This document shows, in pieces, positions 1-64,000 of a DNA stretch of 64,000 nt. The stretch spans positions 868,001 to 932,000 of the forward strand of contig NZ_JIAI01000001.1 of the NCBI RefSeq assembly GCF_000620785.1, written 5' to 3'. This stretch comes from Actinospineispora acaciae DSM 45401. Lineage in GTDB: Bacteria > Actinomycetota > Actinomycetes > Mycobacteriales > Pseudonocardiaceae. A program made the translations under genes and the position numbers. Each line of letters opens with the position of its first letter. Position 1 is the stretch's first letter. The notes below the pieces were generated by a model. The model ran no database searches. It saw only the letters and a program-made list of their open reading frames with translations, and was not told the origin of the DNA.

Positions 1-247
1 CCGACGCCCACTCATACGCCTCATCAGCGCGCGCCGGGCCCACCAGACCTGGGGTGGTGCGCGAGACCTCCACCAGGGTGGCCAGCATCCGGGCCTGCTC
101 GTGGGCAAGCTGGCGGGCCTGCGCTTGGAGCACCTCGATCACCTGATCGTTGGGCACCGCACCCAACCGCACCTGGGCCAGGGCCGCGGCCAGCTCCGGG
201 CCTGGCGGCAGCTCCGCCAACCCCGCACCCGACGCGACCTGAACCAT
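1..247 (-). CDS. DUF222 (13E12-type) HNH endonuclease family protein, N-terminal fragment
   Basis: The minus strand stays open from an ATG at 245-247 to the window edge, so only the first 82 codons are present. The peptide starts MVQVASGAGLAELPPGPELA and continues with a helical segment (QVIEVLQAQARQLAHEQARM) and then VEVSRTTPG. This is the usual N-terminal pattern of DUF222/13E12-repeat proteins, which normally carry a C-terminal HNH nuclease domain; that domain would lie outside the window. A near-consensus LexA box lies 3 bp upstream of the ATG, as in mycobacterial 13E12 genes, which supports both identity and start. No Shine-Dalgarno sequence is visible, so the mRNA may be leaderless. Assignment to the family is fairly sure; nuclease activity is not shown here. 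Confidence 0.72.
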   Translation of the reverse strand, partial: MVQVASGAGLAELPPGPELAAALAQVRLGAVPNDQVIEVLQAQARQLAHEQARMLATLVEVSRTTPGLVGPARADEAYEWAS

Positions 248-250
248 GAC

Positions 251-266
251 TCGACCGTATGTTCGA
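251..266 (-). promoter_or_regulatory. LexA (SOS) box upstream of the DUF222 gene
   Basis: The plus strand reads TCGACCGTATGTTCGA. The actinobacterial/mycobacterial SOS box consensus is TCGAAC-N4-GTTCGA. One half is perfect and the other has one mismatch. It sits 3 bp before the DUF222 start codon, where LexA would block initiation. SOS boxes are known at 13E12-family genes in Mycobacterium tuberculosis. Confidence 0.72.
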
Positions 267-508
267 CCCCTGACAGTTTCCGAGTGGTCCAGTAGGCGGC
301 TTTCGCAGGTTCACCCGATGGGACGAGCGCCAGGTGGTCACCCCAGGATGGCTGGGCACGGCGCTCGACGCCCGGCAACGCCTTCGGCGTCACCGGCCAC
401 TGAATATCGTCTGATCCCGAAAGAACCCCGGGTCCCGAAAACGATCAAACAGACAAACGCGACCAGACTCACCCGCCCAAGCCGATGAACGGTGATGTGG
501 ATGCGCGT

Positions 509-1993
509 TTACAGCGCCACGCAGACGTTCGTCGGTTCGGTGTAGAAGTGCAGCGAGTGCTCGCCGCCCTCCCGGCCGATGCCGGACAGGCCGACTCCGC
601 CGAACGGGGAGCGCAGGTCGCGCAGGAACCATGTATTGACCCAGGACATGCCGACGCGCATCCGGCCGGCGACGCGGTGGCCGCGCTCCAGGTCGCGGGT
701 CCAGACCGCGGCGGCCAGGCCGTAGCGGGTGTCGTTGGCCAGTCGGGTCGCCTCCTCCTCGGTGTCGAACGGGATGAGCGCGGCGACCGGGCCGAAGACC
801 TCCTCGCGGGCCGCGCGGGCATCGTGGGGCAGTCCGGTCCAGAGGGTTGGCTCGATCCAGGCGCCCCGATCGAGGGAGCCGGCCAGCGAGGGCACGCCAC
901 CGCCGGTGACGGTGGTGGCGCCCTCCGACTCGGCCAGACGGTAGTACGAGAGGACTTTCTCGCGGTGGGCCAGCGAGATCAGCGGCCCGGTCGTGGTTGA
1001 CGGGTCGTCGGGGCGGCCGGGCCGCAGGGCGCGGGCGCGGTCGGCAAGGCCGGCCACTACCTCGTCGAACACCGGGCGTTGCAGGTAGACCCGCTCGGTG
1101 CACAGGCATACCTGGCCGGTGTTGGTGAAGATCGATCGGGCCAGGCCGTCGACCGTGCGGGACAGGTCGGCGTCGGCGAATACGATCGCGGCGTTCTTGC
1201 CGCCCAGTTCGAAGGACACGGGGCGCACGTGTGGGGCCACCGCGCGCATGATCGCGGCTCCGGTGGCGGACTCGCCGGTGAAGGTGACGCCGTCCAGGTC
1301 GGGGTGGGTGGTGAGCCACTCGCCGGCGGAATCCGGGCCGAAGCCGTGGACCACGTTGACCACGCCGTCAGGGACGCCGGCTTCGGCGCAGATCTCGGCC
1401 AGCAGGGTGGCGGAGGACGGGGTCTCCTCGGAGGGTTTGATGACCACGGCGTTGCCGCCGGCCAGGGCGGGCGCGAGCTTCCAGGTGAGCAGGAGCAGGG
1501 GCAGGTTCCAGGGCACGATGATGCCTACGACGCCTAGCGGTTTGCGGAGCGCGTAGTTCAGGGCTCGGCGGCCGTCGGGGAGCTCGGTGAGGAAGGAGTC
1601 CAGGCCGCGGGCGGCGGTGACGTCGGCGAACGCCCGGAAGTTGGCCACCGCGCGGGCCACGTCGAGCTCGCGGGCCAGCGCCAACGGCTTGCCGGTGTCG
1701 GCCACCTCGGCGGCGAGCAGGTCGTCGAAGCGGGCCTCTACGCGATCCGCTATGCGGCGAAGTAGGGCCACTCGTTCCGGGACGCTCGTGTTGCCCCAGG
1801 CGCCGTCGACCGCCTTGCGGGCCGCCGCGACGGCCTGGTCGACCGTGTTCCGGTCGGCCTCGGCCACCTGGGCCACCAGTGAGCCGTCCACCGGGCTGAT
1901 CTTGTCGAAGGTGTTGCCGGGCGGCAGGAACGCTCCGCCGACATAGTTTCGCAACGTCTTGGCCGCCACCGTGTCATCGTGGGGCGGGCGCAC
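509..1993 (-). CDS. 2-aminomuconate / 2-hydroxymuconate semialdehyde dehydrogenase
   Basis: This is a 494-residue NAD-dependent aldehyde dehydrogenase. The nucleotide-binding PWN motif is near residue 161-163. The catalytic Glu262 lies in FELGGKN and the nucleophile Cys296 in NTGQVCLC. The N-terminal pattern (NYVGGAF...FDKISPVDGS) and the end (GGVGLSGIGREGGEHSLHFYTEPTNVC) match the 2-hydroxymuconic / 2-aminomuconic semialdehyde dehydrogenase subfamily (XylG/DmpC/AmnC), which oxidises meta-cleavage semialdehydes. The listed start is GTG at 1993; a GTG eight codons later is possible and neither has a strong ribosome site. It follows an AraC-type regulator by 45 bp on the same strand. A 3-hydroxyanthranilate dioxygenase and a RidA protein 12 kb away suggest 2-aminomuconate semialdehyde as substrate, but that link is inference. 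Confidence 0.85.
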   Translation of the reverse strand: MRPPHDDTVAAKTLRNYVGGAFLPPGNTFDKISPVDGSLVAQVAEADRNTVDQAVAAARKAVDGAWGNTSVPERVALLRRIADRVEARFDDLLAAEVADTGKPLALARELDVARAVANFRAFADVTAARGLDSFLTELPDGRRALNYALRKPLGVVGIIVPWNLPLLLLTWKLAPALAGGNAVVIKPSEETPSSATLLAEICAEAGVPDGVVNVVHGFGPDSAGEWLTTHPDLDGVTFTGESATGAAIMRAVAPHVRPVSFELGGKNAAIVFADADLSRTVDGLARSIFTNTGQVCLCTERVYLQRPVFDEVVAGLADRARALRPGRPDDPSTTTGPLISLAHREKVLSYYRLAESEGATTVTGGGVPSLAGSLDRGAWIEPTLWTGLPHDARAAREEVFGPVAALIPFDTEEEATRLANDTRYGLAAAVWTRDLERGHRVAGRMRVGMSWVNTWFLRDLRSPFGGVGLSGIGREGGEHSLHFYTEPTNVCVAL

Positions 1994-2038
1994 GAGGAAG
2001 GTCCAATGCCCTTTCGCGGCGGGTGCATGCTCGTGGGG

Positions 2039-2956
2039 TTATGGCGCCGCGGCGCGGTGCTCGGTGGGGGTTATGCCTCGGAGGCGTTTGAACGCGACGC
2101 TCAGCGCGAAGGTGTTCGCGTAGCCGACCTTGCGGGCTATCGAGCCGACCGTGGCGTCGGTGTCGCGCAGCAGGTCGGCCGCCATGGCGATGCGCCACGC
2201 GGTGAGGTACGCCATGGGCGGTTGGCCCACCCGCGCGGTGAAACGGCGGGCCAAGCCGGCGCGGGACACCCCGGACTTGGCGGCCAGGGTGGCGACCGTC
2301 CAGGGATGGGCGGGATCGTCGTGCAGCAGGCGCAGCGCGTGGCCGACCACCGGGTCGTCCATCGCCGTGTACCAGGCCGGCACGGGTGTGCCCGGACGGT
2401 CGAACCAGGCGCGCAGGGCGTTGATCAGCGTCAGGTCGAGGATGCGGTCCAGCACCACGCGCTGGCCCGGGCGGTCCTCGCCGAGCTCCGAAGCCACCCA
2501 CTCCAGGATCGGCCAGTGACACTCCTGGTCGGGGATCACCAGGACCTCGGGCAGCGCGCCGAGAAGCCGTTCGCTGATCTCGCCCCGGCCCTCGTAGGCC
2601 CCGCTGAGCAGGACGGCCGAGCCGTTCGTGCCGACGCCGCAGGTGCGCCCGCCAAGATTGAACCAGGCCTCCTCGGTCCCGGGGCAGTAGTCGGTGTCGG
2701 TGACGACGTACCGGGGCGGGGTGGCCGGGTCGTCGGCGAGCGTGTAGGGGCCGGAGACGATGGCGATGTCTCCGGCTCGGATCGGGACCGGGTCGCCGCC
2801 GGCTGGCACCACCCAGGCGTGGCCGCGCAGCATCGTGGCCAGGCTCAGCGACGCGCCGCTGGCGAACCGCACCGACCACGGCGGGTTCATGATCGCCTGC
2901 CCGAACACGGCGCCCCGGGCCCGCACGCCGTCCAGCAGGTCAGCGAGTACGTCCAC
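2039..2956 (-). CDS. AraC family transcriptional regulator with N-terminal cupin domain
   Basis: The protein has 305 residues and starts with GTG at 2956. Residues about 15-180 form a cupin-like sensor domain of the AraC/RCS type (AIMNPPWSVRF, MLRGHAWVVPAGGDPVPIRAGD). Residues about 200-300 hold two helix-turn-helix motifs (TVATLAAKSGVSRAGLARRF and ATVGSIARKVGYANTFALSV) followed by the AraC-type end FKRLRGITPTEHR. It is divergent from the NmrA-like gene at 3037, and a target there or in the downstream dehydrogenase is likely but not shown. It ends 45 bp before the dehydrogenase, so the two could be cotranscribed. Confidence 0.85.
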   Translation of the reverse strand: MDVLADLLDGVRARGAVFGQAIMNPPWSVRFASGASLSLATMLRGHAWVVPAGGDPVPIRAGDIAIVSGPYTLADDPATPPRYVVTDTDYCPGTEEAWFNLGGRTCGVGTNGSAVLLSGAYEGRGEISERLLGALPEVLVIPDQECHWPILEWVASELGEDRPGQRVVLDRILDLTLINALRAWFDRPGTPVPAWYTAMDDPVVGHALRLLHDDPAHPWTVATLAAKSGVSRAGLARRFTARVGQPPMAYLTAWRIAMAADLLRDTDATVGSIARKVGYANTFALSVAFKRLRGITPTEHRAAAP

Positions 2957-3036
2957 ACCCCGACTGTAGACGTAGAAACATCGAATTGAGTCAAAGAGCC
3001 ATGGAGCGTCTCAAGTGCCACGCCTTTACTGGGGCC

Positions 3037-3879
3037 ATGACGAAAGATCCGATTCTGGTACTCGGCGGCACCGGCAAGACCGGCGGCCGGGTGGTGTCCC
3101 AGCTGCGGGCGCAGGGGGCGGAGGTCAGGGCGGTCAGCCGGCCGCGTTTCGACTGGACCGACGCCAGCACCTGGGACGACGTCCTGACGGGCGCGCGGGC
3201 GGTCTACCTGGTGCCGTTCGACGGCCGGTCGTTCACCGCGCCCTTCGTCGAGCGGGCGGTGGCGCTGGGCGTCGAGCGGGTGGTGCTGCTGTCCGGGCGC
3301 GGGGTGGACACTCCCGGATACGCCGACCCGGACAACCCGCTGGTGGCGACGCACGTCGACGGGGAGCGCGCGGTGCGCGGGAGCGGCATCGAATGGACGG
3401 TCCTGCGGCCGGGGTGGTTCGCGCAGAACTTCAGCGAGGGGTTCTTCCGCGACGCCGTGCTCGCCGGCGAGCTGCGGCTGCCGGCCGAGGACGGCGCGGT
3501 CAGCTTCGTCGACGCCGACGACATCGCCTCGGTGGCCGTCGCGGCGCTGACCGGGGACGGCCACGCCGGGCAGACCTACGAGCTGTCCGGCCCGCGCGCG
3601 CTCACGTTCGCACAGGCCGCCGCCGAGATCTCCGAGGCCACCGGCCGGCGGATCGGCTACGTCCCGCTGACCCGCGAGGCGTTCGTGGCCGAGCTGATCG
3701 CGCAGGGCCTCTCGGCGGGCGAGGCGCGCGACTCCGCCGATATCATCGAGCCGATTCGACGCGGCATGGACAGCCACCTCTCCGACGGTGTCCGGCGTGC
3801 GCTCGGCCGGGACCCTCGGGACTTCACCGAGTTCGCGAAGGCGGCGGCCGCCGCCGGGGCATGGGACGCCGCCGGCTGA
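3037..3879 (+). CDS. NmrA-like NAD(P)-binding reductase
   Basis: The product has 280 residues in the atypical SDR (NmrA/SDR_a5) family. The dinucleotide-binding glycine motif [12 protein letters not shown] is at residues 7-18. Typical downstream blocks are present: [32 protein letters not shown] and [15 protein letters not shown]. The active-site Tyr-Lys pair of classical SDRs is not expected in this branch. ATG at 3037 was chosen because the fold starts right after it; an upstream ATG at 3001 adds only unrelated residues. It is divergent from the AraC regulator and is followed 17 bp later by a DsbA-like gene on the same strand. The substrate is unknown. Confidence 0.82.
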
Positions 3880-3896
3880 CGACCCGGAAGGTGCCG

Positions 3897-4499
3897 ATGC
3901 CCACAAGGGTGGACCTCTACTTCGACCCGGTATGCCCGTTCGCCTGGATCGCCTCGCGGTGGATGTTGGAGGTCCAGGCCCAGCGCGAGATCGAGCTCCG
4001 GTTCCGGATCATGAGCCTGGCCGTGCTGAACGAGGGGCGGGAGGGCTATCCCCCGGAGCACACCAGGGGCGCGAAGAACGCCTGGCGACCGGTGCGGGTG
4101 TGCGCGGCGCTGGCCGACCGGCGCGGCGAGACGGCGATGCGCGACTTCTACACGGGCTTCGGCACCCGGCGCTACGTCCAGGGCGTCAGGGACCGCGATG
4201 TGGTGATCGCCGGCGCGCTGGAGGAGATCGGCGCGCCGGAGTTCGCCGCGTTCGCCGACACCCCCGAGTACGACGAGGCGATCCGTAAGAGCCATCACGA
4301 AGGCATGGCGCCGGTCGGCATGGAGGTCGGCACCCCGACGCTGCACGTCGACGGCGTCGCCTTCTTCGGCCCGGTGCTCAACTCCGTCCCGCGCGGCGAG
4401 GACGCGCTCCGGGTGTTCGACGGGGCCCGGCTGCTGGCCGGCTACCCGGACTTCTCCGAGCTCAAGCGCACCCGGTCCGGCGAGCTCGACTTCGGCTGA
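3897..4499 (+). CDS. DsbA-like / mycothiol-dependent nitroreductase (Rv2466c) family protein
   Basis: This is a 200-residue thioredoxin-fold protein of the DsbA-like branch that includes M. tuberculosis Rv2466c, a mycothiol-dependent nitroreductase. Shared blocks are [48 protein letters not shown] and ELKRTRSGE. The active site reads VCPFAW, so the second Cys of the CPWC motif is Ala; the enzyme would be a monothiol type. The ATG at 3897 has a ribosome site (GGAAGG) 5 nt upstream. Its last 58 bases overlap the 3' end of the opposing symporter gene. Confidence 0.85.
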
Positions 4500-5917
4500 G
4501 GCCGAGCCGCCGGGCCGCGGCCGAGCGCCCGTTCCACGGCGGCGCCGACGGCGACGACCAGGATGTTCGGCACCAGGGCGACCAGGCCCACGTTGGCGTG
4601 CCCGACCGAGATGTTCGCGAACGTCAGCCAGGTGACGAGGACCTCGCCGACCACGATCCCGGCCAGCACCGGCCACTTCCCCACCAGCTGGCGGGACAGG
4701 AACGCCAGCCCGATCGCGGGGACGAACTGGTCCAGCCCGGAGTAGGTGAGCAGCAGCAGGTTCGCGAGCAGGTCCGGCCTGGTCAGCGCGAGCACCAGGG
4801 CCAGCCCGGTGACCACCACGACCGACGTCTGGTTGGTCAGGAACGCGGCGCGTTCGCCGCGAACCCGCACGATGTTGCGGGCGATCAGCGAGGACATGCC
4901 GACGATCAGGCCCGCCGCCGGCACCATCGCGGTGGCGGCGGTGGCCACCACGACCACCCCGACGAACCAGCCGGGAAACGCGCGGTTGGTCAGCGCCAGC
5001 AGCACCCCGTTGCTGTTGCCGGTCACGGCGGGGACCACCACCAGCCCGGTGAACCCGATCACCATCGGCAGCGCGAGCGAGATCGAGTACACCGGCAGGA
5101 ACACGTAGTTGCGCCGCAGCGCCTTGGACGACCCCGCGGACAGCAGCGCGGGCCACTGGTGCGGCAGCGTCATGAACAGCACGCCGATCGTCGAGGCCAG
5201 CATGCTGGTGACGAACCAGGTCTGGTCGAACGGGCCGCCGTGGATCCGCAGCATGTCCGGATGGGTGGCCAGCACTCGCTCGAACGTCCCGCCGATGTCG
5301 CCGGTGAACGTCGCCGGGATCGCGATCAGCAGGACGATCAACACCACGATCATGATCACGTCCTTGAAGTAGGACGTGGTGGCCACGCCTCGGATCCCCG
5401 ACCACAGCACGAACCCAACGGTCAGGCCGAACGCGATGATGATGCTCAGGTTCGCCGAGGTCGCGTTGCCGGTGGCCAGCTGCACCGCCAGCCCCAGGCC
5501 GGTGATCTGCAGCTGCAGGTACGGCAGCAGGAACACCACGCCGAACACCGCGACCACCGCGCCGAGCAGCCGCGAGTCGTAGAAGTCCGCGACGAAGTCG
5601 GCCTGGGTGAGGTGCCCGCGCGACCGGGAGCGACGCCAGATCACCGGCCCGAGGAAGTACAGGCCGATGTAGGCCAGCGGGATGTAGGGCAGCGCGTAGA
5701 ACGACGCCACCCCGCCGGTGAACGCCAGCCCGGCCATGCCGAGGAAGGTGAACGTGGTGAACACCTCGCCGGCCTGCAGGAACCACATGGTGACCGCCCC
5801 GAACCGGCGGCCACCGACCGTCCACTCGGACAGGTTGACGACGCGCCGGCGCCCGACGAAGCCGAAGGCGGCGATCAGCAGGATCCCGACCAGGGTGACC
5901 GCGAGGGTGGCGCTCAT
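4442..5917 (-). CDS. Sodium:solute symporter (SSS) family permease
   Basis: The protein has 491 residues and about 13 hydrophobic membrane segments. SSS-family blocks are visible: [21 protein letters not shown] near residue 35, [45 protein letters not shown], and [18 protein letters not shown]. It would import an organic solute with Na+ or H+. The ATG at 5915-5917 has a strong upstream AGGAGGG and overlaps the DUF3311 stop codon by 4 nt (ATGA). The M20 amidohydrolase lies upstream in the same operon, so the substrate is probably an amide or N-acyl amino acid. Confidence 0.9.
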
Positions 5918-6153
5918 GACGAACCCTCCTCGTCGTTGTCGTCCTGCGGCGTGAGGAACTCCACCGCGGCCAGCGCGGGCGTGATGGCCAGCACCCACAC
6001 GACCGTCCAGAGCCCCACCGACGGCAGCCCCAGCCAGAGCGCCGACTGGTTGACGAACGGCAGGAAGACGGTGGTCACCAGCGCGACGATGATGACGAAC
6101 AGCGGAATCAGGAACGGCCAGCGACGCCGGCGGCCGCCCTCGGTCGAGGTCAT
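5914..6153 (-). CDS. DUF3311 small membrane protein, partner of the symporter
   Basis: This 79-residue protein has two hydrophobic segments (about 12-34 and 42-63) separated by FVNQSALWLGLPS, then a conserved acidic tail. DUF3311 proteins are commonly encoded directly before SSS symporters, as here, and may be an accessory subunit. The ATG at 6151-6153 is preceded by GAAGGTGAG. It lies 7 bp after the amidohydrolase stop. Confidence 0.85.
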   Translation of the reverse strand: MTSTEGGRRRRWPFLIPLFVIIVALVTTVFLPFVNQSALWLGLPSVGLWTVVWVLAITPALAAVEFLTPQDDNDEEGSS

Positions 6154-6160
6154 CGGGTGC

Positions 6161-7399
6161 TCACCTTCCCGCCCCGTTGGTGCCGGCATCAGCCGCGTCA
6201 CGGCGCAGCGCGCGCACCGCCAGCTGGCTGTGCAGCAGCACCCCGTCGGCCAGTACGTCGTCGACGAAGACCGCCCGGGGGCTGTGGTTGTTCGGACCGT
6301 CCATGTCGTCGCCGGGGTGGGCGCCGAGGAAGAGGTAGCAGCCGGGCACCTCGGCGAGCACCCGGGAGAAGTCCTCCGACGCGGTGATCGGGTTGGGCAG
6401 CGGCGCGCTGCGCTCCTCGCCGAACACCTCGGCCACCACGTCCGCCGCGAACGCCGCGTGCCCGTCGTCGTTGACGGTCACCGGGTACTCGGCCGCGAAC
6501 TCCACGTCGACGTCCAGCCCGTGCGCGGCCGCGATCCGCTCGCACAGCACGGGCGCCTCCTCGCGGATGCGGTCCTGGGCGGCCTCGGAGAACGACCGCA
6601 CGGTGGCCTCGAACCGGGCGTCGTCGGGGATGATGTTGCGCTTGGTGCCGGCGTGGAAGCTGCCGACCGTGAGCACGACCGGATCGAACACGTCGAACCG
6701 GCGGGTCACCATCGTCTGCAGCGCGGTCACCATCTCCGCCGCCCCGGTCACCGGGTCGTGGGCCAGGTGCGGCGCGGAACCGTGCCCGCCCTTGCCCCGG
6801 ACGGTGACGCGCAGGGCGTCGCTGGCGGCCATCAGCGTCCCGCCGCGGGTGGTGAATGTGCCCCTCGGCACCCGGGCGGCCACCACGTGCATGCCGTACG
6901 CCGAGGCCACCCGCTGGCCGGACGCCTCCAGGATGCCCTCGGTGATCATGTGCCCGGCGCCGTCCCAGCCCTCCTCCCCCGGCTGGAACATGAACACCAC
7001 GTCGCCGGGCAGCTCGTCGCGGTGCGCCGCGAGCACCCGCGCCGCTCCGACCAGCATCGCGGTGTGCAGGTCGTGGCCGCAGGCGTGCATCGCGCCGTCC
7101 ACGGTGCTGGCGTAGTCCACCCCGGTGGCCTCGGTGACCGGCAGCGCGTCCATGTCCCCGCGCAGCAGCACCGCCGGCCCCGACCCGCCGCCACCGCCGC
7201 GCAGCACCGCGGTGACCGAGCTGAGCGCCGAGCCGGTGCTCAGCTCCAGCCCCAGGCCGTCCAGCTCCTCCAGCACCGCCCGCTGGGTCACCGGCAGGTC
7301 CAGGCCGATCTCGGGATGTCGGTGCAGCCGATGTCGCAGCGTCACCAGCTCCGGCGCGAGGGCCGTCGCGTCGTCGCGGAGCCTGTCATCGAGGGACAT
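6161..7399 (-). CDS. M20 family amidohydrolase (hippurate hydrolase / N-acyl amino acid amidase type)
   Basis: The 412-residue enzyme has the M20D metallopeptidase pattern. Metal or catalytic motifs are RHRLHRHPEIGL near the N-terminus, LRGDMDALPV, HACGHDLH, FQPGEEGWDGAGHMI, and the late MDGPNNHSPRAVF. The central lid domain begins around VRGKGGHGSAPHLAHDPV. Such enzymes cleave N-acyl or aromatic-acyl amino acids to the free amino acid. ATG at 7399 is chosen because GGGGAGG lies 4 nt upstream; the adjacent GTG is too close. It is the first gene of the operon with DUF3311 and the symporter, and is divergent from the double-Lrp regulator. Confidence 0.9.
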   Translation of the reverse strand: MSLDDRLRDDATALAPELVTLRHRLHRHPEIGLDLPVTQRAVLEELDGLGLELSTGSALSSVTAVLRGGGGGSGPAVLLRGDMDALPVTEATGVDYASTVDGAMHACGHDLHTAMLVGAARVLAAHRDELPGDVVFMFQPGEEGWDGAGHMITEGILEASGQRVASAYGMHVVAARVPRGTFTTRGGTLMAASDALRVTVRGKGGHGSAPHLAHDPVTGAAEMVTALQTMVTRRFDVFDPVVLTVGSFHAGTKRNIIPDDARFEATVRSFSEAAQDRIREEAPVLCERIAAAHGLDVDVEFAAEYPVTVNDDGHAAFAADVVAEVFGEERSAPLPNPITASEDFSRVLAEVPGCYLFLGAHPGDDMDGPNNHSPRAVFVDDVLADGVLLHSQLAVRALRRDAADAGTNGAGR

Positions 7400-7456
7400 C
7401 ACGCCTCCCCATGGCCGTATCTTGCGCAGGACCGTTCGCCACCGCCGCCGGGCGGG

Positions 7457-7480
7457 TGACAGATTGTGCAGAATCCGTCA
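7457..7480. promoter_or_regulatory. Palindromic operator between the amidohydrolase operon and the Lrp-type regulator
   Basis: A 24-bp dyad has arms TGACAGATT and AATCCGTCA (8 of 9 positions pair) around GTGCAG. The left part GACAGATTGTG recurs as GACAGATTGCG at 7497-7507, 39 bp on. It is the only conspicuous dyad in the 92-bp divergent spacer. Binding by the adjacent Lrp-type regulator is inference. Confidence 0.5.
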
Positions 7481-7491
7481 TTCTCTGCTCG

Positions 7492-8538
7492 GTGACGACA
7501 GATTGCGTCGCGTTGACCGAAACCGACCTGTCCTTGGTCGAAGCCTTGCAGGTCAGCCCCCGGGCGTCCTGGTCCTCGGTGGGCACCGCGATCGGCATCA
7601 GCCCGGTGACCGCGGCGAGGCGCTGGGCCCGGCTGGAGGATGCCGGCATCGCCTGGGTCACCGGGCCGCCCGGGGTGGCCGTGTGGAACGCCCAGTGCGT
7701 GGCCTACGTGGAGATCACCTGCACGCCGGGGCGGCGGCTCGCGGTCGCCGAGCTGATCGCGTCGGACCGGCATGCGCTCAGCGTCGAGCTGACCGCGGGC
7801 GGCGCGGACCTGTTCGTCACGGTGGCCGCCGCCGACCTGGCCGCCCTGTCGCGCTACCTGCTCGGGCGGCTGGACATGATCCCGGGCATCACCGGGCTGC
7901 GGACCCGCATCGCGACCCGGATCTACCGGGACGGCTCCGGCTGGCGGCTCGGCGCGCTGCCCCGCCAGGCCGCCAGCGACCTGCGGTCCAGGTCCCGGCT
8001 GGAGGAACCCAACGGGGCGAGCGTGTCCACGCCACTGCCGCCGGCGGACCGGGCCATCCTGGTGCGCCTCGGCCTGGACGGGCGCTCGTCCTACCGGGCG
8101 CTCGCCGCCGCCGCCGAGATCAGCGAGGCCACCGCCCGCCGCCGCACCGCCCGGCTGCTGCGGACCGGGATGGTGCTGCTGCGCGCGGAGGTCGCCGGGC
8201 TGCTGGCCGGGTGGCCGGTGCTGGTCAACCTGTCCGTGGACGTCCCCACCGGCCGGCTGGAGGAGGCCGCGCGGATGGCCAGCCAACTGCGCGAGGTTCG
8301 GCTCTGCGCCACCCTGGCCGGGACGCCGCCGCTGGTCGTGGCCGCCTGGCTGCGCGACCCGGAGGAGATCCACCGCTTCGAGCTGTCGCTGGCCAAGGCG
8401 CTGCCCGGGCTCACCATCGTGGACAGGTGCGTCACGCTGCGCCCGCTCAAGCGGATGGGGCGGCTGCTCGACGAGGCCGGTCGCGCGGTCGCCGCCGTGC
8501 CGATGGACGTGTGGGCGGACCCGCTGCGTGAGCCCTGA
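7492..8538 (+). CDS. AsnC/Lrp family regulator with two tandem Lrp modules
   Basis: The product has 348 residues, about twice a normal Lrp. Module one (about 1-150) has an AsnC HTH (DLSLVEALQVSPRASWSSVG, then ISPVTAARRWARLEDAGI) and a ligand domain. Module two begins near residue 185 ([39 protein letters not shown]) and has its own ligand domain. Double-Lrp regulators are common in actinomycetes. GTG at 7492 is chosen because the HTH follows closely; upstream in-frame starts run into the operator. It is divergent from and probably controls the amidohydrolase/symporter operon. Confidence 0.87.
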   Translation: MTTDCVALTETDLSLVEALQVSPRASWSSVGTAIGISPVTAARRWARLEDAGIAWVTGPPGVAVWNAQCVAYVEITCTPGRRLAVAELIASDRHALSVELTAGGADLFVTVAAADLAALSRYLLGRLDMIPGITGLRTRIATRIYRDGSGWRLGALPRQAASDLRSRSRLEEPNGASVSTPLPPADRAILVRLGLDGRSSYRALAAAAEISEATARRRTARLLRTGMVLLRAEVAGLLAGWPVLVNLSVDVPTGRLEEAARMASQLREVRLCATLAGTPPLVVAAWLRDPEEIHRFELSLAKALPGLTIVDRCVTLRPLKRMGRLLDEAGRAVAAVPMDVWADPLREP

Positions 8539-8543
8539 GGTGG

Positions 8544-9812
8544 TCATTGAGGTACGGCCTGGACGGCGGCGGGCTGGTCCCCGACCCAGCGCCGCCGCAT
8601 CGGCCTGAGCACGAAGTAGGCGAGCAGCGCGGCGGTCAGGTCCAGCGCGGCGACGATGAAGAACACCGGGCTCCAGCTTCCGGTGACGGACACGAGGTAG
8701 GCGGCCGCCGGCCCGCCGAGGACCGCACCGACGCCCTGGGCGACGTACAGGAAGCCGTAGTTCGTGGTCGCGTGCTCCGGGCCGTAGATGTCGGTCAGCG
8801 TCGCCGGGAACAGCGAGAAGATCTCTCCCCAGCCGAAGAACACCACGCCGGTGAGCAGGACGAACAGCACCGGGTCGTTGCGGAACGCGAGCACGGAGAG
8901 CACGGCGAGGCCCTCCAGCGAGAACGCGATGAGCATGGTGTGCTCGCGCCCGATCCGGTCGGAGACCCACCCGAAGAACGGCCGGGTGAGGCCGTTGGTG
9001 ATCCGCGACAGGCTCAGCGACAGCGCGACCGCCCCGACCCCGAGCACCTGGTAGTTGTCCACCCCGAAGTCCTTGGCGAACAGCTCCACCTGCGCCGCCA
9101 CCATCAGCCCGCCGGTGGACATCATGGCCATCATCACCAGCAGCAGCCAGTACGGACGGGTGCGCAGCATCTGCCGGGCGGAATAGCTGCGCCGCGACTG
9201 GCGCCCGTCCGCCACCGCCGCCGTGTCGAAGCCCAGCTCCTTCGGCGGCCGCCGAAGGCCCTGCGCCACGGCCAGCCCGACCAGCCCCTGGGCGATCCCG
9301 AAGCCGACCAGCGCCTGCCGGTAGTCCCCGGCGTGCACCATGGCCGCGATCGGGATCGTGGTCAGGAACGCGCCGGCCCCGTACCCCGCCGCGACCAGCC
9401 CGACGGCGAGCCCGCGCCGGTCCGGGAACCAGCCGACCATCAGGCCGACCACCCCGACGTAGACGATGCCGGTGCCGATCCCACCGAGCAGCCCGTAGGT
9501 CAGGTACAGCCCGAGCAGCGAGCCGACCGGGGCGGCCAGCAGCCAGCTCGCGCCGACCAGGATCGCCCCGAGGGAGAGCAACAGCCGGGGGCCGAACCTG
9601 TCCACCAGGAACGCCTGGATCGGAGAGAACCACGTCTGCAACACGATCAGCAGCGAGAACGTGACCTGTACCGCGGCCACACTGGCGCCGGTGACGCCCC
9701 GCAGCGACGGCACGAACAGCGTCCAGGTGTACTGCGGGCTGGAGATCACGACCATCGCTGCCACGCCGAGCCCGAGCTGGACCCATCGCGTCCCGCCTGA
9801 TACCTCCGCCAT
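8544..9812 (-). CDS. OFA-type major facilitator transporter (oxalate/formate antiporter-like)
   Basis: The 422-residue protein has 12 predicted membrane segments and the MFS loop motifs DRFGPRLLL (segments 2-3) and GWVSDRIGREHTM (segments 8-9). The N-terminal pattern SSPQYTWTLFVPSLRGVTG and the YGLLGGIGTGIVYVG block are typical of the OFA (OxlT-like) monocarboxylate branch. ATG at 9812 follows AGGAGG by 6 nt. It starts 24 bp after the gamma-glutamyltransferase on the same strand, so the two form an operon. The substrate may be an organic or amino acid rather than oxalate. Confidence 0.87.
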   Translation of the reverse strand: MAEVSGGTRWVQLGLGVAAMVVISSPQYTWTLFVPSLRGVTGASVAAVQVTFSLLIVLQTWFSPIQAFLVDRFGPRLLLSLGAILVGASWLLAAPVGSLLGLYLTYGLLGGIGTGIVYVGVVGLMVGWFPDRRGLAVGLVAAGYGAGAFLTTIPIAAMVHAGDYRQALVGFGIAQGLVGLAVAQGLRRPPKELGFDTAAVADGRQSRRSYSARQMLRTRPYWLLLVMMAMMSTGGLMVAAQVELFAKDFGVDNYQVLGVGAVALSLSLSRITNGLTRPFFGWVSDRIGREHTMLIAFSLEGLAVLSVLAFRNDPVLFVLLTGVVFFGWGEIFSLFPATLTDIYGPEHATTNYGFLYVAQGVGAVLGGPAAAYLVSVTGSWSPVFFIVAALDLTAALLAYFVLRPMRRRWVGDQPAAVQAVPQ

Positions 9813-9836
9813 GGCCACCCTCCTTGGTGTGGGCCA

Positions 9837-11429
9837 CTACCAACCCAGTGCGCTGCCCTCCCCGCGCGGATCCGCGCCGCCCATGAGCAGGCCCCGTTCC
9901 GGGTCGACCTGGATCGCCTGGGCGTGGCCCATCACCTCGTCGAAGTCCGCCACCACCCGCACGGTGTGCCCACGCCGGCGCAGCCCGGTGGCGACCTCGG
10001 GACCGAAGCGATCTTCGATGCGCAGCTCGCGGGTCTGCTCGCCCCAGGTGCGGCCGTAGAGCCAGCGCGGCGCGTCGATGGCGCGCTGCACGTCGTGGCC
10101 GAAGTCCACCACCCGCGTCACCACGGCGGTGGACGTCTGCGGCTGGCCCTCGCCGCCCATGGTCCCGTAGACCATGCGCAGCTCCCCGTCGCGCAGCATC
10201 ATCCCGGGCATCAGCGTGTGGGCGGTGCGCTTGCCCGGTTCGAGGCGGTTCACGTCGCCGGGGTCGAGGGAGAAGAACGAGCCCCGGTTCTGCAGCACCA
10301 CCCCGGTGTCGCCGCCGACGAACGCCGACCCGCACTCGTGGTAGAGGCTCTGGATGACGGCGGCCGCGTTTCCGGCGCCGTCCACGACCACGCTGCAGGT
10401 GGTGTCCCCGCCGGCGGCCGCGGCCGGGGGCGCGGCGGGCACCGGGCCGGCCGCGATCTGGGCGCGCAGCTCGGCGGCGTAGTCCTTGGAGAGCAGGTGG
10501 TGCAGCGGCGCGGGTCCGAACCCGGGGTCGGTGAGGTAGCGGTCCCGGTCGGCGAACACGAGCTTGGTCGCCTCGGTCACGGTGTGCACGTACTCGGCGT
10601 CGCCCATGGCCGCCACGTCGAGGCCCTCCAGGACGTTCAGCAGCATCAGGTGCGCGAAGCCCTGGGAGTTCGGCGGGTGCTGGTAGCAGTCGAACCCCCG
10701 GTAACCGGTCGACAGCGGCTCGGTCCACTCCGAGCGGTGCGCCGCGAAGTCGGCCATGGTGAGCAGGCCGCCGGCGCGCCGCAGCGTCCCGGTGATCTCC
10801 TCGGCGACCGCGCCGGTGTAGAAGCCGTTGCGGCCCGACACCGCGATCTCGTGCAGCGTGGCGGCCAGCCGCGGCAGCAGCACCGGCCGGCCCACCGTCG
10901 GCTCCGCCCCGTCGAGCACCTCCCAGCCCGGCGCGTGCTCCGCCAGCACGTCCGCGACCGCGCGCAGGCACTCGGCCTGGCCGGCGCACATGGGATAGCC
11001 GTCGCGGGCGTAGCCGATCGCCGGCTCCAGCACCTTGGTGAGCGGCAACGAGCCGAACCGCTCGTGCGCGGCGCACCAGCTGTCCACGGCTCCCGGCACC
11101 GTCACCGCCGCCAGCGGCCCGCGCGTCGGGATGGCCCGGTGACCACGCGACAGGAAGTACTCGGCGCTCGCCTCGCCCGCCGCCCGCCCGCTGCCGTTGA
11201 GTGCGTGCACCTGACCGGTCGCGGCCTCGTAAACCAGCCAGAACGCGTCCCCGCCCACCCCCGTCATGTGCGGGTACACCACGCCGAGCGTGGCGTTGAC
11301 CGCCACCGCCGCGTCGACCGCGCTGCCGCCGTCCTGCAGTATCCGCAGCCCGACGCCGGAGGCGAGGTAGTGCGGTGTCGCCACCATGCCCCGCCGCGCC
11401 AGTGCGACCGGTCGCGTCGTGCGCGCCAT
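9837..11429 (-). CDS. Gamma-glutamyltransferase family protein
   Basis: The 530-residue protein belongs to the N-terminal nucleophile hydrolase family that self-cleaves into two subunits. The predicted cleavage/nucleophile residue is Thr343 in GGDTTCSVVVD. The substrate-binding pattern NGSGRAAG is near residue 78 and YGTMGGEGQPQ is near the C-terminus. No clear signal peptide precedes MARTTRPVALARRGMV, so the protein may be cytosolic. ATG at 11429 has GGAAGGGGG upstream. It is followed by the OFA transporter and is divergent from a FadR-type regulator. Cephalosporin acylase-like or other gamma-glutamyl activities are possible within this family. Confidence 0.9.
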   Translation of the reverse strand: MARTTRPVALARRGMVATPHYLASGVGLRILQDGGSAVDAAVAVNATLGVVYPHMTGVGGDAFWLVYEAATGQVHALNGSGRAAGEASAEYFLSRGHRAIPTRGPLAAVTVPGAVDSWCAAHERFGSLPLTKVLEPAIGYARDGYPMCAGQAECLRAVADVLAEHAPGWEVLDGAEPTVGRPVLLPRLAATLHEIAVSGRNGFYTGAVAEEITGTLRRAGGLLTMADFAAHRSEWTEPLSTGYRGFDCYQHPPNSQGFAHLMLLNVLEGLDVAAMGDAEYVHTVTEATKLVFADRDRYLTDPGFGPAPLHHLLSKDYAAELRAQIAAGPVPAAPPAAAAGGDTTCSVVVDGAGNAAAVIQSLYHECGSAFVGGDTGVVLQNRGSFFSLDPGDVNRLEPGKRTAHTLMPGMMLRDGELRMVYGTMGGEGQPQTSTAVVTRVVDFGHDVQRAIDAPRWLYGRTWGEQTRELRIEDRFGPEVATGLRRRGHTVRVVADFDEVMGHAQAIQVDPERGLLMGGADPRGEGSALGW

Positions 11430-11442
11430 GCGCCCCCTTCCG

Positions 11443-11462
11443 ATCGGTCGGACCACTGATCC
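11443..11462. promoter_or_regulatory. FadR/GntR-type operator, site 1
   Basis: The core GGTC-G-GACC is at 11446-11454, followed by ACTGATCC. Seventeen of 20 positions match the reverse complement of site 2 at 11529-11548. Two inverted copies in a 144-bp divergent spacer, with the FadR-family pattern TGGTNNNACCA, make control by the adjacent regulator likely. Confidence 0.6.
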
Positions 11463-11528
11463 ACGCCGTCTACGGAATACTGGATACTGTGGCCCTGCTC
11501 ACCCAGATGGGGCGACGGCCAAACGGGT

Positions 11529-11548
11529 GGTTCAGTGGTCTGACCGGT
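11529..11548. promoter_or_regulatory. FadR/GntR-type operator, site 2
   Basis: The sequence GGTTCAGTGGTCTGACCGGT holds the core GGTC-T-GACC (11537-11545). It is the inverted partner of site 1 and lies 26 bp before the regulator start codon. Confidence 0.6.
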
Positions 11549-11573
11549 GACCACGCGCCGTTAGCATGGGCGG

Positions 11574-12296
11574 ATGGGGCCGCGAGGACGCGATGAGCTG
11601 GACATTCGCCCGGTCGCGCGCACCCGCGCCCATGAGGAGGTGGTCCGCCAGCTCCAGGACCTCATGCGGCGCGGTGACCTGCGGCCCGGCGACAGGCTGC
11701 CCTCCGAGCGAGAGCTGTCGGCGCGGTTCGCGGTGAGCAGGGCGACCATCCGGCAGGCGCTGGAGGCGCTCGACCACAACGGGTTGATCGACCGCCGGGT
11801 CGGCGAGGGGACGTTCGCCGCCGACTCCTCGGCGGCCTCGGTCACCTCGCTGGTCACCGCGCTGCGCCTGGCCCAGGGCTCGCTGACCGACCAGCTGGAG
11901 CTGCGCCAGCTGGTGGAACCGCAGGTCGCCCGGCTGGCCGCGCTGCGCGCCGACGCCGACGACGTCGAGGCCCTGCGGCGGCTGGTGGACCGCCAGGAGG
12001 CCAGCACGGCGCGCGGGGTCCCGTTCGTGGACGACGACAGCGCCTTCCACCTCGCGATCGCGCGCGCCGCCTCCAACGACCTGCTGACCAAGATGGTCGA
12101 GGGCATCCACGAGCTGCTCAGGGCCAGCCGGGAGCGGTCGCTGCACGCACCGGGCGGCATGCGGCGCTCCCTGGACGGGCACCACCGGATCCTGGACGCG
12201 ATCGCCCGCCGCGACGACGAGGGCGCCTACGAGGCCATGCACGCCCACCTGCTGGACGTGCAGCGGCTCATCCTGGAGTCGACCGAGCCGCCGTGA
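11574..12296 (+). CDS. FadR/GntR (FCD) family transcriptional regulator
   Basis: The protein has 240 residues. The winged HTH is at about 20-80 (EEVVRQLQDLMRRGDLRPGD, LPSERELSARFAVSRATIRQ) and the FCD ligand domain at about 95-230, with metal-type residues in LELRQLVEPQVARL, DSAFHLAIARAASN and LDGHHRILDAI. It is divergent from the gamma-glutamyltransferase/transporter operon, with two matching operators in the spacer. No ribosome site precedes the ATG. It ends exactly against the next convergent gene (TGATCA). Confidence 0.9.
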   Translation: MGPRGRDELDIRPVARTRAHEEVVRQLQDLMRRGDLRPGDRLPSERELSARFAVSRATIRQALEALDHNGLIDRRVGEGTFAADSSAASVTSLVTALRLAQGSLTDQLELRQLVEPQVARLAALRADADDVEALRRLVDRQEASTARGVPFVDDDSAFHLAIARAASNDLLTKMVEGIHELLRASRERSLHAPGGMRRSLDGHHRILDAIARRDDEGAYEAMHAHLLDVQRLILESTEPP

Positions 12297-13949
12297 TCAG
12301 CGGTGGTTGCACAGCTCCAGCGGGCCGCCGTCCGGGGTCGTGCACGGCACGTAGCCGGCGCCGCCGAGCCGCACCCGGGCGCTGTCGTTCTTCCGCACGT
12401 ACTCGACGAAGCTGGCCAGCAGCGTGTCCGGGACCGGCGGGTGCTTGGTGTAGAGATATTCCACCGTCCAGAACGGGTAGCCGCTCTCGATGACTGTGCT
12501 GGTGTCGAACGCCTTGTTGTCGATGGTCAGCGCCCTGACCGCGTTCTGCCTGCGGGCCTCGGCGATCGAGGGCGCGTCCGTGTAGCCGATCGCGCCGGGC
12601 GTCTGGCTGATCTTCGCGATGACCTCGGAGTTCGCGTTGCGCTCGCACCTGACCACGGCCGCCCTCGGGTCGCGGTCGTTGGTCAGGCACTCGTTGGAGG
12701 TCAGCGCGGGCTCCGCGCCGTGCAGCACCCGCTGCTCGAACAGCTCCCTGGTCCCGGACTCCTGGCCGCGCCCGACGATCCGGATGGGCAGCTCCGGCCC
12801 GCCGCGCAGCTGGCTCCAGTCCCGGTACGTGCCGTTGTAGATGCCCTGCAACTGGGCGGTGCTCAGGCCGTCCACGCCGGCCGAGGCGTTGACCACCACG
12901 TGGTAGGGGACGATCGCCACCTGCTCGGAGTGGAGTACCACCGGCGCGGTGTCCTGCTTCCCGTCGGACAGGGCGGCGAACTCGTTCGACGTGCCGTCCT
13001 CCTGGCCGGCCAAAGCCCGCACGCCGTCGATGCTGCCGGTCGCCTGGGTGGTGATCTCGGCGTCCGGGCAGCCGCGCCGGTACTGCTCGGCGAGCTGCGC
13101 CATGGTCGGCATGAACACGCTGGAGCCCTCGATCCGCAACCGACCGGCCACGCACCCGACGTCCGGGCCGCCCGGCGGGGACACGATCACTGCGCCGACC
13201 ACCAGCAGCAGGGTCAGCGCCACCGCGAGCGCCCCCGTCACCCGGGGCAGGGTGATCTTGCGCTCGATCCTGCCGTCCCGGATCAGCCCGTCCCGGATCC
13301 GCCCGCCCGGGGTGATCTGCTTGATGAGCCCGCCGCGGTGGTCGGGCGGGTCGACGAGCACCACCACGAGCTTGAACCGCTGCCGGCGGCCGAGGGTGAG
13401 GTTGCGCAGCCGGACCCCGTGCCAGTCGGGCCCCGGCTCCTCGCCCCGGAACCGGGTGGGCAACAGCTCGCGCAGCGTGCGCAGGCTGCCGCCGCCGGGC
13501 GAGGGCTCCCTGGGCCCGGTGTCTGAGGTGAAGAACTCCAGGCCGTCCCGGATGCGCCGGCGAAGGTCCTCGTTGGTGGCGTCGGATATGCGTGCGTTCC
13601 AGATGGTCCGCCGGCCGAACGTGAACGACAGCGGGTGGAGGAAGTCCTCGCGGGTGACCTCGTGGCTGCCTGTGTTGCGGATGCGGATGACCACGACGCT
13701 CATCCGGTCCAACAGCTCCGCGAGCTGACCGAACCGCGGCGAGTGGGGCCGCGCCGGGTCGTCGGCGGCGTGCGGGTCGTCCGGCACGACACCGATCTTG
13801 GAGTTGTACAGCACCCGGTACGTGATGCGGTTTCGCCTGATCAGAAGCCTGTCGACGAACGGGGCGGCGAGCAGTCCGACGATCGCAAGCACGATGTTGT
13901 TCGCGCCGAGGAACGTCACGATCGACTGCGCGGCGTCGAGTACGACCAC
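12297..13949 (-). CDS. Membrane-tethered PstS-like substrate-binding protein
   Basis: The protein is about 550 residues. An N-terminal membrane helix (about 5-28, FLGANNIVLAIVGLLAAPFV) is followed by a roughly 200-residue soluble region. A second helix (about 250-275, ALAVALTLLLVVGAVIV) leads to a C-terminal PstS-like periplasmic-binding domain with RIEGSSVFMP, AQLQGIYNGTYRDW, RGQESGTRELFEQRVL and GAIGYTDAPSI. The binding domain would lie outside the cell, anchored by the second helix, instead of the usual lipoprotein signal. No phosphate permease genes are nearby, so a sensor or anion-binding role is possible. The start is uncertain: GTG 13949 has GGAGA upstream, and GTG 13982 is an alternative. 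Confidence 0.75.
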   Translation of the reverse strand: MVVLDAAQSIVTFLGANNIVLAIVGLLAAPFVDRLLIRRNRITYRVLYNSKIGVVPDDPHAADDPARPHSPRFGQLAELLDRMSVVVIRIRNTGSHEVTREDFLHPLSFTFGRRTIWNARISDATNEDLRRRIRDGLEFFTSDTGPREPSPGGGSLRTLRELLPTRFRGEEPGPDWHGVRLRNLTLGRRQRFKLVVVLVDPPDHRGGLIKQITPGGRIRDGLIRDGRIERKITLPRVTGALAVALTLLLVVGAVIVSPPGGPDVGCVAGRLRIEGSSVFMPTMAQLAEQYRRGCPDAEITTQATGSIDGVRALAGQEDGTSNEFAALSDGKQDTAPVVLHSEQVAIVPYHVVVNASAGVDGLSTAQLQGIYNGTYRDWSQLRGGPELPIRIVGRGQESGTRELFEQRVLHGAEPALTSNECLTNDRDPRAAVVRCERNANSEVIAKISQTPGAIGYTDAPSIAEARRQNAVRALTIDNKAFDTSTVIESGYPFWTVEYLYTKHPPVPDTLLASFVEYVRKNDSARVRLGGAGYVPCTTPDGGPLELCNHR

Positions 13950-14033
13950 GGCCGGATTGTCTCCACGCGCCGGCGCGCGCACGGCCGAACCGGTTGACCG
14001 TTCACCCAACGGTCATCGGTCGGACACGTGGGC

Positions 14034-14450
14034 TCAGGTGCCCGCGACCACCGCCGCCGTGCACTCGATCTCGACCAGCACGCCCGCGCGGGGAGGGGCG
14101 GCGTGCACGGTGGTGCGGGCCGGGAAGCTCGGGCAGTCGGCGAAGAACGCCCGATACTCCTTGTTGAACTCCGGGAAGTTCTCGATGTCCCGCAGGTAGC
14201 AGTTGCACTTGATGATCGAGTCCTTGCCGCCGCCGGCCGCCTCGACCACCGCGAGCAGGTTGGCCAGGGTCTGGCGGACCTGCGCGGCGAACTCCTCGGA
14301 GACGATCGTGTGCGTCCGAGGGTCGAGCGGGCCGGTGCCCGAGCAGTAGATGACGCCGCCGTGCACGACGGCCTGCGACAGCGGTGCCTTGGTGCCCGTG
14401 GAGAACCCCACCACGGGGGCGGCGGTGGTCCTCACCGCGCGGTTCGGCAT
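14034..14450 (-). CDS. RidA family enamine/imine deaminase, possible 2-aminomuconate deaminase
   Basis: The 138-residue protein has the RidA/YjgF fold. The conserved Arg is in FPARTTVHAAPPRAGVLVEIE and the earlier block is YCSGTGPLDPRTHTIV. ATG at 14450 has AAGGAGG 6 nt upstream. It lies 16 bp after the 3-hydroxyanthranilate dioxygenase in one operon. 2-aminomuconate deaminases are RidA relatives, and the neighbour supports that role, but general imine deaminase activity cannot be excluded. Confidence 0.87.
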   Translation of the reverse strand: MPNRAVRTTAAPVVGFSTGTKAPLSQAVVHGGVIYCSGTGPLDPRTHTIVSEEFAAQVRQTLANLLAVVEAAGGGKDSIIKCNCYLRDIENFPEFNKEYRAFFADCPSFPARTTVHAAPPRAGVLVEIECTAAVVAGT

Positions 14451-14466
14451 GGTGACCTCCTTGTGC

Positions 14467-14985
14467 TTACGCGGTGGGCATGACGTCACCGCACGCGGAG
14501 CAGGTGCGGGCGTCGAGGTCGTCGAAGAACTTCCGGTAGGCGTTGCCGACCGGGTCGGTCCGGTAGTCGGCGACGTGCACGCTCTCCTCGTGCAGGAAGG
14601 TGTCGCAGGACGGGCAGAACCAGTGGAAGCGGTCCAGCTCGCCGGGGCGGCGCAACCGCTCGATCACCATGACGAACGCGTCCGGCGGGAAGCGCGGCGA
14701 GTGCGGGATGCCGGCGCGGGTGTAGATGGACGCGCCCTGCGGGATCACCGCGACGTCCTCGGTGCCGTCCGGGTTGCGGTAGTGCAGGTTCATCTGGCCT
14801 CGGATCATGAGCATCACCTCGTCGCTGGGGTTGAGGTGGAACTCGCTGCGGTACTCCCGTCCCCTGGCGATGAAGGCCAGCGACTCGCCCTCCTGCCAGA
14901 GCACCCTCACCCGCTCGCCGGCGCGGCCCAACTCGGCGGCCGTCCCGTCCAGGTCCACGATCGGCATCTGTACTTGTTCGCTCAC
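14467..14985 (-). CDS. 3-hydroxyanthranilate 3,4-dioxygenase
   Basis: The 172-residue cupin protein matches bacterial 3-hydroxyanthranilate 3,4-dioxygenases (NbaC type). The iron-binding His and Glu lie in SEFHLNPSDEVMLMIRG, and the later His is in RAGIPHSPRFPP. A rubredoxin-like second iron site is present at the C-terminus as two CxxC pairs (CPSC and CSAC). It opens the ring of 3-hydroxyanthranilate to 2-amino-3-carboxymuconate semialdehyde. GTG at 14985 is chosen; ATG at 14967 and TTG at 15021 are alternatives, and none has a ribosome site. It is followed by RidA. No decarboxylase for the next step is in the window. Confidence 0.88.
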   Translation of the reverse strand: MSEQVQMPIVDLDGTAAELGRAGERVRVLWQEGESLAFIARGREYRSEFHLNPSDEVMLMIRGQMNLHYRNPDGTEDVAVIPQGASIYTRAGIPHSPRFPPDAFVMVIERLRRPGELDRFHWFCPSCDTFLHEESVHVADYRTDPVGNAYRKFFDDLDARTCSACGDVMPTA

Positions 14986-15055
14986 GGTGCGGATGATGGC
15001 GGCCGGCCCGACCAGTGGCAACGGTCACATTCCGTTCATTGAAAGATCTGGGGTT

Positions 15056-15083
15056 GTCACAGCGGGACACCTAGTTCCGTCTG
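15056..15083 (+). promoter_or_regulatory. SigJ-type ECF sigma promoter of the reductase-sigJ operon
   Basis: GTCACA at 15056-15061, a 16-bp spacer, then CGTCTG at 15078-15083. The mycobacterial SigJ promoter is described as GTCACA-N16-CGTCCT, so the -35 and spacer match exactly and the -10 region matches four of six. It lies 42 bp before the ATG of the operon that contains the SigJ-type gene, suggesting autoregulation. Confidence 0.6.
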
Positions 15084-15125
15084 AGGGGGTCGAGAACGCG
15101 ACAGAGACAGACGGAGGAGATCCCG

Positions 15126-16079
15126 ATGCATGTATTCGTTGCCGGAGCCACCGGAGCCGTGGGCCGTCGGCTGGTGCCGAGGCTGCTCGCTCGCGGGCAC
15201 CGGGTGACGGCCACCACCCGCTCCGCCGCCAAGGCGGGCGAGCTGCGCGCGCTCGGCGCGGACGCCGTGGTGCTGGACGGGTTGGACGCGGCCGCCGTGG
15301 GCCAGGCCGTCGCGGGCGCCCGGCCCGACGCCATCGTCCACCAGATGACGGCGCTGGCCGGCCAGCCGAACCTGCGCCGGTTCGACGACTGGTTCGCCAC
15401 CACCAACGAGCTGCGGACGCAGGGGACGCAGCACCTGCTGGCCGCCGCGCAGGCCACCGGGGTCGAGCGGTTCGTGGCGCAGAGCTACACCGGCTGGACC
15501 AACGCCCGCACCGGCGGCCCGGTCAAGACCGAGGACGACCCGCTCGACGCCGAGCCGGCCGCCGCCCAGCGGAAGACGATGGCGGCCGTCCGGTTCCTGG
15601 AGCGGACGGTGCGGGACGCGCCGCTGGACGGGATCGTGCTGCGCTACGGCAACTTCTACGGCCCTGGGGCCTCGGAGTCGCAGGTGGAGCTGGTCCGGGC
15701 CCGCAAGCTGCCGATCATCGGGAGTGGCGCGGGCGTCTGGTCGTGGATCCACCTCGACGACGCCGCCGAGGCCACCATCGCCGCCCTGGAGCGCGGCACC
15801 GCCGGGGTGTACCAGATCGTCGACGACGAGCCGGCGCCGGTGGCGCAGTGGCTGCCCTACCTGGCCGAGGTGTTGGGCGCCAAGCCGCCGATGCGGGTGC
15901 CGGTGTGGTTGGGCAGGCTCGCCGCCGGTGAGGTCGCGGTGCGGTGGATGACCGAGAGTCGGGGCGCGTCCAACGAGAAGGCGAAGAACGCGCTTGACTG
16001 GCGCCCCGGGTTCGCGAGCTGGCGCGACGGGTTCCGCAACGGCCTTGTCGACGCACCGGCGCCCGGGGTGGCGTCGTGA
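15126..16079 (+). CDS. NAD-dependent epimerase/dehydratase family oxidoreductase
   Basis: The 317-residue extended SDR has the NAD-binding motif VAGATGAVGRRLVPRLL at about residues 5-21. The YxxxK-equivalent region reads SYTGWTNARTGGPVKTEDDPL, and a later block is LRYGNFYGPG. ATG at 15126 follows CGGAGGAG. Its stop overlaps the sigma-factor GTG by 4 nt. Such reductases commonly accompany SigJ-type sigma genes, perhaps for redox or sugar-nucleotide substrates; the substrate is unknown. Confidence 0.85.
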   Translation: MHVFVAGATGAVGRRLVPRLLARGHRVTATTRSAAKAGELRALGADAVVLDGLDAAAVGQAVAGARPDAIVHQMTALAGQPNLRRFDDWFATTNELRTQGTQHLLAAAQATGVERFVAQSYTGWTNARTGGPVKTEDDPLDAEPAAAQRKTMAAVRFLERTVRDAPLDGIVLRYGNFYGPGASESQVELVRARKLPIIGSGAGVWSWIHLDDAAEATIAALERGTAGVYQIVDDEPAPVAQWLPYLAEVLGAKPPMRVPVWLGRLAAGEVAVRWMTESRGASNEKAKNALDWRPGFASWRDGFRNGLVDAPAPGVAS

Positions 16080-17032
16080 CGGAGACGGTGGAGACGCTGC
16101 GCCCGCTGCTGTTCTCGATCGCCTACCGCATGCTCGGGACCGTCAGCGATGCCGAGGACGTCGTCCAGGAGGCGTTCGCCCGCTACCAGCGGACCCTGCT
16201 GGACGGCACCGAGATCGGCTCGCCGCGCGCCTTCCTCTCGGCGGTGACCACCCGGCTGGCCATCGACCAGCTGCGCTCGGCTCGGGTGCGCCGGGAGTCC
16301 TACGTCGGGCAGTGGCTCCCGGAGCCGCTGCTCACCGACGGTGGCCGCGACGACCCGGCGCTGCACGCCGAGCGGGCCGACTCGCTGTCCATGGCGTTCC
16401 TGCTGGTGCTCGAGCGGCTCAGCCCGGTCGAGCGCGCGGTGTTCCTGCTGCACGACGTGTTCGACTACGGCTACCCGGAGATCGCGTCCATCGTCGGCAA
16501 GTCCGAGGCGAACTGCCGACAGCTCGCCGCCAGGGCGCGGCGCCACCTCGCGGACAGCAAGCCCCGGTTCGACGCCGCGCGGCGGGACCGCGAGGAGCTG
16601 GCCGCGCGCTTCTTCGCCGCGGTCGCGGACGGTGACGTCGACCAGCTCGTCGAGATGCTGGCCAAGGACGTCGTGGTGTACGGCGACGGCGGCGGGAAGG
16701 TCCCGCAGTGGTCGCGGCCCATCGTCGGCGCCGAGCGGGTGGCGAAGCTGCTCGCGAACCTCGGCAAGGGCATGCGCAACCTCGGCATCGGCATGCGCCC
16801 GCGCGAGGTCAACGGCCAGCCCGGCGTCATGGTGCTGGACGCCGACGGGCAGCTCACCAACGTCTTCGTGCTCGACATCGCCGACGGGGTGGTCCAGACC
16901 GTCCGCTCCGTCATCAACCCCGACAAGCTTCGCCACCTCGGACCGCTCGCCGACGTCCGCGCGCTGCGCGCCCAGCGCGGCCCGGACGCCGTGCCATCAA
17001 CTGAGCCCGCGACCGAGCCGGCAACCGACTGA
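16076..17032 (+). CDS. sigJ: SigJ-type RNA polymerase sigma factor with SnoaL-like C-terminal domain
   Basis: The protein has 318 residues. Region 2 is at about 10-75 (LLFSIAYRMLGTVSDAEDVV), region 4 at about 110-160 (LSPVERAVFLLHDVFDYGY, SIVGKSEANCRQLAARARR). A C-terminal SnoaL-like domain (about 175-295, ELAARFFAAVADGDVDQLVE) takes the place of an anti-sigma partner and regulates ECF41-type/SigJ factors. GTG at 16076 overlaps the preceding stop. A promoter matching the SigJ consensus lies upstream of the operon. In M. tuberculosis SigJ is linked to peroxide survival; that role here is inference. Confidence 0.87.
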   Translation: MTETVETLRPLLFSIAYRMLGTVSDAEDVVQEAFARYQRTLLDGTEIGSPRAFLSAVTTRLAIDQLRSARVRRESYVGQWLPEPLLTDGGRDDPALHAERADSLSMAFLLVLERLSPVERAVFLLHDVFDYGYPEIASIVGKSEANCRQLAARARRHLADSKPRFDAARRDREELAARFFAAVADGDVDQLVEMLAKDVVVYGDGGGKVPQWSRPIVGAERVAKLLANLGKGMRNLGIGMRPREVNGQPGVMVLDADGQLTNVFVLDIADGVVQTVRSVINPDKLRHLGPLADVRALRAQRGPDAVPSTEPATEPATD

Positions 17033-17054
17033 CCCACCAACCGGAGGACCCACC

Positions 17055-17888
17055 GTGTCCGTCTCCCCCGCCGCCGACCCGATCCGAACCGAGCGCCGGC
17101 CTCCCGACCAGATAGTGGTACCCGTGGCCGTCGTGCTGTGCGGCCTGGTGATGGTGCTCGCCGGGATCTTCGCCCTCGGCTGGCCGATGGAGTTCGCCGA
17201 GTTCGTCCGTTTCGACCCCAACGAGCACTTCCTGCACGACGCCGGCGCCTTCCAGATCGGCATCGGCATCGGCCTGCTGCTCGCGCTGGTGTGGCGCGAC
17301 GCGCTTCTCACCACGCTCGCCGCCTTCTGGGTGGCGAACACGGTGCACGCCTACAACCACGTGGCCGACCTGCACCTCGGGGGCCGGCTGTCGGACCCCT
17401 GGTTGCTGGGCACGCTGTCGGCGCTGGCCGCGATCGCGGTGTGGGCTCGGCTGCGCGCCCTCGGCTCTGTCGTCGGGTATGTCCGCCCGGCCATGACACG
17501 GGCGCTGGCCCCGTTTGCGGAGCAGAAGACGGTGGTGCTCACGACCTACCGCGCGAATGGGACGCCGGTGCCCACCGCGGTGAGCGTGGCGGTCGACGGT
17601 GACCGGGCCGTGGTGCGCAGCTTCCAGAAGGCCGGAAAGACACGGCGGCTGCGCAAGAACCCGTCGGTCGAGATCGCCCCGTCCACCGGGCGAGGCGTCC
17701 CGACGGGACCGGCCATTCGCGCGACGGCACGAATCCTGGACGGCGCCGAATCCCGTCGGGCGGCGCACCTGCTACGCCGCAAGTACCCGCTTCTGCACGG
17801 TCTGGTGGTGCCGCTGAGCCACCGCGCCGGGCGAGCGAAACTGGGGCGGACCGTCCATTTCGAGCTGACCCCGGTGGACGCCGCCTGA
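17055..17888 (+). CDS. Membrane protein fused to a PPOX-class F420-dependent oxidoreductase domain
   Basis: The product has 277 residues. Residues about 20-135 hold four hydrophobic segments. Residues about 150-277 are a PPOX-class split-barrel domain of the F420-dependent type (LAPFAEQKTVVLTTYRANGTP, VAVDGDRAVVRSFQKAGKTRRLRKNPSVEIAP). Fusion of a small membrane module to this soluble domain is unusual and would place the flavin/F420 enzyme at the membrane. GTG at 17055 has GGAGG upstream. It is the last gene of the SigJ operon. Confidence 0.8.
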   Translation: MSVSPAADPIRTERRPPDQIVVPVAVVLCGLVMVLAGIFALGWPMEFAEFVRFDPNEHFLHDAGAFQIGIGIGLLLALVWRDALLTTLAAFWVANTVHAYNHVADLHLGGRLSDPWLLGTLSALAAIAVWARLRALGSVVGYVRPAMTRALAPFAEQKTVVLTTYRANGTPVPTAVSVAVDGDRAVVRSFQKAGKTRRLRKNPSVEIAPSTGRGVPTGPAIRATARILDGAESRRAAHLLRRKYPLLHGLVVPLSHRAGRAKLGRTVHFELTPVDAA

Positions 17889-17912
17889 TCGCGGTGGTGC
17901 GGGGGCGCGGCG

Positions 17913-18254
17913 TCAGTTCTCCTTGTGATAGGCCTCGAGCAGATCGGCCGGAATGCGGCCGCGGTCGGACACCTTCATGCCGCGCTTGCGAGCCCATTCC
18001 CGAATCGCCTGGTTCTGGTCCCGATCGACGGCCGTGCGCCGCGCCCCGCCCGATGCCGCACCACCGGAGCGGCGCCGACCACCGGGTCGCCGGGCGGCCG
18101 CCACATACGACCGCAGCGCTTCCCGCAACTTGCCTGCATTACCGCTCGACAGATCAATCTCGTAGTTCTTGCCGTCCAGCCCGAACTGAACCGTCTCGTC
18201 GGCCTTGTCTCCGCTCAGGTCGTCGACCAGCGAAACCGTGACCTTCTGCGCCAT
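17913..18254 (-). CDS. lsr2: Lsr2 nucleoid-associated protein
   Basis: The 113-residue protein has the Lsr2 N-terminal oligomerisation domain ([33 protein letters not shown] in two strands and a helix), a basic linker (RRPGGRRRS), and the C-terminal DNA-binding domain ([20 protein letters not shown]) with the RGR minor-groove hook. It silences AT-rich and foreign DNA in actinobacteria. It ends 24 bp from the convergent PPOX gene. Confidence 0.95.
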
Positions 18255-18662
18255 CTCAGCGGCCCTCCATACAACTCGACCCGTTCACGTTGCGCCCCTC
18301 CCGCGGCCCACCCCAACTGAGCCGACGCCACGATAAACCCCATTCAGCGCATCTGTCGAATCACCCATCCACAAATCACACCACCACAACACATCGGCAC
18401 TCCGACTCGGTGACTCGAGTGCCCTGTGTTCCACACTCGCTGCGGTGCCGAGGACCCTCGTCACACTCGCCGAACGGATCGACAAAATGGCCGGCAGGCG
18501 ATGGGAAACACTGTTGGGATAAGGTTGCGTTGTCCGTCGTCGAACGAACCGGGAGGTGAGACCCGTTACCGCCAGTTCAGGCTGGGCGCTCTCGGCTCAC
18601 GGCCGCGCGGTCCGCGCGAGGTAGCCGGGCGAGAGCGTCCACGGCATCGCAAAGGCGCTCTC
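18255..18662. other. 408-bp non-coding spacer between lsr2 and the PrmC-like gene
   Basis: This stretch is visibly less GC-rich than its neighbours, especially 18330-18400, and holds no convincing gene on either strand. It must contain the lsr2 promoter and probably that of the PrmC-like gene. A short palindrome ACTCGAGT is near 18413. No clear tRNA, riboswitch or terminator is seen. Confidence 0.5.
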
Positions 18663-19466
18663 ATGTCAGCTTTCTCGTCCGCACAGTCCCCACAGTCGCC
18701 GGCGATCGTCGCCAGGCTGCGGGCGTCCGGCTGTGTCTTCGCCGAAGAAGAAGCCCTGTTGCTGGCCGGCGCGGCGGCCACTCCGGATGATCTTGCGGCG
18801 ATGGTGGACCGCCGGGTCAGCGGCGTGCCGCTCGAGCACGTGCTGGGCTGGGCGGAGTTCGCCGGCCTGCGGGTCGCCGTCGAGCCCGGCGTCTTCGTGC
18901 CCCGTCGCCGTACCGAGTTCCTCGTTGAACAGGCGGCCGCGCTCGCCGAACGCCGGCCCCGCGCCGTGGTCGTCGACCTGTGCTGCGGCTGCGGCGCCGT
19001 CGGCCTGGCGGTGGCCGCGCGGGCGCCCTCGGTCGAGCTGCATGCCGTCGACATCGACCCGGGCGCGGTTCGGTGCGCCCGCCGGAACCTGGCGGAGGTG
19101 GGTGGCCGGGTGTACGAGGGTGACCTTTACCGCCCGTTGCCGGCCGAGCTGAAGGGCCGGGTCGCCGTCGTGGTGGCCAATGCGCCGTACGTTCCCACCG
19201 ATTCGATCGGGCTGATGCCCCCGGAGGCCCGGGAACACGAGCCCAGGGTGGCGCTGGACGGCGGGGCGGACGGGCTCGACATCGTGCGGAAAGTGATCGC
19301 CCCGGCGCGCGGCTGGCTGGCGCCGGGCGGTTGCGTGCTCGTCGAGTCCGGCGAGCGCCAGGCGCCCCGGGTCGTCGAGGCATTCGCGAACGGCGGCCTA
19401 TTGCCGCGCGTCGCCGCGTCCGACGAACTGGCGGCGACGGTCGTCATCGGAACAATGCCGACCTGA
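18663..19466 (+). CDS. PrmC-related protein N5-glutamine methyltransferase of unknown substrate
   Basis: The 267-residue SAM methyltransferase resembles HemK/PrmC. SAM motif I is VVDLCCGCGAVGLAVAARAP near residue 105, followed by the acidic motif HAVDIDPGAV. The catalytic NPPY of PrmC is NAPY here (VVANAPYVPTDSIGLMPPEAR), as in a separate actinobacterial subfamily annotated as putative protein-(glutamine-N5) methyltransferases. It is therefore probably not the release-factor enzyme. ATG at 18663 has weak AAAGG upstream. Confidence 0.82.
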   Translation: MSAFSSAQSPQSPAIVARLRASGCVFAEEEALLLAGAAATPDDLAAMVDRRVSGVPLEHVLGWAEFAGLRVAVEPGVFVPRRRTEFLVEQAAALAERRPRAVVVDLCCGCGAVGLAVAARAPSVELHAVDIDPGAVRCARRNLAEVGGRVYEGDLYRPLPAELKGRVAVVVANAPYVPTDSIGLMPPEAREHEPRVALDGGADGLDIVRKVIAPARGWLAPGGCVLVESGERQAPRVVEAFANGGLLPRVAASDELAATVVIGTMPT

Positions 19467-19489
19467 ACGCGAACAAAGAAACTCATGCC

Positions 19490-19506
19490 GTCTACACAAT
19501 ATAGAC
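19490..19506. promoter_or_regulatory. GntR-regulon candidate operator, site A
   Basis: The sequence GTCTACACAATATAGAC has arms GTCTA and TAGAC. It aligns with three other 17-bp sites at 20368, 24909 and 31884. It lies between the 3' ends of the PrmC-like and GntR genes, so its role is unclear. Confidence 0.45.
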
Positions 19507-19548
19507 AATCGGTGGACACGCGAACCGCCAATGATATGAGCGGTGGTG

Positions 19549-20235
19549 TCAGGAGTTGTGCTGGGCGGTGTACGCCTCGCGCAGCTTGGCCGCGTGCAGG
19601 ATGTGCTCGGCCATGCAACGGCGGGCGTCATACGGGTCACGCCGCTCGATGGCATCGATGATCCGCGCATGGTCGCCGGCCAGCGAGCGGGCGTTCTTGG
19701 GGTCCGCCCAGATGGTGATCCGAGGCGGGATGTACGACCACAGCGACGCCGCCTGCACGGCCACCAGTGAGGACCCCGAGTCGTAGATGGCGAAGTGCAA
19801 TGCGCGGTTGAGCAGGGACAGTTGCGACTTGTCCTCGCTCTCCAGCGCGCTGTTCAGGTTCTCGTGGGCGGTGTGGATGCGCTCCAGCGCCGCGTCGTTC
19901 ATGCGTTCCACGGCGAGCGAGGTGGCCAGGCCCTCGATCTCCGACCGGAGCAGGTAGAGGTCGCGCACCTCAGGCACGGACATGTCCTTCACCGTGGCGC
20001 CCCGGTGCGCCTCGTAGGCCAGCGTCCCCTCCGCCTCCAGCAGCCGGAACGCCTCCCGCACCGGGGTCGGGCTCACCCCGTACCGCTTCGCCACCTCGAC
20101 CTGGCGCAGCGACTGGCCCGGGTGGACAGTGCCCTCGGCGATCTCCCGCCGCAGCCTGTCCAGAACATAGGCCGTCTTGCTCAGCGGAGGGCCGTCGGAA
20201 GTCCCCCGAGCGGCGGGCTGGGGCAACGTCGGCAC
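19549..20235 (-). CDS. GntR/FCD family transcriptional regulator of the selenoprotein island
   Basis: The 228-residue protein has a winged HTH at about 22-85 (VLDRLRREIAEGTVHPGQSL, VAKRYGVSPTPVREAFRLL) and an FCD domain at about 90-215 with metal-type residues (LRSEIEGLATSLAVERM, NRALHFAIYDSG, GDHARIIDAIERRD). GTG at 20235 has AGAGGTGGAG upstream. It is divergent from the MHS transporter. Four related 17-bp palindromes occur in this island and nowhere else noticed, so this is the likely regulator of the transporter, the ThDP operon and the UGSC/second importer pair; this is inference. Confidence 0.87.
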   Translation of the reverse strand: MPTLPQPAARGTSDGPPLSKTAYVLDRLRREIAEGTVHPGQSLRQVEVAKRYGVSPTPVREAFRLLEAEGTLAYEAHRGATVKDMSVPEVRDLYLLRSEIEGLATSLAVERMNDAALERIHTAHENLNSALESEDKSQLSLLNRALHFAIYDSGSSLVAVQAASLWSYIPPRITIWADPKNARSLAGDHARIIDAIERRDPYDARRCMAEHILHAAKLREAYTAQHNS

Positions 20236-20367
20236 GTCTCCACCTCTCGGTATTCACCCTGGTTCAGGGCACTGACCAGCATAGTCTAGCGCCAGCGGGG
20301 ATCACTCGGCCCGCGTGCGACCCGCGCGGCGGGTTGTTTCGCCATGCCACTAGCCCCGGACCGGAAC

Positions 20368-20384
20368 GTCAATATAATATCGAA
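20368..20384. promoter_or_regulatory. GntR-regulon candidate operator, site B
   Basis: GTCAATATAATATCGAA lies 28 bp upstream of the MHS transporter ATG in a strongly AT-rich spot. Thirteen of 17 positions match the four-site consensus GTCTATAGAATATAGAC. Confidence 0.5.
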
Positions 20385-20412
20385 TTCACCCGCCAGTCGT
20401 AAGGAGCCGGGC

Positions 20413-21699
20413 ATGGCCGACGCCGCCACCGCCGACCCCACCGCGAGCAGAATGGGCGGCCGGGCGGTCATCGCCGGCGCCATCGGGAACTTCATCGAGT
20501 GGTACGACTACGCGGTCTACGGCTACCTGGCCGGGACGATCGCGACGCTGTTCTTCCCGGCGGGCGACCGGCTGGCGGCGCTGCTGTCCACGTTCGCGGT
20601 GTTCGCCCTGGGGTTCGTGATCCGCCCGCTCGGCGCCGTGGTGTTCGGCCACCTCGGCGACCGGATCGGCCGGCGGCCCGCGCTGTCCGCCGCGATCATC
20701 CTGATGGGCCTGGCCACGTTCGCCATCGGCGTGCTGCCGACCTACGCCCAGATCGGCGCGTTCGCGCCCGCGCTGCTGGTGCTGGCCCGGCTGGCGCAGG
20801 GGTTCTCGGCGGGCGGCGAGTGGGGCGGTTCGGCCGCCTTCCTGGTCGAGCACGCTCCCCCGGGCCGGCGCGCGTTCTTCGGCAGCTGGCACCAGTTCGG
20901 GGTGGTCGGCGGGCTGCTCGCCGGGGCGTCGTTCACCGCGCTGCTGCCGGTGCTGCTCGGGGACGTGAGGTCGGGGTGGCGGATTCCGTTCCTGGTAGGG
21001 CTCGCGCTGGCCGCGATCGGCCTGTACGTGCGGCTGAGGATCGCCGAGACTCCCAGCTTCCGGGCGCTGGAGCGGACCGGGGAGGTGGCGCACGCCCCGC
21101 TGCGGGAGGCGGTGCGCGGCAACCGCCTGGCCACCCTGACCGCGTTCGGGATCGCGCTGCTGCCCGGGGTGGCCTTCTACGCGACCCTGGTGTACGTGCC
21201 GACCTATTTGGTCGAGGTGGTCGGGCTGTCCAGCGGGTGGGCGCTGTCCGCGACTGTGGTCGCGCTGGTGACCACCTTGCTGTTCACGCCGGTGATGGGC
21301 GCGCTGTCCGACCGGGTCGGCAGGCGGCCGATGCTGATCGCCGCCGGGGTGGGCTACGTGGTGCTGACCTATCCGGTGTTCCTGCTGCTGGCGCAGCGCG
21401 CGTTCGGGGCGGTGCTGGCGGCCGAGGTGCTGATCGGGCTGCTGTTTGCGGTGCTCGGCAGCGTGCTGCCGGCGACGCTGGTCGAGCTGTTCCCGACCCA
21501 GGTGCGCTACAGCGCGCTGTCCATCGGCTACAACTTCTCGGTGGCGGTGTTCGGCGGCACCGCCCCGTTCCTGGCGACGTTCCTGGTGGCGGTCACCGGC
21601 AGCCGCGCGTCACCGAGCTTCCTGGTGATCGCCGGCGGGTTGGTCTCGCTGGTGATCGCCTTCCGGATGCGCGAGACCTTCCGAGCTCCGCTCGGGTAG
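20413..21699 (+). CDS. MHS-type major facilitator transporter
   Basis: The 428-residue transporter has 12 membrane segments and metabolite:H+ symporter family signatures: GNFIEWYDYAVYGYLAGTIA near residue 24, RPLGAVVFGHLGDRIGRRPA, GFSAGGEWGGSAAFLVEHAP, and ALSDRVGRRPMLI. Members carry proline, betaine, citrate or aromatic acids. ATG at 20413 has AAGGAG 6 nt upstream. It is divergent from the GntR regulator, with candidate operator B before it. Its last 90 bases overlap the 3' end of the opposing MmgE/PrpD gene. Confidence 0.88.
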   Translation: MADAATADPTASRMGGRAVIAGAIGNFIEWYDYAVYGYLAGTIATLFFPAGDRLAALLSTFAVFALGFVIRPLGAVVFGHLGDRIGRRPALSAAIILMGLATFAIGVLPTYAQIGAFAPALLVLARLAQGFSAGGEWGGSAAFLVEHAPPGRRAFFGSWHQFGVVGGLLAGASFTALLPVLLGDVRSGWRIPFLVGLALAAIGLYVRLRIAETPSFRALERTGEVAHAPLREAVRGNRLATLTAFGIALLPGVAFYATLVYVPTYLVEVVGLSSGWALSATVVALVTTLLFTPVMGALSDRVGRRPMLIAAGVGYVVLTYPVFLLLAQRAFGAVLAAEVLIGLLFAVLGSVLPATLVELFPTQVRYSALSIGYNFSVAVFGGTAPFLATFLVAVTGSRASPSFLVIAGGLVSLVIAFRMRETFRAPLG

Positions 21700-23118
21700 C
21701 CGCTCGGACGGCACAGAGATCGCGGCCATCGCGGCGGTGAACTCCGACGCCGACGGTGCCGCCGGCAGGCCGCGCAGGCTGGACAGCAGCCGCTCGCTGG
21801 TCGCCTGGTCGGCCAGCCGCCGGGCGCCGCCGAGGAACTTGGCGTCCAGGTCGCCCGTCGACATCGGGTTGCCCAGGCTGCCCGCGTTGTGCCGGACGTG
21901 CTGTTCGTGGCGGGTGCCGTCGTCCAGCTCGATGCGCACGCCGCCGGGGAACGCGCTGGGGTACTCGTCGTACTCCAGCACCTGGTAGTCGACCCGGCGG
22001 GCGATGTCCAGCACCCGCTGGTCGCGCAGCCGGTCGGCGCGGTAGCTGTCCAGCTCGAGGCCTCCGTCGACCACGGTGAGCGCCAGCGAGAACGGCAGGC
22101 TGAACCGGGCGTCGTAGACGGTGCGCGGGGCGCGCTTGGTCTCCAGCGGGTCGCACACCAGGTGCAGGTACGCCGACGGCACCAGCGCGGTGAGCCGGCG
22201 GATCCGGCCGGTGTCCGAGGGCCGCAGCCCCAGCCGCTCGCGCAGCGCGCGCCAGGCGTCCACCGGGGCGTGGATGCAATGGCCGGCCGGGTACGGCTTC
22301 GGCGCCACCCGGGTGCCCACCCACTCCCAGCCCAGGCCGTCCAGCGCGCTCGACGCGCCCTCCGGGGTCAGGTCGACGCCGGCGAACGAGCGATACACCC
22401 CGGACGGGCCCTCCAGCACCGTCGCCGGGCCGGTGGCGCCGCAGCGGGCCAGGCGCACGGCGGTGACCGCCGCGTTCGCCGCCCAGCCCGGGTGCATCTG
22501 CTTGGCGTCCGAGCCGTCGGAGAGGTACTCCATCAGGCCGGAGGCCATGCTGCCGGCCAGCCCGGCGGCGTTGACCGCCTCGGCCCGTCCCACGCCCAGC
22601 AGCCGGCAGGCCACGGCGGTCGCGGCGAAGATGCCGATGATCGCGGTCGGGTGGAAGCCGCGCTTCTGCAGCCGCCCCTCGGCCAGCACGCCCAGCCGGG
22701 CGGCCACCTCGTAGCCGATCACGCCGGCGGCCACGATGTCCCGACCGGTCGCGCCGGTCTCCTCGCCCAGCGCCAGCGCGGTCGGCGCGACCACCACGCT
22801 CGGATGGATCATGGTCGCGGGGTGCGTGTCGTCGTAGTCCATGCCGTGCGCGAGCATGCCGTTGGCCAGGCAGGCGTCGGTGGCCCTGGCGCGCAGGCCG
22901 CCGCTGGCCCAGACCGACGCCGGACCCGGGGCGGGGTCCGCGCGCACCAGCCGGGCGCCCGCCGTGCCCAGGTCGAAGCTCGCGCACGCCAGCGCCACCC
23001 CGACCGTGTCCAGGAAGCGCCCGGCCGCCCACTCCAGCAGGTCGTCGGGCACGGCGGCGCTCGGGTGGCCGAGCGCGAAGTCCATGATCCGCGCGCTCAG
23101 CGCGGGCTCGGTAGCCAC
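21610..23118 (-). CDS. MmgE/PrpD family protein
   Basis: The 502-residue protein has the MmgE/PrpD all-helical domain (LDTVGVALACASFDLGTA, GMDYDDTHPATMIHPS, GFHPTAIIGIFAATAVACRLLG, SDAKQMHPGWAANAAVTAVRLA) and the C-terminal sandwich domain (SLPFSLALTVVDGG, FPGGVRIELDDGT). Relatives are 2-methylcitrate dehydratase, aconitate decarboxylase and iminodisuccinate epimerase. The GTG start shares one base with the ThDP enzyme stop. The tail is about 30 residues longer than usual and is encoded opposite the end of the MHS transporter. Substrate unknown. Confidence 0.87.
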   Translation of the reverse strand: MATEPALSARIMDFALGHPSAAVPDDLLEWAAGRFLDTVGVALACASFDLGTAGARLVRADPAPGPASVWASGGLRARATDACLANGMLAHGMDYDDTHPATMIHPSVVVAPTALALGEETGATGRDIVAAGVIGYEVAARLGVLAEGRLQKRGFHPTAIIGIFAATAVACRLLGVGRAEAVNAAGLAGSMASGLMEYLSDGSDAKQMHPGWAANAAVTAVRLARCGATGPATVLEGPSGVYRSFAGVDLTPEGASSALDGLGWEWVGTRVAPKPYPAGHCIHAPVDAWRALRERLGLRPSDTGRIRRLTALVPSAYLHLVCDPLETKRAPRTVYDARFSLPFSLALTVVDGGLELDSYRADRLRDQRVLDIARRVDYQVLEYDEYPSAFPGGVRIELDDGTRHEQHVRHNAGSLGNPMSTGDLDAKFLGGARRLADQATSERLLSSLRGLPAAPSASEFTAAMAAISVPSERLPERSSEGLAHPEGDHQRDQPAGDHQEAR

Positions 23119-24881
23119 TAGAACGGCGGGTTGTCGAGGCCGCGGTGGTCGAAGTGCGAGGGATACCGATAGTGGATCGACCGGTATCCCGGCGACTCGG
23201 GGTCGATGTCCACGTCGATGATCGTCGGCCGGCCGGCGGACAGCGCCTCCTTCACCGCCGGCTTGATCTCGTCGGGACTCCTGACGGTGACCCCGTTCGC
23301 GCCCAGCACCCGTCCCCAGGCCGCGAAGTCCACCCGGTGCGGCGCGCCGGACTCGGCGTCCACGTAGTCGGTCAGCGAGTGCCGGCCGTAGAACTTGATC
23401 ATCTGCTCCCGCTCGATCTGCAGCGTCGAGTTGTTCAGCACGATCACCACGATCGGCAGCCCCTGCTCGGCGGCGGTGAGCATGGCCGATCCGGTCATCA
23501 CGAACGAGCCGTCGCCGACCAGCACGACCGTCGGCTGCTCCGGGCGGGCCAGCGCGGCCCCGATCGCGCCCGGCACCGTCCAGCCCATCCGGTGGAACGC
23601 GCCGGAGTGGATGTAGTGCCTGCTCAGCGCGCGCAGGAACGGCGGGCCGAAGGACAGCGAGTGCCCGGTGTCGAACAGCACGTTCGCCTGGGGCGCCTGC
23701 TCCTCGACCACGTCGGAGACGTCGCTGAACACCCGGGCGTAGCCCATCGGCGCCGAGTCGTCCACGCGCAGCGGCTGGACCTGCTCGTGCCACTCCCGCC
23801 GCAGCTCGTCGAGCCGGTCCAGCCACGGCGTGCGGTCCGCCTGCCGGTGCCGGCCGAGCGCGTCGACCAGGCCGGTGATGGCCGAGCGGGCGTCCGAGAC
23901 GATCGCCACCTCCGCCGGGTAGACCCTGGCCAGCTCGCCCTCGTCGATGTCGATGTGCACCAGCTTGGTGCTGCCGGGGATGTCGTGCAGGCTCCAGCCG
24001 CCGGTGTCGATGTCGCCGAACCGGGTGCCGATCCCGATCAGCACGTCGCACTCGCGGGCGGCCTGGTTGGCCTGCCCGGTGCCGGCGCGCCCGACGCAGC
24101 CGAGCGAGAGCCGGTGGTCCTCGGGCAGCGCGCCCTTGCCGGGCACGGCGGTCTCGACCGGGATGTCGAACCGCTCGGCCAGGGTGGCCAGCTCGTCCCA
24201 GGCTCGGGCGTTGTGGATGCCGCTGCTCACGCTGAGCAGCGGGCGTTGCGCCGTCGAGATCAGCGCGGCCGCACGCTCGATCGCCTCCGGGTCGGGGCCC
24301 GGGCGGCTCACCGTGGTCCAGCGCGCCAGGTCGGGCAGCTCGCGGACCTCGATCTCGGTGTGCTGGATGTCGAACGGGAGCTGCACCACCACCGGGCCGG
24401 GGCGCCCGCTGATCGCCGTCTTGTACGCCCGGGAGATCATCTCCAGCGCGGTGTCCGGCCTGGTCACGCTGAAGGACTGCTTGGTCACCGGCTTGAGGGT
24501 GAGCGGCCACTCCTCGGGGCCGTACCGGTAGTACTCCTCGATGCCGCCCCGCCCGTACCACTGGGTGGCCCCGCCGCCGGCGAGCACGAGCAGCGCCGAG
24601 GAGTCGAAGAACGCCGAGGCCACCGCCGGGGTGATGTTGGCGTTGCCCGGGCCGACCGAGGTGGTGACCACCGCCATCGGCGGCTGCCGGCGGGTCCGCC
24701 AGTAGCAGTCCGCCATGTGCACGGCGTGGTCCTCGCTGCGGCTGGCCACCGTCTTGATGGACGTCTCGTGGACCAGGGCGTCGAGCAGCGCCCAGTTCCC
24801 GTGGCCGTTGTAGCCGAAGCAGAACTCGGTGCCCGCTCCTTCGAGGGCCTTCGCGATCGCCGTGGCTACCCGCACGCGCAC
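23118..24881 (-). CDS. Thiamine diphosphate-dependent enzyme, acetolactate synthase-like
   Basis: The 587-residue enzyme has the three ThDP domains of the acetohydroxyacid synthase/benzoylformate decarboxylase family. The catalytic Glu50 is in ASRSEDHAVHMAD. The ThDP-Mg motif runs from VGDGSFVMTGS to VLNNSTLQIE near residues 440-475. The central domain has PLLSVSSGIHNARAW. It would ligate or decarboxylate a 2-oxo acid. GTG at 24881 has GGAGGT upstream. It is cotranscribed with MmgE/PrpD and follows the reductase by 51 bp, with candidate operator C in that gap. Confidence 0.88.
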   Translation of the reverse strand: MRVRVATAIAKALEGAGTEFCFGYNGHGNWALLDALVHETSIKTVASRSEDHAVHMADCYWRTRRQPPMAVVTTSVGPGNANITPAVASAFFDSSALLVLAGGGATQWYGRGGIEEYYRYGPEEWPLTLKPVTKQSFSVTRPDTALEMISRAYKTAISGRPGPVVVQLPFDIQHTEIEVRELPDLARWTTVSRPGPDPEAIERAAALISTAQRPLLSVSSGIHNARAWDELATLAERFDIPVETAVPGKGALPEDHRLSLGCVGRAGTGQANQAARECDVLIGIGTRFGDIDTGGWSLHDIPGSTKLVHIDIDEGELARVYPAEVAIVSDARSAITGLVDALGRHRQADRTPWLDRLDELRREWHEQVQPLRVDDSAPMGYARVFSDVSDVVEEQAPQANVLFDTGHSLSFGPPFLRALSRHYIHSGAFHRMGWTVPGAIGAALARPEQPTVVLVGDGSFVMTGSAMLTAAEQGLPIVVIVLNNSTLQIEREQMIKFYGRHSLTDYVDAESGAPHRVDFAAWGRVLGANGVTVRSPDEIKPAVKEALSAGRPTIIDVDIDPESPGYRSIHYRYPSHFDHRGLDNPPF

Positions 24882-24908
24882 AGTTGACCTCCGTTTTTGT
24901 GTCCGATG

Positions 24909-24925
24909 GTGTATAGAATATTGGC
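24909..24925. promoter_or_regulatory. GntR-regulon candidate operator, site C
   Basis: GTGTATAGAATATTGGC lies 27 bp before the ThDP enzyme start and matches the four-site consensus at 14 of 17 positions. It suggests a second promoter inside the long minus-strand gene run. Confidence 0.45.
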
Positions 24926-24932
24926 TAGCCGG

Positions 24933-25862
24933 TCAGTCGTCTTCGCCCCTGTCGAGGTAACGGTGCGCGGCCAGCGCCGCGGTCGCGCCGTCGCCGGCCG
25001 CCGTGATCGCCTGGGACGCCGAGTCGGCCCGGATGTCCCCGGCGGCGAACAGGCCGGGCAGCCCGGTGCGCATCCCGCCGTCGGTCGCCACCCTGCCGTC
25101 GTCGTCGAGCGTGAGCAGCTCGCGCAGGAAGTCGGTCCTCGGCCGCAGCCCGATGTAGACGAACACGCCCGCGACCGCGTCCTCGACCACCTCTCCCCCG
25201 GCGACCCGCGTCCTGACCGCGCCCACCACCTCGTCGCCGAGCACCTCCTCGACGACCGACTCCGCGCGCACCTCGATGGCCGGGTGTTCGAGCACCCGGG
25301 TGCGGTAGGTGTGCTGGCCGCCGAGCTCGCGGCCCCGGTGGAACAGCAGCACCCGCTCCACGTGGTTGGTCAGCTCCAGCACCTCCAGCAGCGCGGAGTC
25401 GCCGCCGCCGACCACCGCGACGGTCTTGCCCCGGTGCAGCGGCCCGTCGCAGGTCGCGCAGTCGGACACCCCGCGGCCGTGCAGCCGGTCCGCCCCTGGC
25501 ACGTCCAGCCGGCGCGCCTCGGAGCCGGTGGCGACGATGACGGCCGAGGCCTGGATCTCCCCCGCGCCGGTCGAGGCCACCCAGCCGCCGTCGGACTGGG
25601 TGATCTTCTCCAGCGAGCCGGGCAGGCACTCCACGCCGGCGTTGAGCGCCTGCTCCTGCAGCATCGGGCACAGGTCGTAGCCGGGCACGCCCTCGGGGAA
25701 ACCGGGGAAGTCCTCGATTCGGCCCACGCTGATCAGGTGGCCACCGCCGGCGACCTCGTCGCCGAGCAGCAGGCCGGTCTTCCGGCCGTTGCGCGCCGAG
25801 AACAGCCCCGCCGTCAGCCCGGCCATCCCGCCGCCGGCAACCAATACCTCGAAACCGCTCAC
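24933..25862 (-). CDS. Thioredoxin reductase-like FAD/NAD(P) oxidoreductase
   Basis: The 309-residue flavoprotein has an FAD motif near the N-terminus (VLVAGGGMAGLTAGLFSARN), the redox-active disulfide CATC in SDCATCDGPLHRGKT near residue 135, an NAD(P) motif VAVVGGGDSALLEVLEL, and the late FAD motif GLFAAGDIRADSASQAI. The layout is that of low-molecular-weight thioredoxin reductase, though no thioredoxin gene is adjacent. GTG at 25862 shares one base with the ATPase stop. Its place in the selenoprotein operon suggests it supplies reducing equivalents, directly or through thioredoxin, to the UGSC selenoenzyme; this is inference. Confidence 0.88.
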   Translation of the reverse strand: MSGFEVLVAGGGMAGLTAGLFSARNGRKTGLLLGDEVAGGGHLISVGRIEDFPGFPEGVPGYDLCPMLQEQALNAGVECLPGSLEKITQSDGGWVASTGAGEIQASAVIVATGSEARRLDVPGADRLHGRGVSDCATCDGPLHRGKTVAVVGGGDSALLEVLELTNHVERVLLFHRGRELGGQHTYRTRVLEHPAIEVRAESVVEEVLGDEVVGAVRTRVAGGEVVEDAVAGVFVYIGLRPRTDFLRELLTLDDDGRVATDGGMRTGLPGLFAAGDIRADSASQAITAAGDGATAALAAHRYLDRGEDD

Positions 25863-26986
25863 TACCTGATCGCCTCACCGGTCTCTGGGTGGAAGAAGTG
25901 CAGGTCGTCGGCGTCCAGCGGGACCTCGACGGTCTCACCGACCTTGACGGTGGCCGACGGCGAGAAGCGGGCGTAGACGGGTGTCTCGCCCGAGCCGGTG
26001 GGCACGGTGATCTGCACCAGCCGTTCGTGACCGAGCATCTCCACGTTCGACACCTGGCCGCGCAGCCGTGCCGCGGGCGTCACCGGCCGTGCCGCGTCGG
26101 TCACCTTCTCCGGGCGGATCCCGACCACGACCTCCGACCCTGCCAGATCGGCGAGCGCGGCGTGCCGCCCGCGCGGCACCGGGACGCGGTGCTCCCCCAA
26201 CAGCCAGGACAGGCCGCCGTCGTCGCTGCCGTCCTCGGCGCGCCCCAGCGGGCAGTGCAGCAGGTTCATCCCCGGCGATCCGATGAAGGTGGCCACGAAC
26301 GTGTTGGCCGGCGCGTCGTAGACCGCCTCCGGGGTGCCCGCCTGTTGCAGCACGCCGTCCTTCATGACGGCGATCCGGGTGCCCATGGTCATGGCTTCGA
26401 CCTGGTCGTGGGTGACGTACACGGTGGTCACGCCGAGCTGGCGCTGCACGCCGGAGAGCTCGGAGCGCATCTGCATCCGCAGCTTGGCGTCCAGGTTGGA
26501 CAGCGGCTCGTCCAGCAGGAACGCCTGCGGTTGGCGCACGATCGCCCGCCCCATCGCGACGCGCTGCCGCTGTCCGCCGGACAGCGCCCTGGGCTTGCGC
26601 GCGAGCAGCTCCTCCAGGCCCAGCAGCGCCGCCGCCTCCTTGACCCGGCCCTGGACCTCGGCGGTGCGCATCCGGGCACACCGCAGCGGGAACGCGATGT
26701 TCTCGAACACCGTCATGTGCGGGTACAGGGCATAGTTCTGGAACACCATGGCTATGTCGCGCCGGCGCGGCTCGACGGCGTTGACCAGCCGGCCGCCGAT
26801 GTGGATCTCGCCCTCCTCGATCGTCTCCAGGCCGGCGATCATGCGTAGCGCCGTCGTCTTCCCACACCCGGACGGCCCGACGAAGATCATGAACTCGCCG
26901 TCCGCGATCCGCAGGTTCAGGTCCTTCAGCGCGCGGGTGCCGCCCGGGTAGACCTTTCCCAGGTTGTGGAGGTCAATGGCTCCCAT
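25862..26986 (-). CDS. ABC transporter ATPase, CUT1 (UgpC/MalK-like)
   Basis: The 374-residue protein has Walker A GPSGCGKTT near residue 38, Q-loop FQNYALYPHMTVFENI, signature LSGGQRQRVAMGRAIV, Walker B FLLDEPLSNLDAKLRM, and H-loop VTHDQVEAM. Residues after about 240 form the TOBE/regulatory region. It drives uptake through the two permeases encoded directly upstream; its ATG is 1 bp after the preceding stop. Confidence 0.92.
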   Translation of the reverse strand: MGAIDLHNLGKVYPGGTRALKDLNLRIADGEFMIFVGPSGCGKTTALRMIAGLETIEEGEIHIGGRLVNAVEPRRRDIAMVFQNYALYPHMTVFENIAFPLRCARMRTAEVQGRVKEAAALLGLEELLARKPRALSGGQRQRVAMGRAIVRQPQAFLLDEPLSNLDAKLRMQMRSELSGVQRQLGVTTVYVTHDQVEAMTMGTRIAVMKDGVLQQAGTPEAVYDAPANTFVATFIGSPGMNLLHCPLGRAEDGSDDGGLSWLLGEHRVPVPRGRHAALADLAGSEVVVGIRPEKVTDAARPVTPAARLRGQVSNVEMLGHERLVQITVPTGSGETPVYARFSPSATVKVGETVEVPLDADDLHFFHPETGEAIR

Positions 26987-26987
26987 G

Positions 26988-27821
26988 TCAGCCTCTAATC
27001 CCGCCGGCGAAACCGCGAACGAACCGGCGTTGAGCGATGAAGAAAATGCACAACATCGGCATGATGGCGATCGTGGCTCCCGCGAAAATGATGTTCCATT
27101 GCGTGTAGTTCTCGTTGACGAACGTGTTCAGTGCGAGCGGCAGGGTGGCGATAGGAGTGCCGCTCATGAAGATCAGCGCGAGGAAGAAGTCGTTCCACAC
27201 GATCAGGCCGGCGAGCATCGCCACCGTGGTCGTGATGGGCCGCAGCAGGGGCACCACCACGCGGAAGAACGTCCGGAACAGGCCGGCGCCGTCCACCTGC
27301 GCGGCCTCCTCGTACTCGGTGGGCAGCGCGCGGATGAACCCGGTGTAGAGGAACACCGCGAACGGCAGGATGCCGGCGGTGTGCAGGATGACCATGCCGT
27401 GATAGGTCGCGAGCAGGCCGAACGCGCGCATCGCCACGTACACCGGGACCAGCCCGAGGGTGGCCGGCATGATGAACCCGACCACGAACAGCACGTAGAG
27501 GCCCCGGCTGAGCAGCGAGGTCCGCCGGGCCAGCACGTACGAGGTCAGGGCCGCCACCAGCACCAGGCAGGCGACGCTGGCCACCGTCATCACGGCGCTG
27601 TTGAACAACGCCCTGCCCATGCCGCCGGTGACCCCGCCGCTGGTCCAGGCCTGGGCGTAGTTTCCCCATTCCACGTCGAACAATGGCGTCAACGGCGACT
27701 CGTTGAAGTCGCTGGTGGACTTCAACGAGATCTCGATGAGCAAATAGAACGGAAGCGCGAATATCACCGCCAGCAGCACCATCAGCGCCTCGCGGACCAA
27801 CGACCAGGCCGTGTACCTCAC
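26988..27821 (-). CDS. ABC transporter permease 2, CUT1 family (MalG/UgpE-like)
   Basis: The 277-residue permease has six membrane segments and the EAA loop [23 protein letters not shown] near residue 180. The GTG start overlaps the stop of permease 1 (GTGA). It pairs with permease 1, the ATPase and the lipoprotein in the same operon. Confidence 0.9.
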
Positions 27822-28753
27822 GACAGCCGCCTTTCCCGTCGCCGTTGGAACATGAGGTTCGCGATCCCGAGCACCGAGATGAGCACGGTCATGACCAGCG
27901 CGATCGCGGCGCCGAAACCGAACCGCCCGACCACGAACGTCTGGTCGTACACCTGGGTGGCGAGGGTCTCCGTGGTGTACACCGGGCCGCCCGAGGTCAG
28001 CGCGAAGACCTGGTCGAAGACCCGCAGCCCGAGGATCAGCATCAGGGTGGACACCACCGTGCTGGCCGGCGCGAGCAGCGGCAGGATGATCCGCCGCAGC
28101 CGCATCCACAGCCCGGCGCCGTCGATCATGGCGGCCTCCTCCAGCTCGTCCGCCACGCCCTGCAGCCCGGCCAGGTAGATGATCATGGCCTGGCCGGAGT
28201 ACTGCCAGACCATCACGACCAGCACCGTCCAGATCGCGGTGTTCGGGTCGCCGAGCCACTCGTGGCGCCAGGACTCCAGGCCGAGCGAGTCGAACGCCCT
28301 GTTCAGCGCGCCGTCGTAGGTGAAGATGTACTGCCAGATGTAGGTCACCGCCAGCGGGCTGAGCACCACCGGGGCGAAGAACACCGTGCGCATCACGTTG
28401 CGCGACTTGAGCGTGCGGTTCAGCGCCAGCGCCAACCCGAGGCCGGCCACGTTGACCAGCACGACGAAGCAGCCGGCCAGCAGGAAGGTGTGCAGCAGCG
28501 CGCCGCGTTGCACGGGCGAGCCGATGATCTCCCGGAAGTTGTCCAGCCCGATGAAGTCCGGCGCGCCCACCCCGTCCCAGTTGGTGAACGCGTACACCGC
28601 GCCGATCAGGGGCGCGGCGAAGTGCATGGTCACCAGCAGCACGATGCCGAGCAGCGCGAGCAGCCACGGCGGGCGGCGGGCACCGCCCGCCCGCCGCCGG
28701 CCGAGCTTGGGCGACGGGGGTGCCTCCTCGGCGTTGACGAGGGTGGCCGTCAC
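27818..28753 (-). CDS. ABC transporter permease 1, CUT1 family (MalF/UgpA-like)
   Basis: The 311-residue permease has a basic N-terminal tail, six membrane segments and the EAA loop ELEEAAMIDGAGLWMRLRRI near residue 215. GTG at 28753 is chosen because it overlaps the binding-protein stop (GTGA), the pattern used throughout this operon; GTG at 28768 is possible. Confidence 0.88.
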   Translation of the reverse strand: MTATLVNAEEAPPSPKLGRRRAGGARRPPWLLALLGIVLLVTMHFAAPLIGAVYAFTNWDGVGAPDFIGLDNFREIIGSPVQRGALLHTFLLAGCFVVLVNVAGLGLALALNRTLKSRNVMRTVFFAPVVLSPLAVTYIWQYIFTYDGALNRAFDSLGLESWRHEWLGDPNTAIWTVLVVMVWQYSGQAMIIYLAGLQGVADELEEAAMIDGAGLWMRLRRIILPLLAPASTVVSTLMLILGLRVFDQVFALTSGGPVYTTETLATQVYDQTFVVGRFGFGAAIALVMTVLISVLGIANLMFQRRRERRLS

Positions 28754-30015
28754 GGGTTGGCCGCCCACGCGTCGTCCATCGCCCGCAGGATGTCGTCAAC
28801 CTTGACCTGGCCGTTGTAGAGGCCGGTCATGGCCTTGTAGGCGGCCTGTGCCGGGGCCTCGGACGGCCACATGATGCCGGCCCCGAGCGCGAACTTGCCC
28901 TGCTTGGCCAGCGGTTCGAGCGGGCCGAGGAAGTCGGGAAGCTCGCCCCGGGACATCATGGCCGGGGAGAACGCCCCGGTGTTGCGCGCGAGCTCGTCGC
29001 GGTGCTGCGCCATGTAGTCCAGGAAGACCAGCGCCTCCGGGATGTGCTTGGAGTCCTTCGGGATCGACGACCCGCCGACCTCCAGGGGCAGCGCCGTGCC
29101 CAGCCCGCCCGGAACCGGCGCCGCCGCCCACTTGCGCTGCGGGTTGCGCGCCGTGAGGTAGGTGGCCGCCGTGGACGGGCCGATGCCCATCAGCGACTTG
29201 CCGGAGACCTGCATCCGCTTGCCCTCTTCGGTGGTGCGGCCCGCCCCACCCGGGTAGTAGCAGTCGGCGTTGATCATGTCCTGGACCTGCTGGAACACCT
29301 TGTGCCAGCCCGGGGTGGACTGGAAGGTGGTCTTGCCGGCCGCGCGTTTGGCGTCCCAGTCGGGCTCCTGGCTGTAGACGTTCGCGGCGGCGAAGGACTG
29401 CAGCAGCATCCGGTTGCCGGCCATGTCGGCGGCGCCGGCGACGAACGCGTACGTCCCGTGCTCCCGCGCCTGCTTGCAGAGCGCGAGCAGCTGGGCGAAG
29501 TCCTGCGGCGGCTTGAGCCCGAACTTCTCCATGTCCGGGACCGTGTAGTCCATGAACTGCGTGGAGAGCCCGCCGACCAGGCTGTACACCTTGCCCTCGT
29601 AGGTGGCCGTCGGCTTGAGCAGCTCGGGCAGGTCGCGCGCCCACGGCCGGTCGCTGAGGTCGACCAGCTTGCCGGCCTTGGCGAGCTTGTACAGCGACAG
29701 GCCGGTCGAGCCGCCGCCCGAGCCGGGGCTGGGGCCGATGATGTCGGGCGGGTTGCCGGCCTGCAGCTGGGTGGTCTCCACCTGGCCGAGCTTGACCGTG
29801 GGGATGTACTGCACGTTCATCTTGATCTTGGGATGGCTGGCGTTGAACGCGGCGATGATCGGCTCGGTGCCGTCCTTGGTGGCGGTCGAGTCGTACATCC
29901 GCAGCGTCACGACCCCCGACTCACCGCCGCCGCACGCCGCCAGCACCAGCGCGGCCACCAGCGCTGTCACCACTGCGCTGCCCGGCCGCGCCAGCTTGCG
30001 CGCAACAGGCCTCAT
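28750..30015 (-). CDS. ABC transporter solute-binding lipoprotein, CUT1 type
   Basis: The 421-residue protein has a signal peptide with lipobox LVLAAC, so it is anchored outside the membrane at about Cys28. The mature part resembles family 1 extracellular solute-binding proteins (TLRMYDSTATKDGTEPIIAA, FNASHPKIKMNVQYI, LQAGNPPDIIG). CUT1 importers usually carry sugars or glycerol-phosphates, but the neighbouring enzymes do not point to a sugar. ATG at 30015 has AGGAGTGAGG upstream. It starts 31 bp after the UGSC gene. Confidence 0.9.
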   Translation of the reverse strand: MRPVARKLARPGSAVVTALVAALVLAACGGGESGVVTLRMYDSTATKDGTEPIIAAFNASHPKIKMNVQYIPTVKLGQVETTQLQAGNPPDIIGPSPGSGGGSTGLSLYKLAKAGKLVDLSDRPWARDLPELLKPTATYEGKVYSLVGGLSTQFMDYTVPDMEKFGLKPPQDFAQLLALCKQAREHGTYAFVAGAADMAGNRMLLQSFAAANVYSQEPDWDAKRAAGKTTFQSTPGWHKVFQQVQDMINADCYYPGGAGRTTEEGKRMQVSGKSLMGIGPSTAATYLTARNPQRKWAAAPVPGGLGTALPLEVGGSSIPKDSKHIPEALVFLDYMAQHRDELARNTGAFSPAMMSRGELPDFLGPLEPLAKQGKFALGAGIMWPSEAPAQAAYKAMTGLYNGQVKVDDILRAMDDAWAANP

Positions 30016-30046
30016 TGCCCCTCACTCCTTCGTGTAGCGAGCTAGC

Positions 30047-31714
30047 TCAGCGCCACTCGTCGATCGACACCGAGCGCCCGGAGAGCATGCGTTCCTGTGG
30101 CGTGCCGTTGCCCCAGCCCTCGAACACCCGCCAGCTCGCGGTGGTCCGGCCGCCCATCACGATCACGTGGATGTCCTCCGGCACGTTGATCGGGATCAGG
30201 TCGTCGGGCCCGGCCTTCAGGTAGCTCGCCCACGGCTCGACGCCCTCGCGCCCGCGCCGGCCGAAGAACAGGTCCTGCAGGCCCTGCCCCCACCACAGCC
30301 CGGCCCGGACGCGCGCGTTGTCCGCGACCCACTCGATCAGGTCCTGCCGGTGGGTGAACCCGTGGTGCTCGACCAGGGTCTGCGCCGCCAGCGGGTCGAG
30401 CACGATGATCGCTCCCCCGCCGCCGCGCATCGCGCCGAACACTCGCAGCGCGTTCTCCCGCCAGTTCTCCCCCAGCCCGCCGGCCGTCACCATGGTCCGC
30501 ACGCCCATGAACACGGTGGCCGTGCTGTCCTCCGCCGCGAAGCCGTAGCGCAGGTGGTAGGGCTCCCACGGGCTGTACTCCTCGTTCTCCGCGAACGTGA
30601 GGTTGGTGAACGAGAACGGGTTGCCCAGCGTGCCCATGTAGCTGATCCCGGGCACCGAGCCGCCCTGCAGGTTCTGCGAGCCCAGCCCGTAGGCACGTCC
30701 GATCGTGACGTTGGAGTGCCCGTACGGGCCCATCGCGCCGATGCCCGAGTTCATCTTGATCTGCTCGCGGATGGGGCCGTTCACGACCACCATCGGCGCC
30801 ATCGAGGAGATGCTGCTGTGCCGGGCGGAGTAGCCGCTGCCCAGCAGCGCCAGGATCACCGGGAAGTACTCCGGCCTGGCCCCGGCCATCACCGCGTTCA
30901 CGGCGGCCTGCTCGACGGTGAACTCCCAGTAGTCCCTGGTGGACGCCGCGCGCAGCTTGCCGACCACCTTGTCCGGCGGGTGGCTGGTGCCGGCCAGCAT
31001 GGCCTCGACGCGCTCCTCGGTCGGCAGCACCACGGGCAGCTGGTCGGTCCAGCCGTTCTCCGCGAAGGCGGCGAGCAGGTTCTCCTCGGTGTCCGGGTCG
31101 AGCAGCCGCGACTTGGACTGCTCGAAGGCCATGCCGGCGATGTCCCTGTCGTCCAGCGGCCTGGTCAGCCCGTCCAGCAGGTCCTCGGCGAACGCGTTCT
31201 TGGAGATCGGGTTGGTGCCCTCGATGTAGGCCCGAAGCTCGGCCGAGGTGCGCCCCTGCACCGGGGACGGGACGAAGGCGTGGCGCAGGGTGCCGATGCC
31301 GGCCAGCCGGCTGGTGGAGGCCACCAGGCGGTGGAACGCATCCGCGTGGACGGAGACGGTGGGAACCCGGTACTCGGACTCGAGCCGGGTGGCGTGGCCG
31401 GCGACCGCCGGCGCGCAACCGCTTCAAAGGCCTACCCCGAGTATCGCCGCGTCGCCCTCGGACTGGATCCGGGAGTACAGGTCGGGGGCCGGGCTGAACG
31501 GCGTCTCCATGTGGACGACGACGGTCTCGACGTCGGGCAGGCTCTGGGCGTACGACGCGCGCAGCTGCGTCATGAAGTCACCGGAGTTCTCGAACCCCAC
31601 GTCGACCAGGAACACCCGCTTGCCCGACAGGCTCGCCGGCCGAGGCGCCAGCGACTTCGCGCCCACGACCGGCGCGTTGCCCTCGGGGTTGTGGACCGTG
31701 ATCTTGCCCGCCAT
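30047..31714 (-). CDS. UGSC-family selenoprotein (in-frame TGA read as selenocysteine, Sec97)
   Basis: Two open stretches, 31714-31427 and 31423-30047, are in the same frame and separated only by TGA at 31424-31426. Read through, they give a 555-residue protein. The junction reads AILGVGL-U-SGCAPAVAG, so Sec97 and Cys100 form U-S-G-C, and is followed by YRVPTVSVHADAFHRLVAST. This is the layout of the UGSC family, known from metagenomic selenoproteome surveys, where the motif is U-G-S-C. A hairpin suited as SECIS follows the TGA. The C-terminal 430 residues (PVVLPTEERVEAML, SGYSARHSSISSMAPMVVVN, GIGAMGPYGHSNVTIGRAYG) have no function I recognise. ATG at 31714 has GGAGAGGAA upstream. It heads the ABC importer, thioredoxin-reductase-like and ThDP operon. 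Function needs selA, selB, selC and selD elsewhere in the genome. Confidence 0.85.
31388..31420 (-). promoter_or_regulatory. Candidate bacterial SECIS hairpin of the UGSC gene
   Basis: Counting U of UGA as 1, nucleotides 15-20 (GCCGGC) pair with 25-30 (GCCGGC) around the loop GGUC (21-24). An outer stem pairs GGU.GCG (7-13) with CGC.ACC (33-39), with one U/C mismatch and a small internal loop. In E. coli fdhF the apical loop GGUCU is at 22-26, so the loop sequence and distance agree closely. Confidence 0.6.
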
Positions 31715-32037
31715 TGCGCGTTCCTCTCCGTCCTCGTCCCCGCCCCGGGGCGCCAGCCGTCACGCATCGATTCGCCCGCGTCCTCGGATGGCTCTGCTGA
31801 TGGGGTACGCGAGCGACCTGCTGGCCAGACGGAGCGGATGACGCCCCGCTGCGTCCTCGGGCTTCGGGTGCGCTCGAGGCAGGTTCTATAGTAAATAGAC
31901 TGCCTTCGATGGTCTCGGCTGTCAACAGCTCCCGTCGCTTGACTGGATACACATTGCATGCAATCATGCTCCGCGACTGCGCGAAACCCCTGGTGCAGCC
32001 CGCGATCTCCGCCACCTCCGCCACCGTGAGTGGGACA
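31715..32037. other. 323-bp divergent regulatory region between the UGSC gene and the second ABC importer
   Basis: It separates the two divergent transcription units of the island and contains candidate operator D at 31884-31900. The part near 31880-31985 is AT-rich for this genome and probably holds both promoters. No gene is convincing here; in-frame extension of the plus-strand lipoprotein to 31909 lacks a ribosome site and would bury the signal peptide. Confidence 0.6.
31884..31900. promoter_or_regulatory. GntR-regulon candidate operator, site D
   Basis: TTCTATAGTAAATAGAC contains the perfect dyad TCTAT-AGTAA-ATAGA and aligns with sites A, B and C. Its place between the divergent UGSC and second-importer units suits control of both. 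Confidence 0.55.
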
Positions 32038-33135
32038 ATGACAAAGAAGTTCGCGCTTGTGTTCCTGGTCGTCGTGGCTCTTGCCCTGAGCTCGTGCAGC
32101 GGCGGGCAGGGTGATCCGGCCAACGCCCCCGGCCTGGCTTCGGGCGATCCTCGGATAGCCGAGCTGTACCGGGCCGCGCTGCAAGAAGGCCAGGTCACGC
32201 TGTACAGCCACGTGACCGCGACCGAGGAGATCTCGGCGTTCGTGGACGCCTTCAAGAAGGAGTTCCCCGGCATCGAGGTCCAGGTGACCAACAAGATCGG
32301 CTCGGCGATCCTGACGACCTTCCTGAGCGAGAAACGGGCCGGCAAGGACGTCGCGGACGTCATCCAGTACCCGGGCCTGGAGCCGTTCCAGAACGAGTTT
32401 CGGACCGAGGGTCTCGTCCAGGAGTACACCCCCTCCACCGCGGCCAAATACCCGGCGGAGGCGTCGGTGCCCGGCATCGCCTATCCCTGGCTGGCCTATA
32501 CGACGGGGGCCGCGTACAACTCCGACAAGATCACGCCTCGGGAGCTGGAGCTGCTGCGGACCTATCAGGGCTGGGCCGACCCGTCCTGGAAGGGGCGGAT
32601 CGACGCCGGCAGCCCGGGCTCCGCGTCCCTGCAGCACGCGGTGTTCTACTGGACGCAGGTGGACCAGCAGTTGGGCCGGCGCTGGTTCGAGGGGTTCGCG
32701 GCGAACCGGCCGGTCGCTTTCGTGAGCCCGACGCCGGCGGTGGAACGGGTGATCGCGGGCGAGTTCGTGGCCAGCTACCCCTCGCTGTCCGCCGTGGCCG
32801 CGCGCGCCATGGACAACGGCGCGCCGATCGGCTGGGCGACCCAGGAGTACGCCGTCACCGTCCCCGGGCTCGTCGGCCTCGCCAGCCGTGCGCCGCACCC
32901 GAACGCGGCGAAGCTGATGGTGGAGTTCACGCTCAGCGACGCCGGCCAGCGGGCCATGGTGGACGCGGTCAAGGCGGACTCGCTGCGCACCGACCTGAAC
33001 CTCAGCCCGGTCCAGGGGAACCAGCGGTTCGACCAGCCCAAGAGGCGGGTGTACGTCCAGTCGGACGTGTTCGCCAAGCAGGGTCGCGCCGCCGTCGACC
33101 TGTGGAACCAGTTCATCGGCCCGGGTCGAAATTGA
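32038..33135 (+). CDS. ABC transporter solute-binding lipoprotein, iron/2-aminoethylphosphonate type
   Basis: The 365-residue protein has a signal peptide with lipobox LALSSC (about Cys20). The mature part resembles class F/FutA-like solute-binding proteins (LYRAALQEGQVTLYSHVTAT, FKKEFPGIEVQVTNKIGSA, VADVIQYPG, PWLAYTTGAAYNSDKI). Such proteins bind ferric iron, phosphonates, thiamine or organic acids. ATG at 32038 starts the signal peptide directly. Its stop overlaps the permease start by 4 nt. Confidence 0.87.
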   Translation: MTKKFALVFLVVVALALSSCSGGQGDPANAPGLASGDPRIAELYRAALQEGQVTLYSHVTATEEISAFVDAFKKEFPGIEVQVTNKIGSAILTTFLSEKRAGKDVADVIQYPGLEPFQNEFRTEGLVQEYTPSTAAKYPAEASVPGIAYPWLAYTTGAAYNSDKITPRELELLRTYQGWADPSWKGRIDAGSPGSASLQHAVFYWTQVDQQLGRRWFEGFAANRPVAFVSPTPAVERVIAGEFVASYPSLSAVAARAMDNGAPIGWATQEYAVTVPGLVGLASRAPHPNAAKLMVEFTLSDAGQRAMVDAVKADSLRTDLNLSPVQGNQRFDQPKRRVYVQSDVFAKQGRAAVDLWNQFIGPGRN

Positions 33136-34847
33136 CCACTACATCCTGGCTGTCCGACGGCAGGAACAAGGTGGCCGCCCTGACGGCGCCGCTGTACCTG
33201 GTGATCGCGGTGATCGTCCTGGTGCCGCTGCTCTACCTCGGGTACGCGTCGATCCGCTCCGGCGCGCCCGGCGACCCCACCGCCGGCTACACCGGCCAGA
33301 ACATCAGGACGGTGCTGACCGAGGCCAGCTACCGGCGGGTGCTGCTGAACACGCTCACCGTGGCCGGCCTGGTGACGGTGCTGGCGACCGCGCTGGGCTC
33401 GTGCATGGCGTGGCTGGTCGGTAGGACGAACGTGCCGGGTCACCGGCGGCTGGAGCTGCTGGTGCCGCTGCCGTTGTTCCTGTCCCCGTTCGCCGGCGGC
33501 GTCGCGTGGGTGTTCCTCGGTTCGAAGAGCGCCGGGCTGATCAACGTGGCGTACCGGTGGCTGACCGGCGGCGACGGCGCGCTGGTGAACATCTTCAGCT
33601 TCGGCGGCCTGGTGTTCACCATGGTGCTGTTCATGGCGCCGTACGCCTACCTGTTCACGCTCGGCCCGCTGCGCAACATGGACGGTTCGCTGGAGGAGGC
33701 GTCCCGGGTGCACGGCGGCTCGCACTGGCGGACGCTGACCCGGGTCACGCTGCCGCTGGTGCTGCCCGGCATGACCGCCGCGCTGCTGATGATCTTCGTG
33801 CTGTCCGCCGAGATGTTCAGCCTGCCGAGCCTGATCGGCATGCCGGCCGAGTACTACACGCTGCCGTTCCTCATCTACCAGGCCACCCACTTCTCGCCGC
33901 CCAACTGGGGCCTCGCCTCGGCCGCCGGGCTGGTGCTGCTGCTGATCGTGATCGTGGGCGTGCTGTTGCAGAAGCTGGCCACCAGAACGAGCGAGCGGTT
34001 CGTCACGGTGAGCGGCAAGGGGTTCGGCGCGGGTCGGGTGGACATCGGGCGGTGGCGCTGGCTCGGCGCGCTTGTGTGTTACGGGTATGTGGCGGTGGCG
34101 ATGGTGCTGCCGATCGCGGCGCTGCTCATGGGCTCGCTGATGCGGTACTTCACGTCGTCGTTCTCCGCCAAGCTGTTCACCTTCAACAACTGGGTGCGGG
34201 TGCTCTCCTCGGAGGGCCTGCGCTCGGCGCTGAAGAACACGCTGATCGTCGCGGCGGTCGGCCCGCTCATCGGCCTGGCGCTGGCGTTCGCGCTGTCGTA
34301 CCTGTGGCAGCGGCTGCGGGCGCCGTTCGGGCGCACGGCGGAGACGGTGGCCATGCTGCCGGTCGCGATTCCGGGCGTGGTGCTCGGCGTCGGGTTGGTG
34401 TGGGCCTTCGTGGCCACTCCCCTGTACGGCACGCTGGGCATCCTGTTCGTGGCCTACGTCGCGCGGTACCTGCCGCACAGCCTGCGCATCTTCCAGTCCT
34501 CGCTGGTGCAGATCCATCCCGAGCTGGACGAGGCGTCCCGGGTGGCGGGCGCGGGCATCGGCCGGACCCTGGCGAGCGTGACGCTGCCGTTGCTGCGGCA
34601 CTCGGCGCTGTCGGCCTGGGTGCTGCTGTTCATCCTGATGATCCGGGAGCTGAATGTGGCGATCATGGTCTATACGCCGAACACGACAGTGCTTCCGGTG
34701 CTGCTGTGGAGCGAGGTCGAGGCCGGCCAGTACGGCGCGGCGGCGACCATCGCGATGCTTGAGGTGATCATCATCGCGGTGGCGTTCGTCCTGGCCCGGC
34801 GGCTGTTCCGGGTCGACCTGGTCAACACGATGGCGCGCGGCCGATGA
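33132..34847 (+). CDS. ABC transporter permease with two fused membrane domains
   Basis: The 571-residue protein has about 12 membrane segments in two homologous halves, each with an EAA loop: SLEEASRVHGGSHWRTLTRVTLP near residue 190 and ELDEASRVAGAGIGRTLASVTLP near residue 465. Fused permeases are typical of the iron/2-aminoethylphosphonate importer class. The chosen start is TTG 33132 overlapping the preceding stop (TTGA); GTG at 33171 is an alternative. Confidence 0.87.
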   Translation: MTTTSWLSDGRNKVAALTAPLYLVIAVIVLVPLLYLGYASIRSGAPGDPTAGYTGQNIRTVLTEASYRRVLLNTLTVAGLVTVLATALGSCMAWLVGRTNVPGHRRLELLVPLPLFLSPFAGGVAWVFLGSKSAGLINVAYRWLTGGDGALVNIFSFGGLVFTMVLFMAPYAYLFTLGPLRNMDGSLEEASRVHGGSHWRTLTRVTLPLVLPGMTAALLMIFVLSAEMFSLPSLIGMPAEYYTLPFLIYQATHFSPPNWGLASAAGLVLLLIVIVGVLLQKLATRTSERFVTVSGKGFGAGRVDIGRWRWLGALVCYGYVAVAMVLPIAALLMGSLMRYFTSSFSAKLFTFNNWVRVLSSEGLRSALKNTLIVAAVGPLIGLALAFALSYLWQRLRAPFGRTAETVAMLPVAIPGVVLGVGLVWAFVATPLYGTLGILFVAYVARYLPHSLRIFQSSLVQIHPELDEASRVAGAGIGRTLASVTLPLLRHSALSAWVLLFILMIRELNVAIMVYTPNTTVLPVLLWSEVEAGQYGAAATIAMLEVIIIAVAFVLARRLFRVDLVNTMARGR

Positions 34848-35962
34848 CCGCGGCGGATCCGGCGCTGATCGAGGTCGCCGGCGTGGTCAAGGAGTACCGG
34901 GGGCACACCGCGCTGCGCGGCATCGACCTCTCGGTGGCCGAGGGCGAGTTCCTCTGCCTGCTCGGGCCCAGCGGCTGCGGCAAGACGACGCTGCTGCGCT
35001 CCATCGCCGGGCTCGAGGCCATCGACGGCGGGCGGATCAGCGTGCGCGGCGAGGTGCTCTCCGAGCCGGGGCGCACGGTGCCGGCGGAGCGGCGCAACCT
35101 CGGGATGGTCTTCCAGTCCTACGCGCTGTGGCCGCACATGACGGTCTTCGGCAACGTCGCGTACGCGTTGAAGACCAAGAGCTGGCCCAAGGCGCGCATC
35201 CCCGAGCGGGTGGCCGAGGTGCTGGACATGGTCGGTCTCGGCGGGCTGCAGGACAGGTTCGCCGCGCAGCTGTCCGGCGGGCAGATGCAGCGGGTGGCGC
35301 TGGCGCGCAGCCTGGCGCCGGAGCCGAGCGTGCTGTTGTTCGACGAGCCGCTGAGCAACCTGGACGCCAAGCTGCGCGAGCGGATGCGTTTCGAGCTGCG
35401 CGCCATCCAGCGCCGGGTCGGGATCACGGCGGTCTACGTCACGCACGACCAGGCCGAGGCGATGGTGGTCGCGGACCGGATCGTGCTGCTCAAGGACGGC
35501 GACGTGCACCAGTCCGGCTCGGCCGCGGAGCTGTACGAGTGGCCGGCCAGCGCGTTCGCCGCCGACTTCATGGGCAGCACGAACATCGTCGAGGCCGACG
35601 TGGTCGCGCCGGCGTCGGGCGAGGCGGGCTTCCGCTGGCCGGACGGCCGGGTGGTGACCGGCCAGCTGCCGGACCGGCTGCGCGACGCCACCAGGGTGAT
35701 CACCAGCATCCGGCCCGAGCACGTGGCGGTGCACGCCGTGCGCCCGACCGACCCGCCGGGCGGCACCGTGCTCGACGCCGAGCTGGAGGACCTGGTGTAC
35801 CTGGGCAACCTCGCCGAGGGGTACCTGCGGGTGGGCACCACGCGGCTGCGCGCCCAGCTCGCGGCGGAGCGGGCCGCCGAGCTGAAGGCCGGCATGCCGG
35901 TGTGGGCGGTGCTGGAGAACAAGTGGGTGCGCGCCGTGGACGGCGCCGAGCAAGGAGACTGA
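34844..35962 (+). CDS. ABC transporter ATPase (PotA/FbpC-like)
   Basis: The 372-residue protein has Walker A GPSGCGKTT near residue 43, Q-loop FQSYALWPHMTVFGNV, signature LSGGQMQRVALARSLA, Walker B LLFDEPLSNLDAKLRE and H-loop VTHDQAEAM, then a TOBE domain. ATG at 34844 overlaps the permease stop (ATGA). It completes the second importer of the island. Confidence 0.92.
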   Translation: MTAADPALIEVAGVVKEYRGHTALRGIDLSVAEGEFLCLLGPSGCGKTTLLRSIAGLEAIDGGRISVRGEVLSEPGRTVPAERRNLGMVFQSYALWPHMTVFGNVAYALKTKSWPKARIPERVAEVLDMVGLGGLQDRFAAQLSGGQMQRVALARSLAPEPSVLLFDEPLSNLDAKLRERMRFELRAIQRRVGITAVYVTHDQAEAMVVADRIVLLKDGDVHQSGSAAELYEWPASAFAADFMGSTNIVEADVVAPASGEAGFRWPDGRVVTGQLPDRLRDATRVITSIRPEHVAVHAVRPTDPPGGTVLDAELEDLVYLGNLAEGYLRVGTTRLRAQLAAERAAELKAGMPVWAVLENKWVRAVDGAEQGD

Positions 35963-35965
35963 GAC

Positions 35966-36757
35966 GTGACGCAATCGCGCGATCAGGAGGGCACCGTCGC
36001 CCTGATCACCGGTGGGAGCGACGGCATCGGCAAGGGCATCGCCCTGCGCCTGCATGAGGAGGGCGCCAGGGTGGCCTTCTGCGGTCGCGATCGTGACCGG
36101 TTGGACGCCGCGGTGGCGTCCATCGCCCCGGACGGGAGTGACCGGCTGCTCGCCGTGCAGGCCGACTGCCGGAGCAAGGCCGACCTGGAGCGGCTGCACC
36201 AGGCCACGGTGGATGCGTTCGGGCCGGTCAACGCGCTGGTGAACAACGCGGGGACGTCGGTGCGGGGTGCGTTTCTGGAGCTGGACGACGACGTCTGGAT
36301 GGCCGACTTCGAGCTGAAGATCTTCTCCGTCGTCCGGCTCACCCGGATGGTCGCCGGCGGCCTGGTCGCGCGGGGTGAGCCCGGGCGGATCGTCAACGTC
36401 ATGACCATCAATGGGAAGCACCCGGGTGCGGGGTCGGCGCCGACCACTGTCAGCCGGGGCGCCGACATGGCCATCACCAAGATCCTCTCGAAGGAGCTGG
36501 CGCCGCACAACATCCTGGTCAACGCGGTCTGTGTGGGGACCATCGAGAGCGGCCAGCACGACAGGGTGTGGCAGGCGGAAGGCGGCGACCGGGATGCCTT
36601 CTACCAGCGGCTGGCCAAGACCAGGGAGATCCCGCTCGGGCGCGCCGGGACACCGGCCGAGGTCGCCGAGCTGGTCAACTTCCTGATCTCCGAGCGCGGC
36701 TCGTACATCACCGGCGCGTCGATCAACATAGACGGCGGCTCCTCGTACAACCTCTGA
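35966..36757 (+). CDS. SDR-family protein lacking the canonical Tyr-Lys catalytic pair
   Basis: The 263-residue protein has the SDR cofactor motif TGGSDGIGKG (residues 15-24), NNAG in LVNNAGTSVRGA, and the C-terminal GASINIDGG. At the active site, where SDRs have YxxxK, it reads T-T-V-S-R in GSAPTTVSRGADMAITK, so Tyr is Thr and Lys is Arg. It may therefore use different chemistry or bind without reducing. GTG at 35966 has AAGGAGACTGA upstream and lies 3 bp after the ATPase stop, as the last gene of the plus-strand operon. Confidence 0.83.
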   Translation: MTQSRDQEGTVALITGGSDGIGKGIALRLHEEGARVAFCGRDRDRLDAAVASIAPDGSDRLLAVQADCRSKADLERLHQATVDAFGPVNALVNNAGTSVRGAFLELDDDVWMADFELKIFSVVRLTRMVAGGLVARGEPGRIVNVMTINGKHPGAGSAPTTVSRGADMAITKILSKELAPHNILVNAVCVGTIESGQHDRVWQAEGGDRDAFYQRLAKTREIPLGRAGTPAEVAELVNFLISERGSYITGASINIDGGSSYNL

Positions 36758-37081
36758 CCCGAGCGTCACCGTCGCAGGGTCGGCGCACCCGGCCTGGGCG
36801 CAGGACGTGATCAACGGGACCTCACTGCTGTTCGCCGCACCGAGCGGGGCAGTGAGGTCCCGTTGGTCTTGATGCTGGTCTTGATGTGGCCGCCCACCAC
36901 GATCAGTGCTCCGCCGAGCAGCGTGAACACCGCGAACGCGCGGCCCTCGACGCCTCCTGGCGGCTCACGGGGTGTGTCGCGTGGAAAAGACGGCAGGCGG
37001 AGGAGTTCGGGACTGTCGGCGGTTGTCGCTGAGCTCTGCGCCCGCCATTAACGGGTGGCCTTGTGGTGTAGAACGCATACT
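36758..37081. other. 324-bp spacer with a long hairpin and a possible gene remnant
   Basis: It contains the long hairpin at 36812-36865. On the minus strand about 36970-36816 an open frame encodes a hydrophobic stretch (AFAVFTLLGGALIVVGG) resembling the end of an EamA-type transporter, but no start or full domain is present, so it is at most a remnant. The promoter of the aminotransferase gene lies at the right end. Confidence 0.45.
36812..36865. terminator. Long perfect hairpin, probable terminator of the second importer operon
   Basis: Arms CAACGGGACCTCACTGC (36812-36828) and GCAGTGAGGTCCCGTTG (36849-36865) pair perfectly over 17 bp around a 20-nt loop. It lies 55 bp after the last gene of the plus-strand operon. 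There is no long U tract, as is usual in actinomycete terminators. Confidence 0.65.
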
Positions 37082-38230
37082 GTGCCCATCGACTCCCCCG
37101 CCTCGCTTCGGTCCGCGTTCGCGGTGCCGGAGGACGTCTCGTACTTCAACACGGCCAACCTGAGTCCGATGCTGCATGCCGTTCAACATGCCGGTGAGGA
37201 CGCCCTGAGTCGGCGGGCGCGGCCGTGGACGATCGCGGAGGACGACTGGTTCTCGGGCGTGGAGCGGCTGCGCGCGTTGGTGGGCGAGCTGTTGGGCGGT
37301 GACGCGGACGGGCTCGCGTTGGTGCCGGCCACGAGCTACGGCTTCGCCGTGGCGGCGAACAACCTTCGGCCGCCGTCCGGGAGCCGGGTGCTGGTGCTCG
37401 ACGGGGAGTACCCGTCGGGGATCTACACCTGGCGGCGGCTGGCCGCCCAGCGAGAGCTCGAGATCCTGACCGTGCGGCGGGAGCCGGGTGAAGCGTGGGC
37501 CGATGCGGTGCTGCCCCGGCTCGACGAGCGCGTCTCCGTGGTGAGCGTGCCGAACGTGCACTGGACCGACGGCTCGTGGGTGGACCTGGCCTCGGTCGCC
37601 GAACGGGCGCGTGAGGTCGGGGCCGCGCTGGTGATCGACGCCAGCCAGTCCCTGGGCGCGGTGCCGCTCGATGTCGGAAAGCTCCGGCCGGACTTCGTGA
37701 CCAGCGTGGGCTACAAGTGGCAGCTCGGGCCGTTCGGCCGGGGCTACCTGTGGGCGGCGCCCGAGCACCGGGACGGGTCGCCGCTGGAGGAGAACTGGAT
37801 CTCCCGCGCCGAGTCACAGGACTTCGCGCGCCTGATCGACTACCGCGACGCCTACCAGCCCGGCGCGCGGCGCTACGACCAGGGCGAACGCACGATGTTC
37901 GAGCTCACCCCGATGGCCATCGCGGCCACCGAGCAGCTCCTGGCCTGGGGCGTCGAGGACATCGCCTCGGCGCTGGCCACCGTCACCGGCACCATCGTGG
38001 AACGCACGCGCGAGTTGGGGCTCCACCCGTCCGCGCCGAAGCACGGCCCGCACCTGATCGGGCTGGCCGTGCCCGAGGCCATGCGCGACAACATCGTCCC
38101 GGCGCTGGAACGGGCGCGGTGTTACGCCGCACTGCGCGGCTCGGTGCTGCGGATCTCGCCGCACCTGCACGTCACCGACGCCGACGTCGACCGGCTCGTC
38201 GACGCCCTCAGCCGCGCGGTGGCCGGCTGA
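37082..38230 (+). CDS. Class V aminotransferase-fold PLP enzyme
   Basis: The 382-residue enzyme has the class V (cysteine desulfurase/isopenicillin epimerase-like) fold. The PLP-stabilising Asp is in LVIDASQSLGAVPLD, and the Schiff-base Lys is in TSVGYKWQLGPFGRGYLW. N-terminal YFNTANLSPML is typical. The reaction is unknown; racemase, lyase or transaminase are possible. GTG at 37082 is chosen; GTG 37055 also fits. Its last 23 bases overlap the opposing HAD gene. Confidence 0.83.
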   Translation: MPIDSPASLRSAFAVPEDVSYFNTANLSPMLHAVQHAGEDALSRRARPWTIAEDDWFSGVERLRALVGELLGGDADGLALVPATSYGFAVAANNLRPPSGSRVLVLDGEYPSGIYTWRRLAAQRELEILTVRREPGEAWADAVLPRLDERVSVVSVPNVHWTDGSWVDLASVAERAREVGAALVIDASQSLGAVPLDVGKLRPDFVTSVGYKWQLGPFGRGYLWAAPEHRDGSPLEENWISRAESQDFARLIDYRDAYQPGARRYDQGERTMFELTPMAIAATEQLLAWGVEDIASALATVTGTIVERTRELGLHPSAPKHGPHLIGLAVPEAMRDNIVPALERARCYAALRGSVLRISPHLHVTDADVDRLVDALSRAVAG

Positions 38231-38900
38231 CGGCGGCTGCGTGCACGGCCTGGACGGTGCTGGTCAGGTCGGTGAGGTCGGATCGCACCGCGTCGGCGAT
38301 CGACGGGTCCGAGCCGTCGGAGTGGCGGTTGATCCAGACGCGAGGAATGCCCAGCTCGCTGGCCGGGACCATGTCGTGGAAGTAGCTCTGCGCGACGTGC
38401 ACCCACCGGTCGCGGGTGGCGCCGAACGACTCCTCGAACCGGGTGAAGTGATGGTGCGCCGGCTTGTAGGCGCCGACCGCCTCGGCGGTGACCACCGCGT
38501 CGATCGGCACCCCGAGCCGCCGTTGGGTCTCGCCGATGATGTCGTTGTCGCAGTTGGTCAACAGGGCCAGACGCCAGCCCGCCGCGCGCAGCTCCTCCAG
38601 GTTGGCGGCGACGTCGGCGAACACCGGCCAGAACGGCATCGTGCACCCGAGTATCGAGGCGTCGTCGGGGTTGAGGCGCAGCCCGGCGTCCCGGCAGGCG
38701 CGGCGCAGCGACTCGGCCAGGATCTCCCGGTACCGCATTCCCGGAGACTCGGCCTGTACCTCGTGCTCGTGCCGGTTGTAGGAGTCCAGGAGCTGTTCGC
38801 CCCGGCCGGGGAAGAGCAGCTCGGCGCTGGTGCCGATGCCGTGGCGCCAGTCCACCAGCGTCCCGAAACAGTCGAACGTCGCCCATCGGATGTCGGTCAT
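38208..38900 (-). CDS. HAD-superfamily hydrolase, haloacid dehalogenase type II-like
   Basis: The 230-residue protein has the HAD nucleophile Asp in ATFDCFGTLVDW at the N-terminus, motif II in LALLTNCDND, the motif III Lys in GAYKPAHHHF, and the ending region VHVAQSYFHDMVPASELGIPRVWINR, as in type II L-2-haloacid dehalogenases. ATG at 38900 has AAGGAG upstream. Dehalogenase or phosphatase activity cannot be separated from sequence alone. Confidence 0.83.
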   Translation of the reverse strand: MTDIRWATFDCFGTLVDWRHGIGTSAELLFPGRGEQLLDSYNRHEHEVQAESPGMRYREILAESLRRACRDAGLRLNPDDASILGCTMPFWPVFADVAANLEELRAAGWRLALLTNCDNDIIGETQRRLGVPIDAVVTAEAVGAYKPAHHHFTRFEESFGATRDRWVHVAQSYFHDMVPASELGIPRVWINRHSDGSDPSIADAVRSDLTDLTSTVQAVHAAAVSRPPRG

Positions 38901-39013
38901 TCCAGCTCCTTCGGCGAGGGGTGTCCCGCCGATCATGCCCTGAATGGTGTGGCGGCGCGGCCGGGGCGGAAACCCGCTGTCCGGGAGGGCGAACCCGAGG
39001 GCATGCTGCGGGC

Positions 39014-39949
39014 GTGGTGGTACTGGAGAAGACGGCGCGTGCGCGGGCGACCGGGCAGAGCCTGACCTCGTGGGTGCTGTTCGGAAGCTCCGGCCCGCTG
39101 GCCGGGGCGGTGATGGCGGCGGGCTGGTCCGCGGCCGCGGTGACCTCGGTGCGGATCGCGCTGGCCGCGACCGTGCTGGCGCCGGTGGTCGCGGTGCTGC
39201 GCCGTCGGCTGCCGCGGTTGCATCCCTCCGATCTGTGGCTGTTGCTCGGCTACGGCCTGCTCGGCGTCGCCGGGGTGCAGTTGTTCTTCTTCCTGGCCGT
39301 GGCCCGGGTCCCGGTCACGGTGGCGATGGTGCTGGTCAACCTGGCGCCCGCGCTGGTCGCGCTGTGGGTGCGGGTGGTGCGGCGCACCCGGCTTGCCGGG
39401 CCGGTGTGGGTGGGGATCGGGCTGGCCGTGGCCGGGCTGGTCATGGTCGCGCAGGTCTGGCAGGACGCCCGGCTGGATCCGCTCGGCGTCGCCGCCGGGC
39501 TGGCCTCGGCGGTCTGTTCGGCCGGGTACTTCCTGCTCGGAGAGCACGGCGCGAGCCGGCACGACACGCTCGGGCTGACCGCGGCCGGGCTGGTGATCGG
39601 CGCGGTGGTGGTGGTCGCGATCAGCCCGCCGTGGACGCTGCCGTCGGGCCTGCTCACCGCCACCGCGGTGCTCGGCGGGCTGCGAGCCCCGGCGTGGCTG
39701 GTGCTGGTGGTGCTGGCCGTGGTCGGCACCGTCGTGCCCTACCTGGCCGGGCTACGGGCGCTGCGTCACCTGCCCTCGGCCCTGGCCAGCGTGCTGGCCC
39801 TGGTGGAACCGCTGGTCGCCGCCGCGCTGGCCTGGTTGCTGCTCGGCCAGGCGCTCAGCCTGACGCAGCTCGTCGGGGCGGCGGTCCTGCTCGCCGGCGC
39901 GGTGCTGGTGCAACTGGCCGGCCCCAAGCCGCTCCCGGCCGGAGGCTAG
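39014..39949 (+). CDS. EamA/DMT family transporter
   Basis: The protein has about 311 residues, ten membrane segments and two EamA repeats (LVNLAPALVALWVRVVRRTR at the end of repeat one and SVLALVEPLVAAALAWLLLG in repeat two). It probably exports a small metabolite. The start is uncertain: GTG at 39014 is chosen, with no ribosome site. It is divergent from the HAD gene. Confidence 0.8.
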   Translation: MVVLEKTARARATGQSLTSWVLFGSSGPLAGAVMAAGWSAAAVTSVRIALAATVLAPVVAVLRRRLPRLHPSDLWLLLGYGLLGVAGVQLFFFLAVARVPVTVAMVLVNLAPALVALWVRVVRRTRLAGPVWVGIGLAVAGLVMVAQVWQDARLDPLGVAAGLASAVCSAGYFLLGEHGASRHDTLGLTAAGLVIGAVVVVAISPPWTLPSGLLTATAVLGGLRAPAWLVLVVLAVVGTVVPYLAGLRALRHLPSALASVLALVEPLVAAALAWLLLGQALSLTQLVGAAVLLAGAVLVQLAGPKPLPAGG

Positions 39950-39987
39950 GGGGACCAGCGGCGGCGACCCCGCGCGAACGGGTCCGG

Positions 39988-40785
39988 TCAGTCGAACAGG
40001 TCCGGCCGGCCCTCGGTGATCTGGTCCCAGAGCGGGCGGAAGCTGAACCAACCGGCGAAGTGGTTGCCGATCTCGTCGCGGACGGTGCGGGCGATCTCGG
40101 GCTCGATCAGCTTGGGGGTGCCCGCCGCCATCGCCAGCAGTTGGGCCTGGCAGGAGCGTTCCATGGTGATGAACCACCACGCGGCCTCGCCCACCGAGTG
40201 GCCGACGGTGATCAGCCCGTGGTTCTGCAGGATGGCGGCCTTCGTCTCCCCCACCGCCTTCGCGATCCGCCGGCCTCCCTCGACGCTGCTGGCCACCCCG
40301 CCGAACTCGGCGTAGAGGCCCTGGTCCTCGTAGAAGATGGCGGCGTCCTGGGTGATCGGGTCGAGCGGGATGCCGAGGCTGGCGAACGCCTTGCCGTGCA
40401 GCGAGTGGGCGTGCGCGGCGGCGATGACGTCCGGGCGGGCCTTGTGCACCTCGGAGTGGATCGCGAACGCCGCCCGGTTCACCGGCTTGTCGCCCTCGAC
40501 CACGGCGCCGGTGTGGTCGACCAGGATCAGGTCGGAGACCTTGATCTGGTTGAAGCTCATCCCGAACGGGTTGACCCAGAACCGGTCGGGATGCTCCGGG
40601 TCGCGGGCGGTGATGTGCCCGGCCACCCCCTCGGAGAACCCGAACCGGCCGAACAGCCGGAACGCCGCGGCCAGCTCGCGCTTGCGGAGCAGGCGCTCGT
40701 CCGCCGGGTCCTCGAAGACCGGCGGGGCGGGCAGGGCCGGGCTGGGCGCGATCACACCGCTGGCGGAGTCGAGTAGCGTGGTCAT
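39988..40785 (-). CDS. Class II aldolase/adducin family protein
   Basis: The 265-residue protein has the zinc-binding His pattern AAHAHSLHG near residue 125 and the later His in ILQNHGLITVGHSVGEAAWW. The catalytic Glu region is FSEGVAGHIT near residue 52. The family includes fuculose-phosphate aldolase and decarboxylases of hydroxy acids; the substrate is unknown. ATG at 40785 begins a 30-residue extension before the domain. Confidence 0.85.
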   Translation of the reverse strand: MTTLLDSASGVIAPSPALPAPPVFEDPADERLLRKRELAAAFRLFGRFGFSEGVAGHITARDPEHPDRFWVNPFGMSFNQIKVSDLILVDHTGAVVEGDKPVNRAAFAIHSEVHKARPDVIAAAHAHSLHGKAFASLGIPLDPITQDAAIFYEDQGLYAEFGGVASSVEGGRRIAKAVGETKAAILQNHGLITVGHSVGEAAWWFITMERSCQAQLLAMAAGTPKLIEPEIARTVRDEIGNHFAGWFSFRPLWDQITEGRPDLFD

Positions 40786-40871
40786 CGTTCGACGCTAAGT
40801 CGGCGCCGCGCGGAGAACAATGGAGAGCGTCTCCAGCTCGCGCGGCGGGCGGTGTGGCGGCTATCCACCCG

Positions 40872-42638
40872 CTATCCACCGGCGATCTGGCGGCGCAGCC
40901 GCAGCATCAGCTGGATCTCGAACCGCCGCCCCGGCTCCCGCCAGTCGGGTCCGAGCACCCGGGTGATCGTCTCCAGCCGCTGGTAGAGGGTGTTGGCGTG
41001 CACGCCGAGCGCGGCCGAGGTGGCCGCGTGCCGACAGCTGTGCTCCAGGAAGGCCTCCAGGGTGTCCAGCAGCGGGACGCCTCGTCGCTGCTGCTCGGCG
41101 AGCACCGGGCCGAGCGTTTCGTCGACGCTGGCCCGCAGCTGGCGCCGTCCGGTGCCGCTCAGCAGGATTCGGTAAATGCCCAGGTCGTCGGCCGTGGCGG
41201 CGTCACCGTCGCGGCCCAGCGCGAGCAGCGCGTCGACCACCTGGCGGGCCTCGCGGTAGCCGAGGGCGATCTCCTGGCCGCCCCGGCACGGCCCGCTGAC
41301 CCCCACCGTGGCCGGCCCGAACGTCGCGCGCCACCGCTCCAGCGGCGCCTCGGTGCCCTCGGCGGGGAGCACGGCCGTGATGCCGGTGCCGTGCTCGGCC
41401 AGCACCGCTCCGGCCGGCAGGTCCCTCGGCGCCCGCCTCGGCCGGCCGTCCGAGGGCTGGGCGACCAGCACCCAGTAGGCGGTCGCCGCGTCCAGGCCGG
41501 CCCGGCGCACCTGGCGGGCGAGCGCGCGCGGTTCGCCGGCCGGGCGGGCCACCAGGTCGGCGAAGAACGCGTCGGTGGCCCGGCGGGTCGCCTCGGCCAC
41601 CGCCTCCTCCCCGGCCAGCGCCAGCGCCACCGAGGGGGCGGCCCGCTCCAGCAGCGACCCGTCGGTGTCGGCCTCGGCCACCAGCGCGCCGAGGCACCGG
41701 CGGCCGGCGACCACCGGATGGACCAGGAGCCGGCCCTCCGTGCCCTCGATCGTCACCGGACCGTCCAGCCCGTGCGGCGCCAGGTCGGCGAGCCGGTCGG
41801 CGGGGACGAACCGCACCCTCCGACCGGCCATCGCGCTGACCTGCCGCAGCAGCTCCTTCCCGTCGCCGCCGTCCAGGACCACCTGGGTCAGCGTGCGGTC
41901 CCAGCGCAGCATCCGCTCCAGCTCCTCGGTGCGCCGCGCCAGCTCGGCGTTGGCCTCGTTGAGCCGGGCCAGGGTCTCCTCGTAGCGCTCGACCGAGCGC
42001 CGGTTGTCGATCGCCACCGCCGCGTGCGCGGCCAGCGCGGTGAGCAGCGCGATCTCGTCGTCGGTGTAGCGGTGCTCGCGGCGCCGGCCGGTGAACAGCA
42101 CCCCGAGCACGTGCCGGTGGATGCGCAGCGGCACCCCCAGCAGCCCGCCGTAGCGCTCGGCCGCCGCGACGCTGTTGGCCTCGGCGTGGCGGGCGAACTC
42201 CGAGGTCCGGTAGTCCTGGGTCCACGCCGGCTCGCCTCGGGCCAGGACCACCCCGGCGAGGCTGTGCTCGATCGTGATCGGGGTGCCGACCAGCCGGGCG
42301 GTCAGGGCGCCGCTGGCGACCTCGATCGTCAGCCGCTCGCCGTCCAGCAGCGCGACGTAGGCGAGGTCGGCGCCCAGCAGCCGCTTGGCCTGGACGACTA
42401 TCTGGTCGAGCACCTCGGTGAGGCCGCCGACGGTGAGCGTGGTGAGCTGGCCGGCGATGTCGTTGAGCGCGGCCAGCTCGGTGGCCTGGCGCCGGCGCTC
42501 GGCCAGCAGCGCCCGGATCCGCAGCGCGGCGACGGCCTCCCGGTCACCGTTCCCGCCCGACCGGGCCGCCCGCAGCCGCTCGAACTCGGCCATGGGCGCC
42601 TCGGAGAGCAGCAGCTCCAGCCACCCGCCGTCGTCCAC
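40872..42638 (-). CDS. GAF-domain PucR-type transcriptional regulator
   Basis: The 588-residue protein has an N-terminal helical segment, a GAF domain at about 65-205 (VVQAKRLLGADLAYVALLDGE, GGLLGVPLRIHRHVLGVLF, ALLTALAAHAAVAIDNRR), a coiled-coil-like linker (RLNEANAELARRTEELERML), and a C-terminal PucR HTH (TLEAFLEHSCRHAATSAALG, VHANTLYQRLETITRVLG). GTG at 42638 has GGGAGG upstream. It follows a second PucR-type gene by 38 bp and precedes the class II aldolase, a possible target. Confidence 0.87.
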   Translation of the reverse strand: MDDGGWLELLLSEAPMAEFERLRAARSGGNGDREAVAALRIRALLAERRRQATELAALNDIAGQLTTLTVGGLTEVLDQIVVQAKRLLGADLAYVALLDGERLTIEVASGALTARLVGTPITIEHSLAGVVLARGEPAWTQDYRTSEFARHAEANSVAAAERYGGLLGVPLRIHRHVLGVLFTGRRREHRYTDDEIALLTALAAHAAVAIDNRRSVERYEETLARLNEANAELARRTEELERMLRWDRTLTQVVLDGGDGKELLRQVSAMAGRRVRFVPADRLADLAPHGLDGPVTIEGTEGRLLVHPVVAGRRCLGALVAEADTDGSLLERAAPSVALALAGEEAVAEATRRATDAFFADLVARPAGEPRALARQVRRAGLDAATAYWVLVAQPSDGRPRRAPRDLPAGAVLAEHGTGITAVLPAEGTEAPLERWRATFGPATVGVSGPCRGGQEIALGYREARQVVDALLALGRDGDAATADDLGIYRILLSGTGRRQLRASVDETLGPVLAEQQRRGVPLLDTLEAFLEHSCRHAATSAALGVHANTLYQRLETITRVLGPDWREPGRRFEIQLMLRLRRQIAGG

Positions 42639-42676
42639 CGCCGACCTCCCCGCGCCCGGACCATCATCGCGCGGGC

Positions 42677-44197
42677 TCAGCGCTCCTGCCGGCCGTCGAG
42701 CAGCGCGCGGGCCCGCATCGCGACCCAGAGCTCGGCCAGGTCGGCAGTCTCCGCCAGGCTGCGTCCGGTGAGCTGTTCCACCCGGCGGATCCGGTAGAAC
42801 ACCGTCTGCTTGTGCACGCCGAGCGCGCGTGCGGTGCGTTGCCAGGACCGCTGGCAGGACAGGAACGCGGCCAGCGAGCCGACCAGGTCGGTCCGGTGGG
42901 CGCGGTCGTAGTCCAGCAGCGCGCCCAGCGTCCGGTCCACGACCAGGCGGGCCTCGTCCAGGTCGCGCAGCAGGGCCAGGGACATCTGGTCGCCGTAGCG
43001 AGCCAGCCGGCCACTGGACGACTCGGCCACGGACAGCGCCCAGTCCGCCTCCCGGCGCGCGGCCGCGAACCGATGCGCGCCGCCCAGCGCGACGCTGACG
43101 CCGATGCTGGCCTCGGGGCCGACCCGCTCGCGCAGGAACTCCAGTGCATCGGGCCGGTCGGGCAGCACCACGTAGAGCACCTCCCCCGTGCTCAGCAGCA
43201 GGTACGGCAGCGAGCGCCGGCTCAGGCCCAGGTGCAGGTCGCGCTCGCCGGCCTGCCGGGCGCCGCGCACGGCCAGCAGGACGCACTCGGAGGCGGGCAG
43301 CCCGGTGGCGCCGAAGCGCAGGTCGGCGGTGCCGGCGTCGAGCTGGTCGTCGAGTAGCTGGCTGAGCAGCTCCGCGCCCATCCGCCGCTCGTAGCCCCGG
43401 TGCAGCGACCAGCTGGCGATCTGCACGGCGGCCGCCGTGGCCACGTGCTGCAGCAGCGGGGCGTCCACCCAGCCGGGCTGGGCGCCGACCAGGACGAGCA
43501 GGGTGGTCTCCTCGGCGGGCACCTCGACCGCGAGCAGGGCGGGTCCGGGGCCGGCGTCGATGCGCAGCACGCCGGGGATGGCGCCGCCGGCCTCGGCGAC
43601 GGCCGCTGTGATCGCGTCGGCGACCGGCGCGGACGGCCGGCGGCCGCCGTCGGCGATCACCGGGGCGCCCTCGGCGTCGACCAGCAGCAACTGGCAGCGC
43701 AGCTCGCGTTCGAGCAGGGACATCAGGCCGCGTTTGGTGCGCCCGCCGAGCGTGTCCCGGACCGCCTGGTAGATCCGTTCGGTGCGGGCCAGGCGGGCGG
43801 AGTCGCCGCTGAAGTTGGCGTCCGCCACCGCCCGCGCCACCACCGCGAAGCCGACGCTGTAGGGCACCGACAGCACCGGGAAGCCCAGCTCGTCGGCGGC
43901 GGCCAGCGTCTCGGCGCGCAGGTCGTGGGTGCGGGGGTCGGAGCCGATCACCAGCGCGGCCACCCCGGTGCCGGCGAGCCCTCGCAGGTACGCGAGCTGC
44001 TCGGGCCCGCCGGCGGGCAGCGTCTCGCCGTTGCGCATGACCAGCTCGGCGCCGGTGAGCCAGTCCCACGGGTGATCCAGGTCCGACGGGTGCGCCCAGG
44101 TGACCGGCCGGTCCGTGCCGGCGCCTCCGGCCAGCAGCGTCAGCCGCAGCCGGGGCATCGCCACCAGGTCGGCAACGCTGATGATCCCGGTTCGCAT
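42677..44197 (-). CDS. PucR family transcriptional regulator
   Basis: The 506-residue protein has the PucR N-terminal sensor (SVADLVAMPRLRLTLLAGG, WAHPSDLDHPWDWLTGAELV), a central GGDEF-like region, and the C-terminal PucR HTH (TARALGVHKQTVFYRIRRVE). It is divergent from the amino acid permease operon and is probably its regulator. ATG at 44197 begins the sensor domain. A small dyad lies in the spacer. Confidence 0.87.
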   Translation of the reverse strand: MRTGIISVADLVAMPRLRLTLLAGGAGTDRPVTWAHPSDLDHPWDWLTGAELVMRNGETLPAGGPEQLAYLRGLAGTGVAALVIGSDPRTHDLRAETLAAADELGFPVLSVPYSVGFAVVARAVADANFSGDSARLARTERIYQAVRDTLGGRTKRGLMSLLERELRCQLLLVDAEGAPVIADGGRRPSAPVADAITAAVAEAGGAIPGVLRIDAGPGPALLAVEVPAEETTLLVLVGAQPGWVDAPLLQHVATAAAVQIASWSLHRGYERRMGAELLSQLLDDQLDAGTADLRFGATGLPASECVLLAVRGARQAGERDLHLGLSRRSLPYLLLSTGEVLYVVLPDRPDALEFLRERVGPEASIGVSVALGGAHRFAAARREADWALSVAESSSGRLARYGDQMSLALLRDLDEARLVVDRTLGALLDYDRAHRTDLVGSLAAFLSCQRSWQRTARALGVHKQTVFYRIRRVEQLTGRSLAETADLAELWVAMRARALLDGRQER

Positions 44198-44216
44198 GTT
44201 GAGCGATCGTATGAGA

Positions 44217-44231
44217 AGAACGCGCGGTTCT
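44217..44231. promoter_or_regulatory. Small inverted repeat in the PucR / permease divergent spacer
   Basis: AGAAC-GCGCG-GTTCT is a perfect 5-bp dyad 20 bp upstream of the PucR start. It is the only clear dyad in the 110-bp spacer; function is a guess. Confidence 0.3.
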
Positions 44232-44307
44232 GCGTCATCGTCACATGGACTCCCCCGGCCGCCGGCTCCACACTCGGCCAGAAGCCAGTGGTGAGGAGTG
44301 ATCAACG

Positions 44308-45729
44308 GTGACCATCACGGTGTCCCGGCTGCGGCGTTCGTTCAGCTTCCGCACGGCGTTCTCGCTGGCCTTCGCCGACGTGTCGCCGATCGTGGCGCTG
44401 TACGCGATCTTCGGGCTGGGGCTGTTCGCCGCCGGTCCGGCGTTCTTCTGGGCGTTTCCGGTGGTGCTGGCCGGTCAGCTGCTGGTCGCCGCGGTGTTCG
44501 GCGAGTTGTCCTCGCGGTGGCCGTTCGCCGGCAGCGTGTACCAGTGGGCGACGCACCTGCGGGGCAGCCGGTGGGGCTGGGCGGCGGCGTGGGCGTACAT
44601 CTGGGGCCTGACGGTGGCGCTGTCCACGCTGGCCTACGGCGCGGCCGGGTTCCTGCTGCCGGTCTTCGGCGTGGAGAACCCGAGCCGGACGCTGTCCATC
44701 GCGGTCGCGCTGGTCATCCTGGTGGCGGGCACCGTGACGAACATGGTCGGGCGCCGGGTGCTCAAGGTGATGGTGACCGTGAGCATCCTGTGCGAGGTGC
44801 TCGGGTCGATCGGCCTTGGCACCGTGCTGCTGCTGTTCTACCGGGTCAACCCGGTGAGCGTGCTCTTCGAGGGCGTCGGGGCCGGCGGCCAGTGGCTGTC
44901 CGGGCCGTTCCTGATGGCCTGCGCGTACGTCGGGTTCTCGTTCGTCGGGTTCGAGGCCGCCGGTTCCATCGCGGAGGAGGTGGACCGCCCGGAGCGCAAC
45001 GTGCCCAGGGCGATCATCCTCTCGCTGCTGTGCGTCGGGTTCGTGGTGATCTTCGCCAGTGCCGCGCTGCTGCTCGCCACCCCGGACCTGGCGCGGGTGG
45101 TGGCTGCCGGCGGCGGCGACCCGGTGACCGCGACCCTGACCGCGCACTTCGGCGGCGCCATCGTCAAGCCGTTGCTGATCATGTTCGTGATCGGGTTCGT
45201 GTCCAGCTTCCTGGCCGTCCAGGCGGCGGTGTCGCGCGCGGTGTTCGGGTCGGCGCGGGACGGGGCGCTGCCCGGCGCGCGGCTGCTGGCCACGCTCACC
45301 GGCCGCGAGCGGCTGCCGGTGCATGCGATCGGGCTGGTCGCGCTGGTGGCGGCCGCCGTGCTGCTGCTGGCCGGCTCGGAGCTCTACGGTGTGCTGGTCA
45401 ACATGACGGCGGTGGGGTTCCAGATCGCGTTCGCGGTGCCGGTGATCGGTGCGGCGGTCACCAGGCTGCGCGAGCGGTGGGTGCCGGGCGCTTTCAGCCT
45501 GGGCCGCTGGGGTGCTCCGGTCACCTATCTGGCGGCGCTGTGGCTGATCGTGGAGTCGGTGAACATCGTCTGGCCGCGCGGTGCGCCCGGGTCGCCGTGG
45601 TACGTCACGTGGGCGATGCCGTTGATGACGGCGCTGCTCGCGGCGGCCGGGCTGGTCGTGTACGCGGTGGTGCGCAAGCGTATCGCGGAGCCGCTGGCGG
45701 TGCGGCTGGCCAGGGAGGAGGGCCGGTGA
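44308..45729 (+). CDS. APC-family amino acid permease
   Basis: The 473-residue protein has 12 membrane segments and APC signatures: SLAFADVSPIVALYAIFGLG near residue 19, AGQLLVAAVFGELSSRWPFAGSVYQW, and SFVGFEAAGSIAEEVDRPERNVPRAI in the middle. It imports an amino acid or amine. GTG at 44308 has GAGGAGTG upstream. It overlaps the following SDR start by 4 nt, forming an operon with two SDRs and the CMD selenoprotein. Confidence 0.87.
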   Translation: MTITVSRLRRSFSFRTAFSLAFADVSPIVALYAIFGLGLFAAGPAFFWAFPVVLAGQLLVAAVFGELSSRWPFAGSVYQWATHLRGSRWGWAAAWAYIWGLTVALSTLAYGAAGFLLPVFGVENPSRTLSIAVALVILVAGTVTNMVGRRVLKVMVTVSILCEVLGSIGLGTVLLLFYRVNPVSVLFEGVGAGGQWLSGPFLMACAYVGFSFVGFEAAGSIAEEVDRPERNVPRAIILSLLCVGFVVIFASAALLLATPDLARVVAAGGGDPVTATLTAHFGGAIVKPLLIMFVIGFVSSFLAVQAAVSRAVFGSARDGALPGARLLATLTGRERLPVHAIGLVALVAAAVLLLAGSELYGVLVNMTAVGFQIAFAVPVIGAAVTRLRERWVPGAFSLGRWGAPVTYLAALWLIVESVNIVWPRGAPGSPWYVTWAMPLMTALLAAAGLVVYAVVRKRIAEPLAVRLAREEGR

Positions 45730-46415
45730 CCGGGAAGGTGGCGGTGGTGACCGGCGCGGCCAGCGGCATCGGTGCCTCGGTCGCGGGGAGGCTGGCGGAC
45801 GAGGGCTGGCTGGTCGCCGGCCTGGATCGCAACCCGTCGGCGGGCGCGCTGTCGCTGGCCGTCGACGTCGCCGACGCCCCGGCGGTGGCCGAGGCGATGC
45901 GCCGTGCGGAGGACGAGCTGGGGCCGGTCGAGGCCCTGGTGACCTGCGCGGGCCACTACGAGACCACGCCGTTCGCGGACATCACCCCCGAGGCGTGGCA
46001 CCGGATGCTGCGGGTGCACCTGGGCGGGCTGATGGGCGCGGCGCGGGCGGTGCTGCCGGGGATGCTGGCGCGCGGGCACGGTGACATCGTGGCGATCTCC
46101 TCCGAGCTGGCCATCGGCGGCGGGGCCGGCGCGCACTACGCGGCGGCCAAGGGCGCGATCATCGGCCTGGTGCGCAGCCTGGCCGCCGAGGCCGCGCCGC
46201 GCGGTGTGCGGGTGAACGCGGTGGCCCCCGGGCCGACCGACACCCCGCTGCTGGCGGCCGACTCGCCGTGGCGCGCGCCGGACTACCTGGCCACGCTGCC
46301 CACCCGGCGGCTGGCCCGGCCCGGCGAGATCGCCGCGACCGTGTCGTTCCTGCTCACCGAGGGCACCTTCGTGGTCGGAGAGGTGCTCTCGCCGAACTCC
46401 GGGGCGGTGATCTGA
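45726..46415 (+). CDS. SDR family oxidoreductase
   Basis: The 229-residue classical SDR has TGAASGIGASVA at the cofactor site (residues 9-20), catalytic Ser in VAISSELA, and the YxxxK pair in AHYAAAKGAI. The GTG start overlaps the permease stop (GTGA). It is paired with a second SDR. Confidence 0.9.
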   Translation: MTGKVAVVTGAASGIGASVAGRLADEGWLVAGLDRNPSAGALSLAVDVADAPAVAEAMRRAEDELGPVEALVTCAGHYETTPFADITPEAWHRMLRVHLGGLMGAARAVLPGMLARGHGDIVAISSELAIGGGAGAHYAAAKGAIIGLVRSLAAEAAPRGVRVNAVAPGPTDTPLLAADSPWRAPDYLATLPTRRLARPGEIAATVSFLLTEGTFVVGEVLSPNSGAVI

Positions 46416-47165
46416 GTGGCGGCGCTCAATGGGATCACGGCGCTGGTGACCGGCGCGACCGGCGGCATCGGGGTGGCCGTGGCACGCCGGCTGGCCGCCG
46501 ACGGGGCCCGGGTCGCGGTGGCCGACCGCGCCCCCACCCCGGAGCTGACCGCGCTGGCCGACGAACTCGGCGGCACCGCCGTGACCGCCGACCTGACCTC
46601 CGTCGGCGAGATCGACACGATGGTCGCGGAGATCGAACCGGTCGGGCTGCTGGTGTGCAACGCCGCGTACATGACCATGGCGCCGCTGGTCGAGCACGAC
46701 GAGGCGGACTGGTGGCGGGTGGTGGACACCAACCTGTCCGGGACGTTCCACCTGGTTCAGGCCGTGCTCCCCGGCATGAAGCGGCTCGGCGCCGGGCGGG
46801 TGGTGGTGATCGCCTCGGAGTGGGGCGTGACCGGCTGGCCCAACGCGGGCGCCTACGCCGCGTCCAAGGCCGGCCTGATCGCGCTCACCAAGTCGCTCGG
46901 CGCCGAGCTGGGACCGCACGGGATCGCCGTCAACGCCGTAGCCCCCGGCGTCACCGACACCCCCCAGCTGCGGGTGGACGCCGAGGACGCCGGCGTCGAC
47001 CTGGCCACCATGCGCGCCCGCTACGCCGAGGCCATCCCGCTGGGCCGCATCGGCCGCCCGGAGGAGATCGCCGCCGCGGTCGCGCTGCTCGCCGACCCGG
47101 CCGTCGGCGCGTTCGCCGGCCAGACCATCCAGGTCAACGGCGGGAGCACCCGCTGCCGGGCGTGA
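46416..47165 (+). CDS. SDR family oxidoreductase
   Basis: The 249-residue SDR has TGATGGIGVAVA near residue 10, catalytic Ser in VVVIASEWGV, YxxxK in GAYAASKAGLIALTKSL, and the C-terminal GQTIQVNGGSTR. The GTG at 46416 follows the previous stop directly. The two SDRs probably catalyse consecutive oxidations of the imported compound. Confidence 0.9.
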   Translation: MAALNGITALVTGATGGIGVAVARRLAADGARVAVADRAPTPELTALADELGGTAVTADLTSVGEIDTMVAEIEPVGLLVCNAAYMTMAPLVEHDEADWWRVVDTNLSGTFHLVQAVLPGMKRLGAGRVVVIASEWGVTGWPNAGAYAASKAGLIALTKSLGAELGPHGIAVNAVAPGVTDTPQLRVDAEDAGVDLATMRARYAEAIPLGRIGRPEEIAAAVALLADPAVGAFAGQTIQVNGGSTRCRA

Positions 47166-47181
47166 GCAATATGCTGGCCGG

Positions 47182-47742
47182 ATGGGCCTGTTCGCCAACC
47201 TCCGCGCGTACAAACGGGTGCTGTCCGCGACGCGGCTGAACCGGGTGCCGGACCTGGTGCGCCTGCTCGCCCGGCGGCCGAGCATCGCGTTCGGGGTCGG
47301 GGCCTACGAGCTGGGCCTGGTGGCGACCGGGCGGGTCGACGCCCGGCTGAAGGCGCTCGCGGAGGTCAGGACCAGCGCGCTGGTCGGCTGCCCGTTTTGA
47401 CTGGACATCGGCTCTGCCGTGAGCAGGGCGCACGGGGTCACCGAGGAGCAGTTGCGCGAGCTGTCCCGGTTCCGGGAGAGCCCGGCGTTCTCCGACGTCG
47501 AGCGGGCGGTGCTGGAGCTTGCCACCGCGATGGCGGCGACGCCGGCCACCGTCCCGCCCGAGTTGATGATCGAGCTGCGCAGGCACTTCGACCAGGCCCA
47601 GCTGGTCGAGCTGGCCGCCTCGGCGGCGTGGGAGAACTACCGCGCCCGGTTCAACCGGGTCTTCGGGGTCGGCCCCGTCGGGTTCTCGGAGGGCGCCGTG
47701 TGCGTGCTCCCGGAGCACGCACCGCCACCGGACACGACGTAG
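47182..47742 (+). CDS. Carboxymuconolactone decarboxylase/AhpD-like selenoprotein (TGA read as Sec73 in CPFU)
   Basis: Two open stretches in one frame are separated only by TGA at 47398-47400. Read through, they give a 186-residue CMD-family protein. The join reads ALVGC-P-F-U-LDIGSAVSRAHGV, which matches the CMD/AhpD redox motif CPFC followed by [IL]DI.SA, so Cys70 and the recoded Sec73 form a CxxU pair. The rest (TEEQLRELSRFRESPAFSDV, ERAVLELATAMAATPATV, AASAAWENYRARFNRVFG) is ordinary CMD sequence and shows that the frame is intact after the TGA. AhpD-like selenoproteins are a known group. A SECIS-like hairpin follows. It ends the permease-SDR-SDR operon and may act as a peroxidase or disulfide reductase. 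Confidence 0.85.
47411..47429 (+). promoter_or_regulatory. Candidate bacterial SECIS hairpin of the CMD-like gene
   Basis: GCUCUGC (47411-47417) pairs with GCAGGGC (47423-47429), with one G-U pair, around the loop CGUGA. Counting U of UGA as 1, the loop covers 21-25 and has GU at 22-23, the same place as in the UGSC hairpin and one base from G23-U24 of E. coli fdhF. Confidence 0.58.
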
Positions 47743-47743
47743 C

Positions 47744-49252
47744 TCAGCGGGTGACCGGCACCGAGCGCTGGATGCGCCAGGCGCGGACGGCCAGCGCCAG
47801 GCCGGTGGCGATGGCCGGCTCGTCGATGTCGCGCCCGAGCAGCGTCCGGATCCGCCGCAGGCGCTGGTAGAGCGACTGGCGCCGCAGCCGCAGCAGGCGC
47901 GCGGTGGTCGACTTGGAGTGGGCGTTGGCGAGGTAGGTCTCCAGCGTGGCGAGCAGCTCGTCGCGGCGCGGCGCCGGCAGCGCCACCAGCCCGCCGAGGT
48001 GCTCGGACACCAACGCCTCCAGCTCGGCCGCGGGCAGCCGCAGCAGCAGCCGTTCGGCCGTCAGCCGGGTGGCCGCCGCCACCGGACCGGTGCCGCTCAC
48101 CACCGACCCGACCTGGAACGCGGCTCGCGCCTGGCGCAGGCTCTCCGCCGCCCCGGCCAGGTCGTCGGCAACGGTGCCCACCGCCGCGCGTGGCTGGTCG
48201 GTCCTGGGTAGGTGGGCGGCCAGCTCTTCGGCGACCCGGTCGTCCAGCGGCGCTCTCCCCGGGTCGGCGGGCATCGCGATCAGGGCGACCGCCTGGCCGT
48301 CCAAAGTGGTCACCGCGTGGCGGGCGCCGAGGCGGGTGGCGGCCTCGCGCAGCACGGTGGGGCCGCGCGCAAACAGGCCGTCGACGACCGCCACGAGGTA
48401 GCTGGCGCGCTCGGTGGGCAGGCCCACGGCGGAGGCCAGCGAGGCGAGCGCCGGTGAGCGGTCGCCGGCGGCGAGCCGTTGCACGAGCTGGCGGCCGGCG
48501 TGCAGCATGGTGGCCAGCTCGGCGCGGCTGCCGAGCAGCTGCAGCGCGAACGCGGGACAGGCCCGGTCCAGCGCGTCGCGGACCAGCTCCCGGGTCCGCG
48601 CGCCCGGATCGCCGACCACCAGCGAGGCGAACGGCACGCCGTCCACGCTCACCGTCGCGCTGCACCCGCCCTCGGCAAGCAGAGCGGCGGCCGTGCCCTC
48701 CTCGCCGGTCCAGCCGATCGGCGTCCCGTCCGGGCCGACCAGCATCGCCGGCGCCGCCACCAGCTCGCTGAGCCGGTCCAGCAGCTGGTCCAGGCTCGCG
48801 CCGTGGGCCAGGGCGTCGGACAGCGCCTGCGACATCCGGTCGGCGAACCGCAGTCCGACGATCGAGGAGTCCACGATGGCCGCGTTGATCGCCTCGGTGA
48901 TCTCCACGAACGGCACCAGCTGGCGCAGCGCGATCAGCGGCAGCTCGTACCGGGCGGCCTCCTCGACCATGTCGTCGGGCACCTCGGAGAACGTCCAGCC
49001 CAGCTCCAGGGCCAGCGCGCCGAGGCCGACCTCGGCCAGCCCGCGCACGTAGTGGCGACGGCGGTTCGCGTCCGCGGAGGCCAGGCCGATCCCGGTGGTC
49101 AGCAGCAGCTCGCCGCCGCGCAGCAGCGACGCCACCTCGAACACGTCGGTGGAGTGCACCCAGCGGATCGGCCGCTCCCGCTGGTCGTCACCGACGAGCA
49201 GCCGCGGCGCGGTCCGCTGGAACACCGGGTTGCCCAGCACCACGCTGCTCAT
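47744..49252 (-). CDS. PucR family transcriptional regulator
   Basis: The 502-residue protein has a PucR N-terminal domain (RWVHSTDVFEVASLLRGGEL, LLTTGIGLASA), a central ligand region, and the C-terminal HTH (NAHSKSTTARLLRLRRQSLY, QRLRRIRTLLGRDI). It is divergent from the NCS1 permease cassette, its likely target. ATG at 49252 has GGAGTG upstream. It starts the opposing strand 1 bp after the CMD-like gene stop. Confidence 0.88.
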   Translation of the reverse strand: MSSVVLGNPVFQRTAPRLLVGDDQRERPIRWVHSTDVFEVASLLRGGELLLTTGIGLASADANRRRHYVRGLAEVGLGALALELGWTFSEVPDDMVEEAARYELPLIALRQLVPFVEITEAINAAIVDSSIVGLRFADRMSQALSDALAHGASLDQLLDRLSELVAAPAMLVGPDGTPIGWTGEEGTAAALLAEGGCSATVSVDGVPFASLVVGDPGARTRELVRDALDRACPAFALQLLGSRAELATMLHAGRQLVQRLAAGDRSPALASLASAVGLPTERASYLVAVVDGLFARGPTVLREAATRLGARHAVTTLDGQAVALIAMPADPGRAPLDDRVAEELAAHLPRTDQPRAAVGTVADDLAGAAESLRQARAAFQVGSVVSGTGPVAAATRLTAERLLLRLPAAELEALVSEHLGGLVALPAPRRDELLATLETYLANAHSKSTTARLLRLRRQSLYQRLRRIRTLLGRDIDEPAIATGLALAVRAWRIQRSVPVTR

Positions 49253-49354
49253 GACACTCCGTCCGCCTGTTACCCAGAGACTACTGACAGTTTGCTCATT
49301 GTCTCCGGGCCGTGCGGACGCGATGCTGTTGCGGACCCAGCCCGGGAGGCTGCC

Positions 49355-50782
49355 ATGACGGATGTCGACGGTCGGCTCGAAGCAACAGAGGTCGCCGAGC
49401 ACTCGCTGCTCCCGGTGCCGGAGGGGGCGCGGACGTCGACGGCGGCGCACCAGTTCTGGATCTGGACCGGCGCGAACGTGGCCCCGATCAACTGGGTGCT
49501 CGGCGCGCTCGGCATCCACCTGGGCCTGAGCCTGTGGCAGACGGTCGCGGTGCTGGTCGTGGGCAACGTCATCGGCATGGCGGTGTTCGGGCTGTTCGTG
49601 CTGATGGGCCAGGGCACCGGGGTGAGCCAGATGGTGCTCTCCCGCGCGGCGTTCGGCCGCCGCGGCGCCTACCTGCCGGCGGTGCTGCAGGGCCTGCTCG
49701 CGGCCGGTTGGTGCGCGGTGAACACCTGGATCATTCTGGACCTGGTGGTGGCGCTGTTCGGCCGGCTGGGCTACCAGGGCGGCACCGGGTTCAAGATCCT
49801 GGTGGCCGCCGTGATCATGGGCGCGCAGGTGTGGATCGCGGCGGTCGGCTTCCGCGCGATCGCCCGCTTCGAGCGGTGGACGGTGCCGGTCACGCTGGTG
49901 GTGCTCGCGGCGATGACCGTGATCGCCTGGTCCAGCACGGGCGTGCACTGGGGCTACGCCGGCAAGGGGCTCCAGGGCGCGGAGCTGTGGAGCGCGCTGA
50001 GCACCGTGATGACGGCGATCGGGATCGGCTGGGGCATCACCTGGTTCGCCTACGCCTCGGACTACTCCCGGTTCGTGCCGCCGTCCATGCCGCGCCGCAA
50101 GCTCTACCTGGCCAGCGTGCTCGGCCAGTTCGTGCCGACGGTGTGGCTGGGCGTGTTCGGGGCCACGCTGGCCACCGTGTCCCAGGCCGTCGACCCGGGC
50201 GAACTGGTCGTCCAGGCGTTCGGCGCGCTGGCCATCCCGGTGATCCTGCTGGTCCTGCACGGGCCGATCGCCACCAACATCCTGAACATCTACTCCTGCG
50301 GGCTGTGCGCGCAGACCGTGGACTGGCAGGTGGACCGCCGCCGGCTCAGCTACGGGGTGGGCGTGGCGGCGTTCGCGTTCACCGTGTTCCTGATCATGCA
50401 GAGCAACTTCGCCGAGGCGCTGGACGGCTGGCTGGCCGGCCTGGTGACCTGGGTGGCGCCGTGGGCGGCGATCATGCTCATCCACTACTACTGGCGGGCG
50501 CGGCGCCGGGTGGACGTCGAGGCGCTGTTCGACCCGCCGGGGCGCGGGCGGATCCCGGACGTGTCCTGGCCGGCGCTGGTGGCGTTCGTGCTCGGCATGG
50601 TGGCCACCTGGTCGTGCGAGTACGGCATCCCGACGTTCCTGCAGGGACCCGTCGCGGTGGCGGCGGGCGGCGTGGACATGTCCTGGCTGGCCGGCTCGGT
50701 GGCGGCGGCCGTGGCGTACCTGACCCTGCTGCGCGTCCGCCGCTCTGCCCCGACGCCCGACGACGTCCCGGAGGTTGCGTGA
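49355..50782 (+). CDS. NCS1-family nucleobase permease (cytosine/purine type)
   Basis: The 475-residue transporter has 12 membrane segments and NCS1 signatures: TSTAAHQFWIWTGANVAPIN near residue 28, GTGVSQMVLSRAAFGRRGAYLPA, and FAYASDYSRFVPPSM. It would import cytosine-like or hydantoin-like rings. ATG at 49355 has GGGAGG upstream. It overlaps the deaminase start by 4 nt. Confidence 0.9.
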   Translation: MTDVDGRLEATEVAEHSLLPVPEGARTSTAAHQFWIWTGANVAPINWVLGALGIHLGLSLWQTVAVLVVGNVIGMAVFGLFVLMGQGTGVSQMVLSRAAFGRRGAYLPAVLQGLLAAGWCAVNTWIILDLVVALFGRLGYQGGTGFKILVAAVIMGAQVWIAAVGFRAIARFERWTVPVTLVVLAAMTVIAWSSTGVHWGYAGKGLQGAELWSALSTVMTAIGIGWGITWFAYASDYSRFVPPSMPRRKLYLASVLGQFVPTVWLGVFGATLATVSQAVDPGELVVQAFGALAIPVILLVLHGPIATNILNIYSCGLCAQTVDWQVDRRRLSYGVGVAAFAFTVFLIMQSNFAEALDGWLAGLVTWVAPWAAIMLIHYYWRARRRVDVEALFDPPGRGRIPDVSWPALVAFVLGMVATWSCEYGIPTFLQGPVAVAAGGVDMSWLAGSVAAAVAYLTLLRVRRSAPTPDDVPEVA

Positions 50783-52074
50783 TCGACCTGGTGGTTCGCG
50801 GTGCCCGTCTCGTTACAGACGACGGTCTCGTCGACCTGCGGATTGACGGCGGGCGTTTCGTCGCCGTCTCCCCGCACACCGACGAGGCACCCGAGGCGCG
50901 GACGGTACTGGACGCGGACGGTGCGTTGGCCAGCCCGCCGTACGTCGAGCCGCACGTGCACCTGGACACCTGCCTGACGGCGGGGCAGCCACGGTGGAAC
51001 CGCAGCGGCACGCTGTGGGAGGGCATCGCCTGCTGGGCCGAGCGCAAGGCCACGCTCACCCGCGAGGACGTGCTGGAGCGCGCCGAGGAGGTGCTGCGCT
51101 GGTACGCGGCCAACGGCACCCTGCACGTGCGCAGCCACGTCGACGTCACCGACCCGAGCCTGGTCGCGCTGGACGCCATGCTGGAGCTGCGGGATCGGGT
51201 GCGCGAGGTGGTCGACCTGCAGTTGGTGGCGTTCCCGCAGGAGGGCATCTGCTCGTTCCCGGACGGGGAGAAGCTGCTGGCCGAGGCGGCCCGGCGCGGC
51301 GTGGACGCCATCGGCGCCATCCCGCACTTCGAGGACACCCGGGAGGACGGCGTCCGCTCGGTGGAGATCGCCGTCGCCCTGGCCGAGGAGCACGGCCGCT
51401 TCGTCGACGCGCACTGCGACGAGATCGACGACGACCAGTCCAGGTTCGTGGAGGTGCTGGCCACCCAGGCGCACCGGCGCGGCCTGCGCGACCGGGTCAC
51501 CGCCAGCCACACCACCGCGATGGGCTCCTACAACGCGGCCTACAGCCAGAAGCTGCACCGCATCCTGGCCCGTTCCGGGATCAACCTGGTCTGCAACCCG
51601 ATGGTGAACCTGCACCTGCAGGGCCGGCTGGACGGCTACCCGCGCCGGCGCGGCCTGACGCAGGTGAAGGAGGCGCTCGCCGCCGGAGTCAACGTGGCCT
51701 TCGGCGGCGACGACGTCATGGACCCGTGGTACCCGCTGGGCACCGCGAACCCGATCCAGGTCGCGCACGTCGGCGCCCACGCCACCCAGCTGACCGCCCC
51801 GGCCGAGGTCGCCGAGTGCTTCCGCATGGTCACCGACGGGGCGGCCGCCGTGCTCGGCCTCGGCGAGCGGTACGGCATCGCCGAGGGCCGCCCCGCCGAC
51901 CTGATGCTGCTGCCCGCCGCCGACCCGTTCGACGTGGTCCGACGGCAGGTGGCGCCCTCGCACGTGATCCGCCGGGGACGCGTCGTCGCCACCACGCCGC
52001 CCAGGGTCACCACGCTGGACTGGCCCGGCCGCCCGAACGAGCCGATCGACTTCGTCAGGACGGGAGACCGATGA
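50779..52074 (+). CDS. Cytosine deaminase-like amidohydrolase
   Basis: The 431-residue amidohydrolase has the metal His pair in VEPHVHLDTCL near residue 57, FVDAHCDEIDDDQSRF near 212, VTASHTTAMGSYN near 240 and AFGGDDVMDPWYP near 310, the CodA pattern. CodA relatives deaminate cytosine, isoguanine or creatinine. GTG at 50779 overlaps the permease stop (GTGA). Confidence 0.88.
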   Translation: MIDLVVRGARLVTDDGLVDLRIDGGRFVAVSPHTDEAPEARTVLDADGALASPPYVEPHVHLDTCLTAGQPRWNRSGTLWEGIACWAERKATLTREDVLERAEEVLRWYAANGTLHVRSHVDVTDPSLVALDAMLELRDRVREVVDLQLVAFPQEGICSFPDGEKLLAEAARRGVDAIGAIPHFEDTREDGVRSVEIAVALAEEHGRFVDAHCDEIDDDQSRFVEVLATQAHRRGLRDRVTASHTTAMGSYNAAYSQKLHRILARSGINLVCNPMVNLHLQGRLDGYPRRRGLTQVKEALAAGVNVAFGGDDVMDPWYPLGTANPIQVAHVGAHATQLTAPAEVAECFRMVTDGAAAVLGLGERYGIAEGRPADLMLLPAADPFDVVRRQVAPSHVIRRGRVVATTPPRVTTLDWPGRPNEPIDFVRTGDR

Positions 52075-52970
52075 CCGAGCTGGTGGACGCCACCGCGCCG
52101 GCGGAGCCCATCCGCTGGCCGGACGGCTACCGGGCCGCCGCCGCGCTGACCTTCGACCTGGACGCCGAGGCGGTGATGCTGACCGCCGACGCCACCAGCG
52201 CCGACCGGCTCATGGTCATGACCCACCAGGCCTACGGCCCGCTCACCGGCGTGCCCCGGCTGCTCGCGCTGCTGCGCCGCCACGGCCTGAGAGCCACCTT
52301 CTTCGTCCCCGGCTTCACCGCCGAGCGCTACCCCACCGTCATCAAGGCCATCGCCGAGGACGGCCACGAGATCGCGCACCACTCCTACCTGCACGAGTCC
52401 ACCCGGGGCATGAGCCGCGCCACCGAGGCCGCGATGATCGACCGCGGCCTGGACGCGCTGGACCGGGTCGCCGGCGTCCGCCCGGTCGGCTACCGGGCGC
52501 CGATGTGGGAGATGAACCGGCACACCCCGGAGCTGCTGATCGAGCGGGGCTTCGAGTACGACAGCAGCCTGATGGACTGCGACGTGCCGTACCTCCTGGC
52601 CGGCCCCGAGTCGCGGGACATCGTGGAGATCCCGCCGCACTGGGCGCTGGACGACTGGGAGCAGTACGCCTACCTGCCCGAGCTGATCGGCAGCGGGCTG
52701 ATCGAGAGCCCGGCCAAGGCGCTGGAGATGTGGTCCTGGGAGCTGGAGGCCATGCACGCCGAGGGGCTGTGCTTCGTGCTGACCAGCCACCCGTTCCTGT
52801 CCGGGCGGCCCGGCCGGGTCCGCGCGCTGGAGCGGCTGATCGAGCTGATGGCGTCCCTGGGCGGCATGTGGATCACTACCCTGGCCGAGATCGCCGCGCA
52901 CGCCCGCACCCTGGGGCTCACCCCGCGCCACTTCCCACGCCCCGAGATCTCCGAAGGGAACCATGACTGA
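52071..52970 (+). CDS. Polysaccharide deacetylase-family hydrolase (allantoinase PuuE / cyclic imidase-like)
   Basis: The 299-residue protein has the carbohydrate esterase 4 fold with the catalytic Asp region LTFDLDAEAVML near residue 30, HEIAHHSYLHE near 102, and GYRAPMWEMN. In this subgroup (PuuE allantoinase, cyclic imidases) the targets are cyclic amides, not polysaccharide. No signal peptide is present, which fits a cytosolic ring-opening enzyme. The start overlaps the deaminase stop (ATGA). Confidence 0.83.
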   Translation: MTELVDATAPAEPIRWPDGYRAAAALTFDLDAEAVMLTADATSADRLMVMTHQAYGPLTGVPRLLALLRRHGLRATFFVPGFTAERYPTVIKAIAEDGHEIAHHSYLHESTRGMSRATEAAMIDRGLDALDRVAGVRPVGYRAPMWEMNRHTPELLIERGFEYDSSLMDCDVPYLLAGPESRDIVEIPPHWALDDWEQYAYLPELIGSGLIESPAKALEMWSWELEAMHAEGLCFVLTSHPFLSGRPGRVRALERLIELMASLGGMWITTLAEIAAHARTLGLTPRHFPRPEISEGNHD

Positions 52971-53916
52971 CACGCCGATCGGGCCCGTCCTCGGCACCGA
53001 TGTCCCCCGCTTCGCCGGCCCGTCCACCTTCGCGAGGCTGCCCGCGATCGACCGGGTCAGCGAGTTCGACGTGGCGTTCCTGGGCGCGCCGTTCGACGGC
53101 GGCACCTCGTACCGTCCCGGCGCGAGGTTCGGGCCGCTGGCGGTGCGCACCGCGTCGCGCCACCTGCGGCCCACCTACCACCCCGACCTGGAGGTGGCGC
53201 CGTTCCAGGCCATCCAGGCGGTGGACGCCGGGGACGTGCCGGTCAACCCGTTCGCCATCGCCGAGGCGGTCGACCAGATCGACAACCACGCCCGCGAGCT
53301 GCTCTCCGACCGCCGCCGGCTGATCACCATCGGCGGCGACCACACCATCGCGCTGCCCCTGCTGCGCGCCGCGCACCGGGTGCACGGCCCGCTCGCGCTG
53401 ATCCACTTCGACGCGCACCTGGACACCTGGGACACCTACTTCGGCGCCCCGATCACCCACGGCACCATGTTCCGGCGGGCGTACGAGGAGGGCCTGCTCG
53501 CCCCGGACAGCGGCATCCACATCGGCATCCGGGGGCCGCTGTACGACAGCTCGGACCTGTTCGACGACGCCCGTTTCGGCTTCCAGGTCATCCGGGCCGG
53601 CGAGCTGGACCTGATCGGCATCGAGGAGACCGCCGCCCGGATCCGCCGCCGGGTCGGTGACCAGCCCGTCTACCTGTCGGTGGACATCGACGTGCTCGAC
53701 CCGGCGTTCGCCCCCGGCACCGGCACCCCGGAGATGGGCGGGTTCACCAGCCGCGAGCTGCTGCACCTGCTGCGCCGGCTGACCGACCTGCCGATCGTGG
53801 CGGCCGACGTCGTCGAGGTCGCGCCGGCCTACGACCACGCCGAGGTGACCGCCCTCGCCGCCGCCACCGTGGCCTTCGACATCTGCACCCTCATGTCCCG
53901 ACGACCCACTCCGTGA
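52963..53916 (+). CDS. Ureohydrolase (agmatinase/guanidinobutyrase family)
   Basis: The 317-residue enzyme has the two-manganese ureohydrolase motifs: GGDHTIALPLL near residue 124, HFDAHLDTWDTYFG near 147, and SVDIDVLDPAFAPGTGTPE near 243. It hydrolyses a guanidino group to urea plus an amine. It starts 8 bp before the preceding stop, in an operon with permease, deaminase and imidase-like genes. The true substrate need not be agmatine. Confidence 0.9.
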   Translation: MTDTPIGPVLGTDVPRFAGPSTFARLPAIDRVSEFDVAFLGAPFDGGTSYRPGARFGPLAVRTASRHLRPTYHPDLEVAPFQAIQAVDAGDVPVNPFAIAEAVDQIDNHARELLSDRRRLITIGGDHTIALPLLRAAHRVHGPLALIHFDAHLDTWDTYFGAPITHGTMFRRAYEEGLLAPDSGIHIGIRGPLYDSSDLFDDARFGFQVIRAGELDLIGIEETAARIRRRVGDQPVYLSVDIDVLDPAFAPGTGTPEMGGFTSRELLHLLRRLTDLPIVAADVVEVAPAYDHAEVTALAAATVAFDICTLMSRRPTP

Positions 53917-53950
53917 GCGACCGCCGCGCGACGAATGGCCTGGTCACCAC

Positions 53951-53994
53951 CCGTGAGTGGTTAGCGTTGTCATAGCAACGCTTACCACTCACGG
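53951..53994. terminator. Bidirectional hairpin terminator
   Basis: Arms CCGTGAGTGGTTAGCGTTG and CAACGCTTACCACTCACGG pair at 18 of 19 positions around TCATAG. It separates the ureohydrolase operon from the convergent reductase gene. Confidence 0.8.
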
Positions 53995-54026
53995 CTTCTG
54001 ACCAGCTCCGATACCCCGCCGACCTG

Positions 54027-54917
54027 TCACCGCTGCGAGCCGAAGTAGTGGCCCTCGTCGAGGTCCGCGAGCAGGCCGGGCCGCGCCGGCTCCCAGCCCA
54101 TCCGCTTGCGGGTCAGGGTGCTCGACGCCGCGAGGTCCAGCGAGAAGAACGCCCCGAGCCAGCCGAAGTGCGAGGCGACCTGGTCGGAGGGGACGGAGGT
54201 CACCGGTAGCCCGAGGTGCCGGCCGATCACGCCGGCGATGTCGCGGACCGGGACGCCCTCCTCCCCGACCGCGTGCAGCACGGAACCCGCCGGCGCGTCC
54301 TCCAGGGCCAGCCGGAACAGGGCCGCCGCGTCGAGCCGGTGCACGGCGGGCCAGCGGTTGGACCCGTCGCCGGGGTAGGCGGAGATGCCCTTGTCCCGGG
54401 CGACGTCGATCAGCGTCGGGACGAAGCCGTGGTCGCCCCGGTCGTGCACGATCGGCAGCCGCACGGCACAGGCGCGCACCCCCCGGTCGGAGAACGGGAG
54501 CGCCGCCGCCTCAGAGGCACGGGGCGAGTCCGGGTCGGCGGGGTCGTCCTCGGTGCGCAGGTCGCCGCCGTACCGGATCGCGGCGAGGCCGGAGGTGACC
54601 ACGAGGGGCCGGCCGGAGCCCGCGAGCGCGTCGCCGAGCGTCTCGATGGCCCGCCGATCCGCCTCGGCGGCGCCGGCGAAGTCGGAGAAGTCGTGGATGA
54701 ACGCCAGGTGGATGACGCCGTCGGACGCCCCGGCGCCGGATCGCAGTGAGTCCGGGTCGTCCAGGGAGCCCCGGTGCACCTCGGCACCGGCGGCCGCCAG
54801 GGCCGAGGCCGAGGCGTCGGAGCGGGCCAGCCCGACAACCCGGTGACCCACGCCGAGCAGCTCGGACACGACGGCGGAGCCGACGAAGCCGGATGCGCCG
54901 GTGACGAAGACGCGCAT
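54027..54917 (-). CDS. NAD-dependent epimerase/SDR family reductase
   Basis: The 296-residue protein has the NAD motif VFVTGASGFVGSAVVSELL at residues 3-21, and blocks VIHLAFIHDFSDF, VTSGLAAIRYGGD, VRLPIVHDRGDHGF and WPAVHRLDAAALF. ATG at 54917 has GGAGG upstream. It is divergent from a TetR gene, with two operator-like dyads in the 89-bp spacer. The substrate is unknown. Confidence 0.85.
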   Translation of the reverse strand: MRVFVTGASGFVGSAVVSELLGVGHRVVGLARSDASASALAAAGAEVHRGSLDDPDSLRSGAGASDGVIHLAFIHDFSDFAGAAEADRRAIETLGDALAGSGRPLVVTSGLAAIRYGGDLRTEDDPADPDSPRASEAAALPFSDRGVRACAVRLPIVHDRGDHGFVPTLIDVARDKGISAYPGDGSNRWPAVHRLDAAALFRLALEDAPAGSVLHAVGEEGVPVRDIAGVIGRHLGLPVTSVPSDQVASHFGWLGAFFSLDLAASSTLTRKRMGWEPARPGLLADLDEGHYFGSQR

Positions 54918-54937
54918 GGAGAACCTCCGGAAAACGG

Positions 54938-54958
54938 TGATGACAGTTGCTGACATCA
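54938..54958. promoter_or_regulatory. TetR operator candidate 1
   Basis: Arms TGATGACAG and CTGACATCA (8 of 9 pair) flank TTG. A second copy starts 33 bp later. They lie in the divergent spacer of the reductase and TetR genes. Confidence 0.6.
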
Positions 54959-54970
54959 AGCGTAGCACCG

Positions 54971-54991
54971 TGATGGCAGTCGCTGTCGTCG
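54971..54991. promoter_or_regulatory. TetR operator candidate 2
   Basis: Arms TGATGGCAG and CTGTCGTCG (6 of 9 pair) flank TCG; it matches site 1 at most positions. It lies 15 bp before the TetR start. Confidence 0.5.
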
Positions 54992-55006
54992 CTTAGGATC
55001 GGAGCC

Positions 55007-55594
55007 ATGGGGCGATGGGAGCCGAACGCGCGCGGCCGGCTCGAACAGGCGGCGCTGGAGCTCTACGGCGAGCGCGGGTTCGACCAGACCACGGTGGCGG
55101 ACATCGCCGACCGGGCCGGCCTCACCGAGCGGACGTTCTTCCGGCACTTCGCGGACAAGCGCGAGGTCCTGTTCCATGGCCAGAACGCGCTGCGCGACGC
55201 CTGCGTGGCCGCGATCGCCGAGGCGCCCGACTCAGCCGCGCCGATCGACGCGGTCGCCTCGGCCCTCGACGCGTTCGCCGCCGCTCTCGAAGGCCGCCGC
55301 GAGCACGCCCGGCGGCGCCAGGCCGTGATCGCGGCGAACCCCGGTCTCCAGGAACGCGAACTGCTCAAGCTCGCCACCCTCGCGGCCGCGATGAGCGAGG
55401 CGTTGAGCCGGCGCGGCGTCCCCGAGCACGCCGCGAGCCTGGCCGCCGAGACGGGCATCGGCGTGTTCAAGATCGCGTTCGCGCGCTGGATCACCGAACC
55501 CGCCGAGCGCCGCCTCGCCGAGCTGGTCCGGGAGTCACTCGACCAGCTCAGGACCGTGACGGCCGGGGGTCAGGCCGTGACCGGCTCCAGGTAG
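55007..55594 (+). CDS. TetR family transcriptional regulator
   Basis: The 195-residue protein has the TetR HTH at about 25-60 (TTVADIADRAGLTERTFFRH) and a helical ligand domain. It is divergent from the epimerase-like reductase and probably represses it through the two dyads in the spacer. Its last 25 bases overlap the opposing SnoaL-like gene. Confidence 0.88.
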   Translation: MGRWEPNARGRLEQAALELYGERGFDQTTVADIADRAGLTERTFFRHFADKREVLFHGQNALRDACVAAIAEAPDSAAPIDAVASALDAFAAALEGRREHARRRQAVIAANPGLQERELLKLATLAAAMSEALSRRGVPEHAASLAAETGIGVFKIAFARWITEPAERRLAELVRESLDQLRTVTAGGQAVTGSR

Positions 55595-55923
55595 AACCGC
55601 GTCGACCCGATCCGGTCCCCGGCCAGCATCGCGACCACGACCCCCCTGACCAGGTGAGGGGTGTCCGCGGTGGTGGTACCGGTGATCTCCCACTCGCTCC
55701 AGACCGTGTCGCCGTCGCCCGTCCAACGCAGGATCCGTGCCCGCAGGTCAGGGACGTGCATGAAGATCGCGCCCCAGTTCGTCCGGACGTGCTCGCGGCC
55801 GACGAAGTCGCGCGCCGGGTGCAGCGGGATCTCGCACCGGTAGTCCTCGGTGAAGCAGTCGACCAGCGCGTCGAGGTCGCGGTCGTTCATGGCGGTCTGC
55901 ATCTTCTTCAGCACATCGTTCAT
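55570..55923 (-). CDS. SnoaL-like / NTF2-fold protein
   Basis: The 117-residue protein has the SnoaL-like cone fold (KKMQTAMNDRDLDALVDCFT, IPLHPARDFVGREHVRTNW, WSEWEITGTTTADTPHLVRG). The start is uncertain; ATG at 55923 is chosen and ATG at 55935 is possible. It lies 75 bp from the YtcJ-type gene on the same strand. Function unknown. Confidence 0.75.
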   Translation of the reverse strand: MNDVLKKMQTAMNDRDLDALVDCFTEDYRCEIPLHPARDFVGREHVRTNWGAIFMHVPDLRARILRWTGDGDTVWSEWEITGTTTADTPHLVRGVVVAMLAGDRIGSTRFYLEPVTA

Positions 55924-55998
55924 CTCGCGACACATCGCACCAGACCCGGCGCCGTGCGGGGAATGCCGACTCGGCATCGCCGCACGGCGCCGACGGCA

Positions 55999-57600
55999 TC
56001 ACTCGTCGCGGGACCAGACCCGTTCGCCGCCCACCCAGGTCTGCTCGATCGTGATGTCGGTCAGCTCGTCCCCCGGGGTGTCCAGCGGGTCGCGGTCCAG
56101 CACCACGAAGTCGGCCAGCATCCCCGGGGCCAGCCGGCCCTTGTACGACTCCTCGCCGGCCGCGTACGCCGACCCCGTCGTGTACAGGGCGAGCGCCTCG
56201 GCCGGGCTGATCCGCTGGTTCGGCCCCAGCTCGGTGCCGTCGGCCGCGCGCCTGGTCACACAGCTGCGCAGCGCCCGCAGCACCTCGTAGGGACCGCAGG
56301 GGAAGTCCGAGGAGCCGGCCACCGCGACGCCGGCGTCGAGCAGGTCGCGGTGCGGGAACATCCGGGCCACCCGGTCCAGCCCGTAGTAGCCGGGCAGCTT
56401 CTCGCCGTGGAACGAGACGTAGCTGCCGAACGGCACCGCGACCATGCCCAGCGCGGCGATCCGCTTGAGGATCTCCGGGTCCACGATGCTGCAGTGCTCG
56501 ATGCGGTGCCGGGCGCCGGGGCGCGGGTTGGCGTCCTGCGCGGCCTCGACCGCGTCGAGCAGCAGGCGGATCGCGCGGTCGCCGTTGGCGTGCACGCAGA
56601 CGGTGCCGCCGGCGTCGTGCACCCGGCGGACGAACGCCATCAGCTCGTCGGTCGGCATGGCCTGGATGCCGTGCTGGCAGCCGTCCTCGTAGGGCTCCTC
56701 GAGCAGGCAGGTGCCGCCGGCGATGGCGCCGTCCACGAACGCCTTGACCCCGCCGATGCGCAGCCGGGCGTCCCCCAGCCCGGTGCGCAGCCCCAGCGCC
56801 TCCAGCTGCTCCACGGCCGGGTAGGCCAGCAGCGCGTTCACCCGCAGGCTCAGCCGGCCGCGGGCGTACGCCTCCTGCAGCAGCCGCAGCCCGCGTGGCC
56901 ACACCAGCGCGTCGCCGACCGAGGTGATCCCGGCGGCGTGCATCATCCGCTGGTAGCGGTCCAGCCCGCGCAGCCGCTCGTCCAGGCCCCGGGCCGGGAT
57001 CACCTCGTCGACCAGCTCGAACACCACGCGTTCGTACACCGCCCCGGTGAGCCGGCCGGACCCGTCGCGGCCCAGCTCGCCGCCCACCGGGTCCGCGCTG
57101 TCCTCGGTCAGCCCGCACGCGCGCAGGCCGACCGAGTTGAGCACGCCCCAGTGCATGCCGATCTGGCGCACGAACACCGGGTGGTCCGGACAGGCCCGGT
57201 CCAGGTCGTCGCGGGTGAGCACCACGCCGCCGGTGCTCTTGGTGTGGTCGTAGCGGCTGCCCTGCACCCAGTCCCCGGCCGGGGTGGACTCCGCGCGCTC
57301 GCGCAACCGGGCCAGCAGCTCGTCCCGGGTGCCGACCAGCTCCGGTGAGAGGTCGACGTCCAGCAGCTGCTCGGCCATCACGGTGGGGTGCTGGTGGGCG
57401 TCGTTGAACCCGGGCACCAGCGCGCGCTCGCCGAAGTCGTGCACCGCCGCGCCGGGGAACATCTCGCGCAGCCGGGACACCTGCCCGGTCGCGACGATCC
57501 GCTCCCCGAGTGTGGCGAACGCGGGCACCCCGTCGTCCGCCAGGGTGTGCACGATGGACGAGGTGAAGATCTGGGGCACGGTGTCGTGGGCTCCGGTCAT
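55999..57600 (-). CDS. YtcJ-like amidohydrolase
   Basis: The 533-residue metal-dependent hydrolase has the metal His motif VPGFNDAHQHPTVMAEQLL near residue 65, VCVHANGDRAIRLLLDAVE near 315, HRIEHCSIVDPEIL and SSDFPCGPYEVLRAL. The C-terminal ADFVVLDRDPLD is usual for the family. ATG at 57600 overlaps the amidase stop. With the amidase it may degrade an amide or carbamate; the substrate is unknown. Confidence 0.88.
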   Translation of the reverse strand: MTGAHDTVPQIFTSSIVHTLADDGVPAFATLGERIVATGQVSRLREMFPGAAVHDFGERALVPGFNDAHQHPTVMAEQLLDVDLSPELVGTRDELLARLRERAESTPAGDWVQGSRYDHTKSTGGVVLTRDDLDRACPDHPVFVRQIGMHWGVLNSVGLRACGLTEDSADPVGGELGRDGSGRLTGAVYERVVFELVDEVIPARGLDERLRGLDRYQRMMHAAGITSVGDALVWPRGLRLLQEAYARGRLSLRVNALLAYPAVEQLEALGLRTGLGDARLRIGGVKAFVDGAIAGGTCLLEEPYEDGCQHGIQAMPTDELMAFVRRVHDAGGTVCVHANGDRAIRLLLDAVEAAQDANPRPGARHRIEHCSIVDPEILKRIAALGMVAVPFGSYVSFHGEKLPGYYGLDRVARMFPHRDLLDAGVAVAGSSDFPCGPYEVLRALRSCVTRRAADGTELGPNQRISPAEALALYTTGSAYAAGEESYKGRLAPGMLADFVVLDRDPLDTPGDELTDITIEQTWVGGERVWSRDE

Positions 57601-58928
57601 GACTCGAACAGGTGGGCGACGGTCAGCAGGCGGCGCTCGGCGAGGTGCGGCGCGACCAGCTGGATCCCGGCCGGGCGGTCGCGCGGGCTGGTCGCGGGCG
57701 GGACGCTCAGGGCCGGGTGGCCGGTGTGGTTGAACAGCGACGTCCCCCGGACCATGGCCGCCGTCGGGTCGTCGTCGACCCCCGCCACCCGCACGCTGGC
57801 CTGCCCGTAGCGGGGCGGGTCGATGACCATGGTGGGCAGCGCGAGGATGTCGACGTCGGCGAACAGCCCGTCCACCTGGCGCCGCAGCGCGCCCCTGGTC
57901 TCCTGCGCGTCGAGGTACTCCGCCACGCTCACCGCCGCACCCGCCGCGATGGCGTCCAGCATGGGTTGCCCGTACCGCTTCTCGTCCGGCCCGAACCGGG
58001 CGAGGTGGTAGTCGGCGATCTCGGCGGCCAGGATCGCCCAGTGCGCGCCCTTGAGCACCTGCAGGTCGGGCAGCTCGACCCGGGTGATCGCGGCGCCCTG
58101 GCTCGAGGCGCGGTCGATCGCGGCGAGGAACCTGGCCTGGACGTCGGGGTCGTAGCCGGTCAGGTCGGCGGGGATGCCGATGCGCGAGCGGCGCGCCGCC
58201 TCGCCGCCGCCGGTGACATCGAGGCCGACCGGGCGCGCGGGCAGCAGCGCCTCCAGGAACAGTGCCGTGTCGTCGACGGTTCGGGCGAGCGTGCCGACGT
58301 GGTCCAGGGACGGCGCGAGCGGGATGACGCCCTCGGTGGGCAGCAGCCCCTGGGTGGGTTTCAGGCCGGTGACCGCGCAGCACTCGGCCGGGACGCGCAC
58401 GCTGCCGCCGGTGTCGGTGCCGATGGCCGCGAAGCACATGCCCGCGGCCACCGCGACCGCCGAGCCGCCGCTGGAGCCGCCCGCCATCAGGTCGTCGTCG
58501 AGCGGGTTGCGCGCCGGGCCGACGGTGGTGAGCGCGAACTCGTCCAGGCTGACCTTGCCGAGGATGACCGCCCCGGCCCGGCGCAGCGAGGTCACCGCGG
58601 CGGCGTCGCGGTCGGCGACGTGGCCGGCGAGCACGTCCGACCCGGCCTCCAGCGGCATCCCCTCGGTCGCGACCAGGTCCTTGACCCCCACCGGGATGCC
58701 GTCCAGCGGGCCGAGGCCCTCGCCCCGGGCCAGCCGCCGCTCGGACGCCTGCGCGGAGGCCAGTGCCTGCTCGGCGGCGACATGGGTGAACGCCCCGAGG
58801 TGCGGGTTGACGGCCTCGATGCGATCCAGCGCGGCCCGGGTCAGCTCGACCGGCGACAGCTCCCCCGCGTCCAGCCGGCGTCGCACCGTCCGGATCGGGC
58901 TGAGCAGGAGATCGAGTTGGTCACTCAT
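57597..58928 (-). CDS. Amidase signature family enzyme
   Basis: The 443-residue enzyme has the Ser-Ser-Lys triad: Lys in IPVGVKDLVATEG near residue 82, the cis-Ser in DLMAGGSSGGSAVAVAAG near 155, and the nucleophile Ser in GTDTGGSVRVPAE. ATG at 58928 has GGAGGT upstream. It lies between the membrane protein and the YtcJ amidohydrolase in one operon. Confidence 0.9.
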   Translation of the reverse strand: MSDQLDLLLSPIRTVRRRLDAGELSPVELTRAALDRIEAVNPHLGAFTHVAAEQALASAQASERRLARGEGLGPLDGIPVGVKDLVATEGMPLEAGSDVLAGHVADRDAAAVTSLRRAGAVILGKVSLDEFALTTVGPARNPLDDDLMAGGSSGGSAVAVAAGMCFAAIGTDTGGSVRVPAECCAVTGLKPTQGLLPTEGVIPLAPSLDHVGTLARTVDDTALFLEALLPARPVGLDVTGGGEAARRSRIGIPADLTGYDPDVQARFLAAIDRASSQGAAITRVELPDLQVLKGAHWAILAAEIADYHLARFGPDEKRYGQPMLDAIAAGAAVSVAEYLDAQETRGALRRQVDGLFADVDILALPTMVIDPPRYGQASVRVAGVDDDPTAAMVRGTSLFNHTGHPALSVPPATSPRDRPAGIQLVAPHLAERRLLTVAHLFES

Positions 58929-58956
58929 GGCGGTACCTCCGACGAGGGTTGCGAGG

Positions 58957-60159
58957 TCAGAAGAGCTGCGGGACGCCGATCAGGCCCACGCCGACCAGCG
59001 TGGTCACCGTCATCGAGAACACGCTGCCGATGAACGGGTGGAAGTCGGACGGCAGCCGGGAGATCACCGCCTGGGCCAGCGGCGGCCCGAGCAGCGCCCC
59101 GATCAGCGCGGCGGCCACGATCACCGCCCAGCCGCCGCCGTGCACCAGCACCGCCGCCGGCGCCAGCGACACCACCGGCACGAAGGTCGGGTACCAGCCG
59201 TGGCGCCGCCAGCGGTCGGCGTGCCACCACACGCCCAGCACGGCGGTGAGCAGCTGCGCGGTGAGCATCTGCGGCACCAGGTTCGAGGCGTAGCCGGGCA
59301 GGCCGGGATTGAGCGCCCAGGCCAGCACCAGCCCGGCGAGCATGCCCAGCGACGCCCACTCGTTGCCGAAGAACTGCGCCTCGGTGAAGTCCGCCAGCAC
59401 CCGCCGCGGCAGCCAGGACGATCCCGGCACCGGGGCCGGTGCCGGAGCCGGTGTCGGGGCCTCGGGTTCCGGCTCCGGCGGCTCCGACCCTGCCGCCGGC
59501 AGCCGCATCCACGGCAGCCACCTGCACAGCAGGAACGCGATCAGCGCGCTGGACCACATGCCCGTGACGTTGCCGACCACGTTGGGCAGCCCCAGCGGCC
59601 GGCACACCAGGTCGACGGCGGCCAGCGCGAGCGGCGTGGTCAGCAGCGCGCCGAGCACCCCGCCGGTCAGCGCGACCCGCCAGCCGGCGCCGTAGACGAG
59701 CACGATCGCGGGCGGCACCGACACGAACGGCACGAACGTCGGCTGCCACGCCTCCCCTCGCGTCCACCCCCACAGCGCGTGCGAGAGCAGCAGCCCGACC
59801 GTGGCGGCGGTCAGCACCCAGGGCAGCAGCCCGGTTCCGTAGCTGATGTCGAACCCGCGCAGCCGGTGCCGCGCCCTGGCCAGCCGGTGCGCGACCACCG
59901 CCATGATCACCAGGCCGATCCCGGCCGGGATGGTGGCGTAGAACTGCGCCTCGGTGAGGTCGCCGAGCAGCTTGCCGAACCAGGTCTCCGGGTCGAGCCA
60001 GGCCGAGGTGACCGCGTGCCCTGCCAGCGGTCCCTGCAGCGCGATCAGGCCGGCGCCCAGGCCCGTCACCACCGCCACGCTCCCCAACATGGCCGGAATC
60101 AGGCGCCACCGGGCGGTGGACGTCCTCGAGGCCTCGTGCTGCTCGGTGGTGGCCGGCAT
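58957..60159 (-). CDS. Internally duplicated membrane protein of unknown function
   Basis: The 400-residue protein has about ten membrane segments in two related halves. Matching blocks are LTEAQFYATIPAGIGLVIMA and FTEAQFFGNEWASLGMLAGL, and later WQPTFVPFVSVPPAIVLVYG and WYPTFVPVVSLAPAAVLVHG. The halves are joined by a Pro/Ala/Glu-rich linker near 225-245. No family was recognised. As first gene of the amidase/amidohydrolase operon, divergent from a LacI regulator, it is a candidate transporter for their substrate. Confidence 0.7.
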   Translation of the reverse strand: MPATTEQHEASRTSTARWRLIPAMLGSVAVVTGLGAGLIALQGPLAGHAVTSAWLDPETWFGKLLGDLTEAQFYATIPAGIGLVIMAVVAHRLARARHRLRGFDISYGTGLLPWVLTAATVGLLLSHALWGWTRGEAWQPTFVPFVSVPPAIVLVYGAGWRVALTGGVLGALLTTPLALAAVDLVCRPLGLPNVVGNVTGMWSSALIAFLLCRWLPWMRLPAAGSEPPEPEPEAPTPAPAPAPVPGSSWLPRRVLADFTEAQFFGNEWASLGMLAGLVLAWALNPGLPGYASNLVPQMLTAQLLTAVLGVWWHADRWRRHGWYPTFVPVVSLAPAAVLVHGGGWAVIVAAALIGALLGPPLAQAVISRLPSDFHPFIGSVFSMTVTTLVGVGLIGVPQLF

Positions 60160-60224
60160 TGCTCACCCGCTCTCGACTGGGGATCTTCGTTGGTCGACCC
60201 ACGCCTCGTGCGCAATTTGGCTAT

Positions 60225-60277
60225 AACGTTTGGGTGATTGAAACCGCACAACCGTCGCGGTGTCAAGGAACCGTTTC
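60225..60277. promoter_or_regulatory. Candidate LacI-family operator sites
   Basis: Two short dyads with the central CG usual for LacI sites, AACGTT at 60225-60230 and GAACCGTTTC at 60268-60277 (8 of 10 pair), lie in the divergent spacer upstream of the LacI gene. Weak evidence. Confidence 0.35.
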
Positions 60278-60298
60278 GGACCGTGCGAGGATGGCCGG

Positions 60299-61336
60299 GT
60301 GAACGGGGGTCAGTACGAGGCCGGGGCACGCGGTCCCACCTTGGCAAACGTCGCCAAGATCACCGGCTATCACGTGTCCACGGTGTCCCGCGTCCTCAAC
60401 GGCTCCACGGTCGCCGGCGTGCGGGCCGCCTCCCCCGCCGCGGCGGAGCGGATCCGCGAGGTCGCCCGCGAGCTGGGCTACCGGCCCAACGCGGCGGCCA
60501 TCGCGCTGCGCCGGCGCCGCACCCGGCTGCTGGGCGTGGTGATGGCGCGGATGGCGGACCCGGTGCTGGCCACCATCTACGAGGGCATCGAGCAGGCGGC
60601 CAGGCAGCGCGGCTTCCATCCGCTGGCGGTGAACTCCTGGGAGGACCCGGACACCCGGCGGGAGTGCATCGAGGCGCTGATGGATCACGGCGTGGACGCG
60701 GTGATCCTCGGCGACTCCACCGTCGACGGCGCCGGGCTCGACCTGCTGGCCACCCGCAAGCTGCCGTTCGTCCTGGTCAACCGCGGCGTCGAGGGACACC
60801 CCTCGGTGACCTGTGACGATCACGCCGGTGGTCGGATGGCCGCCGAGCACCTGCTCGACCTCGGCCACCGGCGGGTCGGCGTGCTGGCCGGGCTCCCCCT
60901 CGCCGGCAACGCGATCGGCCGGACCGAGGGCTTCCTGGACGCCTTCCGGGCCGCCGGCCACCCGGTCCCGGCCGAGCGCGTGGTGCGCAGCACGTTCGAC
61001 ATTGCCGGCGGGCGGATGGGCGCCGAACGGCTGCTGCGCGCGGACCCGGCGCCGACGGCGATCTTCGCGGTCAGCGACTCCGCCGCGCTCGGCGTGCTCG
61101 GCTGCCTACGCGATCACGCCATCACGCCGGGAGCGGGCGTGTCAGTGGTCGGCTTCAACGACGTGCCGATGGCCGCCGAGCTGACCATCCCGCTGACCAG
61201 CGTCCGGTCGCCGTTGCGCCGGATCGGCGAGGAGAGCGTCAACCAGCTGATGCGGCTGATGTCCGGCCAACCGGCGCAGACGCTCCGGCTCACGCCCGAG
61301 CTGATGGCCAGAAAGACCACCGCACCCAGAGCCTGA
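60299..61336 (+). CDS. LacI family transcriptional regulator
   Basis: The 345-residue protein has the LacI HTH at about 15-65 (TLANVAKITGYHVSTVSRVL, then hinge RVAREL-type ELGYRPNAAAIALRRRRTRL) and a periplasmic-binding-like effector domain (DHGVDAVILGDSTVDG, DDHAGGRMAAEHLLDLGHRR). GTG at 60299 is chosen. It is divergent from the duplicated membrane protein/amidase operon, its likely target. Confidence 0.88.
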   Translation: MNGGQYEAGARGPTLANVAKITGYHVSTVSRVLNGSTVAGVRAASPAAAERIREVARELGYRPNAAAIALRRRRTRLLGVVMARMADPVLATIYEGIEQAARQRGFHPLAVNSWEDPDTRRECIEALMDHGVDAVILGDSTVDGAGLDLLATRKLPFVLVNRGVEGHPSVTCDDHAGGRMAAEHLLDLGHRRVGVLAGLPLAGNAIGRTEGFLDAFRAAGHPVPAERVVRSTFDIAGGRMGAERLLRADPAPTAIFAVSDSAALGVLGCLRDHAITPGAGVSVVGFNDVPMAAELTIPLTSVRSPLRRIGEESVNQLMRLMSGQPAQTLRLTPELMARKTTAPRA

Positions 61337-61348
61337 CCCATGTCAGGC
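61331..61348. terminator. Short hairpin between convergent LacI and NUDIX genes
   Basis: GCCTGAC-CCAT-GTCAGGC is a perfect 7-bp stem with a four-base loop. It includes the stop codons of both convergent genes and may act in both directions. Confidence 0.5.
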
Positions 61349-61795
61349 GCGGCCCTGCTCGCACAGCGCGGTCGCGCCCATCTCACAGGCCCAGACCGCC
61401 GCCTCGATCCGGTCCGCGAGCAACGGCGTGACCTTGGCGCGGGCCTCGTCGAGGGTGTGGAACGAGGCCGAGAGGATCTCCTCGTTGGGCACCGCCATGC
61501 CGGTGACCTCGGCGTCCGTGAGCATCCCGCCGTCGAAGACGAACCGCATGCCCTCCGGCCGGGAGTCCTCTGCCCGGACGTGGTCGACCACGAGCAACCG
61601 CCCCGGCGGGCGCTCCAGACCCAGCTCCTCGCGCAGCTCACGCGCGGCCGCCGCCCACGGCGCCTCGTCGGCCTCGACGGCGCCGCCGGGGATCTCCCAG
61701 TTCGGCTTGTAGGACGGCTCCACCAGCAACACCCGGCCAGCGCGGTCCCGGAACAGCAGCCCGGCGCCCATCTGCTTGCGGGCCAGCCCGTCCAC
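61343..61795 (-). CDS. NUDIX hydrolase
   Basis: The 150-residue protein has the Nudix box G-GAVEADEAPWAAAARELR-EELGL at about 37-60, with the catalytic REL.EE glutamates present. GTG at 61795 is 8 bp after the oxygenase stop, so the two genes form an operon. The nucleoside-diphosphate substrate is unknown. Confidence 0.87.
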   Translation of the reverse strand: MDGLARKQMGAGLLFRDRAGRVLLVEPSYKPNWEIPGGAVEADEAPWAAAARELREELGLERPPGRLLVVDHVRAEDSRPEGMRFVFDGGMLTDAEVTGMAVPNEEILSASFHTLDEARAKVTPLLADRIEAAVWACEMGATALCEQGRA

Positions 61796-61802
61796 CTCGG
61801 CG

Positions 61803-62678
61803 CTAGTTCGAGCCGCCGAGAAGCCGGCGTCGCAGCCCGGCCGGCCACCTGTGGACCGGCACGACGGCGGCCAGCGTCTCCCGGACCACCCGCTTGGCCT
61901 CGTACATCATCAGCATCGGCCCTCGGTAGTTCCGCCACAGCGTCCGGCGGCGCGAGTAGTGGTTCTCGAAGTCGGTGACGACGAACCCGGTGTGCCGCAG
62001 GTTCAGCGCGATCGTGATCCGCTTCTCGTTCCCCTGGTACGCCGTGACGTAGTGCGGCAGCGTCGCCGGGAACACCACCATCTTCCCGGGCAGCGGCTCG
62101 ACCCGCAGGTCCTCTGCCTCCCGCGCCGGCGCGCAGGTCTGTCCGGACGTCTCCGGCGCCCGCCGGGAGATCGGCCTCGGCGTGCCGCTCATGTCCAGGA
62201 AGTGGGTGAACCCGCTGCTGATGGCGTCGGGGCTCTGCCCGCAGTCGACGTAGTACACGGCGGCCCACATGTTGACCCCACCGCCGTGCACGTGGGCCGC
62301 GACGTCGTCGCCGAGCTGGTTGACGTTCGCCCAGGCCTCGATGTCCCAGCCGTCGAGCAGCTCCTCCTCGGGGTCGACGACCGTCTCGCGGACCACCGAC
62401 CGCAGCATCGCGCGCATCCGGTCGAGCAGCTCGTCGATCGCCGGGTCGCCCCACAGCTGCAGGTCGCGCTCGGACTGCCAGCCGCCGCAGTTGGACTTCT
62501 TCAGCCCGGGCGTGACCGCCATCTTGTCCAGCACCACCTGCCGCAGCCGCGCGTTCAGCTCCGCGTGGTCCTCCCAGACGTGGCTGAACACGGGGCTGGT
62601 GCCGATCCGGGACCGGCTCAGGCGCAGGCCCGGCTCGGAGGAAGTGAGGTCGTCGATGCTCACCGCGAGGATCCCCAT
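61803..62678 (-). CDS. Putative 2-oxoglutarate-Fe(II) oxygenase
   Basis: The 291-residue protein has the pattern of the TIGR02466-type putative 2OG oxygenases: AWANVNQLGDDVAAHVHGGG near residue 115 with the iron-binding His region, WAAVYYVDCGQSPDAISSGF, and GKMVVFPATLPHYVTAYQGN near 205 with the distal His, then RITIALNLR. Substrate unknown; ring or side-chain hydroxylation is possible. It is cotranscribed with the NUDIX gene. Confidence 0.75.
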   Translation of the reverse strand: MGILAVSIDDLTSSEPGLRLSRSRIGTSPVFSHVWEDHAELNARLRQVVLDKMAVTPGLKKSNCGGWQSERDLQLWGDPAIDELLDRMRAMLRSVVRETVVDPEEELLDGWDIEAWANVNQLGDDVAAHVHGGGVNMWAAVYYVDCGQSPDAISSGFTHFLDMSGTPRPISRRAPETSGQTCAPAREAEDLRVEPLPGKMVVFPATLPHYVTAYQGNEKRITIALNLRHTGFVVTDFENHYSRRRTLWRNYRGPMLMMYEAKRVVRETLAAVVPVHRWPAGLRRRLLGGSN

Positions 62679-62694
62679 CTCGTCGAGCCGGGAT

Positions 62695-62736
62695 CCCGGC
62701 CGGTTGGTGTTATATCTTTACACCGCCCCGGCCGGG
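62695..62736. terminator. Nested palindrome between the MHS transporter and the oxygenase gene
   Basis: Outer arms CCCGGCCGG (62695-62703) and CCGGCCGGG (62728-62736), and inner arms GGTGT (62706-62710) and ACACC (62720-62724), enclose TATATCTTT. It lies 13 bp after the transporter stop and may be its terminator, or an operator for the oxygenase gene. Confidence 0.5.
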
Positions 62737-62749
62737 GCTCGTCACCGGG

Positions 62750-64000
62750 CTACCTCGTGCTGGCCAGCGTGTCCGAGGTCAGGTCCACGTCCTTCGTCTC
62801 CGGCCCGCGCAGGGCGCCGACCAGCAGCAACAGGCCGCCGATCACGTAGACCACCGCCGTGGTGTACCGCTGTGGCATGAACTCCGCGAGCAGGCCCTCG
62901 TAGAACGCGTAGAACGAGGCGACGATCAACGCCATGCTGTAGCCGACGCCGTACCCGGTAGCCCGCAGGTCGGTGCGGAACCGTTCGGACAGGTACGAGG
63001 CGGTGCTGCCGAAACAGCAGATCGCGGACAGGAACAGCCCGGCCGTGAGCAGCACCCGGCCCACGAACGAGGTGGTCAGGTTGGACACCAGCACGCAGTA
63101 GAACGCCGGCGCCACGGTGGCCGCCACGATCCCGCACAGGGACAGGAACCGGCGCCGGCCGATCCGCTGGCTCAGCGCGCCGCACAGCGGGTACGCGGCG
63201 ATCAGCACCACTTCGGCGATCACCAGCACCGCGGTGGCGCTCTCCGGCGTGATGTCGTCCAGTGCGCGCAGCGCGACGGGGTACGACGCCGAGGTGGCGT
63301 TGCCGCACAGCCAGGCCCCGGACATCAGGATGAGCACCTGGCGCAGGCTGCGCGCGGAGTCGCCGCGCAGCAGCTGCGCCAGCGGGCTCGGGCCCTTGCG
63401 CGCGCCGCGCTCGCGCCAGGCCGGGGACTCGTCCACGGTCCGCTGGTAGTAGTAGGCGAACGCGAACGTGACGATCGCGCCGATCAGCACCGGGATGCGC
63501 CAGCCCCACTGCTGGTAGGCGCCCTGCTCGGACAGCCGCGAGTTCAGCGCCTGCACCGAGAACGTGACCGCCGAGACCGTGCAGAACGCGATCGGGAAGC
63601 CCATCGTGATCAGGCCCCCGTACAGCCCGCGCTTGGGTTTCGGGCTGCTCTCCATGGCCAGCGGCACCGCCCCGGTGTACTGGCCGCCCAGGAACACGCC
63701 GGTCACCAGGCGCAGCAGGATCAGCCCGATCATGGCGCCGATGCCGAGCAGCTGGTAGCCGGGCATCAGCGCGAGCGCCAGCGTGCCGACGCCGCTGCCG
63801 TACATCGCGATCAGGGTGGCCCGGCGCCGGCCCAGCGAGTCGGCGATCGAGCCGAAGATCACCGCGCCGAGCGGGCGGCCGAGCAGGGTGGCCGCGAAGA
63901 CCATGCCGTTGAGCAGCGCGACGGTGCCCGGGGACAGCGACGAGGAGGGCATGAAGTACGACAGCGCCGGCCCGACCGCGACGACCGGCAGGTAGATGTC
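62750..64000 (-). CDS. MHS-type major facilitator transporter, partial
   Basis: The open frame continues from 62750 to the window edge, including the 16 codons beyond an internal ATG at 63952 (reading DIYLPVVAVGPALSYF), so the N-terminus lies outside. About 12 segments' worth of MHS sequence is present: RPLGAVIFGSIADSLGRRRAT, FLGGQYTGAVPLAMESSPKP, WGWRIPVLIGAI, and ALSQRIGRRRFLSL. The last residues overlap nothing. It imports an organic acid or osmolyte by family. Confidence 0.87.
   Translation of the reverse strand, partial: DIYLPVVAVGPALSYFMPSSSLSPGTVALLNGMVFAATLLGRPLGAVIFGSIADSLGRRRATLIAMYGSGVGTLALALMPGYQLLGIGAMIGLILLRLVTGVFLGGQYTGAVPLAMESSPKPKRGLYGGLITMGFPIAFCTVSAVTFSVQALNSRLSEQGAYQQWGWRIPVLIGAIVTFAFAYYYQRTVDESPAWRERGARKGPSPLAQLLRGDSARSLRQVLILMSGAWLCGNATSASYPVALRALDDITPESATAVLVIAEVVLIAAYPLCGALSQRIGRRRFLSLCGIVAATVAPAFYCVLVSNLTTSFVGRVLLTAGLFLSAICCFGSTASYLSERFRTDLRATGYGVGYSMALIVASFYAFYEGLLAEFMPQRYTTAVVYVIGGLLLLVGALRGPETKDVDLTSDTLASTR

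Follow-up and report, generated by a model that had tools for sequence, protein, structure and literature searches.

A predicted selenoprotein of a fused UGSC subfamily beside ABC transporter and thioredoxin-reductase-like genes in Actinospineispora acaciae

UGSC proteins are a described group of selenoproteins (Pfam PF24696; NCBIfam NF041046; PMC2398784). The text on the family in PMC2398784 lists a UxxC motif, describes the proteins as having a thioredoxin-like fold, and mentions a fusion, UGSC/Unknown_1, in which the UGSC domain is joined to a further conserved domain. In actinobacteria, UGSC-motif selenoproteins are described from Geodermatophilaceae (PMC5330540). The SECIS element that accompanies a bacterial selenocysteine (Sec) codon is given in the legend to Fig. 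2 of PMC13188914 as a hairpin located 16-37 nt after the UGA, with a stem of 4-16 bp, G in the first two loop positions, and an MFE of at most -7.5.

The window analyzed here is a 64,000-nucleotide stretch of the A. acaciae DSM 45401 genome (contig NZ_JIAI01000001.1, positions 868,001 to 932,000). Judged from its sequence, one gene of the window encodes a conserved predicted selenoprotein that is truncated in public records and is a fused variant of the already known UGSC family. It resembles the UGSC selenoproteins in having Sec or Cys at the same column together with a UxxC motif, and, like the UGSC/Unknown_1 fusion, it has a UGSC domain joined to a further conserved domain. The features of the gene are the following.

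30047..31714, minus strand: predicted selenoprotein gene, fused UGSC domain and C-terminal domain (translation, Pfam, homologues)
31424..31426, minus strand: in-frame TGA, codon 97, predicted Sec (kept in relatives, Cys in homologues)
31397..31412, minus strand: SECIS-type hairpin GCCGGC-GGTC-GCCGGC (fold, bacterial model, covariation)
31223..31696, minus strand: UGSC domain, residues 7-164 (PF24696; predicted alpha/beta receiver-like fold)
30050..31147, minus strand: C-terminal domain, from about residue 190 to residue 555 (without a Pfam match at E up to 1)

Translation of the window confirmed the claim of an earlier note on this DNA that an open frame starts at ATG 31714, encounters a TGA at 31424-31426, and resumes in the same frame. 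The note counted 459 codons after the TGA; 458 of them are sense codons and the last is the final stop. In other words, a single frame of 555 codons, closed by a TGA stop (30047-30049), consists of 96 residues, the TGA as codon 97, and the 458 sense codons. Cys100 is the sole Cys of the protein (record P0001 has C written for U97), and no residue of the 555 other than Cys100 and position 97 is capable of thiol or selenol chemistry. The Pfam UGSC family scored 74.4 bits on the joined protein versus 33.0 and 24.5 bits on the two pieces. Gene-caller fragments of 96 and 425 residues exist as had been predicted. Because the public records hold headless relatives too, namely P0003 and P0004 (426 aa) and P0005 (434 aa), all from Actinomadura, Sec is missing from that annotation. 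The headless relative P0003 carries the UniRef name 'Major capsid protein', a probable misnaming.

The TGA at codon 97 is almost certainly read as selenocysteine, which would yield a 555-residue protein with Sec97. Evidence for this reading comes from the comparison of relatives. A scan of genome contigs recovered eight related loci, all from five Actinomadura genomes and 66-73% identical, and these were the nearest relatives found. All eight carry the TGA at codon 97 in frames that are otherwise open, and their motif is U-S-G-C in five and U-S-T-C in three. Three of the five Actinomadura genomes contain third-copy genes, which also have a TGA at the site. These third fused copies (L017 9095-10800, L018, and L019 (minus)) are ~45% identical and display a U-S-T-C motif and a compensated SECIS stem. 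Alignment of position 97 with more distant homologues, proposed in the earlier note, revealed Cys and no other residue: of the 7469 homologues found, 120 were listed, and all 108 of these that cover the site have Cys, as CSTC in 92, CSSC in 9, CSMC in 6, and CSGC in 1. The remaining 12 lack the site, 11 missing the region and 1 beginning just past it. Among them is the headless piece from the window itself; the others are perhaps fragments or Sec forms that went unrecognised. The earlier note had called U-S-G-C odd. It does differ from U-G-S-C, but it is no oddity in its subfamily, as the C-S-x-C pattern of the 108 site-covering homologues indicates. Two marks of a bacterial selenoprotein, an in-frame UGA opposite Cys in homologues and its retention in relatives, are both found here.

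Among 62 genomes of the window's own genus, 38 have some match to the window protein. Besides the window's own, a near-full-length match was found only in genome G007 (48%, a Cys form); other matches in the genus are closer (up to 51%) but short. In a sample of the phylum, matches at E 1e-30 were obtained in 21 of 396 genomes. In a tree, the window protein, the Actinomadura form labelled copy A, and two headless rows fall on one starred branch (95/97), and the Cys label has to change no fewer than three times; some protein rows entered the tree with gap signs, so this result depends on the removal of gaps by MAFFT. The gene may have been transferred between lineages. On the Neorhizobium galegae plasmid pNgVX, a Cys form (L116 8962-10630) is annotated as two overlapping genes. 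The Cys form at L121 is one intact frame, and the split at L116 is a frameshift or an assembly error.

A SECIS-type hairpin follows the TGA. Its loop GGTC (GGUC, 31403-31406) lies 17 nt after the TGA on a six-pair stem, and a 45-nt fold has an energy of -22.4 kcal/mol, values that lie within the printed bacterial model. The energy itself is unremarkable in such GC-rich sequence (z -0.64; 51 of 200 shuffles were as good). More specific evidence comes from conservation and covariation. The stem GCCGGC/GCCGGC with its GGTC loop is identical in the window and all eight Actinomadura loci. At the same spacing, the third copies have CCCGAC-GGTC-GTCGGG, and one copy from genome G247 has GCGGC-GGTC-GCCGC. 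Across 13 rows chosen by the authors (8 distinct; omitted were L058, which is the second copy from G247, and the U-GSC copies, the hairpins of all these being in a different register), all 48 cells are paired, and three of the six pairs are changed on both sides. The covariation score was 0.405 versus 0.131 in shuffled alignments, and none of 500 shuffles scored as high; slid controls reached at most 0.071, a comparison that favours the hairpin because its structure was read from the window itself. Two of the five measures were weaker: three doubly changed pairs were reached by 27 of 500 shuffles, and the number of pair types by 211 of 500. When the model is applied in simplified form, 47 of 48 listed Sec sites (three of them repeats, and selected by a search pattern that misses the two G247 copies) show a hairpin with 5 bp or more, versus 32% of background codons. 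The single exception is L069.

The host genome (G000; 9.93 Mb, 93 contigs) encodes the machinery for Sec insertion. The earlier note had asked for selA, selB, selC, and selD, and all four are present above their cut-offs: a tRNA-Sec scored 75.4 bits (gathering 47) with anticodon TCA (UCA) by ARAGORN, and selA, selB, and selD scored 392.7, 253.8, and 385.7. They form one cluster at C10:171308-178469. The anticodon differs from that of Geodermatophilaceae, whose tRNA-Sec is described with CUA (PMC5330540); the host genome pairs UCA with TGA. Sec decoding appears to be in use in this genome, since it contains two formate dehydrogenase alpha-type (FdhA) genes with one in-frame TGA each, a candidate Sec site. 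At the Actinomadura loci (L017-L024), selB (5 loci), selD (4), and tRNA-Sec (4) adjoin the UGSC, ABC, and reductase genes. There, selB adjoins copy A in 5/5 loci, selD is found in four of the eight loci, and tRNA-Sec lies directly upstream of copy B in all three of its loci. In the window's genome, unlike in Actinomadura, the Sec machinery is on another contig than these genes.

Could the TGA be something other than a Sec codon? One alternative is that translation stops at the UGA in a regulated manner, so that the UGSC head (96 residues) and the rest (425 residues) are distinct proteins. Many relatives do have the UGSC and C-terminal domains as separate neighbouring genes. However, those relatives split between the domains, whereas the TGA of the window falls within the UGSC domain, with Cys100 three residues further on, and each listed Cys homologue that spans the site is a single chain; such a stop is therefore very unlikely. 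The gene could also be a pseudogene split by a nonsense mutation, as the behaviour of a standard caller, which stops at the TGA, would suggest. This is still less probable, given that the same TGA stands in 8/8 Actinomadura loci, that tRNA-Sec and sel genes are present, and that the substitution pattern is one of purifying selection on both sides of the TGA: against Actinomadura L017, dN/dS was 0.223/0.537 before the TGA and 0.175/0.531 after it, and across the pairs tried the ratio was 0.24-0.48, alike on both sides. The last alternative is a sequencing error, codon 97 being really TGC or TGG, and the abundance of Cys homologues is consistent with it. However, a TGA at the same codon in five Actinomadura assemblies and a hairpin that is kept with compensation, and that is absent from the Cys gene of G007, make an error extremely improbable.

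The protein belongs to the UGSC family in a wide sense. It passes the gathering score of PF24696 (74.4 versus 25), the sole Pfam match at E up to 1. The equivalog model NF041046 gave 52.8 bits, short of its curated cut-off of 125, and the protein is therefore filed as a separate fused U-S-x-C subfamily. The wider UxxC motif is present, and the literal U-G-S-C is not. Thus, the earlier assignment to a UGSC-family selenoprotein holds for the Sec-coding TGA, which is supported, and for the Pfam family; it does not hold at the level of NF041046. The profile of the fused subfamily aligned with that of the classical U-GSC proteins at an hhalign probability of 99.6. Two further UGSC genes with an in-frame TGA and the classical U-GSC motif are present in the same genome.

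G000 C4:254928-256202: fused U-GSC copy (L027, L084), in-frame TGA
G000 C19:60666-62182: split U-GSC copy (L026, L085), UGSC and C-domain as neighbouring genes, in-frame TGA

The split classical copy scored 155.7 bits with NF041046, in contrast to the window protein, while the fused classical copy on C4 (a 230-residue piece) scored 106.7, also below the cut-off. The UGSC domain of the window protein models as a CheY/flavodoxin-like fold, and this predicted fold would depart from the thioredoxin-like one printed for UGSC proteins (PMC2398784). The C-terminal domain, ~365 residues with many invariant positions, matched no Pfam family with an E of 1 or less, and none of the solved folds matched it clearly.

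A comparison with GrdB, the selenoprotein of glycine reductase (PF07355), was made at the level of profiles. The classical UGSC profile (31 rows) aligned with the Sec-bearing end of GrdB, Sec on Sec, with a score of 44.2 versus at most 19.4 in 30 column-shuffled controls; the GrdB profile was built from 11 of 15 full-length GrdB loci. The fused-subfamily profile was barely above its controls (23.4 versus 21.5, probability 3.7), and PF07355 itself did not match the window protein. Full-length GrdB matches also occur in Actinomycetota (L096-L110), and a pattern search located an in-frame TGA at the Sec site in 11/15 of them, as U-GTG or U-GTS.

The gene is followed on the same strand by a run of genes for transport and redox functions.

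28750..30015, minus strand: ABC solute-binding protein (PF01547), 31 nt downstream of the stop codon of the selenoprotein gene
27818..28768, minus strand: ABC permease (PF00528), with a relative in 4/8 Actinomadura loci
26988..27800, minus strand: second ABC permease (PF00528), provisional start codon, with a relative in 8/8 Actinomadura loci
25862..26986, minus strand: ABC ATPase, UgpC/MalK type, with a relative in 2/8 Actinomadura loci
24933..25862, minus strand: thioredoxin-reductase-like FAD/NAD(P) protein, CATC, with a relative in 8/8 Actinomadura loci
23118..24881, minus strand: predicted thiamine-diphosphate enzyme, acetolactate-synthase-like

The binding-protein gene is 61-64% identical in all eight Actinomadura loci; this count and those of the permeases and the ATPase come from a crude gene finder with flanks cut at 6 kb. 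The same procedure, with the same 6-kb limit, did not find the gene of the thiamine-diphosphate enzyme in the Actinomadura flanks, and of all the genes in the run it is the one least certainly linked to the selenoprotein. Transport genes recur beside UGSC genes, as ABC genes in the window, Actinomadura, and Neorhizobium and as TTT binding proteins in two Variovorax plasmids. On the opposite side of the selenoprotein gene, 32029-36757 on the plus strand holds divergently oriented genes for a second ABC transporter, comprising a binding protein, a PhnU2-like permease, and an ATPase, and then one for a short-chain dehydrogenase.

The flavoprotein of this run has a CATC motif and scored 272.4 bits with TIGR01292, below the cut-off of 343.45, and is therefore named 'thioredoxin-reductase-like'. 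In the window, its gene is 4.2 kb from the selenoprotein gene, beyond the transporter genes. In 12 of 14 loci and 9 of 10 genomes, a reductase-like gene was found no more than 4.2 kb from a UGSC-family gene; the 14 loci are those with fused copies at least 40% identical, several of them overlap on one contig, and three further Neorhizobium plasmid matches (H3-H5) are left out of the count. The two remaining loci, both from G247, had no reductase-like gene in the DNA examined. In three Actinomadura genomes, the UGSC gene nearest the reductase is the third copy. The association holds for Sec and Cys forms alike, including the Cys forms of G007 and Neorhizobium. Among 17 more distant loci picked by the authors, a reductase-like gene was present in 6 and an N-terminal Trx-like fusion in 1. 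Since the host genome has only four reductase-like genes, the window's included, chance proximity within 10 kb is estimated at ~1% per locus. A link between UGSC proteins and such a reductase is not described in the literature searched, which did not extend to Haft and Gwadz (2023) or Haft and Tolstoy (2025), both on selenoprotein neighbourhoods and cited in PMC13188914, and no claim is made that the link is unpublished.

What might the selenoprotein do? The route, substrate, and reaction are what we infer from the gene run and its relatives. Sec97 and Cys100 probably constitute a redox centre that is re-reduced by the thioredoxin-reductase-like flavoprotein of the same run. A route from NADPH through the flavoprotein and Sec97/Cys100 to a substrate is the simplest because a reductase-like gene lies near most close relatives, and the transporter in the run suggests an imported small molecule as the substrate. 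Whether the role is catabolic is evenly balanced. In such a scheme, SelB and the hairpin would recruit Sec-tRNA to the UGA, and the ABC transporter would import a small organic solute. The solute would be held by the C-terminal domain and reduced or cleaved by the Sec97 selenolate. The Se-S bond that would then form between Sec97 and Cys100 would be reopened by electrons from NADPH via the flavoprotein, and the thiamine-diphosphate enzyme would perhaps act on the product. A more specific version, tentative and less likely than not, is that the protein is a Se-dependent catabolic reductase and a distant cousin of GrdB, recharged by NADPH via its own reductase-like partner, that cleaves a carbon-heteroatom bond in a compound delivered by a dedicated transporter. 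The position of tRNA-Sec, selB, and selD next to the gene set in Actinomadura was counted in this version.

Alternatively, the selenoprotein may be a general thiol-disulfide or peroxide reductase that functions in redox protection, with no catabolism of an imported compound. The UxxC motif and the reductase-like genes near many copies are consistent with such a protein, and a 2026 review holds most uncharacterised selenoproteins to be likely redox proteins (PMC13188914). However, solute-binding and transport genes recur beside the gene in both Actinomycetota and Pseudomonadota, and the size and many invariant residues of the C-terminal domain also argue against general protection, which appears rather unlikely. 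The locus offers a testable partner in the reductase-like gene, the transporter limits what the substrate can be, and Cys versions of the same enzyme are available for comparison. The possible tie to GrdB is of further interest.

The C-domain is also found in other arrangements. Of the 55 loci inspected, among which L026 and L028 are a single place, 29 have it joined to an N-terminal domain that is related to the one at L031 and in most cases bears a CxxC. These extensions (L026, L030, L031, and others), which Pfam did not confirm as thioredoxin, usually carry CPTC or CATC and are mostly located beside a UGSC gene with a TGA. At L031 (G032), a gene beside the split UGSC pair reads by eye as uricase-like.
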